From Thermoprotei archaeon (GTDB lineage: Archaea; Thermoproteota; Thermoprotei; QMSL01), in contig QMSP01000008.1 in assembly GCA_003650925.1 (NCBI GenBank), forward strand, positions 1 through 61,003: a stretch of 61,003 nucleotides of DNA, in the 5' to 3' direction. Numbering within the stretch: the stretch's first letter is position 1; each line of letters starts with the position of its first letter. Shown in pieces: positions 1 through 61,003 of this stretch. The position numbers were made by a program, and so were the translations under genes. The notes below the pieces were generated by a model. It did no database searches. It was not told the DNA's origin and was given only the letters and a program-made list of their open reading frames with translations.

Positions 1-46
1 ATATGTTGAGGTGAAGGCTTATAAGCTCCTAGACTCTACAAGTTTA

Positions 47-170
47 ACTGTGCCTCTTGGGTGGGTGAGGGGAGCTCTGCTCCCGTAGCTTGCCCAAGAG
101 AGACCGTGATGAACCTAACCGTGGCTGAATAGTTTGACACATGATGCTACGGATTGGATGAACGGTCTCT
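47..170 (+). ncRNA. Candidate structured small RNA (hairpin plus C/D-box-like unit)
   Basis: No open reading frame explains this stretch. A TATA-like box (cttataag, 18-25) would place a transcription start near 47. Bases 54-61 (CTCTTGGG) pair perfectly with 93-100, and 70-75 (GGGAGC) pair with 79-84. These two stems enclose an 8 x 8 internal loop that resembles the pocket of an H/ACA guide RNA. Next comes a C box GTGATGA (106-112), exactly 12 bases, then CTGA (125-128), a C'-like ATGATG (141-146) and a D-like ATGA (158-161). All of this is bracketed by a perfect 7-bp terminal stem, AGAGACC (99-105) with GGTCTCT (164-170). The second box pair is degenerate and no ACA box is clear, so the class is uncertain. 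The two stems share bases 99-100, so they may be alternative folds or parts of one precursor. Confidence 0.5.
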
Positions 171-265
171 ACACTCTTCTACCCTACAAGGCTTAAGACT
201 GGCTATAGGAGAAGCTTTAAATTCAGCCATGATTAAACTCGTAACTGGAACCGAGGAATACACCA

Positions 266-341
266 GCGGCCGTAGTCTAGCCTGGTAGGACGCGGGCCTG
301 CCACGCCCGTGACCCGGGTTCGAATCCCGGCGGCCGCACCA
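266..341 (+). tRNA. tRNA-Gly (GCC), CCA encoded
   Basis: A cloverleaf is visible. The acceptor GCGGCCG pairs with CGGCCGC, the anticodon stem CGGGC/GCCCG encloses a loop with GCC at 300-302, and the T arm carries GGTTCGAATCC. The discriminator A is at 338 and CCA is encoded at 339-341. There is no intron. A TATA-like box (ctttaaat) near 213-220 suits a start near 243. The 3' part of the gene from 297 onward is repeated, with five mismatches, at 5476-5520, so this tRNA was probably used as an integration site. Confidence 0.97.
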
Positions 342-393
342 CACCTTGAATCTCACCTTAACATAGCCCAATTCTAGATGGGGATATAACTAC

Positions 394-546
394 ATGAATG
401 ACTCTAAAGTAGAGAAGAAACTCAAAGAAATAGGTCCTGAATTTCTAGAATGCCCACATCGTAGTGAGCCTTCTGCAGGTTATGTAGTGCCCAAGGAGGG
501 TAAACTAGCTGAGAGGATAGAGAGGCTCTTAAGAGAGGAAGGATAG
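394..546 (+). CDS. Small hypothetical protein, 50 aa
   Basis: ATG at 394, preceded by a purine-rich patch (atgggg), opens a 50-residue charged frame ending in TAG at 546. The product is rich in Lys and Glu, with a short Pro/Cys/His segment in the middle (ECPHRSEPSAG) and a predicted helix at the C-terminus (LAERIERLLREE). It resembles no family I recognise. It is the first frame inside the putative tRNA-Gly element and could be a cargo gene or a remnant of a longer one. Confidence 0.4.
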   Translation: MNDSKVEKKLKEIGPEFLECPHRSEPSAGYVVPKEGKLAERIERLLREEG

Positions 547-640
547 GGACATAAATCTTGCATTACCGGATAAAATTAATCATGCAGATCAAGCTCTTTA
601 GATTTAATGCTTATATGTTGAAGAGAGCGATCCATGACTG

Positions 641-1027
641 ATGGTCGAGTCTAAGGCAGGTATGGGGATTGGCGAGGAGATTATAGAATCCATAAGAGAT
701 GCTAAGGAGAGAGTATGGGTCTGCACACCTTTCATTTCAATCAAATATGCTAAATTACTAGCTGAGAAGGCTTCTGAAGGTCTTGATGTAAGAATCATAA
801 CATCACCTAGTAGTTCATCGATAAGAGCATTAGATGCTATTAGAGATAGTGACGTGAGGATCAAAATAGTAGAGGAAGCCTTCATCCATGCTAAGCTATA
901 TATAATCGACGATGTCACCTTTACAGGCTCCGTAAATTTAACAGAGAGCAGTATTGAGAAGAACTATGAAGTTCTAACAGTGTTTAGAGGAGAAGAAGGT
1001 AGAGAGCTAAGAGAGCAATTTCTCTAA
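641..1027 (+). CDS. Single-domain phospholipase D-like protein
   Basis: A 128-residue protein with one PLD-superfamily catalytic unit. The HKD motif is visible near residues 88-95 (HAKLYIID), followed by the GSVNLT segment near 105-110 that normally completes the half-site. Upstream are the strand VWVCTPFIS and a helix, as in Nuc-type endonucleases and PLD-like proteins from mobile elements. A single HKD implies a homodimeric active site. The family cleaves phosphodiester bonds in DNA or lipid, and in this setting a nuclease is more likely, by inference. Bipartite PLDs are about twice this length. It lies 42 bases before the next gene on the same strand, inside the putative tRNA-Gly element. 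Confidence 0.8.
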   Translation: MVESKAGMGIGEEIIESIRDAKERVWVCTPFISIKYAKLLAEKASEGLDVRIITSPSSSSIRALDAIRDSDVRIKIVEEAFIHAKLYIIDDVTFTGSVNLTESSIEKNYEVLTVFRGEEGRELREQFL

Positions 1028-1069
1028 CTATGGAAGTCAGCTCCCTCTTTAACAGCTCCTGAAGGTTTT

Positions 1070-1741
1070 ATGATAAGGAGAATAGTTGATAAGCGCGGTG
1101 GAGTAAAGTTAGAGATAGTCCTCGAGGATGGAAGGAGAGTAGTATCAGACTTATACTATGACACTACATACTTAATAAAGCCTGATGGAGAGAGGAAAAT
1201 ATTGGTTAGAGCATCGATAAGAAGAATCGATGAAAGTGGTGCAGGCTGGAAACCGATAAATGAAGAACTGGCAGTCTCTCTTGAAGCAGCTTTCAGTAAG
1301 TTCAAGAAAGTCCCTCTTGGGCGACCACCTCCTGAGGAATTAAAGCAATTAATGGAAGTGGAAAGCATCTGTAGGTGGCTTCTTCTAAAGCTTGATGAGC
1401 ATGTTAACTTTGAAAAATGGGTTGAAAATTTAATCTCTAAGGGCATAGAGAGGCATGGATATGGAGGTATAGGTGTTGAAATTGATGTCAAAAATGGCGT
1501 ACTTCATATTGGTGAATACTTCGCTGTTAGTGAACATCAATATCTTGAATCCAAGAGCCTAGGAAGTGAGGAAGTTCTAAAGATGATTAGAGAATCCATA
1601 GAGAAACATTTCAATAACTTAAGGAAGTACCTAGAAGAGTCTCCTTGGAGAGAGGTCATCACCAAGGTTATCTACCACTTCAGATATAAGGGCAGGGATA
1701 TGGAGGAGACTCGAAAGGAGGAAGTAATCTTTGAAATATAA
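1070..1741 (+). CDS. Hypothetical protein, 223 aa
   Basis: ATG at 1070 follows the PLD-like gene by 42 bases on the same strand, so the two may be cotranscribed. The protein is soluble and charged. An N-terminal stretch (about 1-60) looks like alternating beta strands (VKLEIVLEDGRRVVSD), and the rest is mainly helical, with a Trp-containing segment near 105-125. There are no transmembrane segments and no metal or nucleotide-binding motif I recognise. The pairing with a PLD-type enzyme and the location inside the tRNA-Gly element suggest accessory function (defence or element maintenance), but that is guesswork. Confidence 0.6.
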   Translation: MIRRIVDKRGGVKLEIVLEDGRRVVSDLYYDTTYLIKPDGERKILVRASIRRIDESGAGWKPINEELAVSLEAAFSKFKKVPLGRPPPEELKQLMEVESICRWLLLKLDEHVNFEKWVENLISKGIERHGYGGIGVEIDVKNGVLHIGEYFAVSEHQYLESKSLGSEEVLKMIRESIEKHFNNLRKYLEESPWREVITKVIYHFRYKGRDMEETRKEEVIFEI

Positions 1742-2141
1742 TTTCCAAAGGCCTCTTTTATTTTTGGATACCTAAATTTAGTGATCCTGGGAACAGAAAA
1801 TTTGTGATAGGTGGAACTTTACCTAAATTCACTCCATTAAGTTAAGAGAGGCCCAAGAAAAAAGCTCCGCTCTATATGAGATGAATTTAGGCAAGGACTG
1901 GCAGAGTACCATAAGGTCGATGTGATAAATGCATGTGAGGAGGGCAGAACTAATTTGCCACAATAGAAGTGGATACTGAGTCGGATTTCCATCAAATGTA
2001 ACAGGTGAGGCAGGTTAGTCTAGTGAAGAGACATGTCTAAGTGGTTTATCATTGCCATGGATGTCATACATGTGACAGTTGTAATTAGGGCAATTTTTCA
2101 ACAATAAGGTTTTGTAGAGTTCCTTAATTTTAAACTAATCG
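1742..2141. other. 400-base gap without an intact gene
   Basis: No frame longer than about 50 codons with a plausible start is present. A short frame around 1890-1965 reads like gene debris (GLAEYHKVDVINACEEGRTN) but has no start codon, and stops surround it. Base composition is AT-rich. No tRNA, convincing hairpin or repeat was seen. This fits decay within an old integrated element. Confidence 0.5.
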
Positions 2142-2807
2142 ATGTGTAATGACCTGAGTAGGGTTACTATTGGCTTCAAGAGGAAGCTAGAGAATCCCAA
2201 GATTCGATTGAGGTCAAAGCTTAGTAAGAGAAAGGAGAGGCTCTATACGGAGTTAGGAAGGGCTATGTTGAGAGGTGGTCTTCAAGCAGCTTTTAAGCTT
2301 TGTGACCAAGATGCGAGATTTAGAGAAATAAAAACTAGCGGCTATGGAGAAATAGCGAATATAGCCGTGGCTGTGGCTATGATAAAGAGAGGGTATGAAG
2401 TAGTATTAGAGCCTATGATTCAAATCAAAGAGAAGAGAGAGTTTAGGATGAGTATAGACCCTGGACCTTATGATGTTGCCTATCCTATAAATGAGGAGAT
2501 CGTAGCACTTCTTGAAGTTAGGTTGAGAAGACGCGGAGAAACAGCTCCTCCTTTTGGTCGTGTAGATAAGGTGTACGAAGAGAGACCATTAAAGCCAGTT
2601 ATGAAAACATTAGTAGGGGATTATGGGATATTACCATTTGGAATCCTCATAAACATAACCCCTATCAAGATAAAGACTCCTCCCTATGTCGTGAATATTC
2701 GGGGAATTAGCATGGGCAGAGAGGGTATTGATGAGATTTCGGAGAAAATTATTGAATTTGTGGAGAGCTGTAAAGAGAGGCATATCATACCTTCTTCAAT
2801 TCCCTAA
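2142..2807 (+). CDS. Hypothetical protein, 221 aa, possible nuclease fold
   Basis: The N-terminal 50 residues are strongly basic (many Lys/Arg). A compact alpha/beta region follows: YGEIANIAVAVAMIKRGYEV, then PGPYDVAY ... IVALLEVRLRR near residues 108-130. The spaced Asp and Glu before a hydrophobic strand ending in Arg vaguely recall PD-(D/E)XK nucleases, but the match is too weak for a function call. The 3' end overlaps the convergent Panacea-like gene by 23 bases. A basic putative nucleic-acid-binding protein beside an antitoxin-type protein in an integrated element could be a toxin-antitoxin or defence pair. That is inference only. Confidence 0.55.
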   Translation: MCNDLSRVTIGFKRKLENPKIRLRSKLSKRKERLYTELGRAMLRGGLQAAFKLCDQDARFREIKTSGYGEIANIAVAVAMIKRGYEVVLEPMIQIKEKREFRMSIDPGPYDVAYPINEEIVALLEVRLRRRGETAPPFGRVDKVYEERPLKPVMKTLVGDYGILPFGILINITPIKIKTPPYVVNIRGISMGREGIDEISEKIIEFVESCKERHIIPSSIP

Positions 2808-3288
2808 ACCTAAGGTCTCCTAACTCCTTCTTAATGTATAAATCTATGTGTACACCCATGTACTCCTCCTTCCTAGATTCTTCAAGTCCAAGTCTCTCAC
2901 ATACTAGCTTCTCAAGCTCCCATCCTCTCTTCTTACCATGCTTACTCAATACTTTATCAATACGCTTTCCTACCTCTTCTGGAAGCTCAGAGTACTTGTA
3001 GTCCTCTGGAAGCATGATAATGTATGGAGGCTCACTTTCATCTATTATAAATTCTTCCTCAATTACATCATAGACTTCATTCATGAATGGACCATAGCTC
3101 CATATGTAGAATTCTCCTCTGCAAATGGGCTTATCATCATAAAGATACTTCACTACATTACTACTGAATCTTCCGGGTAGGTCATACTGAATCAAGAAGA
3201 GAAGCTTCATAAGCTTCTTCAAACCCTCAACCTGTCCACCAAGTTTCTCAACTACGTAGAAGATTACATCCCTAAGCTCATATGGCAT
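2785..3288 (-). CDS. Panacea (SocA-like/DUF4065-type) domain protein
   Basis: The product from ATG 3288 is 167 residues. A longer frame begins at 3327, but 3288 has an SD (gggag) just upstream and starts at the conserved fold. The helix LKKLMKLLFLIQYDL near residue 20, followed by GEFYIWSYGPFMNEVYDVIEE near 50-70, matches the pattern of Panacea domains (helix with KLL, then a YGP-containing strand-turn and a helix). These are known as antitoxins or chaperone-like neutralisers of many toxins, and as the GepA/SocA family. If it is an antitoxin, the toxin should be adjacent. The overlapping convergent gene 2142-2807 is the obvious candidate, although toxin and antitoxin are usually co-oriented. 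Confidence 0.6.
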   Translation of the reverse strand: MPYELRDVIFYVVEKLGGQVEGLKKLMKLLFLIQYDLPGRFSSNVVKYLYDDKPICRGEFYIWSYGPFMNEVYDVIEEEFIIDESEPPYIIMLPEDYKYSELPEEVGKRIDKVLSKHGKKRGWELEKLVCERLGLEESRKEEYMGVHIDLYIKKELGDLRFRELKKV

Positions 3289-3403
3289 ACTCCCAGACCC
3301 CCTACAACCTTCCCTCCTTAACTCCACAAGTATTAAAGTAGCATCGACGTATAGATGTATCGCTGGGGAGTAACATTAAAACTTTTCCATATATAATTCT
3401 TTC

Positions 3404-3620
3404 TCACTCATTATATTGCACTTTGCCAGCCATGATTCTACATAGTTCTTTATCCTTTCTTGCCAAGGTTTCCATTCTATAAGGCATTAACCCCTTATCT
3501 CTAACACCTTTTAGAACATTCTTGACCCATGACGCATAGACTTTATCATCTCCCTTAAAATTAGCAACTTTTCACTCCTTTCAACAAAGTTCATGATAAC
3601 CTTCATAGCCTCATCTATGT
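3404..3620 (-). pseudogene. Frameshifted remnant of an unidentified gene
   Basis: On the minus strand one frame reads DEAMKVIMNFVERSEKLLIL and then hits a stop. A second frame continues at once with DDKVYASWVKNVLKGVRDKG and on to a stop at 3404-3406. The two join naturally if one base is shifted near 3550, giving a helical charged protein of about 70 residues with no start. This is best read as a decayed gene within the tRNA-Gly element. No family assigned. Confidence 0.5.
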
Positions 3621-3997
3621 CTCAAGCTTGCAAAGGACTATGTTAAGGAATATGAGGTTATTAGAGAAGAGCACGAGCTAACATGGCCCAATACTATGAA
3701 GCTTGGCCTCATATACCGCATATTACCACATTGCGGGGCCATATTGAGAGGAGAGTTAGATGAAAGAAAGCGAATAGAAATGCCCACTGAGGTTATCAAG
3801 CTTAAGGGTGATCTAGTATATCAGGCTGATGTAGAAGAGGGCCCTATTCTTAAGATCAAAGTCAATAAAGTTCTCGAAAATGGTAATTTGATATCATGCT
3901 AGAAAACTCCTACCTCTACAATAGAGCTTACCCGGGCTATGTTGAAATCATAACGTATCCCCTTGATAGGCTAAAGGAGTCATTAATAGGAACATGA
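3609..3997 (+). pseudogene. Broken gene remnant, two overlapping frames
   Basis: A frame open from 3609 to the TAG at 3900-3902 (first ATG 3696) encodes a peptide with a plausible beta-rich core (VIKLKGDLVYQADVEEG). A second frame starting at ATG 3896 continues for 33 codons to TGA 3995-3997 (YLYNRAYPGYVEIITYP). The shift from one to the other suggests a single original protein of about 130 residues split by a frameshift near 3895. No start codon is convincing for the upstream part. Family unknown. Confidence 0.45.
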
Positions 3998-4009
3998 GAA
4001 TAAACTATC

Positions 4010-5278
4010 CTACCTAATTTTTGTAATGAGGCGTGTAGTCACTAGTCCGGCTACAAATGCTGCTAGCCCCACTATTAATGTAAGCATACGCCACTGTGTC
4101 AGCTCGTTCTCAGCAACTACAAGCTTGTCTTTAGTCTCCTTTAATGTCTCTTCAGCTTGTGAGAGAGCCTGCTCTAGAGATGCAACTTGGCTTTTAAGTG
4201 AAGATACTTCTCCTCTTAACTGGCCTATGATGCCTTCGAGATCAGAGACCTTGTCCTTAAGCATTCTGTTTTCATCCTTTAGAGTGTTATACTTTTCTCT
4301 TAATGAGTTATATTTCTGCAGGAGATTTTCATAAAGTTCCTTGTAGTTCTTTGTCTCCTCTGATACGAAGCCCTTAACAGCATCTGTTTTGTCTGTAGGT
4401 GGTTGGCCTAATGTCATCAGATATTCTGGCTTTATATCAACGTATAGATGGTAGGTACCTATCCTATGCCATTCCCCTACTGGCAGAGCTTCGAGTTGAG
4501 TCTTAGCAACGTCTACTGGTATGAGGGAGGCGTACATACCGATGTCTCCTTCCTCAAGATTAAGAGGCGGTATGGATATGGGCCACATTAACGTGAATAA
4601 GTCTGTAAGTGGTGTTCCCAAGACATCAACATCGACATCAAGGAAGACATACAATGATACCGTTGGAGGGATAATCGAGACCATTACCTTTATACCTGCC
4701 TCTGGGCTAATCGTGAGGAAGCCTGATAGCGTCTCCACCTTCTTTAGTATGAATAACTCTATGGGGTTGGGAATTCTCTGTTGAGGTAGACTTAATGTTA
4801 AGTACTTTGGTACTATGATTTTCAGGTCGAATTCATCTGTTCTATAAATGTACTCTACAGTTTCAACATATTCTACGGCCTCTTCTCGCTTTACTACAAC
4901 CTCTATCACCTTAGAGGCTGAGGCATTATGAGTTATTAGCTCAGCAATTATCTCATACTTTCCAGCCTCGCTAGGAGTCCAGTAGATAGTTTTACCACGG
5001 AAGCCTGCTTCACCAGCAGGTGCTTTCCAATACCATCGTTTGACTATGATATTGCCATTAAGCTTTGTTACTATAACTCCCCACTCATGCTCAAGACAGA
5101 AACACGTTATATGAGGGTCCATGAAGATTTTTATTTCAACAGTCTCACCAACAGTATACACATCTTTATCTGTACTCACTATGATTTCTGAAGATTCACT
5201 AGCAAATGCTAATGTTAAAGTATTCAGGCTTAGCATAAGAGACATGATGATTACTAGGACCCAATAAGCTCTCCTCAC
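4010..5278 (-). CDS. Membrane-anchored extracellular protein with coiled coil
   Basis: A 422-residue protein with an N-terminal signal segment (about 5-27). It is followed by an Ig-like or CARDB-like beta domain (about 30-130; the VYTVGETVEIKIFMDP pattern is typical of archaeal surface adhesin repeats), a middle domain, a long heptad coiled coil (about 312-395, Leu/Glu/Lys-rich) and one C-terminal transmembrane helix (about 397-417) ending in Arg/Lys. The likely topology is extracellular with a stalk anchored at the membrane. Similar architectures occur at 7533-9245 and 31600-34044. It is the last gene of the putative tRNA-Gly element. Exact function unknown. Confidence 0.75.
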   Translation of the reverse strand: MRRAYWVLVIIMSLMLSLNTLTLAFASESSEIIVSTDKDVYTVGETVEIKIFMDPHITCFCLEHEWGVIVTKLNGNIIVKRWYWKAPAGEAGFRGKTIYWTPSEAGKYEIIAELITHNASASKVIEVVVKREEAVEYVETVEYIYRTDEFDLKIIVPKYLTLSLPQQRIPNPIELFILKKVETLSGFLTISPEAGIKVMVSIIPPTVSLYVFLDVDVDVLGTPLTDLFTLMWPISIPPLNLEEGDIGMYASLIPVDVAKTQLEALPVGEWHRIGTYHLYVDIKPEYLMTLGQPPTDKTDAVKGFVSEETKNYKELYENLLQKYNSLREKYNTLKDENRMLKDKVSDLEGIIGQLRGEVSSLKSQVASLEQALSQAEETLKETKDKLVVAENELTQWRMLTLIVGLAAFVAGLVTTRLITKIR

Positions 5279-5475
5279 CTTATATTCACCTCACTAATAG
5301 CTTGTAGTTGTATCCACTAATAGTATTTGCAGTGCCTATTGGTCAGTAGTCTAGGGCTGATTATTGATATTCACGGTCATGTAAGAATATCAAATCTTAG
5401 ATATTTTCCTATAGGCATTCTAATACAGACTTCTCTATGTGATAAATCTAAGCATAAGATGTCATATATTTATGA

Positions 5476-5520
5476 CCTGCCACGCCTGTGACTCAGGTTC
5501 GAATCCCAGCGGCCGCATCA
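5476..5520 (+). repeat. Partial tRNA-Gly copy (putative attachment site)
   Basis: These 45 bases match tRNA-Gly 297-341 from the anticodon loop to the CCA with five substitutions (308, 314, 316, 329, 339 in tRNA numbering). The terminal CCA has become TCA. The 5' half of the tRNA is absent, so it cannot be a functional gene. It marks the right border of the putative integrated element. The rest of the 5279-5618 gap shows nothing else recognisable. Confidence 0.75.
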
Positions 5521-5618
5521 CAAACATTTGATCACAACATGAAGGCTATGGATTATTGTGTCCTTCATCGATAGCCACAGGACTTGATAACAATATGGGT
5601 TAAGAGGAGATTTCTTGG

Positions 5619-6482
5619 CTATCTCCTTCCCATAACAAGAAATTCACAATATTTATCGCCCTTTGCTATACACCTTGTCTCTATGGCCTTTACACGTCTT
5701 CTCAGTAGTTCACTAAACCATCCAGCTATCATGCCTCTTATGAGGTGACTGGATGGCTTTCCACTGTTCTTGAATATTTCACACTCAAAGCAGTGATGTA
5801 CCCTTATGCGTGCTCTTCCAATAGAGAGGTCAAGCTCTAATATCTTCATGATGCCGTAGCCCACTATTCTGAATATGGCCTCAGAGATTGCTATTGTGTT
5901 CTTAAGGTCGCGACCAGCTATTTCATAGTGATATCTAAAGGCTTTCCTGCCCATTTCAAGCCCTGTGTAGTACATAAGTGATGCATATCCGCTTCCTAGG
6001 ATGCTTCTAAGCTCCTTGAGGAAGGCTTCATAAAGAGTTCTTCTCAGAATTATTACTCTCTCGCCAAGTAGAGTCAGAGGAAAGAGATTTGTCTCCAAGG
6101 CAAAGCCATTGAAGAGAGGAGCACTGATGATGACTTGCTTAACATACTCCATGGCTTTCAGTTCTCGAACTATGTCACTGAGAGCTTCAAGCCTTTTGGT
6201 CATGTCAGCAAAGAGCACTAGGACTGGAGGTTGGTCTTTATACTGGCGAGAGGCCTTGATGTGAACTAGGGATATTCCTCTTCTTTTAAATGACTCTAAC
6301 ATTCTGCTTAGCAGGCCTGGTGTCTCAATAACTTTGCTCTCCATGATTATAGTGAAACAGTAGACGATCTTACCAGGGACGTAAGCAAAGCGCCCTATTT
6401 CATATGGTTGGAGCGTCTCTTCAGCGATTCCTGTACTTGTCCCTAGTAGCCCTCTTCTCATGTATACATCTCTATCCATCAT
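5619..6482 (-). CDS. ACT-V4R sensor-like protein
   Basis: From ATG 6482 the protein has 287 residues. A longer frame to 6731 adds 83 residues that run through the promoter and a homopolymer tract and is rejected. About residues 35-115 resemble an ACT-type ligand domain (PGLLSRMLESFKRRGISL). The C-terminal 140 residues are a V4R domain, ending in the family hallmark HLIRGMIAGWFSEL ... ETRCIAKGDKYCEF. V4R domains bind small hydrocarbons or other ligands and are often linked to regulation or bacteriochlorophyll-type enzymes. ACT plus V4R proteins are found in archaea without known function. A TATA box lies 26 bases before the start, so the mRNA is probably leaderless. Confidence 0.8.
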   Translation of the reverse strand: MMDRDVYMRRGLLGTSTGIAEETLQPYEIGRFAYVPGKIVYCFTIIMESKVIETPGLLSRMLESFKRRGISLVHIKASRQYKDQPPVLVLFADMTKRLEALSDIVRELKAMEYVKQVIISAPLFNGFALETNLFPLTLLGERVIILRRTLYEAFLKELRSILGSGYASLMYYTGLEMGRKAFRYHYEIAGRDLKNTIAISEAIFRIVGYGIMKILELDLSIGRARIRVHHCFECEIFKNSGKPSSHLIRGMIAGWFSELLRRRVKAIETRCIAKGDKYCEFLVMGRR

Positions 6483-6500
6483 TATACAGTACCTTATACC

Positions 6501-6512
6501 CCTATATATGGT
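6501..6512 (-). promoter_or_regulatory. TATA box for the ACT-V4R gene
   Basis: On the minus strand the sequence ccatatatagg is centred about 26 bases upstream of the ATG at 6482, the classical archaeal spacing for a leaderless transcript. Further upstream is a run of 14 A on the minus strand (T on plus, 6533-6546) followed by a purine/pyrimidine-biased stretch. This supports the short start. Confidence 0.6.
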
Positions 6513-6681
6513 TTTTCTCACGAAAGATGGGCTTTTTTTTTTTTTTCTCTCCCTCTCTAAATTTCCTCTTCTTGTTAATTTTGCACAATTGTCTCTTCTG
6601 TTGATGAAGCTGATTATGCAGAAAAAGAAAACTGGACAGCCAAACATTTTATTAGGAGTCAGCTGATAGTAGAGGAAGAGA

Positions 6682-7170
6682 ATGCATGGGATAGCTAGGG
6701 CTCTAAAGGCTATCGTACAGGAGTTCTTCATACTCAGCCAATATGACAGGATCTTATGCGAGGCTCCAACAGCTACTCAAATAGTGGCCTCAAACGTTCT
6801 GCCTCTAGTCTCCAAGGCCATGAGGGAGTTAAGATCACTGTTATGTGAGAAGAACATCAAAGAGAGCTACGAAAGGCTGAGCAAAGCATATGCCATACTA
6901 TCATCGCTTTCTAGAGGAGAGGTTCCCCTCCACGTGATGAAGGGGCCCGTTACAGCAGACTCTACTAGACCTGCCATTGCTCTTGATGAGGCTCATCATC
7001 TAATACATGAGGCACTAGATCTTCTTTCGAAAACCTCCGGCCTTGAACCATGGCTGAGAGAGACTATAGAGATTGTATCAAAGGCTCGAAGAGACACACA
7101 TCCTATGGTGTTGTATAGAACAGCTATGAAACTACTGAAGAATCATATGAGTAGGGCTAGAAGAACTTAA
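6682..7170 (+). CDS. Hypothetical helical protein, 162 aa
   Basis: ATG at 6682 follows an SD-like gaggaagag. The protein is almost entirely helical and soluble, with no membrane segments, cysteine clusters or nucleotide motifs. A possible conserved segment is DEAHHLIHEALDLLSK near residues 107-122; despite the letters DEAH, no helicase context exists. The gene is divergent from the ACT-V4R gene and precedes tRNA-Phe. I do not recognise the family. Confidence 0.6.
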   Translation: MHGIARALKAIVQEFFILSQYDRILCEAPTATQIVASNVLPLVSKAMRELRSLLCEKNIKESYERLSKAYAILSSLSRGEVPLHVMKGPVTADSTRPAIALDEAHHLIHEALDLLSKTSGLEPWLRETIEIVSKARRDTHPMVLYRTAMKLLKNHMSRARRT

Positions 7171-7206
7171 ATAACCTCTATACGCCTATGAAATAATGGT
7201 AGCAGC

Positions 7207-7280
7207 GCCGGGGTAGCTTAGCCTGGGAGAGCGCCCGGCTGAAGACCGGGAGGTCCGGGGTTCAAATCCCCGCCCCGGCA
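7207..7280 (+). tRNA. tRNA-Phe (GAA)
   Basis: The acceptor GCCGGGG pairs with CCCCGGC. The anticodon stem CCCGG/CCGGG encloses GAA at 7241-7243, and the T arm is GGGGTTCAAATCCCC. The discriminator A is at 7280 and CCA is not encoded. A TATA-like stretch (cttaaata) lies about 35 bases upstream. No intron. Confidence 0.97.
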
Positions 7281-7336
7281 TCACCCATGTTCTTATACAC
7301 AATTCAAACGTCAAATGCTAAAAGGATTTGTCTATT

Positions 7337-7528
7337 TTAGGAAGATTCAACTATTACTATTGCCCTCTCTGGACAGAGAGCTTCGCAAGCTCTACACCCT
7401 GTACAAAGCTCTGCTCTCTTGACCACAGCCCTTCTCTCCTGAGCGAGTTCAATGACCTGAGCAGGGCATACTGATGCACAGAGTCCACACCCCTTACATT
7501 TGTCGACATCTATCATGGGCTTGGGCAT
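7337..7528 (-). CDS. 2[4Fe-4S] ferredoxin
   Basis: A 63-residue protein with two classical cluster motifs: CKGCGLCASVCP (about 11-22) and CTGCRACEALCP (about 42-53). Each is CxxCxxCxxxCP, the arrangement of bacterial-type dicluster ferredoxins that carry electrons at low potential. The length is normal for a minimal ferredoxin. It starts 4 bases after the stop of the upstream membrane protein gene on the same strand, so the two are probably cotranscribed. The partner enzyme is not evident locally. Confidence 0.95.
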   Translation of the reverse strand: MPKPMIDVDKCKGCGLCASVCPAQVIELAQERRAVVKRAELCTGCRACEALCPERAIVIVESS

Positions 7529-7532
7529 AATC

Positions 7533-9245
7533 TTAGCCTCTCACCATGTCCTTGAGCTCTACTAGAAGCTTATTGACTCTTGAGGTAGTCCTTCTAAGAT
7601 CCCTTTCATACCTTGCTCTTATCTTGGTATACACGTCCTTGTACAACCTTCTCTCACGATATCTATGATCGAGGTCTATGATGCTGTCAACTATCATGTC
7701 GAGTTCTCTTATGACATCCTCTAATCTTCTTATGCTCAGTCTAGTATGCGGCGCTCTAGCTATGATACTGGTTGTCATATTCCTTATCCTTGATCTAAGG
7801 CCTTTAGCTTCGTCCTTTAGCTTAAGGCTCAGACTTCTATATTGCGATGCCTTGAAGCGACCTCTTGCATATTCATCAGCTATTCTTAGTTCTTCCATTC
7901 TGATGGCTATATATTCGTCGTACATCTTGATGAGGTCCTCGAGCTCCTTAACCTCTACAACTCTAGGGACTATGGCTCTTCTTGCTATGCGAGGTCTTAA
8001 CACGATTACGCCTAAAGCTACAGCTACTATACTAAGAGTTACTATGAATATTCTCTTCGGGATCTCGTAATAGTACATTAATGGACTCCTTGTAGTAGTC
8101 ACAGTTATCGAAGGTACCTTATCCCTCGTTATATTCAAAAGCTGGAAGATGGTCACATAGCCTTCATCAGTATAGGTTAGCTTGATGGGCTCTGGAGTGA
8201 TGAGTGGCCTTGATTGTGTTACAATCTTCAAAGTCATATCAAGTATGGGAAGGTCGTAAAGGTGCTCCTTCATCAAGGTGAAGTTCACTACGTCTGCATC
8301 TAGAGATAGGCCATAGGGTGTTTCATACACTATGGTGAGAGATATGACCTCATGACTTCTTAAGCTGTATCTAAGCCTTATTGAGAGAAGCGTCACTAGA
8401 GGGACTTCTTTGACAGAAAAGCCGCCTGGCCTTAGAGATTCACGGATGTAATCCCATGCACTTCCAGCTACCTTCAGTACGGTGCTATTAGGGGGTAGGT
8501 CAAGGTCAATGCTGTCGATCTCCTCTCCACCTAAGTTCTGAATGAGTACTTTGTCTCTTACTATCACCTTTGAATCCAGTATTCTTATGATCTTCTCAAG
8601 GCTTCTTATAATGAGCCACCTTGACGGGAAGCCGCTTACGTTAGCTGCGAACCAGGATATTTCTCCAGGAGGTATGTCTCTGAGCTGTATGGTAGTGACA
8701 GTCTTCTCTCCTCTTTTAGCTGCAGTGGCGTTTATGGGCTCTATTACTTTGACATCATCAGGTTTTACCTCGGGTGGATACTCTATTGTGAAGTTCAGGG
8801 AGGCTATGTGGTAGGCCATTGCTGGATTAAGAGGGATTCTAAGGAAGACTGTGCCCTCTGTTACATTGAAGAGGTTAAGGAGGTGCATTTGAAGGCGAAG
8901 AAAGCTAACTGGCTCCTTCAGGCCAAGTATTAGATAATAGCCCTTCTCAACAGCGACCAAGTCCATGTGAAGTAGATTTGCCTCCTCACTTACTTTGAGG
9001 TCGAATATGGCTCTGCCCAATGAGGAGGGGAGCAGCAGTGATAGTGTTGATAGTGGTTTGCTGAAGTTCATGTTTAATGTCATAGTGCTTAATCCTCTTC
9101 CAGAGAGTTTAGCTGTTCCGTCGATAAGAACTAGAAGCTCATCGTTACCACTACACTCAACTGAGAGAAGCATTGAGCTTGTCAGTAGCGTAGCCAGTAG
9201 TACCATGATTGTCATCAGCATTATGCTCTTCATGAGAGTCACCAT
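7533..9245 (-). CDS. Membrane-anchored protein with large external domain and cytoplasmic coiled coil
   Basis: A 570-residue protein. An N-terminal hydrophobic signal segment (about 5-30) is followed by an external beta-rich region of about 360 residues, with proline and aromatic strands resembling stacked Ig-like folds. One transmembrane helix lies near 395-416, followed by a basic cytoplasmic tail of about 150 residues with heptad-like helices (EDLIKMYDEYIAIRMEELRI). The family is not recognised. The external domain plus helical cytosolic tail suggests a sensor or scaffold. The ferredoxin gene follows within 4 bases. Upstream (9330-9430) is a GC-rich structured leader on the same strand. 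Confidence 0.7.
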   Translation of the reverse strand: MVTLMKSIMLMTIMVLLATLLTSSMLLSVECSGNDELLVLIDGTAKLSGRGLSTMTLNMNFSKPLSTLSLLLPSSLGRAIFDLKVSEEANLLHMDLVAVEKGYYLILGLKEPVSFLRLQMHLLNLFNVTEGTVFLRIPLNPAMAYHIASLNFTIEYPPEVKPDDVKVIEPINATAAKRGEKTVTTIQLRDIPPGEISWFAANVSGFPSRWLIIRSLEKIIRILDSKVIVRDKVLIQNLGGEEIDSIDLDLPPNSTVLKVAGSAWDYIRESLRPGGFSVKEVPLVTLLSIRLRYSLRSHEVISLTIVYETPYGLSLDADVVNFTLMKEHLYDLPILDMTLKIVTQSRPLITPEPIKLTYTDEGYVTIFQLLNITRDKVPSITVTTTRSPLMYYYEIPKRIFIVTLSIVAVALGVIVLRPRIARRAIVPRVVEVKELEDLIKMYDEYIAIRMEELRIADEYARGRFKASQYRSLSLKLKDEAKGLRSRIRNMTTSIIARAPHTRLSIRRLEDVIRELDMIVDSIIDLDHRYRERRLYKDVYTKIRARYERDLRRTTSRVNKLLVELKDMVRG

Positions 9246-9329
9246 CCCTATAGTTTGCCAGACTTCTATCAGAGCTTAAGGGTTTGGGCTTCATCGTGAC
9301 TTCTCATTTTTAATCACTCGCCTTCATCA

Positions 9330-9425
9330 CCCCTTTCATCCGCTCCATGCCTCCCTTTGGGAGCGAACCTCCCTCGGGTGACATGGAGCTTCATCCATGT
9401 GCCCCCCTCACCTAGATCATCAAGT
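9330..9425 (-). ncRNA. GC-rich structured leader or small RNA candidate
   Basis: In an AT-leaning intergenic region this segment is GC-rich and folds well on the minus strand. GGGAG-GTTCG-CTCCC forms a 5-bp hairpin with a UUCG-like loop, ACATGG/CCATGT closes an 8-base loop, and GCTCCATG (9342-9349) is inverted as CATGGAGC (9382-9389). It could be a structured 5' leader of the membrane protein gene at 7533-9245, an independent small RNA, or the folded end of the TnpB element that begins just downstream on the plus strand. Confidence 0.4.
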
Positions 9426-9496
9426 TCATCCAATACTAAACATGGACGGGAAAGCTTATAAGTTTTTCTGTCTTATTCATACTTGGTGTATGGATA

Positions 9497-9745
9497 ATGA
9501 GTGAGGTATATGCGTTTACAGCTAAGCTATCTAAGCTCGGCAGAGGGAAATCTCTAGGCATTTATATACCGAAACATGTCGCTGAAAAAATGACACACCT
9601 TCATGGCAAGGAGGTGATAGTGATTGTCTACACTAAGACTGAGCAACGTAGAGGAGCTAGTACCTCACGTAACAGTCATTGGCAAGCTACTCCCAGAGAC
9701 TCCAGGAGATTACATGAAACTTGTGAGGTTAGCATGGAGCTTTAG
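9497..9745 (+). CDS. AbrB-like (swapped-hairpin) protein upstream of tnpB
   Basis: An 82-residue frame. The first 50 residues form an AbrB/MazE-type DNA-binding hairpin (AKLSKLGRGKSLGIYIPKHV, then VIVIVY). The last 30 residues are read out of frame from the start of the TnpB-like gene and look non-natural, as if the original stop has been lost. ATG 9497 lies about 30 bases after a TATA box (cttataag near 9460). It overlaps the next gene by 122 bases in a different frame, and the SD of that gene (ggaggtga) lies within it, so translation is probably coupled. It may regulate the element, by inference. Confidence 0.65.
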   Translation: MSEVYAFTAKLSKLGRGKSLGIYIPKHVAEKMTHLHGKEVIVIVYTKTEQRRGASTSRNSHWQATPRDSRRLHETCEVSMEL

Positions 9746-10709
9746 GAGAGCTGTAGAGTTAATGATACGTGAAGTAGTGAACGGTACTTCTATGAAGGAT
9801 GCTACGAAGAAAGTCTACTACCTATTACCAAACTACGTTTACCTGGAATCAGCGTATAAACACGCAAAGCTCATAATCGAGGGATGTAGATTTAATAATG
9901 GTAATCCTAGGCACATACACGTTAGGAAGCTATTCATTATATCACGAGGTAACAAGTACGATAAAGGCAATAGGAATGTGGAGATAATTCCAAGTACTAA
10001 GTTCTTTCAGGTGCTCATTAAGTATCCTTGGGACGGTTCATGGATAGAATGTAGAGCATTCTTTGGCGAGAAATACATTCCATTATTGAGAGAGCTACTT
10101 GAGTTAGCAAATCAGAAGAGGGAAGGTTATGGTGCTCGTATAGTGTTTAGAGAAGGTAGGATAGAGCTGCATATTTCAGCACCACTTTTCCTATACCTAA
10201 AACACTTCTCACTACCAGAACGTAGAGGTTATGGATTGTTAGCAGGGCTAGACCTCAATAGTGATAGGATAAACATGGTCGTCATAGACTCTAACGGCAG
10301 AATAGTAGCTATGAAGACTGCTTGGTTCCCAGAGCTAACGCTACACGGATTTCCAAGAGAAAAAGCTAGGGATACTAGGTTGAAGAAGCTGAAAGAGCTA
10401 CTAAGCTATGCTAGGAGAATTGGTGTAGATTATGTGGCTTTCGAGAACCTCTTTGTGATGAAGAAGCGTGGCAAGGTAAGCTCTCCAAGCGGTAATAGGA
10501 AGATAACTAGGTTCGCCAAGAAACAGCTCCTACAACACGGGTTATTAATGACACTAAAACTAGGCTTATCACCAATACTAGTAGACCCAAAGGGGACATC
10601 ACATAGTCGTGAACACAAAGAAGTAATGAAAGAGAAAGGATTAGATAGACACATGGCAAGTGCATACATAATAGCCTACAGAGGATTAAAAGCAATTAGA
10701 AATCATTAG
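9624..10709 (+). CDS. TnpB-like (IS605 OrfB) RuvC nuclease lacking a zinc finger
   Basis: The TTG start at 9624 is chosen because GGAGGTGA sits 7 bases upstream. The 361-residue product has an N-terminal helical/OB-type region and a C-terminal RuvC domain with Asp210 (GLDLNSDRI), Glu274 (AFENLF) and Asp341 (GLDRHMASAY), the three catalytic residues of TnpB. TnpB proteins are RNA-guided nucleases of IS200/IS605 elements. The usual CxxC...CxxC zinc finger between Glu and the last Asp is missing: only two cysteines exist (88 and 143) and neither is near. No tnpA is adjacent. The gene ends overlapping the stop of the convergent radical SAM gene, which leaves no room for a typical downstream right-end RNA. 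Confidence 0.85.
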   Translation: MSTLRLSNVEELVPHVTVIGKLLPETPGDYMKLVRLAWSFRRAVELMIREVVNGTSMKDATKKVYYLLPNYVYLESAYKHAKLIIEGCRFNNGNPRHIHVRKLFIISRGNKYDKGNRNVEIIPSTKFFQVLIKYPWDGSWIECRAFFGEKYIPLLRELLELANQKREGYGARIVFREGRIELHISAPLFLYLKHFSLPERRGYGLLAGLDLNSDRINMVVIDSNGRIVAMKTAWFPELTLHGFPREKARDTRLKKLKELLSYARRIGVDYVAFENLFVMKKRGKVSSPSGNRKITRFAKKQLLQHGLLMTLKLGLSPILVDPKGTSHSREHKEVMKEKGLDRHMASAYIIAYRGLKAIRNH

Positions 10710-11791
10710 AAGTATTTAAAATCTGTATAGGCTATATATCTTCTTGCCAGTCTGAACCTTCTAGGGCCTAGTAGTTCTATTAAGTCACGTCTTCTAATGG
10801 AACCTCTAGACCTTAGCTTCATGATCTTCCTAGCTGTTCGAGGTCCTATACCTGGCACTCTAATGAGCTCCCAGTAGCTTGCTTGGTTTATGTCAATAGG
10901 ATAGAGGTCAGGATTAGCTCTGGCATACGCCACTTTAAGATTCATATTAGGCAACATTTCTCCACATAGTAGAGATCTCAGCTCATCAAGACTAAAGCCA
11001 TAGTCTCTTATAAGAAAAGATGCCTCGTATAGACGACGCTCACGAGATGTAGGACATGGAGGACGATGTTCAAGTGGCGTGCCCTTTATAGGCCTGAAGG
11101 CACTGAAATAGACCCTCCTCAGGCCGTAATGTCTGAGGAGGAGGTATGTTGTTTCTATGTAGTCTAGGTCTGTATCATCAACAGCTCCAACTATAAGCTG
11201 AGTGTCTACTCCTGCTCTACAGAAGCCAATATCTCCTCTTCGTCTGGAGAGGTTCTTCCAGGCGTAAAGACACCATTCAAGCCGCTTGAGTATATCCTCC
11301 TTGTAAGATCCCTTGTCAGGACATATCTCATCAAAGATATCCTCACTTGGAGCCTCTAGGTTAAGGCCTATTCTGTCTGCAAGCCTAGCTGCCTCTTCGA
11401 TGAGATATCTGCTACAGCCAGGCATAAGCCTCAGGTGAATATAGCCAGAGAAGCCTTCTTCTCTCAGAATTCTAGCAGTTTCAACTACTAGGTATGTTGC
11501 ATGGTCAGGATCTCTATCAACAGAGGAGGAAAGGAAGACTCCTCTTATCCGACCATTTCTCCATAAGTTCATGGCCACGTGAGCTAGCTCCTCGGGCTCC
11601 CATGAGATTCTAGGTCTTTTAGCACCTCTCCTTAGTTCACAATACTTACATTCGTTTCGGCAGATACTGCTGAGCAGTGTTTTCAGAAGAGGAACATAAC
11701 GAGAACCAGCTGAGGCACGATACACTGGTATTAGGCATCTATCCCATCTGCACATCAGCGTAAGATACTGCCATTTCCTCAGCTTATCCAT
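10706..11791 (-). CDS. Radical SAM protein with C-terminal HhH (putative DNA modification/repair)
   Basis: A 361-residue protein with a CxxxCxxC cluster motif at residues 44-51 (CRNECKYC), the signature for the [4Fe-4S] cluster of radical SAM enzymes. A TIM-barrel-like middle follows. The C-terminal helix-hairpin-helix (IRVPGIGPRTARKIMKL) is a DNA-binding element. This matches the family annotated as a putative DNA modification/repair radical SAM protein (COG4277 type), often found near uracil-DNA-glycosylase-like genes; none is seen here. The reaction is unknown. It is convergent with the TnpB-like gene (stops overlap by 4 bases) and divergent from the methylthiotransferase. Confidence 0.85.
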   Translation of the reverse strand: MDKLRKWQYLTLMCRWDRCLIPVYRASAGSRYVPLLKTLLSSICRNECKYCELRRGAKRPRISWEPEELAHVAMNLWRNGRIRGVFLSSSVDRDPDHATYLVVETARILREEGFSGYIHLRLMPGCSRYLIEEAARLADRIGLNLEAPSEDIFDEICPDKGSYKEDILKRLEWCLYAWKNLSRRRGDIGFCRAGVDTQLIVGAVDDTDLDYIETTYLLLRHYGLRRVYFSAFRPIKGTPLEHRPPCPTSRERRLYEASFLIRDYGFSLDELRSLLCGEMLPNMNLKVAYARANPDLYPIDINQASYWELIRVPGIGPRTARKIMKLRSRGSIRRRDLIELLGPRRFRLARRYIAYTDFKYF

Positions 11792-11853
11792 TGCAAGAAG
11801 GTGAGAGAAGCGCTAGGTTAAAAACATAGCGATTACAAAAGTATGAGGGGATC

Positions 11854-13140
11854 ATGAAGAAGCTATACATGGAGACGTTTGGATGTTGGCTCAACAAGGC
11901 TGACTCACTGATAATGAAGCAGATATTGGAGGAGAAAGGGTACACGCCAGTGTCAAGTCCTGATAGAGCTGATGTGATACTACTGAATACTTGTGCTGTT
12001 CGAGCTGACACTGAGAGGAAGATTGTAAGGAGATTGAAAGAGTTAAGCCGTCTAGTAGATAAGGGAAAAGTACTAGTGGTCGCTGGCTGTCTTGCCTCAG
12101 CAAGACCAGGCCTGGTGAAATCGGTAGCTCCCAAGGCCAAGCTACTTTCGCCTAATATGATTGAGGAAGTACATAAGCTAATTGAGGAGGAGGAATTCAT
12201 GTTAAGAGGCATCAGAAGAGGAAAAGTGCTTCCTCGATATGAGGGAGGGGTCAGATATGTTGTTCCCATAGCTAGCGGATGTCTTGGCTCATGTGCATAC
12301 TGTATAGGCAAGCTGGGCAGAGGCGTGTTGATAAGCTACCCTGAAGACTTGATCGTTGAAAACATTAAATATGCTGTAGAACATGGTGCCAAGGAAATAT
12401 ATCTGACGGGACAGGATGCAGCAGCATATGGATTTGATAGAGGCACTAATCTAGTGTCCCTTGTGAAGAAAATTCTGAGGAGAGTGGAAGGTTCATACAA
12501 GATAAGAATAGGCATGATGGAGCCAAGCCTTGTGATGAAGATCATAGATGGGCTCATAGAGCTCTACGAAGATGAGAGACTGTATAGATATGCTCACATA
12601 CCTGCTCAAAGTGGTGATGATGAGGTGCTGAAGCTTATCGGAAGGAGATATAGTGTTGATGAGTATGTAGAGCTAATAAGATTTCTTAGAGACAGATACC
12701 CTGATATAACGATAGCTACTGACATAATGGTAGGTCTTCCTGGAGAAGATGAAGAAGCCTTCAAGAGAACTCTCAAGCTAATAGAGATAATAGAGCCGGA
12801 TAAAGTGCACATAGCTCGTTTTACGCCTAGAATAGGAACGGAAGCCATGCTAATGAAGGATGTGCCTGAGCCTGTTAAGAAGAGAAGAAGTAGAGAGCTT
12901 ACAGCACTGGCTCATAGAATAGCCCTGAGAAGGAATAGGAAGCTAGTGGGAAGTATTAGGAGAGCGTTAATGACTGAACAAGACCATGGGAAGGTCTTGG
13001 GAAGACTTGATAATTATAAGCTGGTGATTTTAAATGCTGTGCATAACGTTAAAATTGGTGAATTCATATTGGTGAAAATAGTGTATGCCAGTCATACTAG
13101 TCTTAGTGGAGTACTGCACAATAAATTAAGTATAGAGTAG
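11854..13140 (+). CDS. tRNA methylthiotransferase (MtaB/CDKAL1 type)
   Basis: A 428-residue enzyme. The N-terminal MTTase domain carries cysteines in ETFGCWLNKAD, NTCAVR and AGCLAS. The radical SAM motif GCLGSCAYC lies near residue 143-151, and a TRAM-type RNA-binding domain occupies the C-terminal 60 residues. This arrangement belongs to the enzymes that convert N6-threonylcarbamoyladenosine-37 of ANN-decoding tRNAs to its 2-methylthio form, using SAM and two iron-sulfur clusters. The length is typical for the archaeal/eukaryotic group. The gene has its own TATA-like box (ggttaaaaac near 11817) and an SD-like gaggggatc before ATG. Confidence 0.93.
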   Translation: MKKLYMETFGCWLNKADSLIMKQILEEKGYTPVSSPDRADVILLNTCAVRADTERKIVRRLKELSRLVDKGKVLVVAGCLASARPGLVKSVAPKAKLLSPNMIEEVHKLIEEEEFMLRGIRRGKVLPRYEGGVRYVVPIASGCLGSCAYCIGKLGRGVLISYPEDLIVENIKYAVEHGAKEIYLTGQDAAAYGFDRGTNLVSLVKKILRRVEGSYKIRIGMMEPSLVMKIIDGLIELYEDERLYRYAHIPAQSGDDEVLKLIGRRYSVDEYVELIRFLRDRYPDITIATDIMVGLPGEDEEAFKRTLKLIEIIEPDKVHIARFTPRIGTEAMLMKDVPEPVKKRRSRELTALAHRIALRRNRKLVGSIRRALMTEQDHGKVLGRLDNYKLVILNAVHNVKIGEFILVKIVYASHTSLSGVLHNKLSIE

Positions 13141-13302
13141 GACGACATTTTAAACGATAGAAACTTATACACTAGATCATAAGCTCGGAAGTCTTGATCC
13201 CCTCGAGAGAATTGTATGTAGTATAGCTTAATGGCGTTTGTATTTATAAAGTATTACTCAGTAAATACCAATGTATATTCGGGAGATTTGCTAAAAGAAA
13301 GT

Positions 13303-13509
13303 ATGGTGGCAGGGATGAAGAGTGGAAAAAGTAATATGAAGTTAGTCACAGTTCACCTTCCAGAGAGCTTAATAGAGGGTTTGGATGAACTAGTTAAGCA
13401 GAGGTATTATCCAAGTAGGAGTGAAGCCATAAGAATTGCTGTAAGAGACTTACTCAAGAAGGATTTATGGAGAATAAGATCTCTCAAAAAAGCTAGGATG
13501 ATAGCCTGA
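13303..13509 (+). CDS. Ribbon-helix-helix (CopG/NikR-like) regulator
   Basis: From ATG 13303 the product has 68 residues. The frame is open back to 13231, but a TATA box (tttataaa near 13249-13256) lies inside that extension, so the later start is preferred. The ribbon KLVTVHLPESLIEGLDELV, then the helices YYPSRSEAIRIAVRDLL, form a classical RHH fold that binds operator DNA as a dimer. The length fits stand-alone archaeal RHH proteins. No metal-binding or ligand domain follows. The target is unknown; it stands alone between the methylthiotransferase and metG. Confidence 0.85.
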   Translation: MVAGMKSGKSNMKLVTVHLPESLIEGLDELVKQRYYPSRSEAIRIAVRDLLKKDLWRIRSLKKARMIA

Positions 13510-13763
13510 GAAATGAGTTGTTGCAACATTGACGCTCCATGCCAGCATTATCTAAACATCTTGACTATTATAGGTGGCTTCTCCTCTTCAATATATTTAT
13601 CTGCATGCAAGTTGAAGGGCTGATCAATAAAGTCAGCCTGACTATATGAATATGAAGTTTTAAAAAGTGAAATTTATATTTTGATCACATTATCCTTGAA
13701 GAAATATGGGTAATTAAAAATTGAGTACATGCCAAACATAGTCTAAAATCTTAGAGAGTATCT

Positions 13764-15770
13764 TCATAGGACTCTGCTGCCAGGTTTAACTTCTCGATCC
13801 GTGGTTATCAATGCAAGCTTTCCATCTGTTGATATAGCAGCTAGTAGCATTACTTCTGAAACCTCACCTTTTATAACCTTAGGCGTTATATTGGCGATAA
13901 CAACGATGTGCTTTCCGATGAGCTCCCTTGGTTCATAGTGCTCACCTATGCCCGCTATGCACTGCCTTATATCATTGCCTCCTAAGTCGACCTTTAGCTT
14001 AAGAAGTTTATTGCTACCAGAGATTCTCTCAGCTTCTACTACTTTTGCCACTCTTATATCGATCTTGGACAACTCTTCAGCTGTGACCTTTGGGCTTGTC
14101 TTAGGAAGCGTCCGTTCCATTATCCTCTTTAACTCTTCATCTGTGACCTTCCTGAAGAGCGGCTTTGGTCTTCCAAGCTCTTGACCAGAGGGTAGATCCT
14201 CAGCTACTTCCTGCCATCTATGGGAATGTACAGAATCCTTGTAGCCTAACATCTTCCAGATCTTGTCGGCAGAGAAGGGTATAAATGGCGCTAAGACTAT
14301 TGCAAGCATCTTTACTAGCCTTAATGCAGTATACATTATACTAGCCGCTCTCTCCTTGTCTTGCTTCAATACATCCCATGGCTTCTCCTCATTGAGATAT
14401 CTGTTACCTAGACGTGCTATATCTGTGGCTCTACTGAGGGCATCTTTTAGTCTGAATGACTCTATTAGCTTGGCGACTTCGTTGGATATAGCTATGGCTT
14501 CATCAATAACAGCTTTGTCTCTCTCAGTGAGCTTGGTCGGTGTAGGTATTTTCCCATTGAAGTTCTTGTAGGTGAAGGTTAAGACTCTATGTATGAAATT
14601 GCCTATGACGTCATTGAGCACACTGTTAATAACCTCCCTAAAGATCTTCCATGTAAAGCTCGTATCCTTGGTCTCGGGCCTTATAGATATTAGAACAAAT
14701 CTCCAGTAGTCTGCAGGAAAGAGCTCAAGAGCTTCATCAATCCATACCCCAATTCTTCTACTCTTAGAGAACTTCATACCTTCGAATAGAAGGTACTCGA
14801 CACTGTCTACTCTCCATGGAAGATTATAACCTTCCCCTGAGGCTATCAGGAGTGCGGGGAAGATCAGAGTATGGAAGGGTATGTTATCTTTGGCTATGAA
14901 GTATAAAGTCCTTGTGGAAGGGTCTAGCCAGAACCTCTTCCATCCTTCAGGATCTCCTTTCCTGATGAAGTACTCCATAGTCGCAGATATGTAGCCTAGC
15001 ACAGCCTCCATCCATACGTATATTGTCTTGTTCTCTGCACCTGGGAAGGGAGCAGGAATACCCCACTTGTTGTCTCTAGTTAGAGACCTGGGCTTTAGTC
15101 CTTCTTCCAGCATCCTTAGGCTCATGTTTCTTGCATTATCAGGTAGGTTTGGATTATTGAGTATGTACTCTTTAAGGTCCTCTGTAAGCTTTGGCAGGTC
15201 GAAGAACCAGTGCTTGGACTCTCTTACCTCAGGCTTTGAGCCGCATATGGTACATCTGGGATTTATCAGCATCAGCGGCTCTAGAAGCCTACCACACTTA
15301 TCACACTGATCACCTCTAGCTCCTTCATAGCCACAATAGGGGCATGTTCCCTCTACGAAACGGTCAGGAAGGAATCTTCTACACTTAGGACAGTATGGCA
15401 GTTTGACTACCTCAGTGAATATGTATCCTCTCTTATAGAGTTTCATGTAGAATTCTCGAACAAACCTCTTGTGAACTTCGCTTTCGGTTCTTGTATAGTT
15501 GTCAAATGATATGCCCCATAATTCAAATAACCTCTTCACTTTCTTATGGTTTTCATCTGTTAGAGCACGTGGTTCAACGCCTCTCCTAATGGCCTCTACC
15601 TCTATAGGGGTGCCATGCTCATCAGAGCCACTAACGAAAACCACTTCTTCTCCCTTAAGCCTTAGATATCTAGCAACAACATCAGCTGAGAGAACTGAAC
15701 CTATCATGGTGCCAAGATGAGGTACATAGTTTATGTAGGGCCAGGCTGCGGTAACCAGCCATCTCCCCAT
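13764..15770 (-). CDS. metG: Methionyl-tRNA synthetase with C-terminal tRNA-binding domain
   Basis: A 668-residue class I synthetase that charges tRNA-Met. The HIGH-like motif appears as [10 protein letters not shown] (about 15-24). The zinc knuckles are in the connective peptide ([30 protein letters not shown]), and the KMSKS-like loop is KFSKSRR. The helical anticodon domain follows, and the last 110 residues are a Trbp111/EMAP-type OB fold ([14 protein letters not shown]). The length is full. It is the third gene of a minus-strand operon after the deaminase and AhcY (9 bases after the ahcY stop), which places protein synthesis demand beside methionine recycling. Confidence 0.97.
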
Positions 15771-15779
15771 ATCATCACC

Positions 15780-17123
15780 TCACGTACCCACCTTCCATGA
15801 CTCAAGATACTTCCTCTGTTCATCAGTTAATTCATCGATTTCTATACCCATAGCCTTAAGTTTAAGTCTTGCTACCTCCTTATCAATCTCCTCAGGCACG
15901 TTATATACCCGTGGTTTAAGTATGCCCTTATTCTTGACAAGAAACTCTACGGATAAAGCTTGATTTGAGAAACTCAAATCCATGACTTCACTTGGATGAC
16001 CCTCAGCTGCTGCTAAGTTTACTAGACGACCTTCAGCCAACAGATATAACCTTCTGCCATCTTTGAGAGTATACTCATCAACAAAAGGCCTTATACGACG
16101 TTTTGAGGTACTTATACTCTCAAGGTCAGGTATGCTAATCTCTACATTGAAGTGGCCTGCATTGGCGAGTATAGCCCCATCCTTCATCCTAAGCATGTGT
16201 TCCTTCCTTATGACATTTATGTCACCTGTAGCAGTGATGAAGATGTCTCCAATTTCAGCAGCTTTTGACATTGGCATGACCTCATATCCATCCATAACTG
16301 CCTCAAGAGCCTTTAGGGGGTCGACCTCTGTCACTATAACCCTTGCGCCCATACCACGAGCTCTCATGGCTATACCTCTTCCACACCAGCCATATCCAGC
16401 CACTACTACAACCTTCCCAGCTAGAAGAACATTGGTGGCCCTCATTATTCCATCAAGGGTACTCTGTCCTGTACCATACCTATTATCGAAGAGATACTTG
16501 GTATAAGCATTGTTAACTGCTATTATAGGATACTTGAGAACTCCCTCTCGCTCCATGGCCTTGATTCTTATCACTCCTGTCGTAGTCTCCTCAGTTCCAC
16601 CAATTATTCTGCTTATGGTCACCTCTCTTCCTCCTAGAACCTCTAAGGCTATTTCAGTATCCTTGTCCTTGGCGCCTACAGCTATTTTATGCAAAGTTAC
16701 AGCAAGATCAGCACCATCATCCATGGTCACCATAGGCTCGTAGGATATGACGTGACCTATGCCCTCATAGTAGTCCTTAGTGCTCATGCCCTTCCATGCA
16801 AAGACGTGAACTCCCTCCTCAACAAGTGCAGCAGCTACTTCGTCCTGTGTAGAGAGAGGGTTACATGCACATAGAGCTACTTCAGCTCCTCCAGCCATCA
16901 AGGTCCTCACAAGCGCAGCAGTCTCCTTGGTTACATGAAGACAAGCTCCTATGATCAGTCCTTTGAGGGGCTTCTCCTTCTCAAATCTCTTCCTTATCAT
17001 GAGGAGGACCGGCATGTGTCTTTCAGCCCACTCTATTTGAAGTCTTCCTTTCTTCGCTAGGCTAGGGTCTTTTATCTTGTACTCCAAGCGATCAAGCCTC
17101 CTTAAGTCTTGATAAAAGCTCAT
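15780..17123 (-). CDS. ahcY: S-adenosyl(or S-inosyl)homocysteine hydrolase
   Basis: A 447-residue NAD-dependent hydrolase. The Rossmann motif is [11 protein letters not shown] near residues 225-235. Family blocks include LTVALHKI-like and [11 protein letters not shown] segments, and the C-terminal loop provides residues to the partner subunit. The family cleaves S-adenosylhomocysteine to homocysteine and adenosine. In Methanocaldococcus jannaschii the homologue prefers the deaminated substrate S-inosylhomocysteine. Here the gene overlaps the upstream MTA/SAH deaminase by 32 bases, a tight coupling consistent with the inosyl route. Length is typical. Substrate preference cannot be read from the sequence. 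Confidence 0.95.
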
Positions 17124-18438
17124 CTCTCACTTTAGAAGCTTTCCTTATGACCTCGTCTACATCGACTGTTAGTAGCTCATGGTCCCTAACCACTATTCTA
17201 CCATTGACTACTACGTGCTTCACATCTAGGGAGCGAGCAGCATACACTATGTGGCTGAAGGGATCATATATGGGGGTCATGTGAGGTCTTCTGAATGTGA
17301 CTGCAATGAGGTCAGCCTTCTTGCCAATCTCTATAGTCCCTATTTCATCTTCCCACTTAAGGGCCTTAGCTCCATTTATGGTAGCCATCTCAATGGCCTT
17401 GAAGGCTGGCACTAATGTAGGCTCAAGGTTCATCCCTTTTTGTAGAAGAGAGGCCAGCTTCATGGTCTCAAACATGTCGAGGGTATTGTTCGAGCAGGCA
17501 CTATCCGTGCCTAGACCTACATTAACTCCCTTCATGAGCATCTTAGACACAGGAGCTATGCCAGAGGCTAGTTTCAAATTCGATACTGGATTGTGTGCTA
17601 CACTAGCCCTCCTCCTGGCCATGACCTCTATGTCCTCGTCAGTCATCCACACACAATGAGCAGCTACCACATCATCTCTAAGCACACCAATCTGATCAAG
17701 ATATACGGCAAGTCCCTTCTCCACATTAACCTTGAACTCCCTCTCAACCCTCTCAGCCTCGTCTCTAGTTTCTGCAAGATGTATGTGCATCGTTATCTTG
17801 CCTTTATCTCCATACTTGGAGTTGTACTCATCAGTCAGCTGCCTGAGCGTCTTGAGATACTCGGGGTCGACGGTGTAAGGTGCATGAGGATCTATGCTTA
17901 TCCTCACGAGGCCATTTACGGCTCCATGCCATCTCTTCACAAGATCGTCAAGGGCCTTTAGGTCTTCATCCTTCCTCCAGCTGAAGCACACATGCCCTAT
18001 GACACAACGTATCCCAACTTTGCTTATCGCTGAGGCCTCATTATAATCCGGGTCTGTGTAGTGATACATAGTGTTAAGGACCGTGGTACCACCTAGCACA
18101 GACTCAACAGCGGCAAGCAGTGCACCATAATAGATATCCTCAGCTCTCATCTTCGCCTCAAGTGGCCATATCCACTTGGTAAGCCATTCATGAAGAGGCA
18201 GATCATCGGCATAGCCCCTTAGAAGGCTCATGGCTGCGTGAGTGTGAAGATTTATAAGACCAGGCATTACAATGCAGTCACTTGCATCAAGAACCTCATA
18301 TCTAGCATACTTGCTCCTAGCCTCTTCGTATGGAAGGATATCAGCTATCTCATCTCCCTCTACTATCACTGCATAATCCTTGAAGTACCTCCTGTCCTTC
18401 ATAGTGATGAGATATCCACATCTAATAAGCAACTCCAT
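17092..18438 (-). CDS. mtaD: MTA/SAH (5'-deoxyadenosine) deaminase family amidohydrolase
   Basis: The start at ATG 18438 is preferred over TTG 18450 because an SD (ggggg) precedes it. The 448-residue product is a cog0402 amidohydrolase. Metal ligands are visible in [24 protein letters not shown], the later AHCVW and [12 protein letters not shown]. These enzymes deaminate 5'-methylthioadenosine, S-adenosylhomocysteine and 5'-deoxyadenosine to the inosine forms. It leads the operon mtaD-ahcY-metG and is divergent from the phosphorylase gene, so three enzymes of SAM by-product recycling are adjacent. A TATA box (tttataaac, minus strand) lies about 35 bases upstream of the start. Confidence 0.93.
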
Positions 18439-18453
18439 ACAAGCCCCCAAAAG

Positions 18454-18478
18454 GTATAAGCTACTTCAGTTTATAAAT
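18454..18478. promoter_or_regulatory. Overlapping divergent promoters of mtaD and the phosphorylase
   Basis: The plus-strand box ggtataag (18454-18460) suits a start near 18482 for the phosphorylase. The minus-strand box tttataaac (18470-18478) suits a start near 18448 for mtaD. Each TATA box lies within the other unit's core promoter, so the two transcription complexes probably exclude one another, or both respond to the same cue. Confidence 0.45.
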
Positions 18479-18495
18479 CAAGCCTGGGGGGCTAC

Positions 18496-19317
18496 GTGAA
18501 GGTCAGAGTTGCTATAATAGGCGGATCAGGCCTCTACAAGCTGCTCGAAAAGGCTGAGCATGTAATCCTTGATACACCCTTTGGCAAAACTCCTAGGATT
18601 GACATAGGATATTTCGGAGGAGTTAGAGTAGCTTTCCTGGCTAGACATGCAATGCCGGGCTCGATGAAAGTTGCCCATGAAGTACCTCCACACAGGATAA
18701 ACTTTAGGGCAAATATATATGGTCTCAAGAAGCTTGGAGCCGAGGCCATTATAGCGACGAGCGCTTGCGGCTCCTTGAGAAGAGAGCTAGAACCTGGAGA
18801 CTTCGTGATAATAGACCAGTTCATAGACATGACGAAGAGCAGAACCTACACATTCTATGATGGCACTACAACTCCAAAAGAGCTCTTGGGCGTAGATAAG
18901 GAAGATCTAGTTGTACACATTGATGTCACTGAGCCCTATTGCCCCACCCTGAGGAGAATCCTTATCGAAGCCTGCAAGAAGGTCGGTGTTAAGTATCATG
19001 AAAGGGGTTGTTATGTATGCACGGAAGGACCACGCTTTGAGACACCAGCTGAGATAAGGTTCTTCTCTGCCATAGGAGCTGATGTAGTCGGCATGACCAA
19101 TGTGCCTGAGGTAATCTTAGCTAGAGAGTTGAACATACATTATGCCACGATCGCTGTAGTTACCAATTATGCTGCTGGTCTTCAGAGGAAGGTGACGCAG
19201 GAGGAGGTTATAGAGATATTCAATAGAAGTATGAAGAAGCTTGTCAAGGTTCTTGAAGAAGCTGTGCGGAATATACCTGGGAAATTCACATGTGAATGTG
19301 ATAAAGCTGTCCATTAA
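18496..19317 (+). CDS. MTAP/MTIP family nucleoside phosphorylase, probably 6-oxopurine type
   Basis: The GTG start at 18496 follows a strong SD (cctgggggg). The 273-residue protein has the PNP/MTAP pattern: phosphate loop GGSGLY (9-14), RHAMPGSMKVAHEVPPHRINFRA-type block (50-72), TSACGSL (88-93), and the purine/ribose region GMTNVPEVILARE. At the base-binding site it has VTNYAAG (222-228) with Asn224, where adenine-specific MTAPs have Asp (TDYD). Asn there is typical of 6-oxopurine enzymes, so methylthioinosine (or inosine) is the likely substrate. It is divergent from the deaminase, which would supply methylthioinosine. A generic MTAP label would miss this. Confidence 0.88.
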   Translation: MKVRVAIIGGSGLYKLLEKAEHVILDTPFGKTPRIDIGYFGGVRVAFLARHAMPGSMKVAHEVPPHRINFRANIYGLKKLGAEAIIATSACGSLRRELEPGDFVIIDQFIDMTKSRTYTFYDGTTTPKELLGVDKEDLVVHIDVTEPYCPTLRRILIEACKKVGVKYHERGCYVCTEGPRFETPAEIRFFSAIGADVVGMTNVPEVILARELNIHYATIAVVTNYAAGLQRKVTQEEVIEIFNRSMKKLVKVLEEAVRNIPGKFTCECDKAVH

Positions 19318-19388
19318 CCATAGGCCGGAGAGTGAGGTAGGCTTAATAATGGTCTATTGAATATTTGAACAGAGTGGGATGATAAGTA

Positions 19389-19811
19389 ATGGAAGGGGAT
19401 ATACTGTACAGGTATGAAGAGCTACTAAAGAGAGCACTGGAGCAGATGCCTAAGCAGAGGGCAGAGGCTACCAGGTTTGAGATCCCAAAGGCTAAGATAA
19501 CAGTCATAGGCATGAGGACAGTAATTCACAACTTCAAAGAGATCTGTGAAAGACTCAACAGAGAGCCACGTCATGTGCTCAGGTTCATACTAAGGGAGTT
19601 GGCTACAGCGGGCATGTTTGAAGGAGACGTTCTTGTTCTCCAAGGCAAGTTCTCTAAAGGAGCCATAGATAGGCTTATAGAGATATACGCCAAGAACTAT
19701 GTCATATGCCCTGTATGTGGTGCTCCTGATACAAAGCTCATCAAGGAGAAGAGGCTCATGTTCATGGTATGTGAGGCATGCGGTGCTAAATCATCAGTCA
19801 GGCCATTGTGA
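19389..19811 (+). CDS. Translation initiation factor aIF2 beta subunit
   Basis: A 140-residue protein. The N-terminal helix that contacts the gamma subunit is followed by the alpha-beta core (KITVIGMRTVIHNFKEICERLNR) and a C-terminal CxxC...CxxC zinc ribbon (CPVCGAPDT ... CEACGAK, about 115-133). It delivers initiator tRNA with aIF2 alpha and gamma. The length is standard for archaea. It heads a plus-strand operon of translation and ribosome-maturation genes (DUF424, NMD3, eIF1A), with overlapping or closely spaced ends. Confidence 0.97.
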   Translation: MEGDILYRYEELLKRALEQMPKQRAEATRFEIPKAKITVIGMRTVIHNFKEICERLNREPRHVLRFILRELATAGMFEGDVLVLQGKFSKGAIDRLIEIYAKNYVICPVCGAPDTKLIKEKRLMFMVCEACGAKSSVRPL

Positions 19812-19822
19812 GGATGAGTTCT

Positions 19823-20128
19823 ATGACGTGCTACGTATACGTAAAACTTCATGAAAGAGGAGGCGTGCTGATTTTAGCTATCTGCGATGAGGACATATTA
19901 GGCAAGAGCTTCAGAGAAGGACAGCTTAGGCTAGACGTAAATCCAGAGTTCTATGGAGGAGAGAAGGTTACGCTGGAAGAGGCACTTAAGCTAATGGACA
20001 AGGCTAACATAATCAACATGGTGGGAAGGAACATAGTTGAGGAGGCCATAAGAAGAGGTTATGTGCCTGTTGAAGGAGTTATAACAATAGCTGGAGTACC
20101 CCATGTGCAAATAGTAAAGCTCTGGTGA
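19823..20128 (+). CDS. DUF424 family protein
   Basis: ATG 19823 is preferred because a GAGGATGAG SD lies just upstream. A GTG at 19808 overlapping the aIF2-beta stop is the longer alternative. The 101-residue product matches the archaeal DUF424 pattern: N-terminal VKLHERGGVLILAICDEDILGK, then FREGQLRLDV, then the helix VTLEEALKLMDKANIINMVG with conserved GRNIVEEAIRRGYV. The family is nearly universal in archaea beside aIF2-beta and NMD3, and the function is not established. Context indicates a role in translation or ribosome export-like maturation. Confidence 0.9.
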   Translation: MTCYVYVKLHERGGVLILAICDEDILGKSFREGQLRLDVNPEFYGGEKVTLEEALKLMDKANIINMVGRNIVEEAIRRGYVPVEGVITIAGVPHVQIVKLW

Positions 20129-20135
20129 AGTGATC

Positions 20136-21224
20136 ATGACTAGGTTTTGCATAATATGTGGAAGAGTAACGGACGTTCTCATCGAGAACATGTGCTTAGA
20201 CTGTTTTAGAAAGAATCGACAGCTAATTCAGATACCTTCAGAGATAGAAGTTGAGATTTGCCCCGAATGCTATTCCTTTAGGTTTCGAGGCAAATGGCTA
20301 AGAGTAGAGGCTTCAGTTCCACAGATAATGCTTAGCGCTGTGAGAAGAATTATAGAGGCTAGAGCGAGAATAGACACTGCGGTGAAGTACAAGCTAGACC
20401 TAAGATATGAAGGTAGAGCCTGGAGTGGAAGAGGAAGGACCAAGGTGAAAGTCATAGTAACGGGAACCCCTAGAGATGACGTAGAACCCTATCAGGAGGT
20501 CCACATAGTAAGCGTTAAGCCTTCATGGAAGCTATGCCCCTCGTGCTTGAGGATCAAGGGTAAACATGAAGAAGCTATTGTCCAGATAAGAGCTGAGGAA
20601 CGTAAGCTTACATCCAGTGAAAGGAGATACATAATGGAGCTTGTTGAGAAGATAATATATAGAGTCTCAAGAGATGACCCCATGGCTATAGTCATAGACT
20701 ATGAGGAGAGGGAGGACGGTATAGACCTCCACATGGCCTCGAAGAGGATAGCAAGAATAGTCGCCTCCTATCTGCAACGGGAATATCTAGCCAGCATAAA
20801 GGAGTCCTACAAGGTCGTAGGAATGAAGAAAGGAGAAGTCATTACGAGGGAGACGATATCTGTAAGGTTGCCTAAGTACAAGGCAGGAGATGTCATAAGG
20901 TACAAGGGAAAGCCTTTGATGATCATGGCTATAGAGGGAGGAAGAGTGTATTGTGTAGACCTTGAAAGATATGAGGAGGTTACTTTAAAGAGTAAGGACC
21001 TTAGAGATGTACAGGTAAGTGGCTGTGAAAGAGTAGAGGCTATGGTGATAGCTGTCACAGGCTCTGTGGTTCATGTCATGAGACTTGACAATTACCAGAC
21101 GCTAGAGCTCGAGCTGAGAAGAGTGCCTATTTGGATGAAAGAGGGACGTCATGTAGCGCTCTTGATTGTTGATGGAAGGCCATACATAGCCCCCATTAAG
21201 AGCAAGACTATAAAGGAGAGTTAG
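20136..21224 (+). CDS. nmd3: NMD3-like ribosome biogenesis protein
   Basis: About 362 residues from ATG 20136 (GTG 20130 is possible). The N-terminus has the paired zinc motifs CIICG ... CLDC (about 5-24), then CPEC and a later CPSC, the zinc-binding pattern of NMD3. In eukaryotes NMD3 accompanies the 60S subunit; archaeal NMD3 is thought to act in large-subunit maturation or translation. The C-terminal part is beta-rich (SH3/OB-like). It follows DUF424 by 7 bases and precedes eIF1A, the standard archaeal gene order. Confidence 0.93.
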   Translation: MTRFCIICGRVTDVLIENMCLDCFRKNRQLIQIPSEIEVEICPECYSFRFRGKWLRVEASVPQIMLSAVRRIIEARARIDTAVKYKLDLRYEGRAWSGRGRTKVKVIVTGTPRDDVEPYQEVHIVSVKPSWKLCPSCLRIKGKHEEAIVQIRAEERKLTSSERRYIMELVEKIIYRVSRDDPMAIVIDYEEREDGIDLHMASKRIARIVASYLQREYLASIKESYKVVGMKKGEVITRETISVRLPKYKAGDVIRYKGKPLMIMAIEGGRVYCVDLERYEEVTLKSKDLRDVQVSGCERVEAMVIAVTGSVVHVMRLDNYQTLELELRRVPIWMKEGRHVALLIVDGRPYIAPIKSKTIKES

Positions 21225-21247
21225 AGTGATAATAATTGTGTGATATC

Positions 21248-21574
21248 ATGGGAAGGAGAAGGAGGAGAAGGGAAGAGGAGGAGCATAGAGAGCTTAGAAT
21301 ACCCGCTGAGGGAGAGGTAATAGGCGTGGTTGTACAAATGCTGGGATACGATAGGATGAGGGTTAGATGTGCTGATGGAAAAGTAAGAGTTTGTAGAATA
21401 CCAGGAAGATTTAAGAAGAAAGTGTGGATTAGAGAAGGAGATGTGGTGCTTGTAGCGCCTTGGGATTTCCAGCCAGATCAGAAGGCGGATATAGTATGGA
21501 GATATACGAAGGATGAAGTTAGAAAGCTTGAGGAGATGGGATATCTCAAGGGGCTTGAGCTTGAAGAATTCTAA
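21248..21574 (+). CDS. Translation initiation factor aIF1A
   Basis: The protein from ATG 21248 has 108 residues. A TTG at 21236 is rejected because the conserved basic N-terminus [11 protein letters not shown] begins at 21248. The S1-like OB fold is clear ([24 protein letters not shown] ... [15 protein letters not shown]). aIF1A binds the ribosomal A site and helps start-codon selection. It converges on the RIO1 gene with a 4-base overlap of stops. Confidence 0.97.
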
Positions 21575-22365
21575 GAGCCTTCAATAACCCACTCATACAC
21601 CTTAACAGGGTCAGGTGTTTGTACACCTAATTTAGAGAAGAACCTAGTCACATTCTTGATGTCCCTGAGCAGGAACTCATCTGCATGAGGATGTTCAATC
21701 CTCACAGCACTCCCCCAGTCAATTATGTAAAGCTCCTCATCACGATTCATTATATTATACTCAGAGAGATCTGCATGAACAAGCTCAGCTTTGTTGTAGA
21801 GTACATATATGTAGTTCAATATGATGTCTAATGCTTTATCAGGATCTTCTGGAGGAGCATCCTTTATAAGAGGAGCAGGCTTGCCTCTCTCCATAGAGCT
21901 TGATATGAACTCCATGACTAAGATGTTCTTATTTGACCTTATAGGCTTGGGCACCTTGACTCCAGCCTCATAGGCGGTCTTCAAGTTTCTAAACTCCTTG
22001 GAACACCAAAGATATATCAAATGACGAGTACTTCTTCGAACACGTCTAAACCTTGGATCTCCCTCTATATACTTCAACATGCCCTTCTTGAACTCAGCAG
22101 TGGCTGTGTAGTATATTTTAACAGCTAGATCCTTGCCCTGAGGATCCTCCGCCCAGTAGACTCTAGCCTCCTTACCTTGGCTTACTACACCATGCATTAC
22201 CTCAATTACCCTGTCATTGACTAGCTCATATAGGGCGAGAAGAGTCATGCGGTCAAATACCTGCTCAACAGTCTCTACGAGGTCCTTGTCCATTATCCTC
22301 TTCAGCCTATCCTTCTCTACTCTCTCCATCTCGAGACGTCTGAGCTTCTTCTCGATATCTGACAA
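21571..22365 (-). CDS. rio1: RIO1-type serine/threonine protein kinase
   Basis: A 264-residue atypical kinase. The ATP site is [13 protein letters not shown] with the Lys in LAVKIY. The catalytic loop is [10 protein letters not shown] (about 192-201) and the metal-binding loop is IIDWGSAV. It lacks the activation and substrate loops of classical kinases, as in the RIO family. RIO1 acts in final maturation of the small ribosomal subunit. It is divergent from the KH protein (Dim2/Pno1-like), its functional partner in 18S/16S maturation. The eIF1A-RIO1-KH cluster is conserved in archaea. Confidence 0.97.
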
Positions 22366-22463
22366 ATTCTCATCCTCCTTTGAAGATGATACAGTCCTAT
22401 AAAAAGCTGAGGGTAGTATTCTTTATTAAATGCCTACAGCTTAGGCTAGAGGGGAAGGAGAGG

Positions 22464-23054
22464 TTGAGCACAACCTTCGGTGGCTACATAGGCGGAGCCA
22501 TAACTATAACAGTTGACAAGGATAGGCTCGGAGTGATAATAGGGGGGAAGGGAGAAGTTAAGAGAAGAATTGAGAAAGCACTAGGAGTAAAGCTGGAGAT
22601 AGATAGTAACACAGGAGAGATTAAGATTATACCCGAAGGCGAGAGAATAGACCCTCTCAAACTCCTAAAGGCTAGAGACATCATCAGGGCTATAGCCTAT
22701 GGATTTAGCCCTGATAGAGCTATGAAGCTCTTGGGCGAGGATACCTACCTGGAGGTCATAGACCTTAAGCAGTACACTAGTGGTAGAAGAGAGGACATAG
22801 TTAGAGTGGCCGGCAGGATAATAGGCGAAGGAGGTAAAGCAAGGAAGATGATAGAGGAGCTCACAGGTGCTGAGGTCTCCGTGTATAGGCACTATGTAGC
22901 GATAATCGGGGACTATGAGCAGGTAAGAATGGCTAGAAATGCTATAGAGATGCTAATACAGGGAAGACAACATAGAACAGTCTACAGGTATTTGTTCAGG
23001 GAGAAGAGAGAGCTTAAGAGGAGGAGGTTCGAGCTCTGGGGGCCTTCTGTCTAG
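22464..23054 (+). CDS. Dim2/Pno1-like KH-domain ribosome assembly protein
   Basis: The start is placed at TTG 22464 because ggggaaggagagg lies directly upstream and the conserved protein begins there (TFGGYIGGAITITVDKDR). A longer frame from 22380 would include a TATA-like box. The 196-residue product has two KH units: LGVIIGGKGEVKRRIEKALG (about 20-40), and a second with RIIGEGGKARKMIEELTGAEVSVY near 120-150. This is the Pno1/Dim2 organisation that binds the 3' end of small-subunit rRNA during processing. The last 41 bases overlap the convergent SdpI-like gene. Confidence 0.93.
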   Translation: MSTTFGGYIGGAITITVDKDRLGVIIGGKGEVKRRIEKALGVKLEIDSNTGEIKIIPEGERIDPLKLLKARDIIRAIAYGFSPDRAMKLLGEDTYLEVIDLKQYTSGRREDIVRVAGRIIGEGGKARKMIEELTGAEVSVYRHYVAIIGDYEQVRMARNAIEMLIQGRQHRTVYRYLFREKRELKRRRFELWGPSV

Positions 23055-23862
23055 TCCTCTTTTCGCGCCTAAAGGCATAGTTCATGAAGAGGATAGTGAT
23101 TATGATGAGGTATATGATGATTAGCAAGAACAGTGATGTAAAGAAGTGTGGAAGATGAACACCATGGATATTGAAGTGAATAGTGCCTATAAGAGCTAAC
23201 GATAGGATGGCTGATATAGCCCAATGAGTTACCAACATAATCCTGGTCATGAGTAATTGCTCTGACCTGAATCTTGAGAGAGGTATACCTATGGAACATA
23301 GCAATGTTATGAAGGAGGAGAGTGGCAGTATCATAATGAGTGAAGGAATCATTATGAGGAAGTGTTCTCTGCTCATATAAGCATCAGGCATTCCAGTTAG
23401 GTCAAAGTGAATGGCTACGCTAGAGGGCAGAGCACTAATGTTAGTAGCTAGGTAGAGAAGTGAGGCTAGAACCATGAGCAGAGGAGGAAGTAAAAGCCAC
23501 ATGTTCATTCTCAATGTGGCAACTCTTCTGATAGGAGGGCCTTGTCCCTCCTCCATGCCAGTTATAACTTCAAGCTTAAGCCTTACGTAGAGAGCTATAA
23601 CGACTACTATGACAAACACTGTGATTCCTAGTAGTAACATGCAGAGAGGTTCATCAAAGATACCGCCAAGTATGAGAAAGACCGCTCCAGTCACCATGAA
23701 TGCTTTGCCAGCCACCCTATTCGCCTCCTTCCATACACCTTTTGATACAAAGGACATAGGCAGCCTGAAGCCTAACATGACATTAGGCCTCATCCTAGCT
23801 ATGTACCTATGAGTCAAGGCCCCTAACGTGATGAATAGCAGAGATATTAAGTATATCAACAA
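23014..23862 (-). CDS. SdpI/DUF1648 family membrane protein
   Basis: A 282-residue integral membrane protein with about seven hydrophobic helices. The N-terminal 100 residues contain the SdpI/YhfL-like pattern (MRPNVMLGFRLPMSFVSKGVWKEANRVAGKAF). After about 115 comes a DUF1648-like half (LPSSVAIHFDLTGMPDAYMSREHFLIMIPSL). In Bacillus the SdpI protein gives immunity to the SdpC toxin. The gene starts 7 bases inside the PadR regulator, so the two are translationally coupled. The C-terminus is basic. Immunity or envelope-stress function is plausible, but no toxin is visible here. Confidence 0.85.
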   Translation of the reverse strand: MLIYLISLLFITLGALTHRYIARMRPNVMLGFRLPMSFVSKGVWKEANRVAGKAFMVTGAVFLILGGIFDEPLCMLLLGITVFVIVVVIALYVRLKLEVITGMEEGQGPPIRRVATLRMNMWLLLPPLLMVLASLLYLATNISALPSSVAIHFDLTGMPDAYMSREHFLIMIPSLIMILPLSSFITLLCSIGIPLSRFRSEQLLMTRIMLVTHWAISAILSLALIGTIHFNIHGVHLPHFFTSLFLLIIIYLIIITILFMNYAFRREKRTRQKAPRARTSSS

Positions 23863-24212
23863 GCTCTATCACCTCCTATCCTGCTTATGAGGTCATATAT
23901 TTCCTTAGTCAAGTACATCATCTCCTTGAGAAGCTCCCTGCCCTTCTCGGTTATCTCATAGTACCTTCTCGGCGGGCCAGATACAGCTTCTGCCCAATAT
24001 GAGGATACATAGCCTTGCTTTTCAAGACCATGAAGAATATTATAGATGGTTGAATCGCTTGGAGCGAACATATTATGGCTCTTCTCCCTTATGATCTTCA
24101 TGATCTCGAACCCATACGAAGGGCCCTTCCTATCCAATATCAATAATACTAGTAAAGTGTACATGCCCGTCATCAGGTCCTTCTTGACCTTGTCTATGGT
24201 TTTTCTAAACAT
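23856..24212 (-). CDS. PadR-family transcriptional regulator
   Basis: A 118-residue protein with the PadR winged helix: LLVLLILDRKGPSYGFEIMKIIRE (about 18-41), APSDSTIYNILHGLEKQGYVSSYW, then PRRYYEITEKGRELLKEM (about 82-99). PadR proteins are dimeric repressors, often released by small hydrophobic or membrane-active compounds. The gene heads the unit with the SdpI-like protein and is divergent from a CPBP protease. Inverted repeats in the shared control region are probably its operators. Confidence 0.93.
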   Translation of the reverse strand: MFRKTIDKVKKDLMTGMYTLLVLLILDRKGPSYGFEIMKIIREKSHNMFAPSDSTIYNILHGLEKQGYVSSYWAEAVSGPPRRYYEITEKGRELLKEMMYLTKEIYDLISRIGGDRAC

Positions 24213-24281
24213 CCTCAGGTATACTAATGAGGCGCCAGACTTAAATATATCTCTTACTCAGAGGTATCTCGAGGTTCGAGA
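24213..24281. promoter_or_regulatory. Shared divergent promoter with inverted repeats (putative PadR operators)
   Basis: One A/T box (cttaaatatatc, about 24240-24251) can serve both directions, with starts expected near 24220 (minus) and 24271 (plus). Over the plus start is TCTCGA-GGT-TCGAGA (24267-24281), a perfect 6-bp inverted repeat. Over the minus start is CCTCA (24213-24217) with TGAGG (24228-24232). A repressor bound at either would block transcription. PadR autoregulation is common. Confidence 0.5.
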
Positions 24282-24282
24282 T

Positions 24283-25224
24283 ATGCATAGGGCTTTATTG
24301 ATGTGTCTAGGCCCAACCTTTTCAGCATCAATAATCATAGCCCTGATAATATCATACCTGACTAGAACGTATGCGCTTGAGTATGTACATCCAACATATA
24401 CAATGCCATTGATGATTGTATTAATGTTCACTCCCATGATCAGCTCATGGGTTGCATGTAGGTTGACTGGTGATAAACTGACTAGCCATGGACTCATGAA
24501 GGTGGGCAAGATTGAGAAGGGGCTAAAGTTCATAGTAACTCTCATGAGGATCTATGTATGTGCTCTTCGCGAGAAAGGCTATACACTGATGTCCATATCC
24601 TACATATACGTGCTTCTTCTACTAAACGTGTTGCTCCACGTCATCACCTTTGGAAAGGCTCCAGATATAGCCACTAATCTCGAGGAGATAATTGGGACTC
24701 TTATGCATGCAAGCTCTCAAGTAGTTGATGTCAGAAGTGAGTTGATGTTGATGATCATCATGTCGCCAATCGTAGGCGGGCTGGTAAACATGTTACCAGC
24801 GCTAGGCGAGGAGATATGCTGGAGAGGCTATCTCCTTGACTTGATCAAGGATAAGGTAGGGAGCTGGCTTAAGGCCTCAATGCTCATAGGCATCATATGG
24901 GGTCTATGGCATGCTCCACACATAGTCCTATATGGATTCAACTATGGCTATCAATATCCTCAGATGGAAGCTCTAGAAGGAGCTATGTTATTCACCATCT
25001 TCTGCATGATCTTTAGCGTATTCTTGTCATGGCTGAGGATAAGGACCGATAATGTTCTTTTACCAGCTATGGCGCATGGAGCATACAATGGCTCAGCAGG
25101 ACTGCTCATGGTTTCGTATTGGACAGGAGATACGCTAACGAGTGGTTGTGTAGGCGTGGAGGCCCTTGTGGTCATGGTCATTCTGGACATCGCAGTCTTA
25201 GCCTATGACAAGATGGCACGATGA
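24283..25224 (+). CDS. CPBP (CAAX/Abi-type) intramembrane metalloprotease
   Basis: ATG 24283 gives 313 residues. The longer frame to 24046 runs through the divergent PadR gene and is rejected. The protein has multiple membrane helices and the CPBP active-site motifs: GEEICWRGYLLD (EExxxR, about 185-197), GLWHAPHIVLYG (about 219-230) and HGAYNGSAGL. CPBP proteases include Rce1-like CAAX enzymes and bacterial bacteriocin-immunity proteins. Its expected start lies on an inverted repeat shared with the PadR/SdpI-like unit, so it probably responds to the same signal. Confidence 0.9.
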   Translation: MHRALLMCLGPTFSASIIIALIISYLTRTYALEYVHPTYTMPLMIVLMFTPMISSWVACRLTGDKLTSHGLMKVGKIEKGLKFIVTLMRIYVCALREKGYTLMSISYIYVLLLLNVLLHVITFGKAPDIATNLEEIIGTLMHASSQVVDVRSELMLMIIMSPIVGGLVNMLPALGEEICWRGYLLDLIKDKVGSWLKASMLIGIIWGLWHAPHIVLYGFNYGYQYPQMEALEGAMLFTIFCMIFSVFLSWLRIRTDNVLLPAMAHGAYNGSAGLLMVSYWTGDTLTSGCVGVEALVVMVILDIAVLAYDKMAR

Positions 25225-25231
25225 ATATGAC

Positions 25232-26530
25232 CTAGTGGCCTTTAGCTATGAAGTTGTTCAGCCTTTCGCTTATTCTAATAGCCTCCTCCAGTAATTCTTC
25301 ATGCCTGCTTCTATCATACACGATCCTTCCGTTCACTATAGTCATGACCACGTTCCCTCCTGTAGCTGAATATACCATGTTCGAGACAAGGTTGTCCTTC
25401 CTCAGAGGCATCATCCTCAACGACTTCGAGTTCAAGAGCACTAGGTCGGCTAAGTGACCTCTCCTTATCATGCCAGTCCTGATGCCCAATATCTTGGAGG
25501 CCTCTGCAGTGGCCATTAAGAGGGCATCATAAGCTCCTACATCAGTCCTCCAGTAGTTGTTCCGCTGCAGGAGGACACATGTCTTCATCTCACGAAACAT
25601 GTCAAGTGAGTTATTGCTTGCTGGACCATCAGTTCCAAGACCAACTGCCACGCCTTGAGCTAACATCTCCTTCAAGGGGAAGAAGCCTGCTGTTGCAAGC
25701 TTCATATTAGACGTAGGGCAGTGAACTACCTTAGCCTTCCTTTCTCTGATGAGTTCAATCTCCCAGCTAGTAACCCAACCTAGGTGTACTAAGAGAGTTC
25801 TCTCAGACAGCACCCCAAGCCTATCAAGATATTCAACAGGGAATACTCCATGCTTCTTCTTACACTCAAAGACTTCCTTCCTCGTCTCAGAGATGTGAAT
25901 ATGGTAGAGAAGGTCATATCTGTTGCTCAGCTCACCTGCCGCTAACAGCGTCTCCTCATCACATGTATAGATGGAGTGGACATTCACTATGGGCCTAATG
26001 AGCTCATGTTTCTCATACTGTTTAATGAAGGACTCCAGCTCCTTCATGACTTCCTTCCTATCAAGGATTATATCAATGAATGGTGGCCCAAGATATGCCC
26101 TAATCCCCATCTCCATGGCAGCCTTGGCTGTGGCCTGTGGGAAGAAGTACATGTCAACGAAGGCTGTAGTGCCTGTCGAGATCATCTCAAGTATCGCTAA
26201 CTTCGAGGCGAGGTAGACTATGTCAGGAGTTAATCTGCTCTCAACTTCCCACATCTTGTTGAGCCATACATGGAGCTCAGCATCATCGTAGTAACCCCTC
26301 AGAAGCACCATAGCTGCATGAGTATGGCAGTTTACAAGTCCAGGCATGACTACATAGTCGCTACAGTTCACGACTACATCATCCTTCTCATCAATGCGCT
26401 CTGCTATTTCCTTAATAATACCATCCTCCAGGAGAATATCCACTTTCTCTAATATTCTCCCATCATCCATGGTTACTACAAATCTACATCCTCTCAGCAG
26501 TACTCGAGGCTTTGTAGTATGCACAATCAT
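25232..26530 (-). CDS. Second MTA/SAH deaminase-like amidohydrolase
   Basis: A 432-residue paralogue of the deaminase at 17092-18438. Motifs: NCHTHAAMVLLRGYYDDAELH, YHIHISETRKEV (about 218-229), LVHLGWVT, GTDGPASNNSLDM. All metal ligands appear intact, so it is likely active. The two copies may divide substrates (for example SAH/MTA, 5'-deoxyadenosine or another aminopurine). It is separated by only 7 bases from the convergent CPBP gene. Upstream is a gap of nearly 900 bases. Confidence 0.9.
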   Translation of the reverse strand: MIVHTTKPRVLLRGCRFVVTMDDGRILEKVDILLEDGIIKEIAERIDEKDDVVVNCSDYVVMPGLVNCHTHAAMVLLRGYYDDAELHVWLNKMWEVESRLTPDIVYLASKLAILEMISTGTTAFVDMYFFPQATAKAAMEMGIRAYLGPPFIDIILDRKEVMKELESFIKQYEKHELIRPIVNVHSIYTCDEETLLAAGELSNRYDLLYHIHISETRKEVFECKKKHGVFPVEYLDRLGVLSERTLLVHLGWVTSWEIELIRERKAKVVHCPTSNMKLATAGFFPLKEMLAQGVAVGLGTDGPASNNSLDMFREMKTCVLLQRNNYWRTDVGAYDALLMATAEASKILGIRTGMIRRGHLADLVLLNSKSLRMMPLRKDNLVSNMVYSATGGNVVMTIVNGRIVYDRSRHEELLEEAIRISERLNNFIAKGH

Positions 26531-27406
26531 ACTCCTCCAAGGCTCTAAAGGACTAGAGAAGTTTTAGAGTCTTCGATATGATAAGCCTTGCCTAGCTCCT
26601 CTACAGGACTACAAAGTCATGGAACTATCAGAGTACAGGTCAAGGTGCTAAAAGGTCTAGGAGTGCTTGACCTCATGTCTATCAGTCCTTTGAGCAAAAG
26701 GAGAAAACTGTCATTGGCCTAGGCTAGGGCTTGGTAGATTATTGTAAGAATCATGGCGCCGGGGCGGGGATTCAGCGACCCTGATTCATTATGAACCTTG
26801 AATATAGCATTACTTTTGTCGCTATAAGGCCTGGGCTTATCGGATAGAAAGCGCTCTAAAGAGCTTTGCCGATTAAGGCATTGGTATTTTATGCACTCAT
26901 AATGCTGAAATCTACATTCTCCTACATTCCTTGGATTATAATTAAACTAGAGCTTATATGGATTAATTATGTAAATACTAGAAACAGAATGATTAGAGTG
27001 TCGAGATTCTTGCATTGGTGTGTGAACAATATTTCCGATTAAATTTAGATAATTTCCTTAGCTAACTCTCTAAGCCACCAAAGTTCTCATTATTATCAAT
27101 ACACCGTAGTAGCATCTCTTCACATCTCTAGGCTTGAAGTTGAGCATTATCTCCTCAAGCTTACTTCTTAGGAGAGGTGAGGCGATAGAGTCCTCAGGCT
27201 CGGAGATTCAGGAAGATGCAATCGAGAGCTGAGTATAGCTCTGCTAAGGGACATTCAATGAGGTAAATAAGGTAGTATATATGAATGAGTAGGGATTTTA
27301 GACACTATTCAAGTCCTTATAAGACGTCGAAGAGGAGCTGTAATGACCTTTGAAGCATAAGATGTGGTGAAGACCCTTAGATGTTCAATCAGGAGGTGGT
27401 AGTTTA
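26531..27406. other. 876-base gap with tRNA debris
   Basis: No intact gene was found. The segment is AT-rich with scattered short frames. The only recognisable item is a tRNA 3'-end fragment at 26755-26773. Bases 26800-26900 contain small palindromes (for example agcgctctaaagagctt). The gap lies inside the region bounded by that fragment and tRNA-Asn, and is probably decayed element DNA. Confidence 0.5.
26755..26773 (-). repeat. tRNA 3'-end fragment (possible attachment site)
   Basis: TGGCGCCGGGG followed by CGGGGATT matches the reverse complement of the CCA end and T arm of tRNA-Asn (28439 onward) at about 17 of 19 positions; 15 bases also match the tRNA-Phe end. The orientation is the same as tRNA-Asn and no other part of a tRNA follows. 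This is consistent with the far attachment site of an element inserted at tRNA-Asn, but the match is short. Confidence 0.45.
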
Positions 27407-27553
27407 ATGTTAATAGCAACATGCCTCAACTATTTAGTAGAGCAGGAGTTGATTGAAGTAAGGAGGAGAAATACACCGCTAGGAGAGACCATTATGGAGA
27501 TGATGACCACTACCTTAAAAGAGGGGGGAAGGAGGAGATGCCAAAGAAGATAG
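27407..27553 (+). CDS. Small hypothetical protein, 48 aa
   Basis: ATG 27407 has a strong SD (aggaggtgg) about 9 bases upstream. The 48-residue product (LNYLVEQELIEVRRRNTPLG) looks like the wing and following helix of a winged-helix domain, but is too short to assign. Its end overlaps the start of the homing endonuclease gene by 16 bases, so the two are likely translated together. It may be a remnant of a larger DNA-binding protein. Confidence 0.45.
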   Translation: MLIATCLNYLVEQELIEVRRRNTPLGETIMEMMTTTLKEGGRRRCQRR

Positions 27554-28350
27554 TAAATGAAGAGATTCTGGAATTTATTAAAGAGCTAAGGAACAAAGGC
27601 TATGGATATAAGAGAATTCAAAGAGAAATTGAAAAGATGTACGGATGGAGCCCATCATTATCAACAATACGTTATTGGATTAGAGAGATACTTGAAGACA
27701 GGAGAGTATTCTCAGCAGAAATCCCATGGAGGCCAAGAAAACGTTCAGAGCTCGCCTACATTATAGGAGTGGCATTGGGAGACGCTTCCTTAGGACTAGC
27801 AAAAAGAACTGACAGGCCTAAAGGTAAGAGATACGTCTTCAAACTGAAAGTAAGAGATAAAGAGTTTGCAGAAGAAGTGAGGAAAGCAATTGAGAGAATT
27901 GGATTACATTGTAGTGGGGTTAAAGAATATTATGATGAGCGAGAGGAAAGAATGTACTACATAGTTCAATGTCATGTTAAAAGGTTTGTAATGTTCTTGA
28001 GGAGCTTAAAGAAATACCCAGAGAAGGTATGGAAGTGGATAGAGGGGTATGAGAGGGAATTTTTAAAGGGCTTCTATGAGTCAGAAGGGAGCTTGTTAGA
28101 GAAAGAGCAAATACTGATTTACAACTCGAGGAAGGAATTTATTGACATAGTCGCTGAGTGCTTGCAAAGACTAAGAATAAAATATAGCATCTCATATCAT
28201 GAATGTGTTAGGGAATGGATAGTGTACATACCAGTACGTGAAGTACCAAGGTTCTTAACAGCGATCAAGCCAGCAATAAAGTATTCAAGGGATGACCCAC
28301 ATTACCGAAGAGTTAAGAAGGAGAGGAAGAAAAGGATGAATGAAAACTAA
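27538..28350 (+). CDS. Free-standing LAGLIDADG homing endonuclease with N-terminal HTH
   Basis: A 270-residue protein. The N-terminal helix-turn-helix (EFIKELRNKGYGYKRIQREI, about 10-30, then STIRYWIREIL) is followed by two LAGLIDADG motifs: AYIIGVALGDASL (about 79-91) and FLKGFYESEGSL (about 178-189). Each has the acidic residue needed for metal binding. This is a monomeric two-motif endonuclease, not embedded in an intron or intein. A strong SD (gggggaaggagg) precedes ATG. The stop is 88 bases from the encoded CCA end of tRNA-Asn. The gene appears intact. Confidence 0.93.
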   Translation: MPKKIVNEEILEFIKELRNKGYGYKRIQREIEKMYGWSPSLSTIRYWIREILEDRRVFSAEIPWRPRKRSELAYIIGVALGDASLGLAKRTDRPKGKRYVFKLKVRDKEFAEEVRKAIERIGLHCSGVKEYYDEREERMYYIVQCHVKRFVMFLRSLKKYPEKVWKWIEGYEREFLKGFYESEGSLLEKEQILIYNSRKEFIDIVAECLQRLRIKYSISYHECVREWIVYIPVREVPRFLTAIKPAIKYSRDDPHYRRVKKERKKRMNEN

Positions 28351-28438
28351 AGTCCTAGAGACATCCCCGGGTCCCTTATGAAGGTGAATTCATCATTAAT
28401 ATCATGATTCTTATAATGAACAAGGATTATAAAAGTTA

Positions 28439-28515
28439 TGGCGCCGGGGGTGGGATTTGAACCCACGACCGCCCGGTTAACAGCCGGGCGCTCTACCTGG
28501 CTAAGCTACCCCGGC
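28439..28515 (-). tRNA. tRNA-Asn (GTT), CCA encoded
   Basis: The minus strand gives acceptor GCCGGGG/CCCCGGC, anticodon stem CCGGC-type with loop CTGTTAA (anticodon GTT, plus coordinates 28479-28481), T arm GTGGGTTCAAATCCCAC, discriminator G and encoded CCA (28439-28441). There is no intron. Its 3' end faces the homing endonuclease region. Confidence 0.97.
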
Positions 28516-28569
28516 GCTTGGGCTACTATATCCCCAGATGTTAAAGATGAGCAGGGGTATTAAAAGAGT

Positions 28570-29529
28570 TTATTCCTTTCTGAAGAGTACGCCTTTGGCT
28601 AGGAACCATAACACATGAGGATCCATTTCCATTAACCTCTCGATGGACCTCTTGAGCGGATCTTCACATTCACGCCCTCTGACCATGTCTTCAGCCATGA
28701 GCTTACAGGCCATGTCTATGGTCACCTTGTGTAACAGTACTCTTATGAGCTTCCTAGGACCATTGACTCTAAAGCCTCTCGCCCTCAGATATCCGAAGTC
28801 CTCAAGCACGATCTTCCTCAAGCTCCTCCATATAGTGTCCTCTAGCTGGTCTATGGCTTTTATGATGTCCTTCCTCATGGGCATTATCAGGTCTCCCTTC
28901 TTCTCTCCATTGATCTCCATTGAGAGTGAAGCTACATGGGATAGAGTTGTCATGTGAGGATTTTCAAGGCTAGGATCTATCGCTATCCTGAAGGGGCTCA
29001 CTGAGTAGGACCTCTTGGAGCATATGGGCACTATGTTGATCAAGACTTCCTCGTCACGATGCATGTCCCTGATGGGAAGCTTGACTTGATAGCTCTCCAA
29101 TGTGCTGATGAGTTTGATGGACTGGTCAAGCACCTGCTCTCGCCTTCCTTGCCATGACTCATAGAGCTCACTCCACATTGAGCACCAATGCCTGACCACT
29201 TCCTGTAACTTGTGAAGCATCTCCTTTCGAGAGCTCATGAACCTATAATACAGCCTCCATCTCATGCAGAGGTCAGCCACTTCATACAACGCGCCTCTTC
29301 TCTTCTTAAGGGACTTCATGAAATGGTCAAGTAGTAGGAGGAGATCCTCCCTTGTGTACGCTCTGTTGACCTTGAGTATCAGGTGAGCAAGCAAGTCAAG
29401 GGCCAAAGCTTCAATAGATGTCCTATCAGCTACTCTCTCATAGAGGAGATTGACCATGAAGTCCAGTGGTCTGAGCCTTAGCCTAGCCCTCATAGCTCCA
29501 ACCGCCCTCTTGATGGAGGGGCTCACCAT
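28570..29529 (-). CDS. Hypothetical protein, 319 aa
   Basis: A soluble, strongly helical and basic protein with no recognised motif. The N-terminal third is rich in Arg and Leu, the central region carries two Trp-rich helices (RHWCSMWSELYESWQGRRE, about 122-140), and the C-terminal half has a conserved-looking FRIAIDPSLENPHMTTLSHV. There are no transmembrane segments or cysteine clusters. It stands alone, divergent from the methionine synthase gene. Family unknown. Confidence 0.6.
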   Translation of the reverse strand: MVSPSIKRAVGAMRARLRLRPLDFMVNLLYERVADRTSIEALALDLLAHLILKVNRAYTREDLLLLLDHFMKSLKKRRGALYEVADLCMRWRLYYRFMSSRKEMLHKLQEVVRHWCSMWSELYESWQGRREQVLDQSIKLISTLESYQVKLPIRDMHRDEEVLINIVPICSKRSYSVSPFRIAIDPSLENPHMTTLSHVASLSMEINGEKKGDLIMPMRKDIIKAIDQLEDTIWRSLRKIVLEDFGYLRARGFRVNGPRKLIRVLLHKVTIDMACKLMAEDMVRGRECEDPLKRSIERLMEMDPHVLWFLAKGVLFRKE

Positions 29530-29681
29530 AATGCCTTACGTTCATTAACTCACAGTAACTCTGACCGATCATCGCCCCTTCTATGATAGGGCACAGCTCT
29601 GAGTTAAGCTTGTCCCTCAAGAACTTCATGAGTCCAAAGTAATAAGCTCTCCTGACCATAGGTTATGTTGAGGTGAGGTGA

Positions 29682-30665
29682 TTGTTTACCACGTATATTG
29701 GCAGCTTTCCACTCAGCTTCTCTCAGGAGAATGTGAGGAGAGTGATAGATGATGTAGTGAACATAGGCATTGACTATCCCAACTATCCTCAGCTAAGAGA
29801 TTTCATCGAGCAGTTCCTCGAGCCACACCTCATGGCCGGCTCCTTGATTAAAGAAGAGGGACAGTTCAGGCTTAGAAGAGTGATTGATGCTAAAGTTGAT
29901 CATAGCGTTAGCCTTACAGAGGCTAGAATGACTCTTGAGTATGCAAGGAAGAAGAACTATATGGAGAAGGTGAGGGGGTGGAGAGCCTGCGTGACAGGTC
30001 CCTTCACGCTATCCTCTCAAATATACGTCAGAGAAGGCTCAGGCCTTGAGGCCACAGCCATAACTGATCACGAGATAGTCAAGACCCTAGCTGAATACGT
30101 AGGGGAGGTAGCTAAGAGCATGGTTAGAATGGGCTACACCTACATATGCATTGATGAGCCCATACTTGGGCTCATAGTGGGCAAACGAGTCATATTCTAC
30201 GGTTATAAGGTTGAGGAGATAGTTGAGATATTGAGCACTATCTTCAAACGATTAGAGGCAAAGACCAGGTCGATTCATGTGTGTGGCAGGGTATCTCCTC
30301 TCCTCGTAGAGACCTTGGCCAGCCTCCCCCTTGAGGTTCTTGATCATGAATTTGCAGGGTCTCCAGCCAATTTAGAGATCATAAGCCGAGAAGTCCTTGA
30401 GCGATATGATAAGATGCTAGCTTTTGGATGTATCTCAACGAAGAGGCTGAAGGTAGAGGAACTGAATGATGTTGTAAGGCTTATACTCAAGGCCATAGAG
30501 AGGTACGGTTATGAGAGGATATTCGTGGTGAAGCCGGACTGTGGCTTCAGAGGCCTCAGAGGATTGACAACTGAGGAGGAGGCCTACAAAGCATCCATTG
30601 AGAAACTCAGAGTACTCAAGAGAGCTGCCTCTGAGGTTGAGGCTAGGCTAGGCCATAGAGCCTAG
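29682..30665 (+). CDS. Core methionine synthase (MetE C-terminal domain type)
   Basis: A TTG start with SD gaggtgaggtg. At 327 residues it corresponds only to the catalytic half of MetE. It begins [10 protein letters not shown] and has the zinc ligands His199, Cys201 (HVCGR), Glu223 (DHEF) and Cys287 (PDCGF). The 2/22/64 spacing is nearly that of E. coli MetE (2/22/61). Homocysteine is activated on zinc. The missing N-terminal half means the methyl donor is not the polyglutamyl folate of full MetE. Related archaeal core enzymes use methyl-corrinoid proteins or unknown donors. It converges on the NTP phosphatase with a 23-base overlap and supplies methionine to the recycling genes at 15-19 kb. 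Confidence 0.92.
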
Positions 30666-31191
30666 GGTTGAGCCTGGGTATCATGGCCATGAGGACAGCT
30701 AGCTCGGTGAGCTTCGTCCTATCGATCATCATCCTTGATAGGTAGCCTATAGCTCCCATCTTCCTCCCCAAGTTCTCTATTCCCGTCAGCCTGCTCATGA
30801 CAAGGCCTACCTCAACTCCTCTCTCGACCACTTCCCTCACGACTGAAGGAGGATATTCGAAGCCTGGACCATGACCAATTGTCAGAGATCCTCTTCTATC
30901 AACTATAGCGCAATATTGTACATCCAAGTAACCAGTCAGGGTGAAGGGAACTTCTATAAGGCCAGCTTCAATGCCTACACCAAGATGCGCATCTTTAACG
31001 GCTTTCAGTGCATTCAATGCTCTGTTAACAGCTCCTTTGATGGTCTCCTCAAGGGAGAGAGGTTGCCTACCCACGCCACTGTCTACTGCAACACTCACTA
31101 CCACCACACTATCATAGATCCTCTTCATGACATTCTCCACAGCTCTGATCTTGACGGGATTCGTTGAGCCAACAGCTATTTTCAAAGTCAT
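30643..31191 (-). CDS. yjjX: Inosine/xanthosine triphosphatase (DUF84/YjjX)
   Basis: ATG 31191 begins the conserved core [20 protein letters not shown]; the frame is open to 31254 but that leader is hydrophobic and nonconserved. The 182-residue product shows [31 protein letters not shown] and [11 protein letters not shown], the house-cleaning NTPase pattern of the YjjX family that hydrolyses ITP/XTP. If purine deamination products (inosine forms) accumulate through the local deaminases, this activity would be apt. Convergent with the methionine synthase. Confidence 0.93.
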
Positions 31192-31348
31192 ATGTGCTAC
31201 CCACATAATGATGTTGCAGAGGAATCTAAAGCTATAGCTCAGCTTAAAGTGCATGGATCAGACCAGGCAACCAATAGGCCTCTTATCGTGGGTGCATGAG
31301 ATGGAATGGAGAAAATGATATAAATTAGCTGGAGATAGAGATTATGAC

Positions 31349-31476
31349 GCCCCGGCCTAGGCCGCGTGGGCGAACGGGAGCCGCTGCACCCTCAGCTCCA
31401 ACCGGTCGTCTAGCCCGGTCAAGGATGGCGGCCTCTCGAGCCGCAGACCCGGGTTCAAATCCCGGCCGGGGCACCA
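31349..31476 (+). tRNA. tRNA-Glu (CTC) with a 50-base noncanonical intron
   Basis: Acceptor 5' strand GCCCCGG (31349-31355) and 3' strand CCGGGGC (31466-31472), discriminator A, encoded CCA (31474-31476). The D arm starts at TCGTC (31406), the anticodon stem GCGGC/GCCGC encloses CTC at 31435-31437, and the T arm is GGGTTCAAATCCC. Between the 5' acceptor strand and position 8 are 50 extra bases. CCGG occurs at both borders (31352-31355 and 31402-31405), so removing exactly 50 bases in any register restores a normal 75-base tRNA. A TATA box (atataaat near 31319) precedes it. Confidence 0.88.
31356..31405 (+). other. tRNA intron (acceptor/position 7-8 region)
   Basis: One register of the 50-base intervening sequence; the flanking CCGG direct repeat makes it ambiguous by up to 4 bases. 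It contains the palindrome GGCCTAGGCC at its 5' border and the stem GGAGC/GCTCC near its 3' border. Position 7-8 introns are known in multi-intron tRNAs of Thermoproteales and similar archaea and require a splicing endonuclease with broad bulge-helix-bulge recognition. Confidence 0.65.
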
Positions 31477-31599
31477 TTATGTATCTTCTCAACTTCTCGA
31501 AGATGACCTCAACACGAGGAGCTATTGAGAAAAGTAAAAGGCCAGTGAGCGTGATCAGGGGGCTGAGAGGAATCAAAAAGGATGACTATTCTCTAATGC

Positions 31600-34044
31600 T
31601 CATCTCAAAAGGCTTCTCATGTACTCGGTTATGTCCCTCATCACTTCCTTGTGAACTCTATCCACTTCTTCACGATTCATCACTTCAGCCAGCTTTGAGA
31701 GAGGCAACAGCATCCTGTACAATATATTCATGGTCTCTTCATCTTCAAGAGAAGCCGCTTTAATGGCATCAAATGTTCTCTCATCTATTACACCTGCTCT
31801 TAGCGCTTCCTCAGTGACTCTCAACACATCCTCTCTTGTAACATGCTCAGGAAGGCCTCTTATGGCTGGAGGTCTTGGAACGGCAGATGGTGTAGGTGGT
31901 CTTCTAATAGGCGGCTTCTCCACTGGTGGTCTTGGGGCTGGCGGTGGAGTAGGTGGAGCTGCTCTTGTGGGAGGTTTGAGAGGTGGAATGGTGGGCTTGG
32001 GTATCCTCACTCTTTCAGCAATCTCTCTAATGCGCTCAGGCCTCACCTTTGGAACTCTGACCTCTGGAGGCTTGACCTCCTTGATCTTCTCCATGGATAG
32101 AACTAGCCTCCTCTTCATGCCAGCTATCCTCTCCCCAGCTCCTCTCTTGACCACAAATAGGCCTATGGATAGCGCGATGAGGGCCAACACTGTGACTACT
32201 ATGAGTGGCACGTTGTAGGTTCTCTCCCATACTGCTCTTAGCTTAAGAGGCCTGTCAACCTTCATGGTGACTCCTGTGGCCGAGATAGTCTGCCCAGTAT
32301 CCTCTACTATCCAGCCCTTGAATCTATAGCCTGTGAATGGCGTGTCGGATACGGCCTCAGACTCTATCCTTATCTTCACTGTTGCCCCAACATCATACCA
32401 ACCATCAGGCGAAGGCGGCTCCACTATGACCTTAGAGTGTTCAGACACCACTACTAGTCTGAACTGATGTCTCCATGAAGCGCTCACTGATAAGGGCTTG
32501 TCCACTTTAACTGTTATGCTCCTCTCATCACTAATCACGTCACCAGACCATCCAGTGAAGACATATCTCTCGAGATCGCTTACGTACACGGTGTCATTCC
32601 TGACCTCGAGTTTGGCTATGCTGCCTTCATCATACCACCCTTCGCCAGTGGTCACACCCTGAGCTTTACCAATGGGGTCTTTGATCTCAACATAATACTG
32701 TCTAGTGTAGAGTACTTCGATTGTTATGGGCTTGTCCGCCATGAACGTCCTCTTAGGGCTCTTGTAGCCATCGGACCATGAAGTGAATATCAGCCTTGTC
32801 CTGTTATCGAACACTACCTCCTCAGGGACTTCAACCTCAACCTCCTGATCTGGAGCAACCCACATGAGAAGAGGCAATCTCTCCTTGAGCTTCCACGCCC
32901 TGATCTCCACTGGGTATCTGCAGAGGATGTTGAACTTGTAGAATGGACCAACGTACTCAAAGGTGAGAAGCCCACTTGTCTCAACAGCCACCTTTTCTTC
33001 CTTAGAAATCACATAGCATATATCACCCAGCTTCACGTCAGCTGGGACCTCAACAGTGTACTTTCGCCCTCCAGGAAGCTTGAAGGAAGCTATTTCACCA
33101 GCTCTAATCTCCTTCTCAGCTACTTTACTACCTTCGAATTCGATCACGATCGTTATCTTGGCCTCAGGAGGCAAGCCCTTGGTCGTGACATTGACGACTA
33201 TGTAGCCTATCACCTTGAACATAGAGACATCTTTAGCATCAATGCCCTCCCATGACACGAAGTGCTCCTGGATAGTGGTGGGCTCAGGAGATGCTGAGTA
33301 GACGCCACTCTTGCAGTATACTCTAAACGCTGACAGAACTCTATCCTCTCTTCCAGCCATTGGATTCTTAAACGAGAACACTGCCTTCTCTGGAGAGCAT
33401 AGAGGGGACTTCCTCAAGTCAACCATCACTCTGGTGTAGAAGCCTTCATGATAATAGCCCTTCTCGAGTATGCTTAGACTATGCTCAGACACCTCTACTA
33501 TGCTGCTTATGAGCTCCACCTGCTCCTTATGAAGCGCATCAGCATGATCCTTGTAACAGACCTCATAGAATATGTTCCACGTGGTGCGCAATGGGATGTA
33601 GACAACATCAAATCGCGCTGTTCCATCCATGGATATCCTCACTGAGACCTCCACCGCGAAGAGAAAGTGGACGTAGAAGCGAGTGGTGTCCTCAGCAGTC
33701 TCTCCATCAGCCTCAGCATATATATGAACTACTCTCCATCCAGGAGGATAGCCAGCGTAGCCTTGTACATAGTAGATCTGGCCACCCTTTGCTGTCCCCT
33801 CAGCAAGAACAAGAACCTCTCCAGTGGGTCTTCTCAAGGTGAGCCTGACGTAAGCATCCTTGTTGACTCTGAAGTATATCCTCACGAGCTCTCCAACAGC
33901 ATACTTGTCCTTACTGGTCCACACCTCAACCGTGAGAGGAGCTTGAGCACGGACAGGTACTACATCGGCTAGTGCTACTGCTAAAAGCAGTGCGAGCATG
34001 ACCATGAGAATCCGCTGCTCGCTCCTCAATCTCAACATCCTCAC
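31600..34044 (-). CDS. Large surface protein with beta-repeat domains, one TM and proline-rich tail
   Basis: An 814-residue protein. The signal peptide (about 8-33) is followed by a DUF4384-like domain (VEVWTSKDKYAVGELVRIYF, about 38-120), a central beta region, three GW-type repeats resembling divergent InlB B-repeats (hallmarks TSWSDG, FTGWSGD, FKGWIVE, about 400-600), a transmembrane helix (about 612-635), a long proline-rich linker (about 665-745) and a helical cytoplasmic domain. The layout suggests an extracellular adhesion/S-layer-linked receptor with a cytosolic signalling or scaffold end. It is cotranscribed with the 400-residue gene upstream (3-base gap). Confidence 0.8.
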   Translation of the reverse strand: MRMLRLRSEQRILMVMLALLLAVALADVVPVRAQAPLTVEVWTSKDKYAVGELVRIYFRVNKDAYVRLTLRRPTGEVLVLAEGTAKGGQIYYVQGYAGYPPGWRVVHIYAEADGETAEDTTRFYVHFLFAVEVSVRISMDGTARFDVVYIPLRTTWNIFYEVCYKDHADALHKEQVELISSIVEVSEHSLSILEKGYYHEGFYTRVMVDLRKSPLCSPEKAVFSFKNPMAGREDRVLSAFRVYCKSGVYSASPEPTTIQEHFVSWEGIDAKDVSMFKVIGYIVVNVTTKGLPPEAKITIVIEFEGSKVAEKEIRAGEIASFKLPGGRKYTVEVPADVKLGDICYVISKEEKVAVETSGLLTFEYVGPFYKFNILCRYPVEIRAWKLKERLPLLMWVAPDQEVEVEVPEEVVFDNRTRLIFTSWSDGYKSPKRTFMADKPITIEVLYTRQYYVEIKDPIGKAQGVTTGEGWYDEGSIAKLEVRNDTVYVSDLERYVFTGWSGDVISDERSITVKVDKPLSVSASWRHQFRLVVVSEHSKVIVEPPSPDGWYDVGATVKIRIESEAVSDTPFTGYRFKGWIVEDTGQTISATGVTMKVDRPLKLRAVWERTYNVPLIVVTVLALIALSIGLFVVKRGAGERIAGMKRRLVLSMEKIKEVKPPEVRVPKVRPERIREIAERVRIPKPTIPPLKPPTRAAPPTPPPAPRPPVEKPPIRRPPTPSAVPRPPAIRGLPEHVTREDVLRVTEEALRAGVIDERTFDAIKAASLEDEETMNILYRMLLPLSKLAEVMNREEVDRVHKEVMRDITEYMRSLLR

Positions 34045-34047
34045 CTC

Positions 34048-35250
34048 CTACATGAGCAACAACAGAGGATATCTTAACGCATCCTTGACGTGTTTGGGCT
34101 TTACGTAGTCGTTGGCCTTACTCTTAGCCTTCTCAATGCCCTTCCTCATCAATGGGAATATGATCCTGAAGCTCTCCTTAAAGGATGGCGCCAGGAATCC
34201 TCTTGACACCTCGCTCAGAGCTGTCAAGAAGGCCTTGGCAAAGGCAGCTCTCTGAGCAGCTTCGAGCTTTAGAAGCTCGAAGATGAGCGTCTTGAAGAGT
34301 ATGCTGTACTTTATCTCCTTCCTCTCAAGCTTCTCCTTCAATGTAGTAAGCATGTTGAGAGCATCCTCATAGTACCTCATGTAGTGAAGGCCTGTATACA
34401 TCCTGATCTTCGCTGGATAGACTGGCTCAGGAGGAGGCAGAGTGATACAGGCGTAGAGATTACGCCTACCAGTGGTCTTGGACTCCACACCGAGCAGTCC
34501 TATGGGGATCTTCAGCGCCTCAGAGATCGCAACCTTATCCTTTGCAAAATACTCCATCATCATGTTCACGAGGCTCTCTGGATCGAGATGATCTATGGCT
34601 GGGGGATCTGTTTGAGGAAGATCCTCCCACGTGACCTTCGACACTCGGTCCTCGACCTCGCTCAGCCAAGCCCTGAGTTCACCACATATCTTATCAAAGC
34701 TACTAGGCTTCATCCTATAGGGCACTGGATTCAGGCTCTTCGTTATCCTCATCAGCTTACTCTGACTAGTCACATGCTTTACAAGAGAGGCAATGGCCTC
34801 AGTCTCATAGAACACATGCTCGTATCGACCAATCCAGTCTTCAAGCTCTTTGATGAAACCAGCGCTTATAAGCCTCTTAGCCTTCGATAGAAGCTTGAGA
34901 GCCCTCTTGACCAGCTTCTCCCTCCTGATATCATCAATGCTCTCATCCATTACGTAGTCCCCACACTCATAGTACTTGAGCTTCCAAGCAGCCATCAGGA
35001 AGGTCTCAGCCCCTATGAAGATGTCAATACCAAGCATGTGCTTACAGGCCTGCTTAGCCATCTCGGGATCGAGCATAGGAGGCACCAGGACAATCCTAGT
35101 ATCGATGCCAACCTCACTGAAGACCCTAGAGACTACATCATATAGCTCATCAAGAGCTCTAGCACGCTGATAATATGCATATGACAGCACTGGGACTATA
35201 GGGTCGAACACCCCGCCCATTCTCATACCCTCATCCCAACATGCTAACAT
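34048..35250 (-). CDS. Hypothetical protein, 400 aa, operonic with surface protein
   Basis: A soluble helical protein. The N-terminal half has a short Rossmann-like stretch (TRIVLVPPMLDPEMAKQACKHM), with many Lys/Arg thereafter. The C-terminal third is a helical bundle ending KDALRYPLLLLM. There is no signal peptide, transmembrane segment or recognised motif. Three bases separate its stop from the ATG of the 814-residue surface protein, so translation is probably coupled and a cytosolic partner of that protein is plausible. Family unknown. Confidence 0.65.
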   Translation of the reverse strand: MLACWDEGMRMGGVFDPIVPVLSYAYYQRARALDELYDVVSRVFSEVGIDTRIVLVPPMLDPEMAKQACKHMLGIDIFIGAETFLMAAWKLKYYECGDYVMDESIDDIRREKLVKRALKLLSKAKRLISAGFIKELEDWIGRYEHVFYETEAIASLVKHVTSQSKLMRITKSLNPVPYRMKPSSFDKICGELRAWLSEVEDRVSKVTWEDLPQTDPPAIDHLDPESLVNMMMEYFAKDKVAISEALKIPIGLLGVESKTTGRRNLYACITLPPPEPVYPAKIRMYTGLHYMRYYEDALNMLTTLKEKLERKEIKYSILFKTLIFELLKLEAAQRAAFAKAFLTALSEVSRGFLAPSFKESFRIIFPLMRKGIEKAKSKANDYVKPKHVKDALRYPLLLLM

Positions 35251-35495
35251 ACACCATATAGATACTCTAAGTCTTAAAATAACACCTCAACTATATAGTG
35301 CTTTCTTCATTTAAAATGTGTAATACAACATCAACATTTGGCTGGGAACATAGCTCCTCAGAGAGCACACAGAGGAACAGCTCAACAGCACAAGAAGCCA
35401 CGACCTGAAAGACCATCAACAGGCCAGAACACATCATAGATACATGACGAAAACCATAAATATTCCTTGAACACACCTAGATGATGGACTGAGGC

Positions 35496-35570
35496 AGCGG
35501 GGTGGGGAAGCCAGGTTATCCCGCGGGGCTCATAACCCCGAGGTCGGTGGTTCAAATCCACCCCCCGCTA
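35496..35570 (+). tRNA. Initiator tRNA-Met (CAT)
   Basis: Acceptor AGCGGGG/CCCCGCT with the A1-U72 end pair typical of archaeal initiator tRNA. The anticodon stem CGGGG/CCCCG supplies the three G-C pairs of initiators, and CAT is at 35531-35533. The T arm is GTGGTTCAAATCCAC and the discriminator is A. CCA is not encoded. No intron. A homing endonuclease pseudogene lies 88 bases downstream. Confidence 0.96.
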
Positions 35571-35658
35571 TCAATAAATTTGTGACTTCTTATGAACAAT
35601 TTCTGACATAAGAGGGGATTAAATACTTCTCTGTATCAAGCTACCCCTAAGGGGGCTT

Positions 35659-36348
35659 GTGGCGAGTAATGATGCCGAGTTTACATTTGAGTTTGAAAGA
35701 GACCCTAGGGCTTGGTATCTTCTTGGATTTGCACTAGGTGATGGATTCCTAGATGTATGGAGGATAGAAGGGACTACTATATGGAGAGCTTTAGAGTTCG
35801 ATATTACAAATGAGAGAATAGCAAAATACCTTTGCTCCATAGGCAGAGACATCATAAAAGCAGACCACGTAGTGGTGAAGGTAAAGCCTCCTGTCAGAGG
35901 TAGGCGTAGTAAACCAGGCAAGAAGTCTGTCTATAGGGTGTTTATAGTGAGTGATGAGGTTAGTGACTGGTTTCTCAAGTATAGGAATGACTATGAAATG
36001 CTAAAGAGAGTTCTTATTAAGAGACCTAAGCACGCTAAGGAGTATATTCGTGGCTTCTTTGATGCTGAGGGCTACTTCAGGGAGTGGATGTATAAGCGTG
36101 TGCGTAAGGGGAGAGTGGTTGTGGAGAGGAGGGCTAGGATAAAGATTGTTAATAATGATAAAAAGCTGCTTGAGGTTGTTTAGGAGCTTCTCAAGAGGTG
36201 CTTTGATTTCAGGAGTTTTCACCTTGAAGGGCCTTATCATGATGCTTATCGCAGGAGTCCTAAGTATGAGCTTTGTACATATTCCATCTATGAGTGTAGG
36301 CGTTTTCTTGAGTTCTTCAGGCCACTTAAGTATTGCGAATTGCCTTGA
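35659..36348 (+). pseudogene. LAGLIDADG homing endonuclease interrupted by an in-frame TAG
   Basis: GTG 35659 follows an SD (aaggggg). The frame encodes both LAGLIDADG motifs: WYLLGFALGDGFL (about 15-27) and EYIRGFFDAEGYF (about 127-139). It stops at TAG 36181-36183 after 174 residues. The same frame then continues for another 54 codons of protein-like sequence (ELLKRCFDFRSFHLEGPYHD ... FFRPLKYCELP) to TGA 36346-36348, where the second half-domain would be expected. TAG is an ordinary stop in many local genes, so a nonsense mutation is the likely reading. It would lack most of its second DNA-binding half. Confidence 0.8.
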
Positions 36349-36393
36349 TGTTCTGAGCTATGTGTTCATTGGTCCTCTCATCCTCGCTAGGTC

Positions 36394-37545
36394 TTACGCG
36401 CTGGTCAGTCTCTGTATTAGTGTAAGGGCTTCTCTGATGTCCTTTGCTTCATAGGATGTTGTTTCATGAAGTAGTGCTGTATCGGGATCCTTTAGTGCAT
36501 GACCAGTTGCTATGGCTATGACTTTCTCATCACGATCCACTATGCCTTCTTCTCTTAGCTTTTTGAGGCCAGCTATTGATGCTGCGCTTGCGGGCTCAAC
36601 TCCTAGGCCTTCATATCTTGCCAATATTCTTTGTGCTTCAAGTATCTCCTCATCACTAACCTCCAGGAATATGCCTTTGCTTCCCCTTACGGCTCTTAGG
36701 GCTCTGGATCCATGAACTGGCCTGCCTATTCCTATCGCTGTGGCTATGGTCTCTGGATTCTCTACAGGCAATGGTTCCTCAAGGCCCATCTTGAAGGCCC
36801 TCACTAGCGGCGCTGCTCCTGCCGTCTGTACTCCAGCAAGACGTGGCAGTTCATCTATAAGGCCAAATCTCTTGAGCTCAACAAGGCCCTTCCATATAGC
36901 GGTTATGTTACCAGCATTGCCTACTGGTACAACTATCCAGTCTGGGTCTCCTATCTCGTCAATTATCTCATACGCTATCGTCTTCTGGCCCTCTATTCTC
37001 CAAGGGTTTATCGAGTTAAGTGGATAAACTATGCCTCTTCGTGAGACCTCAAGTATTACTCTCAAGGCATTATCGAATCCTCCCTCGATGAGTATTATTC
37101 TAGCTCCATGTAGTATCGCTTGGGAGAGCTTGCCTCTAGCTACTCTGCCCTTGGGCAGTACTATGAGCGGCTTTATGCCAGCTCTTGAGGCATAGGCTGT
37201 CATGGAGGCTGAGGTGTTGCCAGTTGATGCACAAGCCACTAAAGGAACCTTCAAGTACTTAGCCATGGTCATGGCAACAGTCATGCCTCTGTCTTTGAAG
37301 CTTCCAGTGGAATTGACTCCTTCGAACTTGGCGTAGGCTTCTCTAAGGCCTAGCTGATCTAATGACTTCACAAGCTTCGTCAGGGGCGTACCTCCTTCTC
37401 CAAGCGATATTATCTGAACATCGTCTGGAATTGGTATCAACTCCTTGTATCTCCATAGCCTAAAAGGCCTGCCTCCCAACATATCCCATGATATTGATGG
37501 CCTCTTCCTAAACTCCACCTGCAGAAACCGCCACACTTGACGCAC
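36394..37545 (-). CDS. thrC: Threonine synthase (N-terminal zinc ribbon out of frame)
   Basis: A 383-residue PLP enzyme that converts O-phosphohomoserine to threonine. The PLP lysine lies in NSTGSFKDRGMT (about 80-91), the phosphate loop in STGNTSASMTA, and VPVGNAGNITA follows. The core is intact. The first 20 residues from GTG 37545 read into the fold, but the usual N-terminal zinc ribbon is found upstream in another frame (RCVKCSSEF ... RILCVKCGG, 37535-37605), one base out. A second shift would be needed to reach an ATG at 37621. The core enzyme should work if started internally (for example ATG 37482). Confidence 0.9.
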   Translation of the reverse strand: MRQVWRFLQVEFRKRPSISWDMLGGRPFRLWRYKELIPIPDDVQIISLGEGGTPLTKLVKSLDQLGLREAYAKFEGVNSTGSFKDRGMTVAMTMAKYLKVPLVACASTGNTSASMTAYASRAGIKPLIVLPKGRVARGKLSQAILHGARIILIEGGFDNALRVILEVSRRGIVYPLNSINPWRIEGQKTIAYEIIDEIGDPDWIVVPVGNAGNITAIWKGLVELKRFGLIDELPRLAGVQTAGAAPLVRAFKMGLEEPLPVENPETIATAIGIGRPVHGSRALRAVRGSKGIFLEVSDEEILEAQRILARYEGLGVEPASAASIAGLKKLREEGIVDRDEKVIAIATGHALKDPDTALLHETTSYEAKDIREALTLIQRLTSA

Positions 37546-37664
37546 AAAATCCTCTTGTCAAGTATGCTAAACTCAGAGGAGCACTTCACGCACCTAGCTA
37601 CGGCTATATTGTTTGGGACATGGATGCCACCGTGAACTGGTTAATGATGAGTTAGAGTATTTAA
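37535..37664 (-). other. Frameshifted zinc-ribbon 5' end and promoter of threonine synthase
   Basis: A TATA box (cttaaatac, about 37657-37665) precedes ATG 37621, which ends after five codons. The next frame encodes a zinc ribbon with two CxxC motifs, then must shift again by one base at ggcggtttc to enter the catalytic frame. Inserting one base at each site would restore a normal N-terminus (CxxCGG-FLQVEF). Either two sequencing/assembly deletions or genuine decay. Confidence 0.55.
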
Positions 37665-37711
37665 GCATTATCATGTATTTAGGGCTCTTCATATTGCCGA
37701 TAGCTATTGCT

Positions 37712-38464
37712 CTATGGAGTTGTTCTCTTGAGAATTCCTGTCCTGCTTGGTGGACTTAGCCTTCTGTACTCCAGGCCATACTCGGCTAGCAGGCTTTTGG
37801 CTGATGAAGTTATGTTGGGGGCTACTAGTATTCCTCTGCATTTGTCTCCATATACCTTCTTCATGTAGTCGACATAGCGCTTGAGCTGTGATACTCCTGA
37901 GAGCTGAGCTGTGCTCCTCTTGAACTCAAGGACTACTATGTTGCCTTTTGAGTCCTCACAGAGCAGGTCTATTTTGCCATGAGGTGTTAGATGTTCTCTT
38001 TTTAATGGCTTGAGGCCTGGCTCTATGAGGCTTGGATTCTTCATGACCAGCTCTATCATCTCTCCTTCGCTTCCCCATAGCCTGAACTCTCCTTGAGTAC
38101 AAGGCGCAGCTAGCAGTACATGAACATGAGGACTTAGCACGAGGATCTCCTCTCTGGGACGTAGTCTTATGCTCCTGATCACAAGCATGTTGCCCTTGAC
38201 CTGAGCATGAAGAATACAGCCTGGAGGCTGCCAGTTAACAGGCTCTCGCTTAGTCTTTTCATGGATTAGAAGAGAGCCATCAGGCTTCGTTATAAGAAGT
38301 CTATCTCCTGGGCTTAGCTTTGAACTAGCCCTGCCTTTGTATAGCACTTCACAGTTGAGGTAGAGGACAAGGACTCTGGTCTTCTTAAAGGCATTTATGA
38401 AGTTAGCAACTTGGGTGAGACTAGGCTCCTCTAAGAGTACGTAGTCTTCACCAGCTGTCGACAT
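37712..38464 (-). CDS. nucS: Mismatch/branch endonuclease NucS (EndoMS)
   Basis: A 250-residue protein. The N-terminal beta domain (about 1-120) is followed by a RecB-like nuclease domain with GKIDLLCEDSKGNIVVLEFKR (about 163-183), which gives the Asp, Glu and Lys of the PD-(D/E)XK site, then QLKRYVDYM. NucS cleaves mismatched or branched DNA, usually with PCNA, and replaces MutS/MutL-type repair in many archaea. Length is typical. It is the third gene of a minus-strand run with the cycloligase-like gene (37-base gap). Confidence 0.95.
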   Translation of the reverse strand: MSTAGEDYVLLEEPSLTQVANFINAFKKTRVLVLYLNCEVLYKGRASSKLSPGDRLLITKPDGSLLIHEKTKREPVNWQPPGCILHAQVKGNMLVIRSIRLRPREEILVLSPHVHVLLAAPCTQGEFRLWGSEGEMIELVMKNPSLIEPGLKPLKREHLTPHGKIDLLCEDSKGNIVVLEFKRSTAQLSGVSQLKRYVDYMKKVYGDKCRGILVAPNITSSAKSLLAEYGLEYRRLSPPSRTGILKRTTP

Positions 38465-38501
38465 GTTTCTCGATAAGAGTAAGTGTTGTTATTCCATATA
38501 T

Positions 38502-39236
38502 CTATTGGCCTCTATGGGCTAGAAGCTTCCTTAAGATAGGAATTGATGCTATTTTCTCATCATCAAGTTCATCCCAGTATATGCCTCTTGGCTTTGGAAA
38601 GACTCCTCTGGTCTCTATAACTCTGGTGGGAGTGAATATTACATCCACAGGCACATCATGCCTCGTCATGGGTATATGGTTCACTATCTGAACGTCATGA
38701 ACCGTGGTCAGGATGAAGGTCTCATCACTTACTACGCCCATCTCTCTAAGGATGGCATACTCTAAATCCGAGTAGCCACCACCCTTTCCAAGCCTAGCGC
38801 CTTCTACAGTGACAGCCACGGAGCCTGTGACCTTGATGTCTATTTGGTAAGGAATCTCATCCACTAGCCTACCATACCTAAATGCTCCAGCTATTGTTGA
38901 TGCTTTATACTCCATACCGCGAGGGACATATCCTGGCTTGAGCAGGAGAAAGCCTTTCCTAAGACGAGGTGTAGCCATGATAAGGACTTTCCCAGATCTT
39001 AGGACAGCCTCTCTAACAGGTCGCTGGGGAGAGTCAGGACAGCAGAATACAACCTCAGCTTCATCAAAATATTTAGACTTGACAAGCTTCTTAGCCGCTA
39101 CTTCGTTGCCCTTGAAGTTAGGTATTCTTCCAAACACAGGGCGTGGGAAGATAGCTATGTTCTTGGACTCCATTAGACTCCATATGCGCTCTCTTATCCT
39201 CTTCTTAATCAATTTTACATCACGTTGCTCTGACAT
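38502..39236 (-). CDS. 5-formyltetrahydrofolate cyclo-ligase family protein
   Basis: A 244-residue protein of the MTHFS fold. KKRIRERIWSLMESKNIA lies at the N-terminus, LGKGGGYSDLEYA (about 150-162) gives the phosphate/ATP loop, and HDVQIV is conserved (about 182-187). The bacterial enzymes recycle 5-formyl-THF with ATP; archaeal members are longer and their substrate is uncertain because many archaea use other pterins. It may act in one-carbon supply alongside the methionine cycle genes. It lies 9 bases after the small gene at 39246-39452. Confidence 0.88.
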   Translation of the reverse strand: MSEQRDVKLIKKRIRERIWSLMESKNIAIFPRPVFGRIPNFKGNEVAAKKLVKSKYFDEAEVVFCCPDSPQRPVREAVLRSGKVLIMATPRLRKGFLLLKPGYVPRGMEYKASTIAGAFRYGRLVDEIPYQIDIKVTGSVAVTVEGARLGKGGGYSDLEYAILREMGVVSDETFILTTVHDVQIVNHIPMTRHDVPVDVIFTPTRVIETRGVFPKPRGIYWDELDDEKIASIPILRKLLAHRGQ

Positions 39237-39245
39237 TGTAGAACT

Positions 39246-39452
39246 TCACCTCACCTTAGCCTTCAACAACTCATTGTGAGCACGATTAGCCTCAATAAGG
39301 ATCCTTAGGAATAACCAGTTGAGGGACTCATCCCTACCAAGAGTGGCTCTGAAACCTGCTAAGGCAAGGGAGAATATCCTCTTCACACTGCGGTCGACTA
39401 TTGATAGGTCAGGTCCCTGTAGTGAGATCAGCTCAAGCTCCGTTTCGCTCAT
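39246..39452 (-). CDS. Small conserved-looking protein, 68 aa
   Basis: A 68-residue helical protein starting MSETELELISLQGPDLSIVD, with a short hydrophobic helix in the middle (FSLALAGFRATLG) and a basic C-terminus. No motif is recognised. It is the first gene of the unit leading to the MTHFS-like and NucS genes. A TATA-like box (cttaaataa, about 39492-39500) lies 40 bases upstream, and the repeat motif AATGCATTTACGTCACTT sits just beyond, as if regulatory. Confidence 0.6.
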   Translation of the reverse strand: MSETELELISLQGPDLSIVDRSVKRIFSLALAGFRATLGRDESLNWLFLRILIEANRAHNELLKAKVR

Positions 39453-39513
39453 AATGAGCCCTCTTTCAACATCATATTCAAGTCCGACATTATTTAAGCC
39501 TCTCTATTTTAAG

Positions 39514-39534
39514 TAATGCATTTACGTCACTTAA
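39514..39534 (+). repeat. Short repeat family B, copy 1
   Basis: TAATGCATTTACGTCACTTA is one of three copies of a near-identical motif. The others are at 39570-39589 (opposite strand, 2 differences in 20) and 40208-40227 (same strand). It lies upstream of the promoter of the gene at 39246-39452. It contains the palindrome ATGCAT and may be a regulator site. Confidence 0.6.
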
Positions 39535-39569
39535 GCTTCATGAAATACTCATAAGCGAAAGGGGGAATA

Positions 39570-39589
39570 AGTGATGCAAATGCATTACA
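39570..39589 (-). repeat. Short repeat family B, copy 2 (inverted)
   Basis: On the minus strand this reads TAATGCATTTGCATCACTTA. It faces copy 1 at 39514 across about 35 bases, forming an imperfect inverted pair upstream of the small gene. Bases 39574 onward also start a 26-codon frame (MQMHYKF...) that ends within repeat family A; I do not call it a gene. Confidence 0.6.
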
Positions 39590-39626
39590 AATTCATGAGG
39601 TTAGTAGGACTTGTAGCCCCCCAGCA

Positions 39627-39646
39627 CCCCTTTGTTTCCTGTGGAG
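39627..39646 (+). repeat. 20-base repeat family A, copy 1
   Basis: The sequence CCCCTTTGTTTCCTGTGGAG is present perfectly inverted at 39802-39821 and with two differences at 40424-40443. Nothing similar was seen elsewhere in the window. Copies 1 and 2 bound a 195-base AT-rich segment without a gene (39627-39821). Confidence 0.75.
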
Positions 39647-39801
39647 AACAATAATTAGAAGAGATAGCTTTTATGATGAAAATATACTTCATTCGTTTTA
39701 TTGGAAATAGGCTTATTTAAACTTCTATGTCTAACATTTTCGAAATCTAGTCATTCTTAATAATCTCTTCAGGAGGTTGTAAATATCCATCAAGGAGAAG
39801 G

Positions 39802-39821
39802 CTCCACAGGAAACAAAGGGG
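39802..39821 (-). repeat. 20-base repeat family A, copy 2 (inverted)
   Basis: An exact reverse complement of copy 1. It lies about 70 bases before the start codon of the Cas2-like gene, just upstream of an A/T box (catatta, about 39832). With copy 3 it flanks the Cas2-like gene and the zinc microprotein as inverted ends of a roughly 640-base segment. Confidence 0.75.
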
Positions 39822-39889
39822 TTTGTCCCTCACATATTACATGCTATCTTTATCACTCAGCTCTCTCTATCTTCTCCTGGGTTTTCACC

Positions 39890-40201
39890 ATGGGTCGTCG
39901 TTCACTAGCAGAGGAAGTCATCACTAAGGTCAAGGACATACAGAGTATAAGTGATGATTGCATCTACTTAGTGGTCTATGATTTTCATGTGGAGGGCTCC
40001 TCAAGGATCCCTATAAGCTTTTACAGAAATGTGAGTCGTATCAGAGAACTTTTAGGCGATGGCACATTTATACAGAAAAGTGTCATTGAATGTAACAGCC
40101 TCAAAACAGCTCTTGCACTCGCATTTCTTGCTAGATACTATGGAGCTACCGTGAGAGTTTATCAGGTCAGAGACCAGCTCGATGTGTCATCATACTTGTG
40201 A
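39890..40201 (+). CDS. Orphan Cas2-like (ferredoxin-fold) protein
   Basis: A 103-residue protein. After a 25-residue leader it shows the Cas2/VapD order: strand IYLVVYDFH, helix ISFYRNVSRIRELLG, strand GTFIQKSVIEC, helix LKTALALAFLARYYG, strand ATVRVYQV. The Asp after the first strand (VYDFH) sits where Cas2 nucleases keep their acidic residue, and QKSVIEC mirrors the Cas2 QKSVFE segment. No other cas gene or CRISPR array is within the window. It could be a solo Cas2-family RNase/toxin or a conserved archaeal relative with another role. It lies between inverted copies of repeat family A. Fold assignment is by pattern only. Confidence 0.6.
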   Translation: MGRRSLAEEVITKVKDIQSISDDCIYLVVYDFHVEGSSRIPISFYRNVSRIRELLGDGTFIQKSVIECNSLKTALALAFLARYYGATVRVYQVRDQLDVSSYL

Positions 40202-40207
40202 TTTTCT

Positions 40208-40227
40208 TTATGCATTTACATCACTTT
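40208..40227 (+). repeat. Short repeat family B, copy 3
   Basis: TTATGCATTTACATCACTTT matches copies 1 and 2 at most positions. It overlaps the last codons of the zinc microprotein gene on the opposite strand and follows the Cas2-like stop by six bases. Confidence 0.55.
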
Positions 40228-40326
40228 TCCACAGTTTGGACATTCTCCATATCTTATAGTAGTTCTCTTTCCCTTCCTTTCTCTGATCTTTGGCAGCCTG
40301 GCTCCACACTTGGGACAGCGAGCCAT
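40216..40326 (-). CDS. Zinc-ribbon microprotein, 36 aa
   Basis: The minus-strand frame from ATG 40326 to TAA 40216-40218 encodes 36 residues with two CxxC knuckles: MARCPKCGARL at the start and CPNCGKVM at the end, with a very basic middle (REKGK-type Lys/Arg). Such two-knuckle mini zinc ribbons are widespread in archaea and probably bind nucleic acid or the ribosome. It converges on the Cas2-like gene with 14 bases between stops. Both sit inside the pair of family A inverted repeats. Confidence 0.7.
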   Translation of the reverse strand: MARCPKCGARLPKIRERKGKRTTIRYGECPNCGKVM

Positions 40327-40423
40327 GTGGATCACCTGTAGTTGTCTACATGTAGTCACTTTTTACCCTTTCACTATCATCACTCATCTATGCGCATCAT
40401 CTTTCCATGTAGAGTAGTTGGGA

Positions 40424-40443
40424 CCCCTCTGTTTCCTGTGGAA
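40424..40443 (+). repeat. 20-base repeat family A, copy 3
   Basis: CCCCTCTGTTTCCTGTGGAA differs from copy 1 at two positions. It is inverted relative to copy 2 and closes the segment that holds the Cas2-like gene and zinc microprotein. The rest of the gap 40327-40623 has a small palindrome (CTACATGTAG near 40347) and nothing else recognised. Confidence 0.7.
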
Positions 40444-40625
40444 CAGGCAACTGAGGATTTTCCTATGTTAAATGGGCTGTGAAAAGAGTAGTTAGCATTT
40501 TTCTTGGCTATAGGAGTTCAGATCTATTCGATCTCCTTATTTTAAATGTTCTCCTCTCCACTTCTACAGATATTTTGCATGTTACCTTTATATGACTACA
40601 ACCGCGTAGTGTAGTCGGTACTCTT

Positions 40626-41030
40626 ATGAAAGTGAAAATTGAGGAGCAGCTCCCTACAGGCGAGAAAATCAGCATAACCATAGAAGGACACGAGGTAAAT
40701 GAGACTAGAGTTCTTCAAGTCATGGAGCTCCTCAAGATTATGAGTGGAAGGCTTACCTCGACTAGGGCAAAGTCCTCACGTTTCTCAAGAGATGGCCAGC
40801 TTAAGGATCTTCTCTGGGATGTCATATCATCTAGGTTTAGTGATGGCCGCTGGTTCACCAGTAAAGATGTCCAGGAAGCTTTGACCGAGGAATACGGCTA
40901 CGATCTTAGGCTTAGCACCATATCTACCTATCTGCTTCGCTTCTATCAGGCTGGCCTCCTTGAGAGGGGAGGTACTCATGCCAATAGGCGCTATAGAGTC
41001 AAGCTATCGTCTCTTGACGTTCGCGCCTAG
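40626..41030 (+). CDS. Winged-helix domain protein, 134 aa
   Basis: The first 45 residues are a small beta/helical segment (MKVKIEEQLPTGEKISITIEG, resembling ubiquitin-like hairpins). A Ser/Arg linker leads to a C-terminal winged helix: WFTSKDVQEALTEEYGYDLRLSTISTYLLRFYQAGLLERGG (about 78-118), then a basic wing. It is probably a DNA-binding regulator or accessory factor. A TATA box (ctttatatg, about 40586) lies near the expected place. The 3' end overlaps the convergent XRE-CBS gene by 32 bases. Confidence 0.75.
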   Translation: MKVKIEEQLPTGEKISITIEGHEVNETRVLQVMELLKIMSGRLTSTRAKSSRFSRDGQLKDLLWDVISSRFSDGRWFTSKDVQEALTEEYGYDLRLSTISTYLLRFYQAGLLERGGTHANRRYRVKLSSLDVRA

Positions 41031-41601
41031 TCTCTATTAGCTCAAGTCTATACGCTATTACATCGCTTTTGGTTATGATACCCACTACCTTGCCTCGATC
41101 TATCACCAATACAGCTGGCTCTCCTCTGGCCAATATCTGCATGATGGTGTCCAAGCTCTCATCAGGACTTACCATTGGCAGCACATCTTCCATTACTCTG
41201 TTGACAGGCCATGAATTGACATCTTCCTCAGGATTGGTCAGAAAGGCCTTCATGATCGAGTCTTCGAACACTGTGCCCACGACCTTATCTCCATCAACCA
41301 CTGGTATTTGAGATATGCCATATTTCCACATGAGCTCTGCAGCTTTTCTTATGGGGTCGTCTGCTTTAACAACTATTACAGGCGTATGCATAACGTCTCT
41401 TGCTCTCACTCCTGCTCTCATGGCTTCCTCTAGGGCCTCCAATATCCTTCTCAAGGTGGAAAGCCTTGGGTCAACAGTCCCGCTCTCTATTCTGGCTATC
41501 AATGATTGACTAACACCAGCCCTTTCAGCTAACTCCTTCTGTGTAAGACCAGCTTTCAGCCTCATTTTCCTAATGTCCTCAGGAGTTGGGAGAAATGACA
41601 T
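40999..41601 (-). CDS. XRE-type HTH regulator with two CBS domains
   Basis: A 200-residue protein. The N-terminal XRE helix-turn-helix (IRKMRLKAGLTQKELAERAGVSQSLIARIE, about 10-40) is followed by two CBS repeats (about 68-120 and 132-185; MHTPVIVVKADDPIRKAAELM, then VMEDVLPMVSPDESLDTIM). CBS pairs bind adenosyl compounds such as AMP, ATP or SAM, so the regulator likely senses energy state or SAM. The architecture is common in archaea. The target is unknown. Confidence 0.93.
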   Translation of the reverse strand: MSFLPTPEDIRKMRLKAGLTQKELAERAGVSQSLIARIESGTVDPRLSTLRRILEALEEAMRAGVRARDVMHTPVIVVKADDPIRKAAELMWKYGISQIPVVDGDKVVGTVFEDSIMKAFLTNPEEDVNSWPVNRVMEDVLPMVSPDESLDTIMQILARGEPAVLVIDRGKVVGIITKSDVIAYRLELIETRRERQETIA

Positions 41602-41650
41602 GGTTCTCCAAATTCTATCTAATGCTCAGTTACTTAAATGTCTAATCAAA

Positions 41651-43357
41651 TCATACGATCAAACATATCAACATGATGGCAATTGTCGAGATAGGCATCA
41701 CTTCCTTGACTACAAGCCTATAGCCTATGTCTAGGGCCTTCATCATATCGTGTAACCTCTTCCCATAGACTCTTACTCTCCCAACATCAATACATCCGCA
41801 TAGAAAGCCTACCTCTTTAGCTGCTTGTTTAAGTTCTTTGGCAAGCTCTACAGCCTCGCCTATAAGGAGCTTGTGCTTTTCATGCTCTCCTAAGGCTCGA
41901 TAGCCTCTACCCCCTAGCTCAAGACCACATACGATATGAGTGTCAGTAGTCGTTACGATAACTACTTTCGGCCTCACGGCCTCGTGAAGTGCTCTCTCCA
42001 ACATGTCTTTGAATTCTCGCCTCATGTTGTTCCCATCCAAGACAGTGAGGAGGACCTCATCTTCATCATACTTCAGGTATAAGCCTCCTATGCCTCCAAG
42101 TCCCATGCCCTCCTCAAGCCCTATGCTGACTTCCTTCACCATCATAGCTCCTAGAAGATTTCTGCACCTTATGCCTCTTAGACCACTAGCTTCATCAATA
42201 CATGTCTTGATCACGTACTCCAAGTCCTTCAAGTCCTCTTGTGTAATGGAAGCTCTCTCGTCTATGGCATTATGAGCATCTATAAGTATTAATCCTTTGA
42301 AGCCATGCCTTCTAGCCTCCTCATCAGCCCATCTCCACAGGCTCAAAGGCAGATCCTCAATTCCTCCTTCAGTAGTCGACACTATGACTATCACATAATC
42401 GTTCATTACCATAGCGTACGCCTCATACTTCCTTCCTCTGACCTTCATTACTTTGCTGACCATGGTCACTGGGTCCTGCCTTCTGACTATCCTCTTTATC
42501 TCCTTCAAGGCATGATCCAAGAATATGTCAACATCTTCACGTACAGCTACATCCTCTTCGTGCGTCACAGCACCGTGAAGAAATAGTATAGGAAAGCCTT
42601 CCCGCTGACTATAGTCCTTCATGAGCCTAGAGGGCAGGTCGCTACTACCTAGGTTTCTGAAAGGACCTGGATGTATTTCAGGTATGAGAATCAACCCCTT
42701 GATGTTCCTCTTCCTATCAAGCATAGCTATATAGAAGCATCTGCTGGTCTTCTCCTCACATATTTTCTTGAGGTATTCCTCATAGGGCTCGATCTTGTAG
42801 GCGAGCCACATCCTTAGAAAGGAGCTACAAAGCTCTATGAAGTCAAGCCCACATACATCCCTTACGTACTTCTTGATGATGCTGACCATGATGAGCAAAG
42901 GTATCATGCTGAGAGAAATGAACATCATGACGTTATGGAGTGAAAATACACCTCTGAACGACAATATAAAGGAGCCTAGAGCTAGATGAAGCACTAGGAT
43001 CAAAAGAGCTATCCCAACACCTCTGAGAAAGGTTATTATAAAGGAGTTAAAATAGGTCTCAGGCGCTAGTGTAATGAGGTCACATTTTCTCCTCATCAAC
43101 ATAGTTATCCACAAAATGAGCACTGAGACCATGGATAGAAATATAGTCCTGGATAGAGTGAAGTACTCCTTATTCAAGATCATGAGAGGAATGTTACTCA
43201 ATATCGGGATGAGCAGCATGAATGCGCATGTATCAGAGCTGAGTCCCATGAACTTCATCAGGAGAATCATAACTAGGAGCTCTAGTGCTACGACCATGAC
43301 CATAATGTATACACTTGGCAATCTGAACAGCTTCTTGTAGTATGCACTTATGTTCAA
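41651..43357 (-). CDS. DUF2070 family membrane protein
   Basis: A 568-residue protein. The N-terminal half has about six or seven transmembrane helices (1-180); a cytosolic domain follows with GLILIPEIHPGPFRNLGSSDLPSRL (about 222-246), the signature of DUF2070. Further blocks are GLILIDAHNAIDERASI and VIVTTTDTHIVCG. A last hydrophobic helix ends the protein. The His-rich motifs (EIHPGPF, DAHN, DTH) suggest a metal-dependent enzyme acting at the membrane face. The family is archaeal and uncharacterised. Confidence 0.9.
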   Translation of the reverse strand: MNISAYYKKLFRLPSVYIMVMVVALELLVMILLMKFMGLSSDTCAFMLLIPILSNIPLMILNKEYFTLSRTIFLSMVSVLILWITMLMRRKCDLITLAPETYFNSFIITFLRGVGIALLILVLHLALGSFILSFRGVFSLHNVMMFISLSMIPLLIMVSIIKKYVRDVCGLDFIELCSSFLRMWLAYKIEPYEEYLKKICEEKTSRCFYIAMLDRKRNIKGLILIPEIHPGPFRNLGSSDLPSRLMKDYSQREGFPILFLHGAVTHEEDVAVREDVDIFLDHALKEIKRIVRRQDPVTMVSKVMKVRGRKYEAYAMVMNDYVIVIVSTTEGGIEDLPLSLWRWADEEARRHGFKGLILIDAHNAIDERASITQEDLKDLEYVIKTCIDEASGLRGIRCRNLLGAMMVKEVSIGLEEGMGLGGIGGLYLKYDEDEVLLTVLDGNNMRREFKDMLERALHEAVRPKVVIVTTTDTHIVCGLELGGRGYRALGEHEKHKLLIGEAVELAKELKQAAKEVGFLCGCIDVGRVRVYGKRLHDMMKALDIGYRLVVKEVMPISTIAIMLICLIV

Positions 43358-43429
43358 TCCTATGACCCCACAGATTTTCTGGCTTTTGAGTCTATATTTA
43401 AAGCCTGTCTCTCAAGATAAATATACGCT

Positions 43430-44020
43430 ATGCCTGAACCAAAGATAATTGGAGAGAGAATAGAGAAGTGCCCCTACTGTCATGCGAAGACACTTAGGAT
43501 AACTGAAGTAGTGCATACTATACCTTATTTTGGCGAGGTCCTCATAGTGACCACTAAGTGCGAGTGCTGTGGATATAAGCATACCAGCGTATCCTCTTTA
43601 GGCTTTAAAAGGCCTACTAGATATGTGGTGGAAGTTGAGAAGGAGGAGGACCTCAACATAAGAGTCATAAGGTCAGGAACCGCCACCATAAGGATACCAG
43701 AGCTTGGGATCCTCATAGAGCCAGGGCCTATAGCCCAGGGTGAGATAACCAACATAGAAGGAGTTCTGATCAGCGTTAAAGAGCTAGTTGAAGGTCTTCT
43801 TCAAACAGCTGAGAGCGAAGAGGAGCGTGAGTCCTGTAGAAGATTTCTAGCTCAGATAGAGAGGGCACTTAAGGGCGAACTCAGATTTACCTTCATAATA
43901 GAGGATCCCCTTGGGAGTAGTGCTCTTATAGCTGAGGACTCAGGAAAGGTTAAAACGGAACCGATAAGCTCTGAGGAATTGAGAAGAATAAAATATGGAG
44001 AGCTAGCATTAGTAGATTAG
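43430..44020 (+). CDS. ZPR1 zinc-finger domain protein
   Basis: A 196-residue single-module ZPR1 protein. The CxxC...CxxC finger (CPYCHAKTLRITEVVHTIPYFGEVLIVTTKCECCG, split here as CPYC at about 14-17 and CECC at about 47-50) is followed by the A/B beta domain (RSGTATIRIPELGILIEPGPI). Eukaryotic ZPR1 has two modules and acts in eEF1A folding and growth signalling. Archaeal single-module forms have no settled function. It is followed by Sec61-beta after 12 bases. Confidence 0.93.
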   Translation: MPEPKIIGERIEKCPYCHAKTLRITEVVHTIPYFGEVLIVTTKCECCGYKHTSVSSLGFKRPTRYVVEVEKEEDLNIRVIRSGTATIRIPELGILIEPGPIAQGEITNIEGVLISVKELVEGLLQTAESEEERESCRRFLAQIERALKGELRFTFIIEDPLGSSALIAEDSGKVKTEPISSEELRRIKYGELALVD

Positions 44021-44032
44021 GAGGAGGTTGAC

Positions 44033-44209
44033 ATGTCAAGGAGAAGAAGAGAAAGAGGAAGGCCTATGCCCCTCTCATCGGCAGGCTTGGTTAGGTTCTT
44101 TGAGGAAGAGATAAGAGGCATAAAGCTAAGGCCTGAGATAGTAGTGGTCCTTACCATAATGCTTATGGCACTAGTAGTTCTAGCTCACATGCACATTATT
44201 GTACCTTAG
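44033..44209 (+). CDS. secG: Preprotein translocase Sec61-beta subunit
   Basis: A 58-residue tail-anchored protein. A basic N-terminus (SRRRRERGRPMPLSSAGLVRFFEEE) precedes a single C-terminal transmembrane helix (about 35-54: EIVVVLTIMLMALVVLAHM). This is the archaeal Sec61-beta layout, including the conserved GLVRFF block just before the membrane. It is part of the SecYE-beta channel. An SD (gaggaggttg) precedes ATG. Its stop overlaps the convergent MazG-like gene by 4 bases. Confidence 0.93.
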   Translation: MSRRRRERGRPMPLSSAGLVRFFEEEIRGIKLRPEIVVVLTIMLMALVVLAHMHIIVP

Positions 44210-44496
44210 ACCTCCTTACATCTACATGGTATTGATTTACATCTGGGACAGTAGCCTGGATACTTCTTCTTTACAGCCTCCTCTAGGTCTATGCCTAGGA
44301 GGTTACATAGACTACAAAGCCAGGCAAACACATCTCCTGCCTCAAGCGAAGCCTCTTCTGAACTCCCCTTCAAAATAGCTCTGCCAAGCTCCCCAACCTC
44401 TTCAACGAGCCACATATAGGTCCTCTCGATACCTCTCCTCGAATCTCTCTCATAGTAGATCTTCCTCATAAGGTCTTGAAACTCCTTTATTCTCAT
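44206..44496 (-). CDS. MazG-like nucleotide pyrophosphohydrolase with C-terminal cysteine cluster
   Basis: A 96-residue protein. The all-alpha NTP pyrophosphohydrolase motif is LVEEVGELGRAIL (ExxE, about 30-42) with EASLEAGDVFAWLCSL (ExxxD, about 47-62). It would remove noncanonical or excess dNTPs. The tail CPRCKSIPCRCK carries four cysteines in 10 residues, likely a metal knuckle. It is translationally coupled to PolD large subunit (4-base overlap), suggesting dNTP pool cleaning at the replisome. Confidence 0.9.
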   Translation of the reverse strand: MRIKEFQDLMRKIYYERDSRRGIERTYMWLVEEVGELGRAILKGSSEEASLEAGDVFAWLCSLCNLLGIDLEEAVKKKYPGYCPRCKSIPCRCKEV

Positions 44497-47400
44497 GTGC
44501 TCTCCCTCATGAACTTTTCCAAATCTAGATGATACGCCTCCCTTCTAAATGTGACTTTTAACATAAGCTCAAGGAGTGCAAACCTTTGCCTGACGTAATC
44601 CTTAACTTTATAGGTTTCAACAATGCTTCTAGCGAACTCCAGATACTTCTTAACCGTTCCTTCGTGAACCGTGAGCACGATCTTGCCTCCACATCTAGGA
44701 CATCTTCCCCCAAGAGGGGGCCTTCGATATATGGCGTTGCATGATGAGCACCTGAACTTCTGTGAAGCGAAGACTCTTAAGTTGCCCATGAGGTCAGGTA
44801 TGAAGTGATGGACAAGCAATCTCTCAGCCACATCATCTTCATCTACTGCTAACATCATCTTGGCTATCTTAAGCTGAGCCCTCACCTTCTCGCTCATAGT
44901 CTTTAATGACCTGTAAGCTGTATCCTTGGGTCCCATGACTATGGATGATGTAAAGTGAGTGAAGCCAAGGTTCATGAAGGGACTTTTAGTACCATAAACT
45001 CTATCCTCAACAGTCTCTATCATTCGCTTAAGGTCTGAGGGCATAGGCATCCCTAGAGTGTGCTCATAAAACTCAGAAGGATATTGCCATACAACATCCA
45101 TGTTGTATACTTCATCATCCACCTCTTTGGGATTAACTATGACGGTAACTACTAGTGGAGCATCCATAAGACCTCCTCTATGCTTTGGTAGATAGTGCCT
45201 AGAGAAGTTGAGCAGGACATCAAGAGCTAGCATTACGGAATCCTCATCTCCATCACAGTTCCTCCTCTTCGCTGCATGCCAATATGGATGTGCAAATATC
45301 ACATTGGCATCAGTGAAGCCTATTATTCTGCCCACTATACCAACAGACGTATGAGGGGCAAGCCCTATGACGAGATGTCCTATGAGGTCTTCCAGCTTCT
45401 CGACTTTATAGAAAGGCTCCATGCCATAGACCTTCTCAAGCAACTCATCAACGAACTTAGCAACTCTTACTAGATACTCTCCTGCCTTTCTAGGAAGTAT
45501 TACATCCTGAACTTTAAGTTCCACTATCTGCTCATCATCCACTAGAGGCCTACCCTTGTAGTCCTTGTCATAACCCAGCTTCCTTAGCTTATCGACAGAA
45601 GTACCTATCTCCTTAGGCTTGAAATGTGTTATTGGAGCATTAGTAGCATCAAATCTGATAGTTCCATCCTTGAACACATAGACGTCATGTATGGCTCTCA
45701 AGATCCCTTTAACAAGTGGCTCTGGCTCCTTATCTTCACTCATAAGGCCTTTTACGCACTTCACATCCTTAGGCACCTTTATATTAAACTTCCTAACCAG
45801 TGTACTAACATAGCTCTCTATGTTAATGTTCATAGTGGTAAAGGCTATGGTGTTCATTCCACAGGAAGGGCATCGTGCTTTATCAAGCTCTCTTCCACAC
45901 CTAGGACATCTCCTGATGATTTTCGTCCTTTGTCCACATAGTGGACATGAGTAGTCAAAAGTCCTCCTCCTACATATTGGGCATATCCTGTTCACAACCT
46001 CTACTCTTATTGTTCCTCCTTTAGCCGCTTCACTAAGACTTCTCTTTCTTCCTCCAGTTTCGCCTAGTGGGAATAGTGCGTGTACAGGAGGAGACATTCT
46101 CCGTGGAGAAGCTTTCTCTGGTCTTCCCATTCTCAATCCTGTGTACATGATTACTTTGTTCCTCAGAGGTATTCCGCTTATACACTCAATGTACTCTCTA
46201 ACATCATGATAGTACCATGATGGTATATCCGCTTTATGAAAGAACAGTTTATATACTATAGGAGCGTGCTCCTCTATTAACACCTCATCATCCACGACCC
46301 TGTGTGGCACCCCTAAGAGCTCAAGCACTCTCTTGGCCTCTGGCCTCATGCTCTTGACTCTTATAGCCCTTACACGACCCTCCTTCTTCAATACCTTGCT
46401 CTTTATGGCGAGCTCCTTCATGAGTAGCTTAACGTCCTCAACTCTTACGTTATTCCAGAGATAGGTATATTTGGGATGTAGCGGCACCTTGAGCTTCTCT
46501 GCAAGTAGAAGAGCTTCCTCAGGGGTTGGCCTTATCCTTAATGGCTCATCTATCATCCGCCTTAGCCTGGCTGGGTCTAGGCCCAGGGCTTTGATATGAT
46601 TGACCTCTATGTCCTCAATCTTCTTCCTCAGATCTTGAGCCCACCACTCCTCACAATATCCTGAAGGCACTAGGGGATAGTTATTCTCCTTAAACTCTCC
46701 ATAAGCTACTAGGATGTCCCCAGCGAAGATGACCTCCTCTACTTGATCCTTTATTCTAACAGCTTCTTCCATATCCTGTACTTGTAATACACTTCCATCT
46801 CTGAGCTTAACTATGGGTCCTTCAATGCTATCTACAGGCATGACGATGGCACTCTTGCCAGGTCTTTCAGTCCTAACTTGAGTGCCAATAGCAAGGAACT
46901 CGCCCAATATTACCATTGTGGCGGGGTTCATACCTATAGCAGCTAGGCCTGTGTTTCTAGCTCTACCATATCTTATCCTAAACCCTCCTTTTCTGGATGG
47001 ATGTGAGAATATGGGTCTCCCAGCCACTACATCTTCGAGATACTTCTCGGAAGGCTCTACTGTACCTCCCTCTTTCTTATTCCTATCCTTGATAAGCTTA
47101 TGTAGCCAATCCCATCCCTCAATCCTCAGCTCCTCTACCAAGGGGATGAGCTTACGAGCCTTGGCTATGATGCCATCGTTTATGACTCTTAATGCTCCTC
47201 CTCTTACCCTATTGGTCTCTACTCGAGGAAGGTCTCGATGAATAGAGACCTCAACTAGATCGGTAGGCACGCCAGTGACCTCGACGGGAAGGTGGCTTAC
47301 TACTAATCTTATCTCCTCATCACTGGCATGATATTGAAAACGAGCAACTCTTCGCTCATACAGTCTTAGCTCTTCTAGATATCTCTCGACCTCCTCTTTG

Positions 47401-47915
47401 GTGGGCTTATATTCAGAGAGCTTGAGGAGTCTACGCACGTAATCTGCCAACAACACACTGAGGGCCTGCTCAGTTCCGCCTGCTGACCTTATGGGCCCTG
47501 CATAGTATATCGCCAAGTAGAGGCTTCCATCAGGATTTCTTTTGAACTTTATACAGTCGATACCTTGGATAGGAGCGGCAGTCACGCCATCAGTTAACAC
47601 AGCAAGACCTGCTCTTATTGATATCTCAGCCTTCCTTTCATCACTTAAATCCTCAAGCCTATATATAAGAGCCTTTGAAAGCTCGAAGGCAGCTCTCTCC
47701 TTACTCATGCTCTTAAGGAGCTCTCTTATGATCTCTGCTATGCCTCTGATGCCTAGAAGGCCTTCAACCCTCTCTGCTAGGTCTCGAGCGGACTTTACCT
47801 CTACATAAGGCTCAGGGTCGATGCCCTTACTTCGAGCCTTGTTAGCTATCTCTAGAAGCCTGTTGAAGCTATCCTCGATGAGCCTGAAGTAGGAGTCCAT
47901 GTCACCTTTGTACAT
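44493..47915 (-). CDS. polC: DNA polymerase D large subunit (DP2)
   Basis: The 1140-residue catalytic subunit of the archaeal replicative polymerase PolD. The double-psi-beta-barrel catalytic site is NCDGDED (886-892), with both aspartates needed for metal binding. Zinc motifs include CPICRRRTF, CPLCGQR, CPRCGREL, CPSCG (about 640-700) and the C-terminal CSSC ... CPRCGG (about 1056-1076). Length matches intein-free DP2 proteins, and no intein is present. It overlaps GGGP synthase by 14 bases and MazG by 4. PolD is absent from typical Crenarchaeota. The small subunit DP1 is not in the window. Confidence 0.98.
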   Translation of the reverse strand: MYKGDMDSYFRLIEDSFNRLLEIANKARSKGIDPEPYVEVKSARDLAERVEGLLGIRGIAEIIRELLKSMSKERAAFELSKALIYRLEDLSDERKAEISIRAGLAVLTDGVTAAPIQGIDCIKFKRNPDGSLYLAIYYAGPIRSAGGTEQALSVLLADYVRRLLKLSEYKPTKEEVERYLEELRLYERRVARFQYHASDEEIRLVVSHLPVEVTGVPTDLVEVSIHRDLPRVETNRVRGGALRVINDGIIAKARKLIPLVEELRIEGWDWLHKLIKDRNKKEGGTVEPSEKYLEDVVAGRPIFSHPSRKGGFRIRYGRARNTGLAAIGMNPATMVILGEFLAIGTQVRTERPGKSAIVMPVDSIEGPIVKLRDGSVLQVQDMEEAVRIKDQVEEVIFAGDILVAYGEFKENNYPLVPSGYCEEWWAQDLRKKIEDIEVNHIKALGLDPARLRRMIDEPLRIRPTPEEALLLAEKLKVPLHPKYTYLWNNVRVEDVKLLMKELAIKSKVLKKEGRVRAIRVKSMRPEAKRVLELLGVPHRVVDDEVLIEEHAPIVYKLFFHKADIPSWYYHDVREYIECISGIPLRNKVIMYTGLRMGRPEKASPRRMSPPVHALFPLGETGGRKRSLSEAAKGGTIRVEVVNRICPICRRRTFDYSCPLCGQRTKIIRRCPRCGRELDKARCPSCGMNTIAFTTMNINIESYVSTLVRKFNIKVPKDVKCVKGLMSEDKEPEPLVKGILRAIHDVYVFKDGTIRFDATNAPITHFKPKEIGTSVDKLRKLGYDKDYKGRPLVDDEQIVELKVQDVILPRKAGEYLVRVAKFVDELLEKVYGMEPFYKVEKLEDLIGHLVIGLAPHTSVGIVGRIIGFTDANVIFAHPYWHAAKRRNCDGDEDSVMLALDVLLNFSRHYLPKHRGGLMDAPLVVTVIVNPKEVDDEVYNMDVVWQYPSEFYEHTLGMPMPSDLKRMIETVEDRVYGTKSPFMNLGFTHFTSSIVMGPKDTAYRSLKTMSEKVRAQLKIAKMMLAVDEDDVAERLLVHHFIPDLMGNLRVFASQKFRCSSCNAIYRRPPLGGRCPRCGGKIVLTVHEGTVKKYLEFARSIVETYKVKDYVRQRFALLELMLKVTFRREAYHLDLEKFMREST

Positions 47916-48675
47916 TCTGCATCCTTTCTAGAGCACCCTCTCGAATCCCCTTAACTATTTCCTTTATTTTAACTTCCACATCCTCTACTTCCTCCACAAT
48001 AGTGCCTGTGACTATGCACTTTGCGCCTGCCTTCGTTAAATTCTTTGCGACTGTTCCCTCTTTTATGCCTCCTCCTACGATCACTGGAATATCAACCATG
48101 TTAGCTACCTTCTCAACAAATTCAGGAGGTAGTGGTCCTGGCGCTCCTGAACCCCTCTCCAGATAGACAAACTTCATGCCCAGATATTGAGCAGCCAAGG
48201 CATATATTGCTGCTATCTCAGGGTGTTTGATAGGTATGGGTCGCGCTCTTCCTATGAACCCTACAGCCTCCCCAGGCTCAATCACTATGTAGCCCATGGG
48301 TATGGGCTCTATGCCATACTTCTTGACTATTGGCGCGCCAAGGGCTTGTGCTTCTATGAGGTAATAAGTGCTTGTTGAGTTCAACAAGCTCATGAACCAC
48401 ACAGCGTCTGCATATCTACTCAGCCCTGTTATGTTGCCTGGGAAGAGTATTATGGGTATCTTCACTCGCCTCTTCATCTCAACTATGAGCTTATCAAGCT
48501 TAGCCTCGGTAACCCCTATAGATCCTCCCACCATTATGGCTGCTGTGCCTGCTCTCTCTGCAGCTAAGGCTATCTCTGCTCCCTCCTCAGGGTTTACCTT
48601 ATCTGGATCTATTAAGGTAAGATGTATGGCTCCTTCTTGGCTTATTCTTGACATTAGGTACTTGTAGACCCTCAA
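47902..48675 (-). CDS. Geranylgeranylglyceryl phosphate synthase
   Basis: A 257-residue TIM-barrel enzyme of the PcrB/GGGPS family that makes the first ether bond of archaeal lipids from sn-glycerol-1-phosphate and geranylgeranyl diphosphate. Motifs: HLTLIDPDK (about 18-26), VGGSIGVTE, IPIILFPGN, YLERGSGAPGP (about 171-181), PVIVGGGIK. The length is standard. It overlaps DP2 by 14 bases and Elf1 by 4, so it is within one transcription unit with replication genes. Confidence 0.97.
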   Translation of the reverse strand: MRVYKYLMSRISQEGAIHLTLIDPDKVNPEEGAEIALAAERAGTAAIMVGGSIGVTEAKLDKLIVEMKRRVKIPIILFPGNITGLSRYADAVWFMSLLNSTSTYYLIEAQALGAPIVKKYGIEPIPMGYIVIEPGEAVGFIGRARPIPIKHPEIAAIYALAAQYLGMKFVYLERGSGAPGPLPPEFVEKVANMVDIPVIVGGGIKEGTVAKNLTKAGAKCIVTGTIVEEVEDVEVKIKEIVKGIREGALERMQNVQR

Positions 48676-49019
48676 GAGGACACCTCTTCCTTGTGCTCCT
48701 CACTTCCCTTTATTAGCTCGCCCTTAAGTTCTTCTTGAATCTCTTCAGCTACTTCACCTTTCACCTCTGGTAGCTCAATTCTCCCCTCATAGTACGCATC
48801 TACGAATTTATGATAGGCATCAACAGGTTTGAAGATCGACGGTACTGGAGTTTCGAAATGTATTCCACAGCTTCCACACTTCACAATGGCTTTCACTTCG
48901 CCTTTCCTCTCAATGTCAACCTTGACAGTTCTCCTACCACAATGGGGGCACTCAAAGACCTCAGGTATTCTCTTCTTCACCTTGACAACGATCTTCCTTC
49001 TTCTCCTTCTCCTTCCCAT
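48672..49019 (-). CDS. Elf1-like transcription elongation factor
   Basis: A 115-residue protein. The basic N-terminus (GRRRRRRK) is followed by a zinc ribbon (ECPHCGRRTVKVDIERKG, then KCGSCGIHFE, about 22-56) and a helix that contacts RNA polymerase (VDAYHKFVDAYYEG). This is the archaeal Elf1/TFS-type elongation factor. An acidic tail of about 40 residues is longer than in many homologues. Overlaps the next gene by 4 bases. Confidence 0.9.
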   Translation of the reverse strand: MGRRRRRRKIVVKVKKRIPEVFECPHCGRRTVKVDIERKGEVKAIVKCGSCGIHFETPVPSIFKPVDAYHKFVDAYYEGRIELPEVKGEVAEEIQEELKGELIKGSEEHKEEVSS

Positions 49020-49102
49020 CTCTAGTCCCTCTAATCTTTGCTAGTCCTCCGGGGATATAACTATTGTTTTGAGCCCCAAGCATTGTCGATTGCTTGTAAA
49101 CT

Positions 49103-50155
49103 TCAGGCCTTTACAATATCAGTGAAGCTAGTGCTTACGATTCTGACCCCTTTACCGTCAGCTTTCACATCAACATTTGTTATAACAACCTTTGTGCCAA
49201 GGTTGTCCTTTTCTATTTTATGGGCTGCTCTTCCCCAGAGTCTAACCTTGGCAGCACTCCCTTTATCCTCTATGACTAGATCTCTTACATCTACCTCCCT
49301 ATCACCTCTCACCATAACCTTCGTCAATCTACCTACGTACACTATCGTGCCTATCACATCTATCATCCTTAGGCCTGGCTTTAACTCAGAGGGGACTAGT
49401 GGTCTCCTGTAGTTTTCATCGATGGTATCAACACGTCCTCTCAGGCTCACTTCATCTATGTGACATAAGTACCAACCTCTTCCAACCTCTCTAGCTCCCT
49501 CTACCTCGATTAGAAGACCGTCTCCTAACATTTCTAATCGGTGCATAACAGGTGATAAAATCTTCAGAACCATGTACTCGTCGCTACTATTTTTTACCAC
49601 TACTACTGCACAATAGTAGCCTTTTAAGAAATACTTCCTCACGAGCTTCACAACAACTCCCTCTATGCGTCTTCTCTTGATGAATTCACCTCTTCTAAGG
49701 CTCGATGGATTTACCACTATGCTTCCCTTTTCATCAACTATCACCTCTACATACTTCTTCTTGGTCAAAAGTCTTCCAGAAACCCTTATGATGTCTCCTT
49801 CTTTGATCTCTACATTCCTGTTCTTTATCTTGACCATGAAAGGCCTTCCCTTTCTATCAACAACTCTCAAGACAATACTTCCTCTCCTAGCCTCAATCTT
49901 CTCTACAACACCTGAGAGTACAGCTGTCCTCATTCCCTCTACAACCTCATCTAGTTCTATCTCTACAAAGGCGCTATCGCCAGTTTCAACATCAACACCT
50001 AGCTCCTTGGCCACGATATAGGCAGCTCCTTCTTCTGTTACAAGCCCTCCCAGCTCTTTGACCTTCCTCCTGATCATTGATTCCACTACTTCTCTCCTCA
50101 GATGAGGCCTATGCTTGAGTATGAAGCTTATTATGTCCTCAACACTAAGGCTCAC
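49103..50155 (-). CDS. Replication protein A-like single-stranded DNA-binding protein
   Basis: A 350-residue protein. The N-terminal helical segment (IISFILKHRPHLRREVVESMIRRKVKELGGLVTEEGAAYIVAKELGV) is the signature start of archaeal RPA large subunits. At least two OB folds follow (RRGSIVLRVVDRKGRPFMVKIKNRNVEIKEGDIIRVSGR; VRGDREVDVRDLVIEDKGSAAKVRLWGRAA near the C-terminus). No zinc finger is visible. It binds ssDNA in replication and repair. It lies between Lhr and Elf1 in the operon. Confidence 0.92.
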   Translation of the reverse strand: MSLSVEDIISFILKHRPHLRREVVESMIRRKVKELGGLVTEEGAAYIVAKELGVDVETGDSAFVEIELDEVVEGMRTAVLSGVVEKIEARRGSIVLRVVDRKGRPFMVKIKNRNVEIKEGDIIRVSGRLLTKKKYVEVIVDEKGSIVVNPSSLRRGEFIKRRRIEGVVVKLVRKYFLKGYYCAVVVVKNSSDEYMVLKILSPVMHRLEMLGDGLLIEVEGAREVGRGWYLCHIDEVSLRGRVDTIDENYRRPLVPSELKPGLRMIDVIGTIVYVGRLTKVMVRGDREVDVRDLVIEDKGSAAKVRLWGRAAHKIEKDNLGTKVVITNVDVKADGKGVRIVSTSFTDIVKA

Positions 50156-50200
50156 AGTAGGGGAGAATCTCTACGCTCTCTAATTTTCCTATCCTTTAAA

Positions 50201-53011
50201 CTAGTCCCAGAATCTTCTAGTCTGCACGTACTGTCTCTCAGCCTTCAGGATCTCGAGATAGAACTGCTCCTCATCATCAGCCTTCCTCAATATCCTTATG
50301 GCTGTTTGAGGCCCTATGCCTCTTCCCGCTAGAGCGATTATAGCTCTCTTTCCGTATAGTAGCAATAACTTTATGGTGTTTTGAGCTCTCCTCACAAGCT
50401 CCTTCTCCTCCTTTGACAGCTTAGCGCCTCTTCGCCACGCCTTTATAGCTCTCTCCATCCTATCATCGCCTGGCTTCATTACTGCTATAAGCTTTGAGCC
50501 GCATATGGGGCACGATATGCGATCAGGCAGATATCGTACCATCCTTACGGCCTTCCATTTCAGACACTTCACGCAGAGGAGTTTCACTTCATTAGAAAGC
50601 AATCTTTCCTTAATGGTGTTCAAGATAAGAGACGTAGGCTTGACTGAGGGCATTACGTCATAGCAGTGGGCACGCATGAGTATCGGCATGGTTAGGGGCG
50701 ATATCTTATCACTCCTGATGGAGACGACATTCATTAGCCCTCTTGATATCCTACGTAGAAGCCATCTTATAGCGTGGATATCTACCTTGGATAGCATAAA
50801 CTCCCTAAGCGCCTCCTTGAAGACTGGTGTATCCTTCAGCTCCCGAACAAGTCTTCTTGTAAAATCACTTATGCTAGCTTCTCTTCTTAGGAGACCAAAG
50901 CGTTTAGCTACGTGGTAGAGCCTCCATCGAAACTCCTCAGTGTTTGATGAAGACGCCTTGAGCATGTCCAGCAGATTCTCTTCAGATAGTTTCATCAGGC
51001 ACTCGAGAACATCATTTGCCCTGATGGGAATAGCACCCTTTAGAAGCACTCTATAAGCATCGCTGCTGAAAGCTACTGTGCTTCCAAGAGTATTTGATAG
51101 CATGTAGCTAAGGAGAAGTCCTAATCCATAATTGCCTTTGCTCCCTATACAGGAATGAACTATGACGATATCCTTCAGGCCCTCAACGAGCATAGTTCTA
51201 TCGGTGCCTATAATGTATTCCTCTCTCACCATTTCCTCGAAGACCTTTATAACCTCCTCCTTAGCATCTTTTGATAAGGGATATTTGCTGAGAACCTTGT
51301 CAGGATCGTGACCTCGACTTATGGCTTGATATATCCTTCTTCTCAAGCTCCCCACTTCAACGGAGCATCTAAATGGTACTGGTATCAGCTCTCCAACCCA
51401 CGCTGGAATGGCTGCCTCAAGATCGTAGCTGGGCTCGACGTAGACTTTTCTCTCGTCGTGGTCTACACTCAAGATCCTCCAGATATAGCCTGAGAGAATG
51501 AAGTCAGTTCCTTCTCTACCATATCTGGCTATGAATTCCTCATCAAGAGTTCCTATCTCTCTATCACTAGTTATGTCTATCACCTTATAGTCAACTACGT
51601 CAGGTATCATCGAAAGATTCTCGTAATAGTACTGCCATGTACTTCTCGTCTTTAATATCACATCATTCCTCACCCTTACCTTGCCTTCCTCCTCAAGCTG
51701 CTTTACAACTTCTATCATTATTTCTGCAGGAAGGTCTCGATAGGCAGCACAGCGCCTGATAAGCTCAAATAATGCTTGCAATTCAACACGGCCCTTATCG
51801 AGCACAATGCCTACTATCTGATGAGCTAGCACATCAAGTGCGCCATGATGTATTTCAATCTGTTCAAGCTCTCCTGCCATTGCCATCTTGGCTAGAACTG
51901 CGCTCTCTAGAATATCATCGATATTAATAGCCAATATCTCTCCTTTAGCTATCCCTCCTACCCTATGTCCAGCTCTTCCTACCCTCTGGATGAGAGAGGT
52001 GGCTCTTCTAGGTGATGAATACTGTATCACATACTCTACGTGGCCTATATCTATCCCCAGCTCCAGCGATGAAGTGCAGACGATGGCTTTTAGTTCGCCT
52101 CTCTTAAGTCCTGTCTCTGCTTTAACTCTTTCATCTCTCGATAGAGATCCATGGTGAACCATTATCATCGTATTGGGGTCTAGCGCTCTAAGCCTTGATC
52201 CGAGCAATTCAGCCATTTCTCTAGTGTTCGTGAATATCAACGTAGCTCTTCTTCTCGCCACTTCGCTTAGTATATGTTCAAGTCTTGCATAGACATCATT
52301 GGGCATGCCAGCTTTAGCGACATTCGTTGGCCTAATGTACGTCACTATAAGCTCGTACTTCTTGACGTAGGGTGCGTTTATGATCTTGAACCTCCTTCTA
52401 CTGCTTCCTTGAAGATACTTAGCCACAACCTCTGGGCTGCCTATGGTAGCTGATAGGCCTATTCTCTGAAAGTCATAGTTTGTGAGTTCCTTGAGCCTCT
52501 CCAAGGCTAGTAGCAACTGAATCCCCCTTTTATCGTCCAAAAGCTCATGCACTTCATCTACTATGACGTACCTTACACGCCTTAGATGCTCCTTCATGAT
52601 CTTTCCAGGGAGTATCGCTTGAAGGGTTTCAGGCGTTGTTATCAGTATATTAGGAGGAGCTCTTGCTTGCCTCCTCCTCACGCTATCGCTTGTATCTCCA
52701 TGCCTCACCTCCATCTTAATCCCTAGATCTTGAGCAAGCCTCTGCATTCTCCAGAAGATATCTCGATTGAGGGCTCTGAGAGGCGTTATGTAGAGAGCTT
52801 CAATACCTATTCGTTCATGTCTTAACATAAGGTCTAGGACCGGTAGAAGAGCGGCTTCTGTCTTGCCTGTCCCTGAAGGAGATATTATGAGGACATTGTT
52901 GCCTCTTAGGATCTCAGGTATGGCCAGTCTTTGAACTGGTGTAGGCTCCTCTATGCCTAGGTGCTTTCTAGCAGCCTCAACTATAGCCTTTGAAAGCCCT
53001 AGCTCTATCAT
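50201..53011 (-). CDS. lhr: Lhr-type large superfamily 2 DNA helicase
   Basis: A 936-residue helicase. The Q-like segment is EEPTPVQRLAIPEIL, Walker A is PSGTGKTEAA (about 44-53), motif II is DEVHEL, and motif III-like SATIG and motif VI QRVGRAGHR (about 341-349) are intact. The winged-helix and Lhr-specific domains follow. The C-terminal 150 residues contain a zinc pair (CVKCLKW, CPICGSK) and a helical segment with a GIGPQTAIRIL helix-hairpin-helix-like end. Archaeal Lhr proteins unwind DNA or RNA-DNA hybrids in replication-linked repair. It leads the operon to RPA, Elf1, GGGPS, DP2 and MazG. Confidence 0.95.
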   Translation of the reverse strand: MIELGLSKAIVEAARKHLGIEEPTPVQRLAIPEILRGNNVLIISPSGTGKTEAALLPVLDLMLRHERIGIEALYITPLRALNRDIFWRMQRLAQDLGIKMEVRHGDTSDSVRRRQARAPPNILITTPETLQAILPGKIMKEHLRRVRYVIVDEVHELLDDKRGIQLLLALERLKELTNYDFQRIGLSATIGSPEVVAKYLQGSSRRRFKIINAPYVKKYELIVTYIRPTNVAKAGMPNDVYARLEHILSEVARRRATLIFTNTREMAELLGSRLRALDPNTMIMVHHGSLSRDERVKAETGLKRGELKAIVCTSSLELGIDIGHVEYVIQYSSPRRATSLIQRVGRAGHRVGGIAKGEILAINIDDILESAVLAKMAMAGELEQIEIHHGALDVLAHQIVGIVLDKGRVELQALFELIRRCAAYRDLPAEIMIEVVKQLEEEGKVRVRNDVILKTRSTWQYYYENLSMIPDVVDYKVIDITSDREIGTLDEEFIARYGREGTDFILSGYIWRILSVDHDERKVYVEPSYDLEAAIPAWVGELIPVPFRCSVEVGSLRRRIYQAISRGHDPDKVLSKYPLSKDAKEEVIKVFEEMVREEYIIGTDRTMLVEGLKDIVIVHSCIGSKGNYGLGLLLSYMLSNTLGSTVAFSSDAYRVLLKGAIPIRANDVLECLMKLSEENLLDMLKASSSNTEEFRWRLYHVAKRFGLLRREASISDFTRRLVRELKDTPVFKEALREFMLSKVDIHAIRWLLRRISRGLMNVVSIRSDKISPLTMPILMRAHCYDVMPSVKPTSLILNTIKERLLSNEVKLLCVKCLKWKAVRMVRYLPDRISCPICGSKLIAVMKPGDDRMERAIKAWRRGAKLSKEEKELVRRAQNTIKLLLLYGKRAIIALAGRGIGPQTAIRILRKADDEEQFYLEILKAERQYVQTRRFWD

Positions 53012-53018
53012 TGCTCAC

Positions 53019-53111
53019 CTATTCCTCCGATAGACATGAATACAGTAGGATTAGGAACAGGACTAGCACGAGAAGAGCTCTTACTATTGTCATCAGTTGA
53101 TCAATGGGCAT
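53019..53111 (-). CDS. Single-helix membrane microprotein, 30 aa (tentative)
   Basis: ATG 53111 opens a 30-codon frame: MPIDQLMTIVRALLVLVLFL, then a few more hydrophobic residues and CLSEE before TAG. It is a single hydrophobic helix with an acidic end. The stop lies 7 bases before lhr, and its last codons overlap the lhr SD (ggaggaatagg), so it could be a leader peptide or a coupled membrane microprotein. Confidence 0.35.
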   Translation of the reverse strand: MPIDQLMTIVRALLVLVLFLILLYSCLSEE

Positions 53112-53170
53112 GTTCTCAGCCCGCAGTGTAATACACTTATTAACCCAACTTAAGTTTCACTATTCTAGAG

Positions 53171-53821
53171 GTGGGTGCTGTGTCCTCAGCTCCACGCATG
53201 GAGATTGGAAAGATCTATATGCCTTTCGGTGAAGCTGTGAGGATAGCCCTTGAGGACATAAGAAGGCGCTTTGTAAGAGCTGCAATAACCACTGCCTCAG
53301 TCGTGCTAGGAGTAGCGTTTATGGATGCACTTCTGATATTAGCTGCTATTGCTAGAGTGCTTGGAGGTGAAGGCGCAGGTGTTCAAGCGTATCAGCTATG
53401 GATACTTTTCATAAGCCTCCTAGTGTGCGTTGTAGGCATCATGAACTCCATGCTGATAGCAGTCGCGGAGAGGACTAGAGAGATAGGTACGTGGAAGTGC
53501 CTAGGAGCACTTGATAAGCATGTGCTCCTGCTCTTCCTAATAGAAGCTCTACTGATAGGAGTGATAGGAGGTCTCCTTGGCTGGGTCATAGGGCTTCTAG
53601 TGGCTGTGATATATGGCACACAGGTGGGCATGAGCACTGTTATGAGTGCGCTTAGCACTTCATCAGTGACCATAGCTGGTCTAGAGTTTCTCCCCACAGC
53701 CATCTCCACCTTCGTGCTTTCAATAGTGTTGGCAGTATTCCTATCACTTGTAGCATCCCTATATCCAGCTTACAGAGCAGCTAAGTTAAATCCCGCCGAA
53801 GCGCTTCGTTACGAAGTATGA
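53171..53821 (+). CDS. FtsX-like ABC permease, short form
   Basis: A 216-residue protein with four transmembrane helices. The N-terminal helix follows VRIALEDIRRRFVRAAITTASVVLGVAF, the FtsX core contains AVAERTREIGTWKCLGA (about 98-114, the coupling segment that contacts the ATPase), and PAYRAAKLNPAEALRYE closes the protein. MacB/LolE-type permeases have about 400 residues with a large external domain between TM1 and TM2. That domain is absent here (only about 20 residues), so the substrate is unlikely to be captured by a periplasmic-type arm. Paired with the ATPase 60 bases downstream. Confidence 0.9.
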   Translation: MGAVSSAPRMEIGKIYMPFGEAVRIALEDIRRRFVRAAITTASVVLGVAFMDALLILAAIARVLGGEGAGVQAYQLWILFISLLVCVVGIMNSMLIAVAERTREIGTWKCLGALDKHVLLLFLIEALLIGVIGGLLGWVIGLLVAVIYGTQVGMSTVMSALSTSSVTIAGLEFLPTAISTFVLSIVLAVFLSLVASLYPAYRAAKLNPAEALRYEV

Positions 53822-53881
53822 AGCCTCAGAAAACCACATTACTTAAATACCCAGTCCATATAATCTCTTCACGGTGATAGG

Positions 53882-54604
53882 TTGAAGTATGAGTATACCG
53901 TAGAGACTGAGGACCTCGCTAAGTACTACACTATGGGTCCTGCCATAATAAAAGCTCTTGATGGAATAGACTTGAGGGTTATTAGGGGAGAATACCTGTC
54001 CATCATGGGCCCCTCTGGCTCTGGTAAGACAACTCTATTCAACATGATTGGAGGTCTCGACAGGCCTACTAGAGGTAAAGTGTACATAGATGAGGTGGAC
54101 ATATCTAAGCTAGATGCCTATGAGCTTGCCTGGCTTAGGTGCAGAAAGATAGGCTACATATTCCAGACCTTCAATCTAATTCCTGTACTCACAGCACTAG
54201 AGAACGTTATGTTGCCCATGATATTCGCAGGAGTTCCAAGGGAGCAGAGAGTCAAGAAGGCTACGGAACTTCTGGAAAGAGTTGGGCTAGGTGATAGGCT
54301 TCACCACAAGCCAGGTGAGCTGTCAGGTGGTCAGCAGCAGAGAGTTGCCATAGCCAGAGCTCTTGCCAACGATCCATCAATAGTTCTCGCCGATGAGCCC
54401 ACTGCCAACCTAGACCTGAAAACTGGACTTGATATAATCAACCTGCTAAGGGAGCTCAATAGAGAGAAAGGAGTTACGGTAATCGTAGCCACTCACGACC
54501 TTAAGATGATAGATGTCAGCGACAGAATAGTCTACTTAAGAGATGGCAAGGTAGAGAGGATAGAGACACGCAGAGAGATAGCCATCGAGATAGAAGAGGA
54601 GTAG
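53882..54604 (+). CDS. ABC transporter ATPase (MacB/LolD type)
   Basis: A TTG start with upstream ggtgatagg. The 240-residue product has Walker A GPSGSGKTT (about 42-50), Q-loop FQTFNL, signature LSGGQQQRVAIARAL (about 143-157), Walker B VLADEP and the H-loop ATHD. The LolD-like YELAWLRCRKIGYIFQ block marks the MacB/LolD class, which pairs with FtsX permeases. Its own TATA box (acttaaatac, about 53840) may allow separate expression. It probably powers the short permease upstream. Confidence 0.96.
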   Translation: MKYEYTVETEDLAKYYTMGPAIIKALDGIDLRVIRGEYLSIMGPSGSGKTTLFNMIGGLDRPTRGKVYIDEVDISKLDAYELAWLRCRKIGYIFQTFNLIPVLTALENVMLPMIFAGVPREQRVKKATELLERVGLGDRLHHKPGELSGGQQQRVAIARALANDPSIVLADEPTANLDLKTGLDIINLLRELNREKGVTVIVATHDLKMIDVSDRIVYLRDGKVERIETRREIAIEIEEE

Positions 54605-54605
54605 C

Positions 54606-54998
54606 TTAGAGCTTAAGCCACTCATTCATCATCCTTCTATATACGTCATCTGGAAGTCTTGTTGTTGTATATCTTCCCAAGGCCTCTGCTATAGCTTGTG
54701 CTATCAAATGATAACAGGCATCAATAAGCCCTCTTATCACCACATTCAGGTAGAAGTCATCACAGTCGCAGTAGGCATATGGAATTACGAAGTATGAAGC
54801 CTCCTTTCCCTCAACAATCCATATCTCCTTTCCGCTAGGCTCAAAGAGATATCTTCTTACACAATCCCTAGCTACAGCATCCAAGGCACGAGAGTATCTA
54901 TCGCCGTAGGCTAGTCTGAACTCAGCACTTATCTTTGGCTTAAGTCCTTCCCTTTTAACACGTTCTATTAAGTTTAATAACCTTTCAGCCCTTTTCAT
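54606..54998 (-). CDS. SWIM zinc-finger protein (SWS1/Shu2-like)
   Basis: A 130-residue protein. The SWIM motif is CDCDDFYLNVVIRGLIDACYH (about 77-97: CxC, a spacer, CxH) followed two residues later by Ala, the CxHxxA pattern regarded as invariant in the SWS1/Shu2 family. The N-terminal half is basic and helical with a short beta strand pair (GKEIWIVEGKEASYFV). In eukaryotes SWS1 and Shu2 work with RAD51 paralogues; archaeal homologues exist beside RadA paralogues. Starts back-to-back with the phosphoesterase gene (2 bases between start codons). Confidence 0.8.
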   Translation of the reverse strand: MKRAERLLNLIERVKREGLKPKISAEFRLAYGDRYSRALDAVARDCVRRYLFEPSGKEIWIVEGKEASYFVIPYAYCDCDDFYLNVVIRGLIDACYHLIAQAIAEALGRYTTTRLPDDVYRRMMNEWLKL

Positions 54999-55000
54999 TC

Positions 55001-55855
55001 ATGACCACCGGTGTCCTCATGATAGAGCTTATTCCCGAGAGAGCAGCTATGATAATAGAGTCAGGGAGTGAATTAAACCTAGTCATAGCTGACCTTCACA
55101 TAGGATACGAAGCTACATTAGGTGATAAAGGGATAAACCTTCCCTCTCAAGTCAGAAGACTATTGATGAACATAACCGCCCTCATCATAGAGTACCAGCC
55201 TGATAGACTAATACTACTTGGTGACATAAAACATCAAGTTCCTGGCATAACTGAGCTTGAGGTAAAGGATGTCCCTTTCTTCTTTAAGGAGCTCCTTAAG
55301 ATGAATTTGCGTCAAATACTTATAGTTCCAGGAAACCATGACGGAAGAATAAACGAGATAATACCTAGAGATGACAGATTGCTGATCGCTCCAAGCAGAG
55401 GCATCATGTTAGAGGATGGTAACCTAAGCCTGGGGCTTCTACATGGACACACATGGCCTAGTATAGACCTTCTCAATGCCGACATCCTCGTGATGGGCCA
55501 TACACATCCCGTGATAGAGCTTAGAGACAGCCTTGGATATCGATATTTAGAGCCCGTATGGGTTAAAGCCCCTATTGTGAAGGAGAAGCTCATAGAGGCC
55601 TATTCTAAGAGAAAGGAAGAGGTTGAGGAGATTTCCCTCAGAAGCGTAATCGTTATGCCAGCTTTTAATAGACTTCTAGGAGGCAATGTCCTCAATAGAG
55701 CAGATACTCCACGTCCTCTTCTTGGTCCTCTCCCTGAATCTGGTGCTCTAGATATAGGCTGCTCTGAAGTCTTTCTATTAGATGGTACCTACCTAGGCAC
55801 GTTAAACCACCTTAGAGCTATCTCAACTATGAAGACAAGCTATGAGCCTTCTTGA
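55001..55855 (+). CDS. Calcineurin-like metallophosphoesterase (COG1407 type)
   Basis: A 284-residue protein. Metal ligands lie in IADLHIGYE (about 29-37), LLGDIKHQ, VPGNHDGRI (about 110-118), LLHGHTWP and MGHTHPV (about 146 and 166). COG1407 enzymes are Mre11-like archaeal/bacterial phosphoesterases, predicted nucleases often found beside Lhr-type helicase genes. Here the Lhr gene is about 2 kb away, and a SWIM protein shares the start region. The alternative start ATG 55019 lacks only six residues. Confidence 0.92.
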   Translation: MTTGVLMIELIPERAAMIIESGSELNLVIADLHIGYEATLGDKGINLPSQVRRLLMNITALIIEYQPDRLILLGDIKHQVPGITELEVKDVPFFFKELLKMNLRQILIVPGNHDGRINEIIPRDDRLLIAPSRGIMLEDGNLSLGLLHGHTWPSIDLLNADILVMGHTHPVIELRDSLGYRYLEPVWVKAPIVKEKLIEAYSKRKEEVEEISLRSVIVMPAFNRLLGGNVLNRADTPRPLLGPLPESGALDIGCSEVFLLDGTYLGTLNHLRAISTMKTSYEPS

Positions 55856-55900
55856 AGCAAGATTTAAGTAGCACATAAGGTAAGCCCTTATGGTGACGTT

Positions 55901-57310
55901 GTGGCCGAACATGAGAGTCAATACGATGTTGTGATAATAGGGGCTGGACCCGCTGGCCTTCTCTCAGCTCTTGAACTAGTTCAGCACAGTGACCTTAGGA
56001 TCTTGATAGTTGAGAAGGGACTTGACTTGCCAGAGAGGGAATGTCCAGCTGAGAAAGGCCTTAAGTGTCTTAGATGTTCAATATGCTCAGTACTTTCCGG
56101 ATGGGGCGGAGCTGGGGCCTTTAGTGATGGCAAGCTCACGCTATCTCTTGATGTAGGAGGATGGCTCTCTGACTTCATGGAAAGAGAGCCTTTAAGACAA
56201 CTCATCGAATATGTCGACTCCGTATATGTTAAACATGGTGCTCCCGATAGAGTCTATGGTGTAGATGTCGACGCTATAGAGGAGGCTCAGAGAAGAGCCT
56301 CCATGGCAGGACTGAGGCTCATCCCCATGAAGATAAGGCATCTAGGAACTGACAACTGTCGTAAAGTACTGTCCTCCATAAGAAATTATCTAAGAGATAA
56401 AGTAGATACTTTATTTAGATGTGAAGCAAGAAGATTGATAGTGAAAGGTAATACAGTAGTCGGAGTTGAATGTAGTGGCGGGAGGCTATTCTCAGCCAGA
56501 TATATCATAGCAGCTCCAGGCAGAGCTGGAGCTGAATGGTTTAGAAAAGAGATGCTGAGGCTAGGGGTCAGGGTATGGAACAACCCTATTGACATAGGAG
56601 TTAGAGTTGAGGTTCCAGCATCCATCATGGAGCCTTTAACAGACATCTTGTATGATCCCAAGCTGATATACTACTCAAGAAGATTTGATGACAAGGTGAG
56701 GACCTTCTGCGTCAATCCCTATGGAGAGGTTATAACTGAGGTGTATGAGGATGTAATTTTAGTCAATGGAAGGAGCTACTCGGAGAAGCATAGTGATAAC
56801 ACTAACTTTGCCATCCTCGTAAGTACATCCTTCACAGAGCCCTTCAAAGAGCCTATAGCCTATGGTAAGTACATAGCCAGGCTAGCTAACATGCTTGGAG
56901 GCTCAGTGATTATACAGAGGCTGGGTGATCTGAAGAGAGGAAGAAGGTCAACTCCTGAGAGGATAAAGAGGTCAGTCATAACTCCTACGCTCAAGGAAGC
57001 CACGCCAGGCGATCTAAGCTTCATCCTACCCTATAGATTCTTGGCTAATGTTATAGAGATGCTTAGAGCACTTGACCGATTGACTCCAGGAGTATACTCA
57101 GACCATACGTTGATCTATGGAGTAGAAGCCAAGTTCTATTCAGCAAGGATAGACGTAACATCAGAGCTTGAAGTTAGAGGAGTGAAAAATCTGTATGCCA
57201 TAGGCGATGGGGCAGGTATAACTAGAGGCCTCATGCAGGCCTCCATATCAGGAGTAATAGCTGCACGTAGCATCCTGCGTAAGGAAGGCATTGAAGTAGA
57301 AGAGGCATAG
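55901..57310 (+). CDS. FAD-dependent oxidoreductase (COG2509 type)
   Basis: A GTG start (GTG GCC GAA). The 469-residue protein has an FAD Rossmann motif VVIIGAGPAGLLSA (about 10-23). A Cys-rich segment CPAEKGLKCLRCSIC (about 48-62) leads into LSGWGGAGAFSDGKLTLS, the hallmark of the uncharacterised COG2509 dehydrogenases, and YAIGDGAGITRGLMQASISG (about 430-449) closes the FAD site. The substrate is unknown; the cysteines may bind a metal or cluster. A TATA box (atttaagta) lies about 40 bases upstream. Confidence 0.93.
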   Translation: MAEHESQYDVVIIGAGPAGLLSALELVQHSDLRILIVEKGLDLPERECPAEKGLKCLRCSICSVLSGWGGAGAFSDGKLTLSLDVGGWLSDFMEREPLRQLIEYVDSVYVKHGAPDRVYGVDVDAIEEAQRRASMAGLRLIPMKIRHLGTDNCRKVLSSIRNYLRDKVDTLFRCEARRLIVKGNTVVGVECSGGRLFSARYIIAAPGRAGAEWFRKEMLRLGVRVWNNPIDIGVRVEVPASIMEPLTDILYDPKLIYYSRRFDDKVRTFCVNPYGEVITEVYEDVILVNGRSYSEKHSDNTNFAILVSTSFTEPFKEPIAYGKYIARLANMLGGSVIIQRLGDLKRGRRSTPERIKRSVITPTLKEATPGDLSFILPYRFLANVIEMLRALDRLTPGVYSDHTLIYGVEAKFYSARIDVTSELEVRGVKNLYAIGDGAGITRGLMQASISGVIAARSILRKEGIEVEEA

Positions 57311-57438
57311 CTTCTCGCCTGTAATCAACCAATGCCTCGCATCATCCCCCACATCAAGAGAAGAAAGCTGAGAAGGGGAAAATGCTTAACTACCCTTGAG
57401 GTAAGATAGTGTCACATGGAGTAGAGATGAGGCAAGGA

Positions 57439-57517
57439 GGGGCCGTCGTCTAGCCTGGTCTAGGACGCCGGCCTTACGAGCCGGAGATCCGGGGTTCAAA
57501 TCCCCGCGGCCCCACCA
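57439..57517 (+). tRNA. tRNA-Val (TAC), CCA encoded
   Basis: Acceptor GGGGCCG/CGGCCCC, anticodon stem CCGGC/GCCGG with loop CTTACGA (TAC at 57475-57477), T arm GGGGTTCAAATCCCC, discriminator A at 57514 and encoded CCA (57515-57517). The D arm is almost identical to that of tRNA-Glu. No intron. Confidence 0.97.
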
Positions 57518-57624
57518 AATTCTCATGATGACATCAGCCATCATAGCCATATGAGGGATAAGTATGCTGTCTGGCCATGATGATCCTATGCTCTCAACCT
57601 TGTAGATTGAAGTAGTCAATGAGC

Positions 57625-58506
57625 TCAACCCAATACATCATGAGGTGAAGTGCTTGATGTGAACTCAAGCACTTCCACTTTATTGCCCTCATCAGTCAAG
57701 ACTTCACACCTTACCATGACCTCATTACTTGGCCTTTCGATGATCCTAGCGTACCTAATGAAGGCAGCCCTCCTACGTACAGCCTCATCTATTTCATAAA
57801 AGCTTGGTATCTTACAGCCTATCTCTCGTGATATGACTTCTCGAGCTCTCTCCAGAGCACTGATACATTCCCTACGCGTCACCTCCCTCTGTCTTCTGAT
57901 CATGATTATTTCAAGGAAAGCCTCCTGGGAGGCCTTTGACAAGTAGTGGCATATCTCTTGGTCAGTTATGGGGAAGCTCTCAGCGTTAGCGCCTCTAAGC
58001 GATGCTACATACCTGGCTATGTGCCTTACAGCATGACATGCATGAGATGTAGCCTCTCTATATAATTCCCAGAAGTAATCCTCCAATCCTAGCTCTAGAG
58101 CTACAAAAGCAGAGCGCCTTAGGACCTTCAAAGTGTACTCAGAGACTTTGGGCTTTACAGACCTCATGAGCTTGGCAAAAGCTCCATCATCTACTAGAGC
58201 TTGGCTAGATCTGTAGAGCATGAAGGCAAGAGGATGGCCATCTTCAAACACCTTATATACTTCACCTATCGTCATAACCGTTATGTCCACTCTGGCATCA
58301 TATATTTCAGTCCTGTACAGCCTTCTACGCGGCTCCTCTTTGGTTATAACCAGTACATCAACATCACTCACGCCTACAACAAAATCCTGAGGCCTTACAG
58401 CAGATCCAAAGACAACTACAGACCTTATGTCACCTAGGAAGTCTAGCATGTGAACACACTCCTTCAATGTGTTCAATATCTTCTTCAAATACTCCTCAGT
58501 CATCAT
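57625..58506 (-). CDS. Nucleotidyltransferase-HEPN fusion protein
   Basis: ATG 58506 is preferred over GTG 58524 because a TATA box (ctttatag, about 58527-58534) lies 25 bases upstream, implying a leaderless mRNA. The protein has about 293 residues. The N-terminal minimal nucleotidyltransferase has VVVFGSAVRPQDFVVGVSDVDVL (GSxx...DxD) and the third Asp in ARVDITVM. The C-terminal half is a helical HEPN-like domain with an RxxxxH motif (REATSH). Separate MNT and HEPN proteins form type VII toxin-antitoxin pairs in which the MNT AMPylates the toxin. Here both are in one chain. A regulatory or RNase role is inferred. Confidence 0.85.
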   Translation of the reverse strand: MMTEEYLKKILNTLKECVHMLDFLGDIRSVVVFGSAVRPQDFVVGVSDVDVLVITKEEPRRRLYRTEIYDARVDITVMTIGEVYKVFEDGHPLAFMLYRSSQALVDDGAFAKLMRSVKPKVSEYTLKVLRRSAFVALELGLEDYFWELYREATSHACHAVRHIARYVASLRGANAESFPITDQEICHYLSKASQEAFLEIIMIRRQREVTRRECISALERAREVISREIGCKIPSFYEIDEAVRRRAAFIRYARIIERPSNEVMVRCEVLTDEGNKVEVLEFTSSTSPHDVLG

Positions 58507-58747
58507 GGAAAACACTCCATTCACAGCTATAAAGTTAATTACTGTAGTGCATTATCGATTAGTTCATTAACATGGTCTCGATTCTCATAGACATGACAAG
58601 GCCTAGCACAGACTATCACTATCATGCCAATTTGATACTAGCCATATTTAGGCATAGATCTTGCTCACCTTAGCCTAGAAGTCAATTATAACGACAGCAT
58701 GCCATGTCTTCAGTACACAATAGCTAGTCTGTTTTGCTCTACATCTA

Positions 58748-59221
58748 CTACTCTTTGAGAACCTGCACGACTATATGCGTTGACGTCCTCTCGACACCTT
58801 CAATCTTTGACACTTTTCTCAGGAATTCATCTAGATGGGCTTGGTCGACTACAGCTATCACATCTATTTCTCCTGTGACTCTATAGAGCTTGCTGACGGG
58901 CAGACCCTTTATTTTCCTATAAGCCTCATCCCTCAGCTTAGGCTCCACCTTTATGAGGACGAAGGCCTCCTGTGTCTGTACACCTAGTACCTTGAGGGCC
59001 TTTTCAGTGAGGTCGATAAAGCCTCTTCCAGTTCTAATAAGACCCTCTTCCCTTAGCCTTCTGAGATGTAGGCTCAGAGCTTGCCTGGTTATGCCTAGCT
59101 CTTTTGCTAACTCACTCTGAGATTTTTCTACAGTATATACTCTCATTGACTTACTTCTATCGTACAGCATTCTAAGCACTCTAAGCTGTCTTTCGGTAAA
59201 TTGCTTTTCATAATACCCCAA
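58748..59221 (-). CDS. Lrp/AsnC-family transcriptional regulator
   Basis: A TTG start with SD ggagaggag. The 157-residue protein has an N-terminal helix-turn-helix (QSELAKELGITRQALSLHLRRLREEGLI, about 39-66) and a C-terminal RAM/ferredoxin-like ligand domain (AFVLIKVEPKLRDEAYRKIKGLP ... GEIDVIAVVDQ, about 82-125). The N-terminal 30 residues (YYEKQFTERQLRVLRML) extend the usual helix. Such proteins sense amino acids or act globally. Divergent from alba. Confidence 0.93.
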   Translation of the reverse strand: MGYYEKQFTERQLRVLRMLYDRSKSMRVYTVEKSQSELAKELGITRQALSLHLRRLREEGLIRTGRGFIDLTEKALKVLGVQTQEAFVLIKVEPKLRDEAYRKIKGLPVSKLYRVTGEIDVIAVVDQAHLDEFLRKVSKIEGVERTSTHIVVQVLKE

Positions 59222-59308
59222 CTCCTCTCCCTCATTTTACGAATGTAAATGGTAACTACTATATAGCTTTTTTAGATGGATATCTATCGAGATTTAGGAA
59301 GGGAGAAT

Positions 59309-59593
59309 ATGGCTACTGAGGAGCCTGTAGTGTACGTCGGTAACAAGCCCATCATGAGCTATGTATTAGCGTGTTTAACTCTATTTCACGAAGGAGCTAG
59401 TGAAGTATGTATTAAGGCTCGAGGCAAGTTCATCTCTAAGGCTGTAGATGTCGTCAGAATGGTTACCGAGAACTTCATGTGGAAGGTAAGAATAAAAGAC
59501 ATAAAGATAGGCTCAGAGTTCTTGACTGATAAAAAAGGCTCAATGCATATGGTGAGTACCATATCCATAATTTTAACCAAGGAGGGAGGCTAG
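59309..59593 (+). CDS. alba: Alba chromatin protein
   Basis: From ATG 59309, 94 residues, the family norm; the upstream ATG 59276 would place the TATA box (actatatag, about 59258) too close. The Alba core is clear: [44 protein letters not shown], with the lysine in NKPIM (the acetylation site region) and the DNA hairpin near 70-85. Alba coats DNA and RNA. It overlaps the next gene by one base (TAG/GTG). Confidence 0.96.
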
Positions 59594-60096
59594 TGAAGTT
59601 CCCAATATGTACCTTCTGCCTCAAGACTGGAGTACTCTGCGCGCGCTGTCAGGAGAAGTTAGCACGAGGTGAGATAACAGAGCTCGACCTAAGAGTGGCT
59701 AAGGCTTTCCTTGAACTTGAGAGCAAATTCTCCATCCTCAAGGGCATTCAGTACCACAAAGCAATTCAACATGACAATTTCACAGTGGTCCTTATCAGTG
59801 GTGCTGGAAGCACGCTAAGACCTTTATGGTTGAGGATTGCTAGAGCACTAGGAGAGAAATTAGAAAGCGAAGTTAGAGTGGTGGAGAAAACTTCTAATCT
59901 AAAGCTCCTAGTTGAGCAGATCATAGCTCCTTGCAGGCTCCTTGGAGTCAATACACTATGGCTTCCTGATGGGACCGAGGAGAATACTATCAGGGTTCCT
60001 CGTTTTGACAGAAGAAGACTACCTGCTAAACAAGAAGTCCTTGAGCACATAATCAAGGAGATCACAGGCAAGAATGTGAGATTCGTATTTGAATAG
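59593..60096 (+). CDS. NusA-like KH protein (transcription elongation factor NusA-related)
   Basis: GTG 59593 overlaps the alba stop. A 167-residue protein. It starts KFPICTFCLKTGVLCARCQEKL, with two cysteine pairs, followed by a KH-like alpha/beta domain with LWLPDGTEENTIRVP (about 123-137). Crenarchaeal homologues annotated NusA-like share the CTFD/CxKTGILC start and WLPDGT block. It probably binds RNA at the polymerase or ribosome. Cotranscription with alba links it to nucleic-acid management. Its stop is 9 bases before a C/D sRNA candidate on the other strand. Confidence 0.88.
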   Translation: MKFPICTFCLKTGVLCARCQEKLARGEITELDLRVAKAFLELESKFSILKGIQYHKAIQHDNFTVVLISGAGSTLRPLWLRIARALGEKLESEVRVVEKTSNLKLLVEQIIAPCRLLGVNTLWLPDGTEENTIRVPRFDRRRLPAKQEVLEHIIKEITGKNVRFVFE

Positions 60097-60104
60097 CTAT
60101 GTAG

Positions 60105-60153
60105 TCAGAGAACTCGGCACTCATCATTTCTCAGACTCGAGCTCACTCATCAT
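60105..60153 (-). ncRNA. C/D box guide sRNA (canonical)
   Basis: On the minus strand this reads C box ATGATGA (60153-60147), 12 bases, D' box CTGA, 3 bases, C' box ATGATGA, 12 bases, D box CTGA (60108-60105). All boxes and both 12-base spacings are textbook for archaeal 2'-O-methylation guides. The guide before the D box is GTGCCGAGTTCT. Its complement AGAACTCGGCA resembles a conserved 23S rRNA segment (GAACTCGGCAA) as I remember it, so an rRNA target is likely. The guide before D' is GTGAGCTCGAGT, target not recognised. Confidence 0.88.
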
Positions 60154-60233
60154 CCATGATACTATAAATGAGCTCCAAGATAAAAACATTAGGCTAAACT
60201 TAACTTATCCTCCGCTCTTAAATAGAATAGGCT

Positions 60234-60284
60234 GTGATGAAGATCCCGCCCCACGTGATCAGTGATGAAGCTTCTGGTCGCTGA
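60234..60284 (+). ncRNA. C/D box guide sRNA candidate (degenerate D')
   Basis: C box GTGATGA (60234-60240), 12-base guide AGATCCCGCCCC, a D' position reading ACGT instead of CTGA (60253-60256), 5-base spacer, C' box GTGATGA (60262-60268), 12-base guide AGCTTCTGGTCG, D box CTGA (60281-60284), then a T run (cttttt) that could end transcription. Two A/T-rich boxes lie upstream (about 60195-60224). The D guide is probably active. It lies 81 bases from the canonical sRNA on the other strand. Confidence 0.72.
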
Positions 60285-60645
60285 CTTTTTGATGAAGAGG
60301 TTCCATTAACACCACCGAATCAAATCATTAGAAGTCGTGGTATATAACACCTATTATTCGCTTGCGAGTCCAGGTAGAAGAATGTCCTATTCCGACTTCT
60401 CTCAACATGCTACCATATACCTTGCAGTACTTCTCAAGAGGAGTATACCCTCTACGGTGAAACCAAGTGTAGATGCGTATTTCATCAACTTCCCAACCAC
60501 TGGTATAGTAGTGTGCATAAAATGTGTTACGACTGTAGGTATTAGTATATGAATTTCCGAACTTTACTAGCTTAGAGCTCGAAGTATCATGGCATGTAAG
60601 AGGCGGTATATATTGTTCTTTTCGCATTCATCTCCTGGGGGTTTG
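60285..60645. other. 361-base gap
   Basis: A frame of about 70 codons (60337-60552) has no good start or SD and unlikely codon usage, and I read it as noise. A TATA box (gtatatatt, 60606-60614) lies about 35 bases before the gene at 60646. Nothing else is recognised. Confidence 0.4.
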
Positions 60646-61003
60646 ATGAGGGTAAGGTTAGTAGGCGATAAGGTACAGAGAATTAAAGTTAATGAATCCT
60701 TACTAGCTTTCCTGGAGATTGTTGGCGATCGCCGTGGAGATGTTATAGTGATAGATCTATTGAGAGTACTACACATTGCTTACGAGTCTATAGGGTTCAA
60801 GGAGTTACTTGATAAGCTTTACACGCTAGAGGCCGAGATATGCAGTAAAGTGATGTCTAGATACGTCGGTAAGATGCCCGATGTATTGGAGAAGTCTACC
60901 ATTGCTTTAACCGAGAGCATAGCAGCCCTCGACGAGAAGCTACTGGCTAAAGTAGAGGTACCCGATAATATGAAAGGATTACCGCATGAAATCTTAGTCA
61001 AAG
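60646..61003 (+). CDS. Hypothetical protein, N-terminal part (runs off window)
   Basis: ATG 60646 follows an SD (ctgggggtt) and a TATA box. At least 119 codons are open to the window edge. The start MRVRLVGDKVQRIKVNE looks like a beta strand pair, followed by helices (LLAFLEIVGDRRGDVIVIDLLRVLHIAYESIGFKELLDKL) and an acidic/helical continuation. No family recognised. The end is missing. Confidence 0.6.
   Translation, partial: MRVRLVGDKVQRIKVNESLLAFLEIVGDRRGDVIVIDLLRVLHIAYESIGFKELLDKLYTLEAEICSKVMSRYVGKMPDVLEKSTIALTESIAALDEKLLAKVEVPDNMKGLPHEILVK

What the first reader, a model, noticed from the sequence alone, without database searches (positions are those of the whole stretch)
297..5520. Old integrated element bounded by tRNA-Gly and a 45-base partial copy
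The copy at 5476-5520 matches the anticodon-loop-to-CCA part of the tRNA at 40/45 positions, as left by tRNA-site integration. The interior holds a PLD-like protein, a Panacea-like protein overlapping a basic orphan, a coiled-coil surface protein and two frameshifted remnants. No integrase remains. The cargo may be an unrecognised defence or toxin module.
Basis: partly seen in the sequence, partly recalled or inferred. Interest (0 to 1): 0.7.

Follow-up and report, generated by a model that had tools for sequence, protein, structure and literature searches.

The report
Archaeal integration scar carrying toxin-antitoxin-like pair
A 5-kilobase stretch next to a glycine tRNA gene in a heat-loving archaeon is the worn-down remains of a DNA element that once inserted there, and it still carries an intact gene pair, a Panacea antitoxin-like protein beside a predicted nuclease, that recurs as a unit in related archaea and looks like a previously unrecognised toxin-antitoxin (or defence) module.

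Summary
tRNA-Gly(GCC) lies at 266-341, and its 3' 45-47 bases recur at 5476-5522 (40/45; 42/47). The copy fits only the GCC isoacceptor (5 mismatches, all C-to-T or G-to-A; 15-17 to the other Gly tRNAs), starts at the anticodon stem/loop edge and is not a dispersed repeat. The interior is AT-richer (39.8% vs 44.5% GC). It holds half of a PriX primase domain in a broken frame; no other PriX exists in this genome or 60 relatives. This is the scar of an integrated element whose integrase is gone. No genome close enough exists to show an empty site.

The new part is the cargo. The Panacea protein and the overlapping 'orphan' are a real pair: in at least seven further genomes (Pyrobaculum, Thermoproteus, Vulcanisaeta and others) an orphan homologue is the next gene after Panacea, same strand, often overlapping. 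The partner is a PD-(D/E)XK-type nuclease by motif and fold (AlphaFold pLDDT 90 for a relative). In one relative it sits beside archaeal integrases directly downstream of two tRNA genes. Most likely it is a Panacea-neutralised nuclease toxin carried by tRNA-integrating elements. The window's copy may be disarmed (ExR replaces ExK; genes convergent). Toxicity is untested.

The parts
266..341 (+). tRNA-Gly(GCC), intact; its 3' part (297-343) is the restored left attachment site
   Evidence: ARAGORN; Rfam tRNA 69 bits; direct repeat
5476..5522 (+). Decayed copy of the tRNA-Gly(GCC) 3' part = right attachment-site remnant; 42/47 identical, the 5 mismatches all C-to-T or G-to-A
394..546 (+). Small ORF, 50 aa, no family match; gene status uncertain
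641..1027 (+). Single-domain PLD-like protein (128 aa) with one HxKxxxxD motif; predicted nuclease or phosphodiesterase of the PLDc_2 family
   Evidence: PF13091 E=6.4e-19; PADLOC DpdK/DrmC-type PLD profiles E=1.7e-9 to 4e-8, generic
1070..1741 (+). Orphan protein, 223 aa, 42 bases after the PLD gene; no credible homologue in 398 genomes of the phylum or in viral/phage collections
2142..2807 (+). PD-(D/E)XK-type nuclease, predicted toxin or effector (221 aa); E90, D111, E125 conserved, catalytic Lys position is Arg127 only in this copy
   Evidence: fold of the G021 relative
2785..3288 (-). Panacea (SocA/DUF4065) protein, predicted antitoxin; likely ATG at 3288, ORF open to 3327 (GTG); 3' end overlaps the nuclease gene by 23 bases
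   Evidence: PF13274 E=7.1e-9, 37 bits vs cut-off 25.7
3379..3621 (-). Frameshifted remnant of a PriX-type primase subunit/domain; the match (model 47-91 of 95) lies at 3431-3565
   Evidence: PF18689 E=1.5e-10, PriX crystal structures by phmmer E=1.4e-7; only PriX match in 61 genomes
3609..3994 (+). Second broken ORF in two frames, identity unknown
4010..5278 (-). 422-aa predicted secreted/anchored protein: signal-like start, Ig-like N-terminal domain with CxCLEHEW motif, coiled coil about 295-410, C-terminal hydrophobic segment

Best explanation
The region 344-5475 is what is left of a mobile element that integrated by a tyrosine recombinase crossing over near the anticodon loop of tRNA-Gly(GCC), keeping the tRNA gene whole and leaving a displaced 3' copy at 5476-5522 (shown: repeat and anatomy; inferred: history). 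The integrase was lost and the PriX-type replication gene decayed (shown: half a PriX domain in broken frames). Two cargo genes stayed open: a Panacea protein and a PD-(D/E)XK-type nuclease. They form a two-gene module that recurs in Thermoproteales relatives as an antitoxin-first, usually overlapping gene pair (shown). Most likely the nuclease is a toxin or effector that cleaves nucleic acid, and Panacea holds it inactive by direct binding, as in characterised PanA-PanT pairs (inferred). Loss of Panacea, by loss of the element or by viral attack, would free the nuclease, which would explain carriage on integrating elements and survival after the element decays (inferred). In the window the partner gene has turned round to be convergent and encodes ExR instead of ExK, so this copy may be weakened or disarmed.
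For: Scar; SSV1-type crossover at the anticodon loop and archaeal preference for tRNA 3' ends in PMC8371274. Composition 39.8% vs 44.5% GC. Foreign PriX remnant. Pair: orphan-family matches in 8 genomes besides this one, all of which also hold this Panacea family. The two genes are adjacent, Panacea first, in G078, G023 (two loci), G071, G004, G039, G021 and G047, with broken versions in G049 and G070. Partner start overlaps the Panacea stop, or can, in 5 of the 7 loci of this class measured. Invariant E..D..E with K two residues later in the eight non-window members. AlphaFold model of the G021 partner pLDDT 89.8, pTM 0.89; the fold lists are dominated by PD-(D/E)XK nucleases: Can2/Card1 Z 7.4-7.5, McrC 7.4, AgeI 6.5, Hjc 5.8. 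More distant Panacea genes in G119, G218, G368 and G213 are followed by a second protein type with the pattern EP..DYAI, plus EVK where the gene is complete enough to show it. Mobility: in G072 partner genes lie right after PF16795/PF00589-type integrases directly downstream of tRNA-Leu and tRNA-Glu. Panacea antitoxins bind and neutralise diverse toxins: PMC8832971, PMC10440598.
Against: No toxicity or neutralisation is shown for any member. The window's own partner is divergent (19-25% identity to the others in the nine-row alignment), lacks the catalytic Lys, gave a weak model (pLDDT 68) with no informative fold match, and is not co-directional with Panacea. No empty site could be compared. 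PriX matched here only Sulfolobus-type cellular PriX, so the remnant does not prove a plasmid. Fold scores are moderate (Z below 8), and sequence profiles gave no significant nuclease family (best Hjc and AHJR-like at E about 0.1).
Confidence: 0.62

Rival explanations
1. The pair is a defence nuclease with a Panacea regulator rather than an addiction module: the nuclease attacks invading DNA and Panacea keeps it off, or senses the invader.
For: The nearest folds are DNA-cutting defence effectors (Can2/Card1, McrC, DdmD); one locus (Vulcanisaeta sp. JCM 14467) lies about 3 kb from a CRISPR array; literature links Panacea networks to phage defence.
Against: No sensor domain, helicase or methylase is conserved with the pair; a nearby CRISPR array in one genome is weak evidence.
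Confidence: 0.25
2. The window copy is a disarmed relic: Panacea kept as an anti-toxin against incoming elements of the same kind, or both genes simply not yet decayed. (Compatible with the family being a toxin-antitoxin system elsewhere.)
For: ExR replaces ExK only here, genes convergent, neighbouring genes broken.
Against: Both ORFs are full length and Panacea is well conserved (39-48% identity to relatives); Arg at this position does not by itself prove inactivity.
Confidence: 0.4
3. No mobile element: the tRNA fragment arose by a local partial tRNA duplication, and the genes between are ordinary variable genes.
For: No integrase, no empty site, and a second tRNA 3' fragment exists elsewhere in the genome (C13:~816).
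Against: Breakpoint at the anticodon loop, AT-rich interior, foreign PriX remnant, and the same partner family beside tRNA-linked integrases in G072.
Confidence: 0.1

Closest known systems
Panacea (PanA/PanT; DUF4065/SocA-like) toxin-antitoxin systems (PMC8832971, PMC10440598)
   Same: Panacea domain above Pfam cut-off; conserved adjacent partner gene; overlapping genes; association with mobile DNA; known in archaea
   Different: Partner is a PD-(D/E)XK-fold protein; the passages I read of those papers name MqsR, Fic/Doc, toxSAS, PemK, ParE, PIN and YafQ among the toxins, not this fold (their supplements were not readable). Antitoxin-first order, whereas 78% of Panacea pairs are reported toxin-first. 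Window copy convergent.
Archaeal elements integrated in tRNA genes by tyrosine recombinases (SSV and pNOB8/pT26-2 types; PMC8371274)
   Same: 3' part of a tRNA gene duplicated, breakpoint at the anticodon loop, intact tRNA restored on one side
   Different: Integrase lost, element 5.1 kb and partly decayed
PD-(D/E)XK effectors Can2/Card1 and McrC, and resolvase Hjc
   Same: Fold and E..D..ExK motif of the partner family
   Different: No CARF sensor, AAA+ partner or DNA-junction context; only fold-level similarity
PriX primase subunit / PriCT domains of mobile-element primases (PMC5862659)
   Same: 45-residue match to PriX at 3431-3565
   Different: Only half the domain remains, broken; origin (plasmid, virus or captured host gene) undecided

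Membership tests
Panacea toxin-antitoxin system | Panacea (PF13274) domain over the curated cut-off | tested here: met
   37 bits vs 25.7 in the window; G021, G023b and G119 copies also above
Panacea toxin-antitoxin system | Conserved adjacent partner gene | tested here: met
   8 intact loci in 7 further genomes
Panacea toxin-antitoxin system | Co-directional, operon-like arrangement | tested here: inconclusive
   Met in the relatives, not in the window, where the genes are convergent
Panacea toxin-antitoxin system | Partner toxic and neutralised by Panacea through complex formation | not testable with these tools
   needs expression tests
PD-(D/E)XK nuclease superfamily | Core fold alpha-beta-beta-beta-alpha-beta | tested here: met
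   G021 model pLDDT 89.8; top structural matches are members of the superfamily, Z up to 7.5. For the window protein itself inconclusive
PD-(D/E)XK nuclease superfamily | Catalytic D and ExK | tested here: inconclusive
   D111 and E125 invariant in 9/9; Lys in 8/9, Arg127 in the window
PD-(D/E)XK nuclease superfamily | Nuclease activity | not testable with these tools
   needs biochemistry
tRNA-integrated archaeal element | Direct repeat of the tRNA 3' part bounding the element | tested here: met
tRNA-integrated archaeal element | Integrase gene in the element | tested here: not met
   No PF16795 in the genome and no PF00589 on this contig: filed as a remnant, not a working element
tRNA-integrated archaeal element | Empty site in a close relative | not testable with these tools
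   No other genome of the family is held

The most novel reading that the evidence does not exclude
Crenarchaeal Panacea proteins are paired with two diverged classes of PD-(D/E)XK nuclease as a widespread, tRNA-element-borne toxin-antitoxin or abortive-infection system, which would add this nuclease fold to the toxins Panacea controls and make these archaeal element remnants sites of surviving addiction modules.
Probability: 0.45. Interest if true: 0.6.

Novelty: new variant of a known kind. Interest (0 to 1): 0.5.

Why it matters
If the nuclease is a Panacea-neutralised toxin, Panacea's range extends to PD-(D/E)XK nucleases in hyperthermophilic archaea, where (from general knowledge) few toxin-antitoxin systems have been tested. 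It would also give a concrete case of an addiction-like pair outlasting the element that brought it, with intact relatives in named Pyrobaculum and Vulcanisaeta strains for direct tests.

Tried and rejected
Viral and phage collections gave no relative of the partner, the Panacea protein, the 223-aa orphan or the PLD protein. The genome-collection scan with the window orphan alone found nothing; the Panacea alignment then found seven named loci. The one hit of the 223-aa orphan, in G311 (E=2e-5), falls in a nucleoside diphosphate kinase-like frame and is taken as chance. The PriX hit in a viral contig (L154) is a phage head-morphogenesis-like protein sharing a short motif, taken as chance. Plasmid and phage records gave no match to the PriX piece. 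Neighbourhood of the V4R gene (5622-6482) and the coiled-coil gene: both families lie about 2 kb apart in two genomes of one genus, but the shared part is only the Ig-like N-terminal domain, there in other proteins (one fused to a flavodoxin-like domain), with a glutamine synthetase-like gene between, so this is not synteny across the scar. Fold search with the window orphan gave only weak unrelated matches. hhalign between the two partner classes aligned the EP..D..EVK motifs but with probability 3%, so common descent of the two classes is not shown. Alignment A5 was too diverse for collection scans.

Full report
Where the window lies. The window is one whole contig (C8) of a 2.14-Mb, 98.6% complete genome in 81 contigs. 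No other genome of its family is held; three come from the same order, and relatives in the same class include Pyrobaculum, Thermoproteus and Vulcanisaeta. It is therefore an archaeon of the Thermoproteota, presumably thermophilic, and no close sister genome exists for an empty-site test.

The scar. ARAGORN finds tRNA-Gly(GCC) at 266-341. The repeat finder gives 297-343 and 5476-5522 as a 47-base direct repeat, 42 identical. Over 45 bases the copy has 5 mismatches to tRNA-Gly(GCC) but 17 and 15 to the CCC and TCC isoacceptors, so it derives from this very gene; all five changes are C-to-T or G-to-A. The best match of this 45-mer in shuffled window sequence was 25/45 against 40/45 observed. In the whole genome it is the only partial copy at this similarity; the other hits that I followed are complete tRNA genes, some with introns, apart from one unrelated 3' fragment on C13. 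The copy begins one base before the anticodon loop. Archaeal tyrosine recombinases such as the SSV1 integrase cross over at the anticodon loop, and archaeal integrases prefer the 3' part of tRNA genes (PMC8371274).

What the interior looks like. GC content is 39.8% inside and 44.5% over the window. No SSV-type integrase family (PF16795) is detected in the genome, and none of the six tyrosine recombinase hits is on this contig. One broken reading frame on the minus strand (3431-3565) matches the C-terminal half of PriX, a noncatalytic primase subunit, above the Pfam cut-off (E=1.5e-10), and matches PriX crystal structures by sequence (E=1.4e-7). It is the only PriX match in this genome and there is none in 60 relatives, while the control Sulfolobus acidocaldarius scores. 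PriX-like PriCT domains are commonly fused to primases of mobile elements (PMC5862659), so a decayed foreign replication gene is the likeliest reading; a captured host-type PriX is not excluded.

The pair. The window Panacea protein passes the curated Pfam cut-off. The orphan that overlaps it by 23 bases in convergent orientation at first had one weak relative, in G078, which lay next to a Panacea gene. Alignments of both families searched over 398 genomes of the phylum gave eight other genomes for the orphan and 21 for Panacea. In the close-relative loci examined the two are neighbours, Panacea first, same strand: G078, G023 (twice), G071, G004, G039, G021 and G047, with broken versions in G049 and G070. 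Partner start codons overlap the Panacea stop, or can, in five of the seven measured loci of this class. Named hosts include Pyrobaculum oguniense TE7, Pyrobaculum sp. WP30, Vulcanisaeta sp. JCM 14467, Vulcanisaeta distributa JCM 11216 and Thermoproteus sp. CP80.

The partner is a predicted nuclease. Across nine members Tyr35, Glu90, Asp111, Ala113 and Glu125 (window numbering) are invariant, with D-x-A followed by E-[VI]-K in eight members, the motif of PD-(D/E)XK nucleases. AlphaFold2 on an 11-sequence alignment led by the G021 member gave pLDDT 89.8 and pTM 0.89. Foldseek's best match is a CRISPR-associated DNA nuclease (E=8e-4), and the VIA-align list is dominated by this superfamily: Can2 Z 7.5, Card1 7.4, McrC 7.4, AgeI 6.5, Hjc 5.8. 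These Z values are moderate; the fold assignment rests on the consistency of the list plus the motif. The window member itself gave a poor model (pLDDT 68) without informative matches, and has Arg127 where the others have Lys.

A second partner class. Remoter Panacea genes in G119, G218, G368 and G213 are followed by other proteins that share the pattern EP...DYAI, with EVK in the three whose gene reaches that far. Profile comparison does not establish homology of the two classes, so they are either very divergent or convergent on one motif. Other archaeal Panacea genes have quite different neighbours, as expected for this promiscuous antitoxin domain.

Link to mobility. In G072, two partner genes lie directly behind tyrosine integrases of the archaeal phage type (PF16795, PF00589), each just downstream of a tRNA gene, tRNA-Leu(CAA) and tRNA-Glu(CTC); the two integrase-partner stretches are 84% identical to each other. 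The contigs end inside the pair, so those elements are incompletely seen, and no right-hand tRNA copy was found. This is the closest parallel to the window: the same gene family on elements that target tRNA genes.

How it most likely works. Characterised Panacea antitoxins form complexes with their toxins and neutralise them directly (PMC8832971, PMC10440598). By analogy Panacea holds the nuclease inactive and the nuclease damages nucleic acid when released. That reading is inferred. A defence nuclease with a Panacea brake is the main rival. For the window copy, retention of two open genes while neighbours decayed fits an addiction-type pair, but the Arg substitution and the turned-round gene leave open that it is disarmed. 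The PLD-like gene and the 223-aa orphan behind it, and the 422-aa coiled-coil surface protein, could not be linked to the pair or to a known system.

Novelty. The scar is an ordinary remnant of a known kind. The Panacea plus PD-(D/E)XK pairing is, as far as the passages I could read go, not described; supplements of the two Panacea papers could not be read, so these loci may already sit there as unnamed clusters. I rate it a new variant of a known kind.

Noticed in passing
G000:C13 about 816-848 (L144 517-549): A second truncated tRNA 3' end (T arm and acceptor end with CCA, not a close match to the tRNA-Gly copy) with no complete tRNA detected; possibly another integration scar or an unrecognised intron-bearing tRNA.
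   Followed up: partly
window 98-168: Inverted ends (AGAGACCGT/ACGGTCTCT) enclosing TGATGA, CTGA and ATGATG boxes: looks like a C/D box small RNA just upstream of tRNA-Gly; no Rfam match over it.
   Followed up: no
L138 9041-9891 (Vulcanisaeta sp. JCM 14467): CRISPR array with repeat GAAGATTTCAATAGAATATTGAAAC about 3 kb from the Panacea-nuclease pair.
   Followed up: no
G072 C17 and C13 (L128, L129): Two related elements (84% identical over 1.3 kb) in two different tRNA genes of one genome, each with an archaeal integrase followed by the nuclease gene; one integrase frame looks broken.
   Followed up: partly
L109, L113, L124: A longer Panacea protein (about 250 aa) paired with a conserved 280-300 aa protein rich in CxxC motifs: another possible archaeal Panacea partner family.
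   Followed up: no
window 4010-5278 and G000:C14:19844-20146: Ig-like domain with CxCLEHEW motif shared by several secreted or flavodoxin-fused proteins of other genomes of the class.
   Followed up: partly

Follow-up and report, generated by a model that had tools for sequence, protein, structure and literature searches.

The tRNA-Glu(CTC) Locus

The window, i.e., the whole 61,003-nucleotide stretch of DNA from a Thermoprotei archaeon that was analyzed, contains a tRNA-Glu(CTC) locus in which the heptamer GCCCCGG (31349–31355; termed element U) is followed by 50 bases and then by TCGTCTAG..., which continues to the 3' acceptor strand (Table 1). A preliminary description of the sequence had taken the heptamer as the 5' exon and the 50 extra bases as the intron. 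The extra bases are indeed there, and the register is indeed irrelevant to the product: CCGG is present at both insert borders, and five registers of 50-base removal lead to the identical 75-nt tRNA. In the genomic sequence, ARAGORN detected tRNA-Glu(CTC) at 31400–31472 without a proper acceptor 5' strand, and Rfam matched a tRNA at 31402–31469 (model positions 4–67, 41.3 bits), again with the acceptor 5' strand missing. The spliced sequence was recognized by ARAGORN as tRNA-Glu(CTC) with a complete 7-bp acceptor stem and a full fold. Cloverleaf, promoter and encoded CCA are all intact. Since no second Glu-CTC gene was detected in the 98.6%-complete genome, the gene is probably no pseudogene and, judged by its sequence, appears functional and essential.

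Three other readings of the locus were rejected. A 139-aa plus-strand ORF across the tRNA (31344–31763) was dismissed as mechanical. The core of a group I or group II self-splicing intron needs about 100 nt or more, which neither the 50-nt insert nor the 19-nt intron described below provides, and an Rfam scan at the locus returned nothing besides the tRNA. A split or permuted tRNA was ruled out, all parts being contiguous and in order.

Elsewhere in the window, an ORF of 270 aa (27538–28350, plus strand; LAGLIDADG_3, 8e-11) lies about 90 bases from tRNA-Asn (28439–28515, minus strand) and may encode a homing endonuclease. A second ORF of 174 aa (35659–36183, plus strand), with a weak LAGLIDADG_3 match (1e-4), lies about 90 bases downstream of tRNA-Met (35496–35570).

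Table 1. Features of the tRNA-Glu(CTC) locus, with splice elements as predicted from the motif.
Feature	Position	Strand	Remarks
TATA box TATAAATT	31319–31326	+	22 nt before element U; spacing compared in relatives
Element U, GCCCCGG	31349–31355	+	copy of the acceptor 5' strand, 7 nt, at the expected transcription start
h, 5' strand, GGCGAACG	31369–31376	+	in leader; pairs with exon 2 (31403–31410), 7/8 pairs, one A.G mismatch
H, 5' strand, GGAG	31377–31380	+	includes tRNA G1; 4/4 pairs with CTCC (31396–31399)
Exon 1, GCC	31380–31382	+	tRNA positions 1–3; GCC in 40/40 genes
Predicted intron, GCTGCACCCTCAGCTCCAA	31383–31401	+	19 nt, position 3/4; BHB motif
h', CTG with CAG	31384–31386 with 31393–31395	+	inside intron
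H, 3' strand, CTCC	31396–31399	+	intron end
Exon 2	31402–31473	+	tRNA-Glu(CTC) positions 4–73; ARAGORN, Rfam, fold of spliced sequence
3' acceptor strand, CCGGGGC	31466–31472	+	within exon 2
Discriminator A	31473	+	
Encoded CCA end	31474–31476	+	sequence

A Predicted 19-nt Intron between Positions 3 and 4

Canonical bulge-helix-bulge (BHB) geometry was applied to the locus, i.e., an exon helix h, a 4-bp helix H, 3-nt bulges in which the cut follows the second base, and an intron helix h'. With a slash marking each predicted cut, strand 1 reads GGCGAACG-GGAG-CC/G-CTG and strand 2 reads CAG-CTCC-AA/C-CGGTCGTC. The two strands form a strict hBHBh' motif, with 4/4 pairs in H, 3/3 in h', 7/8 in h and two 3-nt bulges, the first of which begins with C2 and C3 of exon 1. 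The predicted cuts join GCC to CCGG, i.e., tRNA positions 3 and 4, and removal of 19 nt by this inner route gives the same mature tRNA as removal of 50 bases. When the insert was shuffled, a motif that also yielded the right acceptor arose in 278 of 200,000 trials. The gene very probably carries a 19-nt BHB intron at position 3/4, and the complete splice anatomy, in which U forms part of the leader, is likely.

The earlier expectation that a functional-looking tRNA-Glu(CTC) is interrupted near its 5' end is thus upheld by the BHB motif and by the covariation described below. Exact removal of 50 bases had predicted the right mature sequence from splice sites other than those indicated by the motif: the BHB gives 19 nt at 3/4 instead of 50 nt at 7/8, where no BHB can form at the proposed 5' boundary, and GCCCCGG is more plausibly a duplicated acceptor strand lying in the leader than the first exon. 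It was this conserved duplicate that caused the intron to be misplaced. The relaxed endonuclease specificity that had been thought necessary is not required, because the hBHBh' found here is strict and both of its bulges measure 3 nt.

Conservation of the Splice Motif in Relatives

In a DNA search with the locus, the 3' half of the insert (GGGAGCC...GCTCCAA/CCGG) proved to be conserved together with the tRNA in the same order and in the Thermoproteaceae. A pattern search over 81 genomes of the class, in which U was not required and from which one chance hit in a coding region was left out, returned 40 genes, distributed over 18 genomes from this order and the Thermoproteaceae. Since the anatomy is common to these genes, the locus is not a product of chance. 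The isotypes concerned were Glu-CTC, Glu-TTC and Asp-GTC, and intron length ranged from 17 to 31 nt. Complete 4/4 pairing of H, the inner GCC and the CCGG were each found in 40/40 genes. H was formed by eight pair combinations, including GGAG/CTCC, GGGG/CCCC, CGCG/CGCG and AGCG/CGCT, and the inner GCC was invariant although the surrounding H varied. Among 15 distinct H/h' sequence sets, H was 100% paired as compared to 78% after shuffling, and h' was 98% paired as compared to 66%; for either helix, 0 of 2000 shuffles scored as high. By this comparison of sequences, the predicted splice helices covary across genes.

In the window's genome, tRNA-Glu(TTC) (contig C4, 23000–23450, L063) and tRNA-Asp(GTC) (contig C11, 46900–47250, L136) also carry U and a 3/4 BHB intron. 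Its tRNA-Thr genes have the acceptor GCCCCGG too, yet their 5' end is uninterrupted. The trait is mosaic, since one Glu-TTC gene of the same order (genome G001, L065) is uninterrupted. To see whether U follows the acceptor when the latter differs, tRNAs with acceptors other than GCCCCGG were searched for 3/4 introns; no convincing case emerged from 2.0 Mb of a Thermoproteaceae genome of 2,009,313 bp, nor from other tRNA loci. Phylum-wide matches outside this order and the Thermoproteaceae were few; the sole one inspected in detail (G008) contained no tRNA gene, and neither did one Thermoproteaceae match (G080).

Element U Is Conserved Upstream of the Intron

Although U had not been part of the search pattern, it was present in 40/40 genes, 17–34 nt upstream of the inner G1. 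It was exact in 33/40 and differed by one change in the other seven (C3T once, C5T four times, G7C twice). Its information content was 1.5–2.0 bits at positions 1–7, then 0.76 at position 8 and 0.69 at position 16 (the start of the H strand), and below 0.5 elsewhere; leaders diverge between genes while U does not. As a control, the 80 nt upstream of 106 other tRNA genes were compared with the acceptor 5' strand of each, and three of these genes had an exact copy there. Covariation between U and the acceptor cannot be demonstrated, since GCCCCGG is the acceptor in every one of the 40 genes.

The distance from the TATA box to U in relatives was mostly 18–24 nt, with a mode of 19–20 nt, a simple box finder having given shorter values in six genes. 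In intact Glu and Asp orthologs of the 2,009,313-bp Thermoproteaceae genome, the TATA box lies about 20–21 nt from the tRNA's own G1. Since the two distances resemble each other, U appears to occupy the original 5' end of the tRNA. Within the window's own genome, the TATA spacing at other tRNAs is looser, often about 28–42 nt, and short leaders are therefore normal there.

Folding of Unspliced and Spliced RNAs

In partition-function folding of the unspliced RNA, U paired with the acceptor 3' strand with a mean probability of 0.95. Constrained folding at 37 °C favored pairing of U over pairing of the exon by 10.2 ± 2.4 kcal/mol before splicing (40/40 genes) and by 2.3 ± 2.1 kcal/mol after splicing, a shift of 7.9 kcal/mol that lends plausibility and not proof, because it is expected from the seven versus four pairs available. 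At 75 °C, the advantage of U fell from 7.2 kcal/mol in the unspliced to 1.9 kcal/mol in the spliced RNA. In the nearest-neighbor model, the exon was favored over U in the spliced RNA of 5/40 genes at 37 °C and 1/40 at 75 °C. The model still slightly favors U after splicing, and exchange of the strands would therefore need tRNA tertiary structure or RNase P.

A role of U in promoting BHB formation found no support: substitution of random 7-mers for U hardly altered the predicted probability of H (0.19 vs. 0.18 at 37 °C and 0.25 vs. 0.22 at 75 °C).

Splicing Endonuclease and RNase P

Two PF01974 proteins are encoded in the genome. The first, an EndA alpha subunit of 188 aa, matches the Aeropyrum chain 3p1z_B (3.7e-53) and the Pyrobaculum chain 2zyz_B (2.9e-44); its H and K residues are conserved, and an extra loop aligns to the Aeropyrum chain. 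This loop region of EndA alpha has been reported to confer broad specificity. The second, of 186 aa, is beta-like and without the His. On inspection of these subunits, the splicing endonuclease of the lineage is, by sequence, of the (alpha-beta)2 type.

An RNase P RNA was found in the window's genome with RF00373 (201 bits), and the RNaseP-T family was found in 5/5 Thermoproteaceae genomes tested; the four of these that were searched with RF00373 gave no match to it. Since an RNase P RNA was found in each group, the leader could be removed in both. One Thermoproteaceae genome (G049, contig C1) has, besides its full RNaseP-T match (1981486–1981693), a second match above the cut-off (567368–567547; 84.8 bits).

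Discussion

Proposed pathway. Transcription would start at or near U. In the precursor, the canonical hBHBh' would arise from pairing of the leader strand (h and H) with exon 2 and with the end of the intron. Before splicing, the acceptor 5' strand would be split by the 3/4 intron, with positions 4–7 tied up in the BHB, and U, a 7-nt copy of this strand, may act as a surrogate by pairing with the acceptor 3' strand until splicing, as conservation and folding suggest. From the motif and its covariation, the endonuclease is predicted to cut at CC/G and AA/C, and ligation would join GCC to CCGG. Splicing would thereby rebuild the true 5' strand, able to displace U, and RNase P may remove the leader together with U. 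On the strength of conservation and modeled folding, the chances that U serves as a surrogate acceptor strand before splicing are put at about even. The full order of events, in which U holds the 3' strand, splicing triggers the exchange, RNase P then removes U, and splicing precedes 5' maturation, is proposed tentatively and rated somewhat below even.

Alternatives. The 3/4 BHB intron may be real while U has no surrogate role, being instead a transcription initiation element, the partner of a leader hairpin or a relic of the former 5' end. U does lie at the expected transcription start, and the leader of most Thermoproteaceae genes contains a CGGGG with which it could pair. In one gene (L143, genome G010), U reads GCCCTGG and the leader GGAGGGG, i.e., a compensating U5/A pair, which suggests an extra leader hairpin in some Thermoproteaceae. 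A relic would decay, however, whereas U retains its high information content next to much less conserved flanks, and this conservation drops at the length of the acceptor. Of the changes in U, moreover, all except two leave a pair or a wobble to CCGGGGC intact. Pairing with the leader cannot by itself explain U, because five genes of this order (L016, L084, L088, L096, L136) keep it in front of a leader that has no complementary GGGG; conservation of U solely for this purpose was rejected on the same ground. A non-surrogate U is thus considered unlikely, with roughly one chance in four left to it in our judgment.

A second alternative takes U itself as exon 1, with a single intron of about 46–50 nt (register 3/4 to 7/8) being removed. 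It would account for the position of U, whose distance from the TATA box is like that of the first base in intact orthologs, for the conservation of all seven acceptor positions in U and for its predicted pairing with the acceptor before as well as after splicing. By motif reasoning, however, no BHB is possible within or just after U, since the 4-nt H strand needed for it would either precede the transcript start or be left unpaired; a 50-nt intron was rejected in any register, as the 5' boundary lacks a BHB in each. Any cut within U would have to be made in the stem that U forms with the acceptor, and were U exon throughout, the variants GCCCCGC (two genes) and GCCCTGG (four genes) would lead to mismatched or wobble pairs in the acceptor. 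The inner GCC and CCGG, unlike U, are invariant. This alternative is regarded as improbable. A pseudogene or unspliced dead copy, which would fit the lack of an uninterrupted acceptor strand in the linear gene, is hardly credible for the sole Glu-CTC gene detected, with intact cloverleaf, promoter and CCA and an anatomy kept in 18 genomes.

Relation to known systems. The 3/4 intron class itself is already known, as such introns have been reported for certain Thermoproteales tRNAs (PMC4090602, citing Sugahara et al. 2008). The intron predicted here resembles these in its position and near-5' BHB, and homologous 3/4 intron sequences were found in Pyrobaculum and Thermoproteus genomes, which are listed in the same class as the window's genome and in a different order. 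As far as the reports can be compared via the literature citing them, it differs in the conserved acceptor-strand copy upstream. In that literature, the primary papers of 2008 and 2010 lying outside the coverage, no description of U or of an acceptor copy was found; U seems undescribed, and its novelty is provisional. Similar introns across Glu-CTC, Glu-TTC and Asp-GTC recall the transposable tRNA introns of Thermoproteales (Fujishima et al. 2010, as cited in PMC4033280 and PMC4090602); in contrast to those, so far as these citing papers describe them, the shared unit here includes the leader, the GCC of exon 1 and U, and leaders diverge while U does not. With canonical 37/38 archaeal introns, the predicted intron shares BHB geometry and enzyme; it differs in its position and in a BHB that depends on the 5' leader. 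Anticodon-loop introns were predicted in several tRNAs of the window's genome. As in the split tRNAs of Nanoarchaeum and Caldivirga (PMC3218864, PMC4390854), the BHB involves a leader strand, but here the gene is contiguous and its parts would be spliced in cis. tRNAscan-SE 2.0 extends candidates by 60 nt in order to catch end-proximal introns (PMC8450103). For annotation, the analysis implies a correction, as a naive reading of such genes gives a 50-nt intron at 7/8.

Acceptor-stem introns pose a puzzle, since they deprive the pre-tRNA of the stem by which it is recognized in 3' processing and by RNase P. The BHB, moreover, requires a 5' leader, yet G1, or a base near it, seems to be the start of intact Glu and Asp genes in the lineage. 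If true, a conserved surrogate strand would be a simple solution to the split acceptor stem. It would also provide defined leader-bearing substrates for the minimal RNase P of Thermoproteaceae, and the order of splicing and end processing would become testable.
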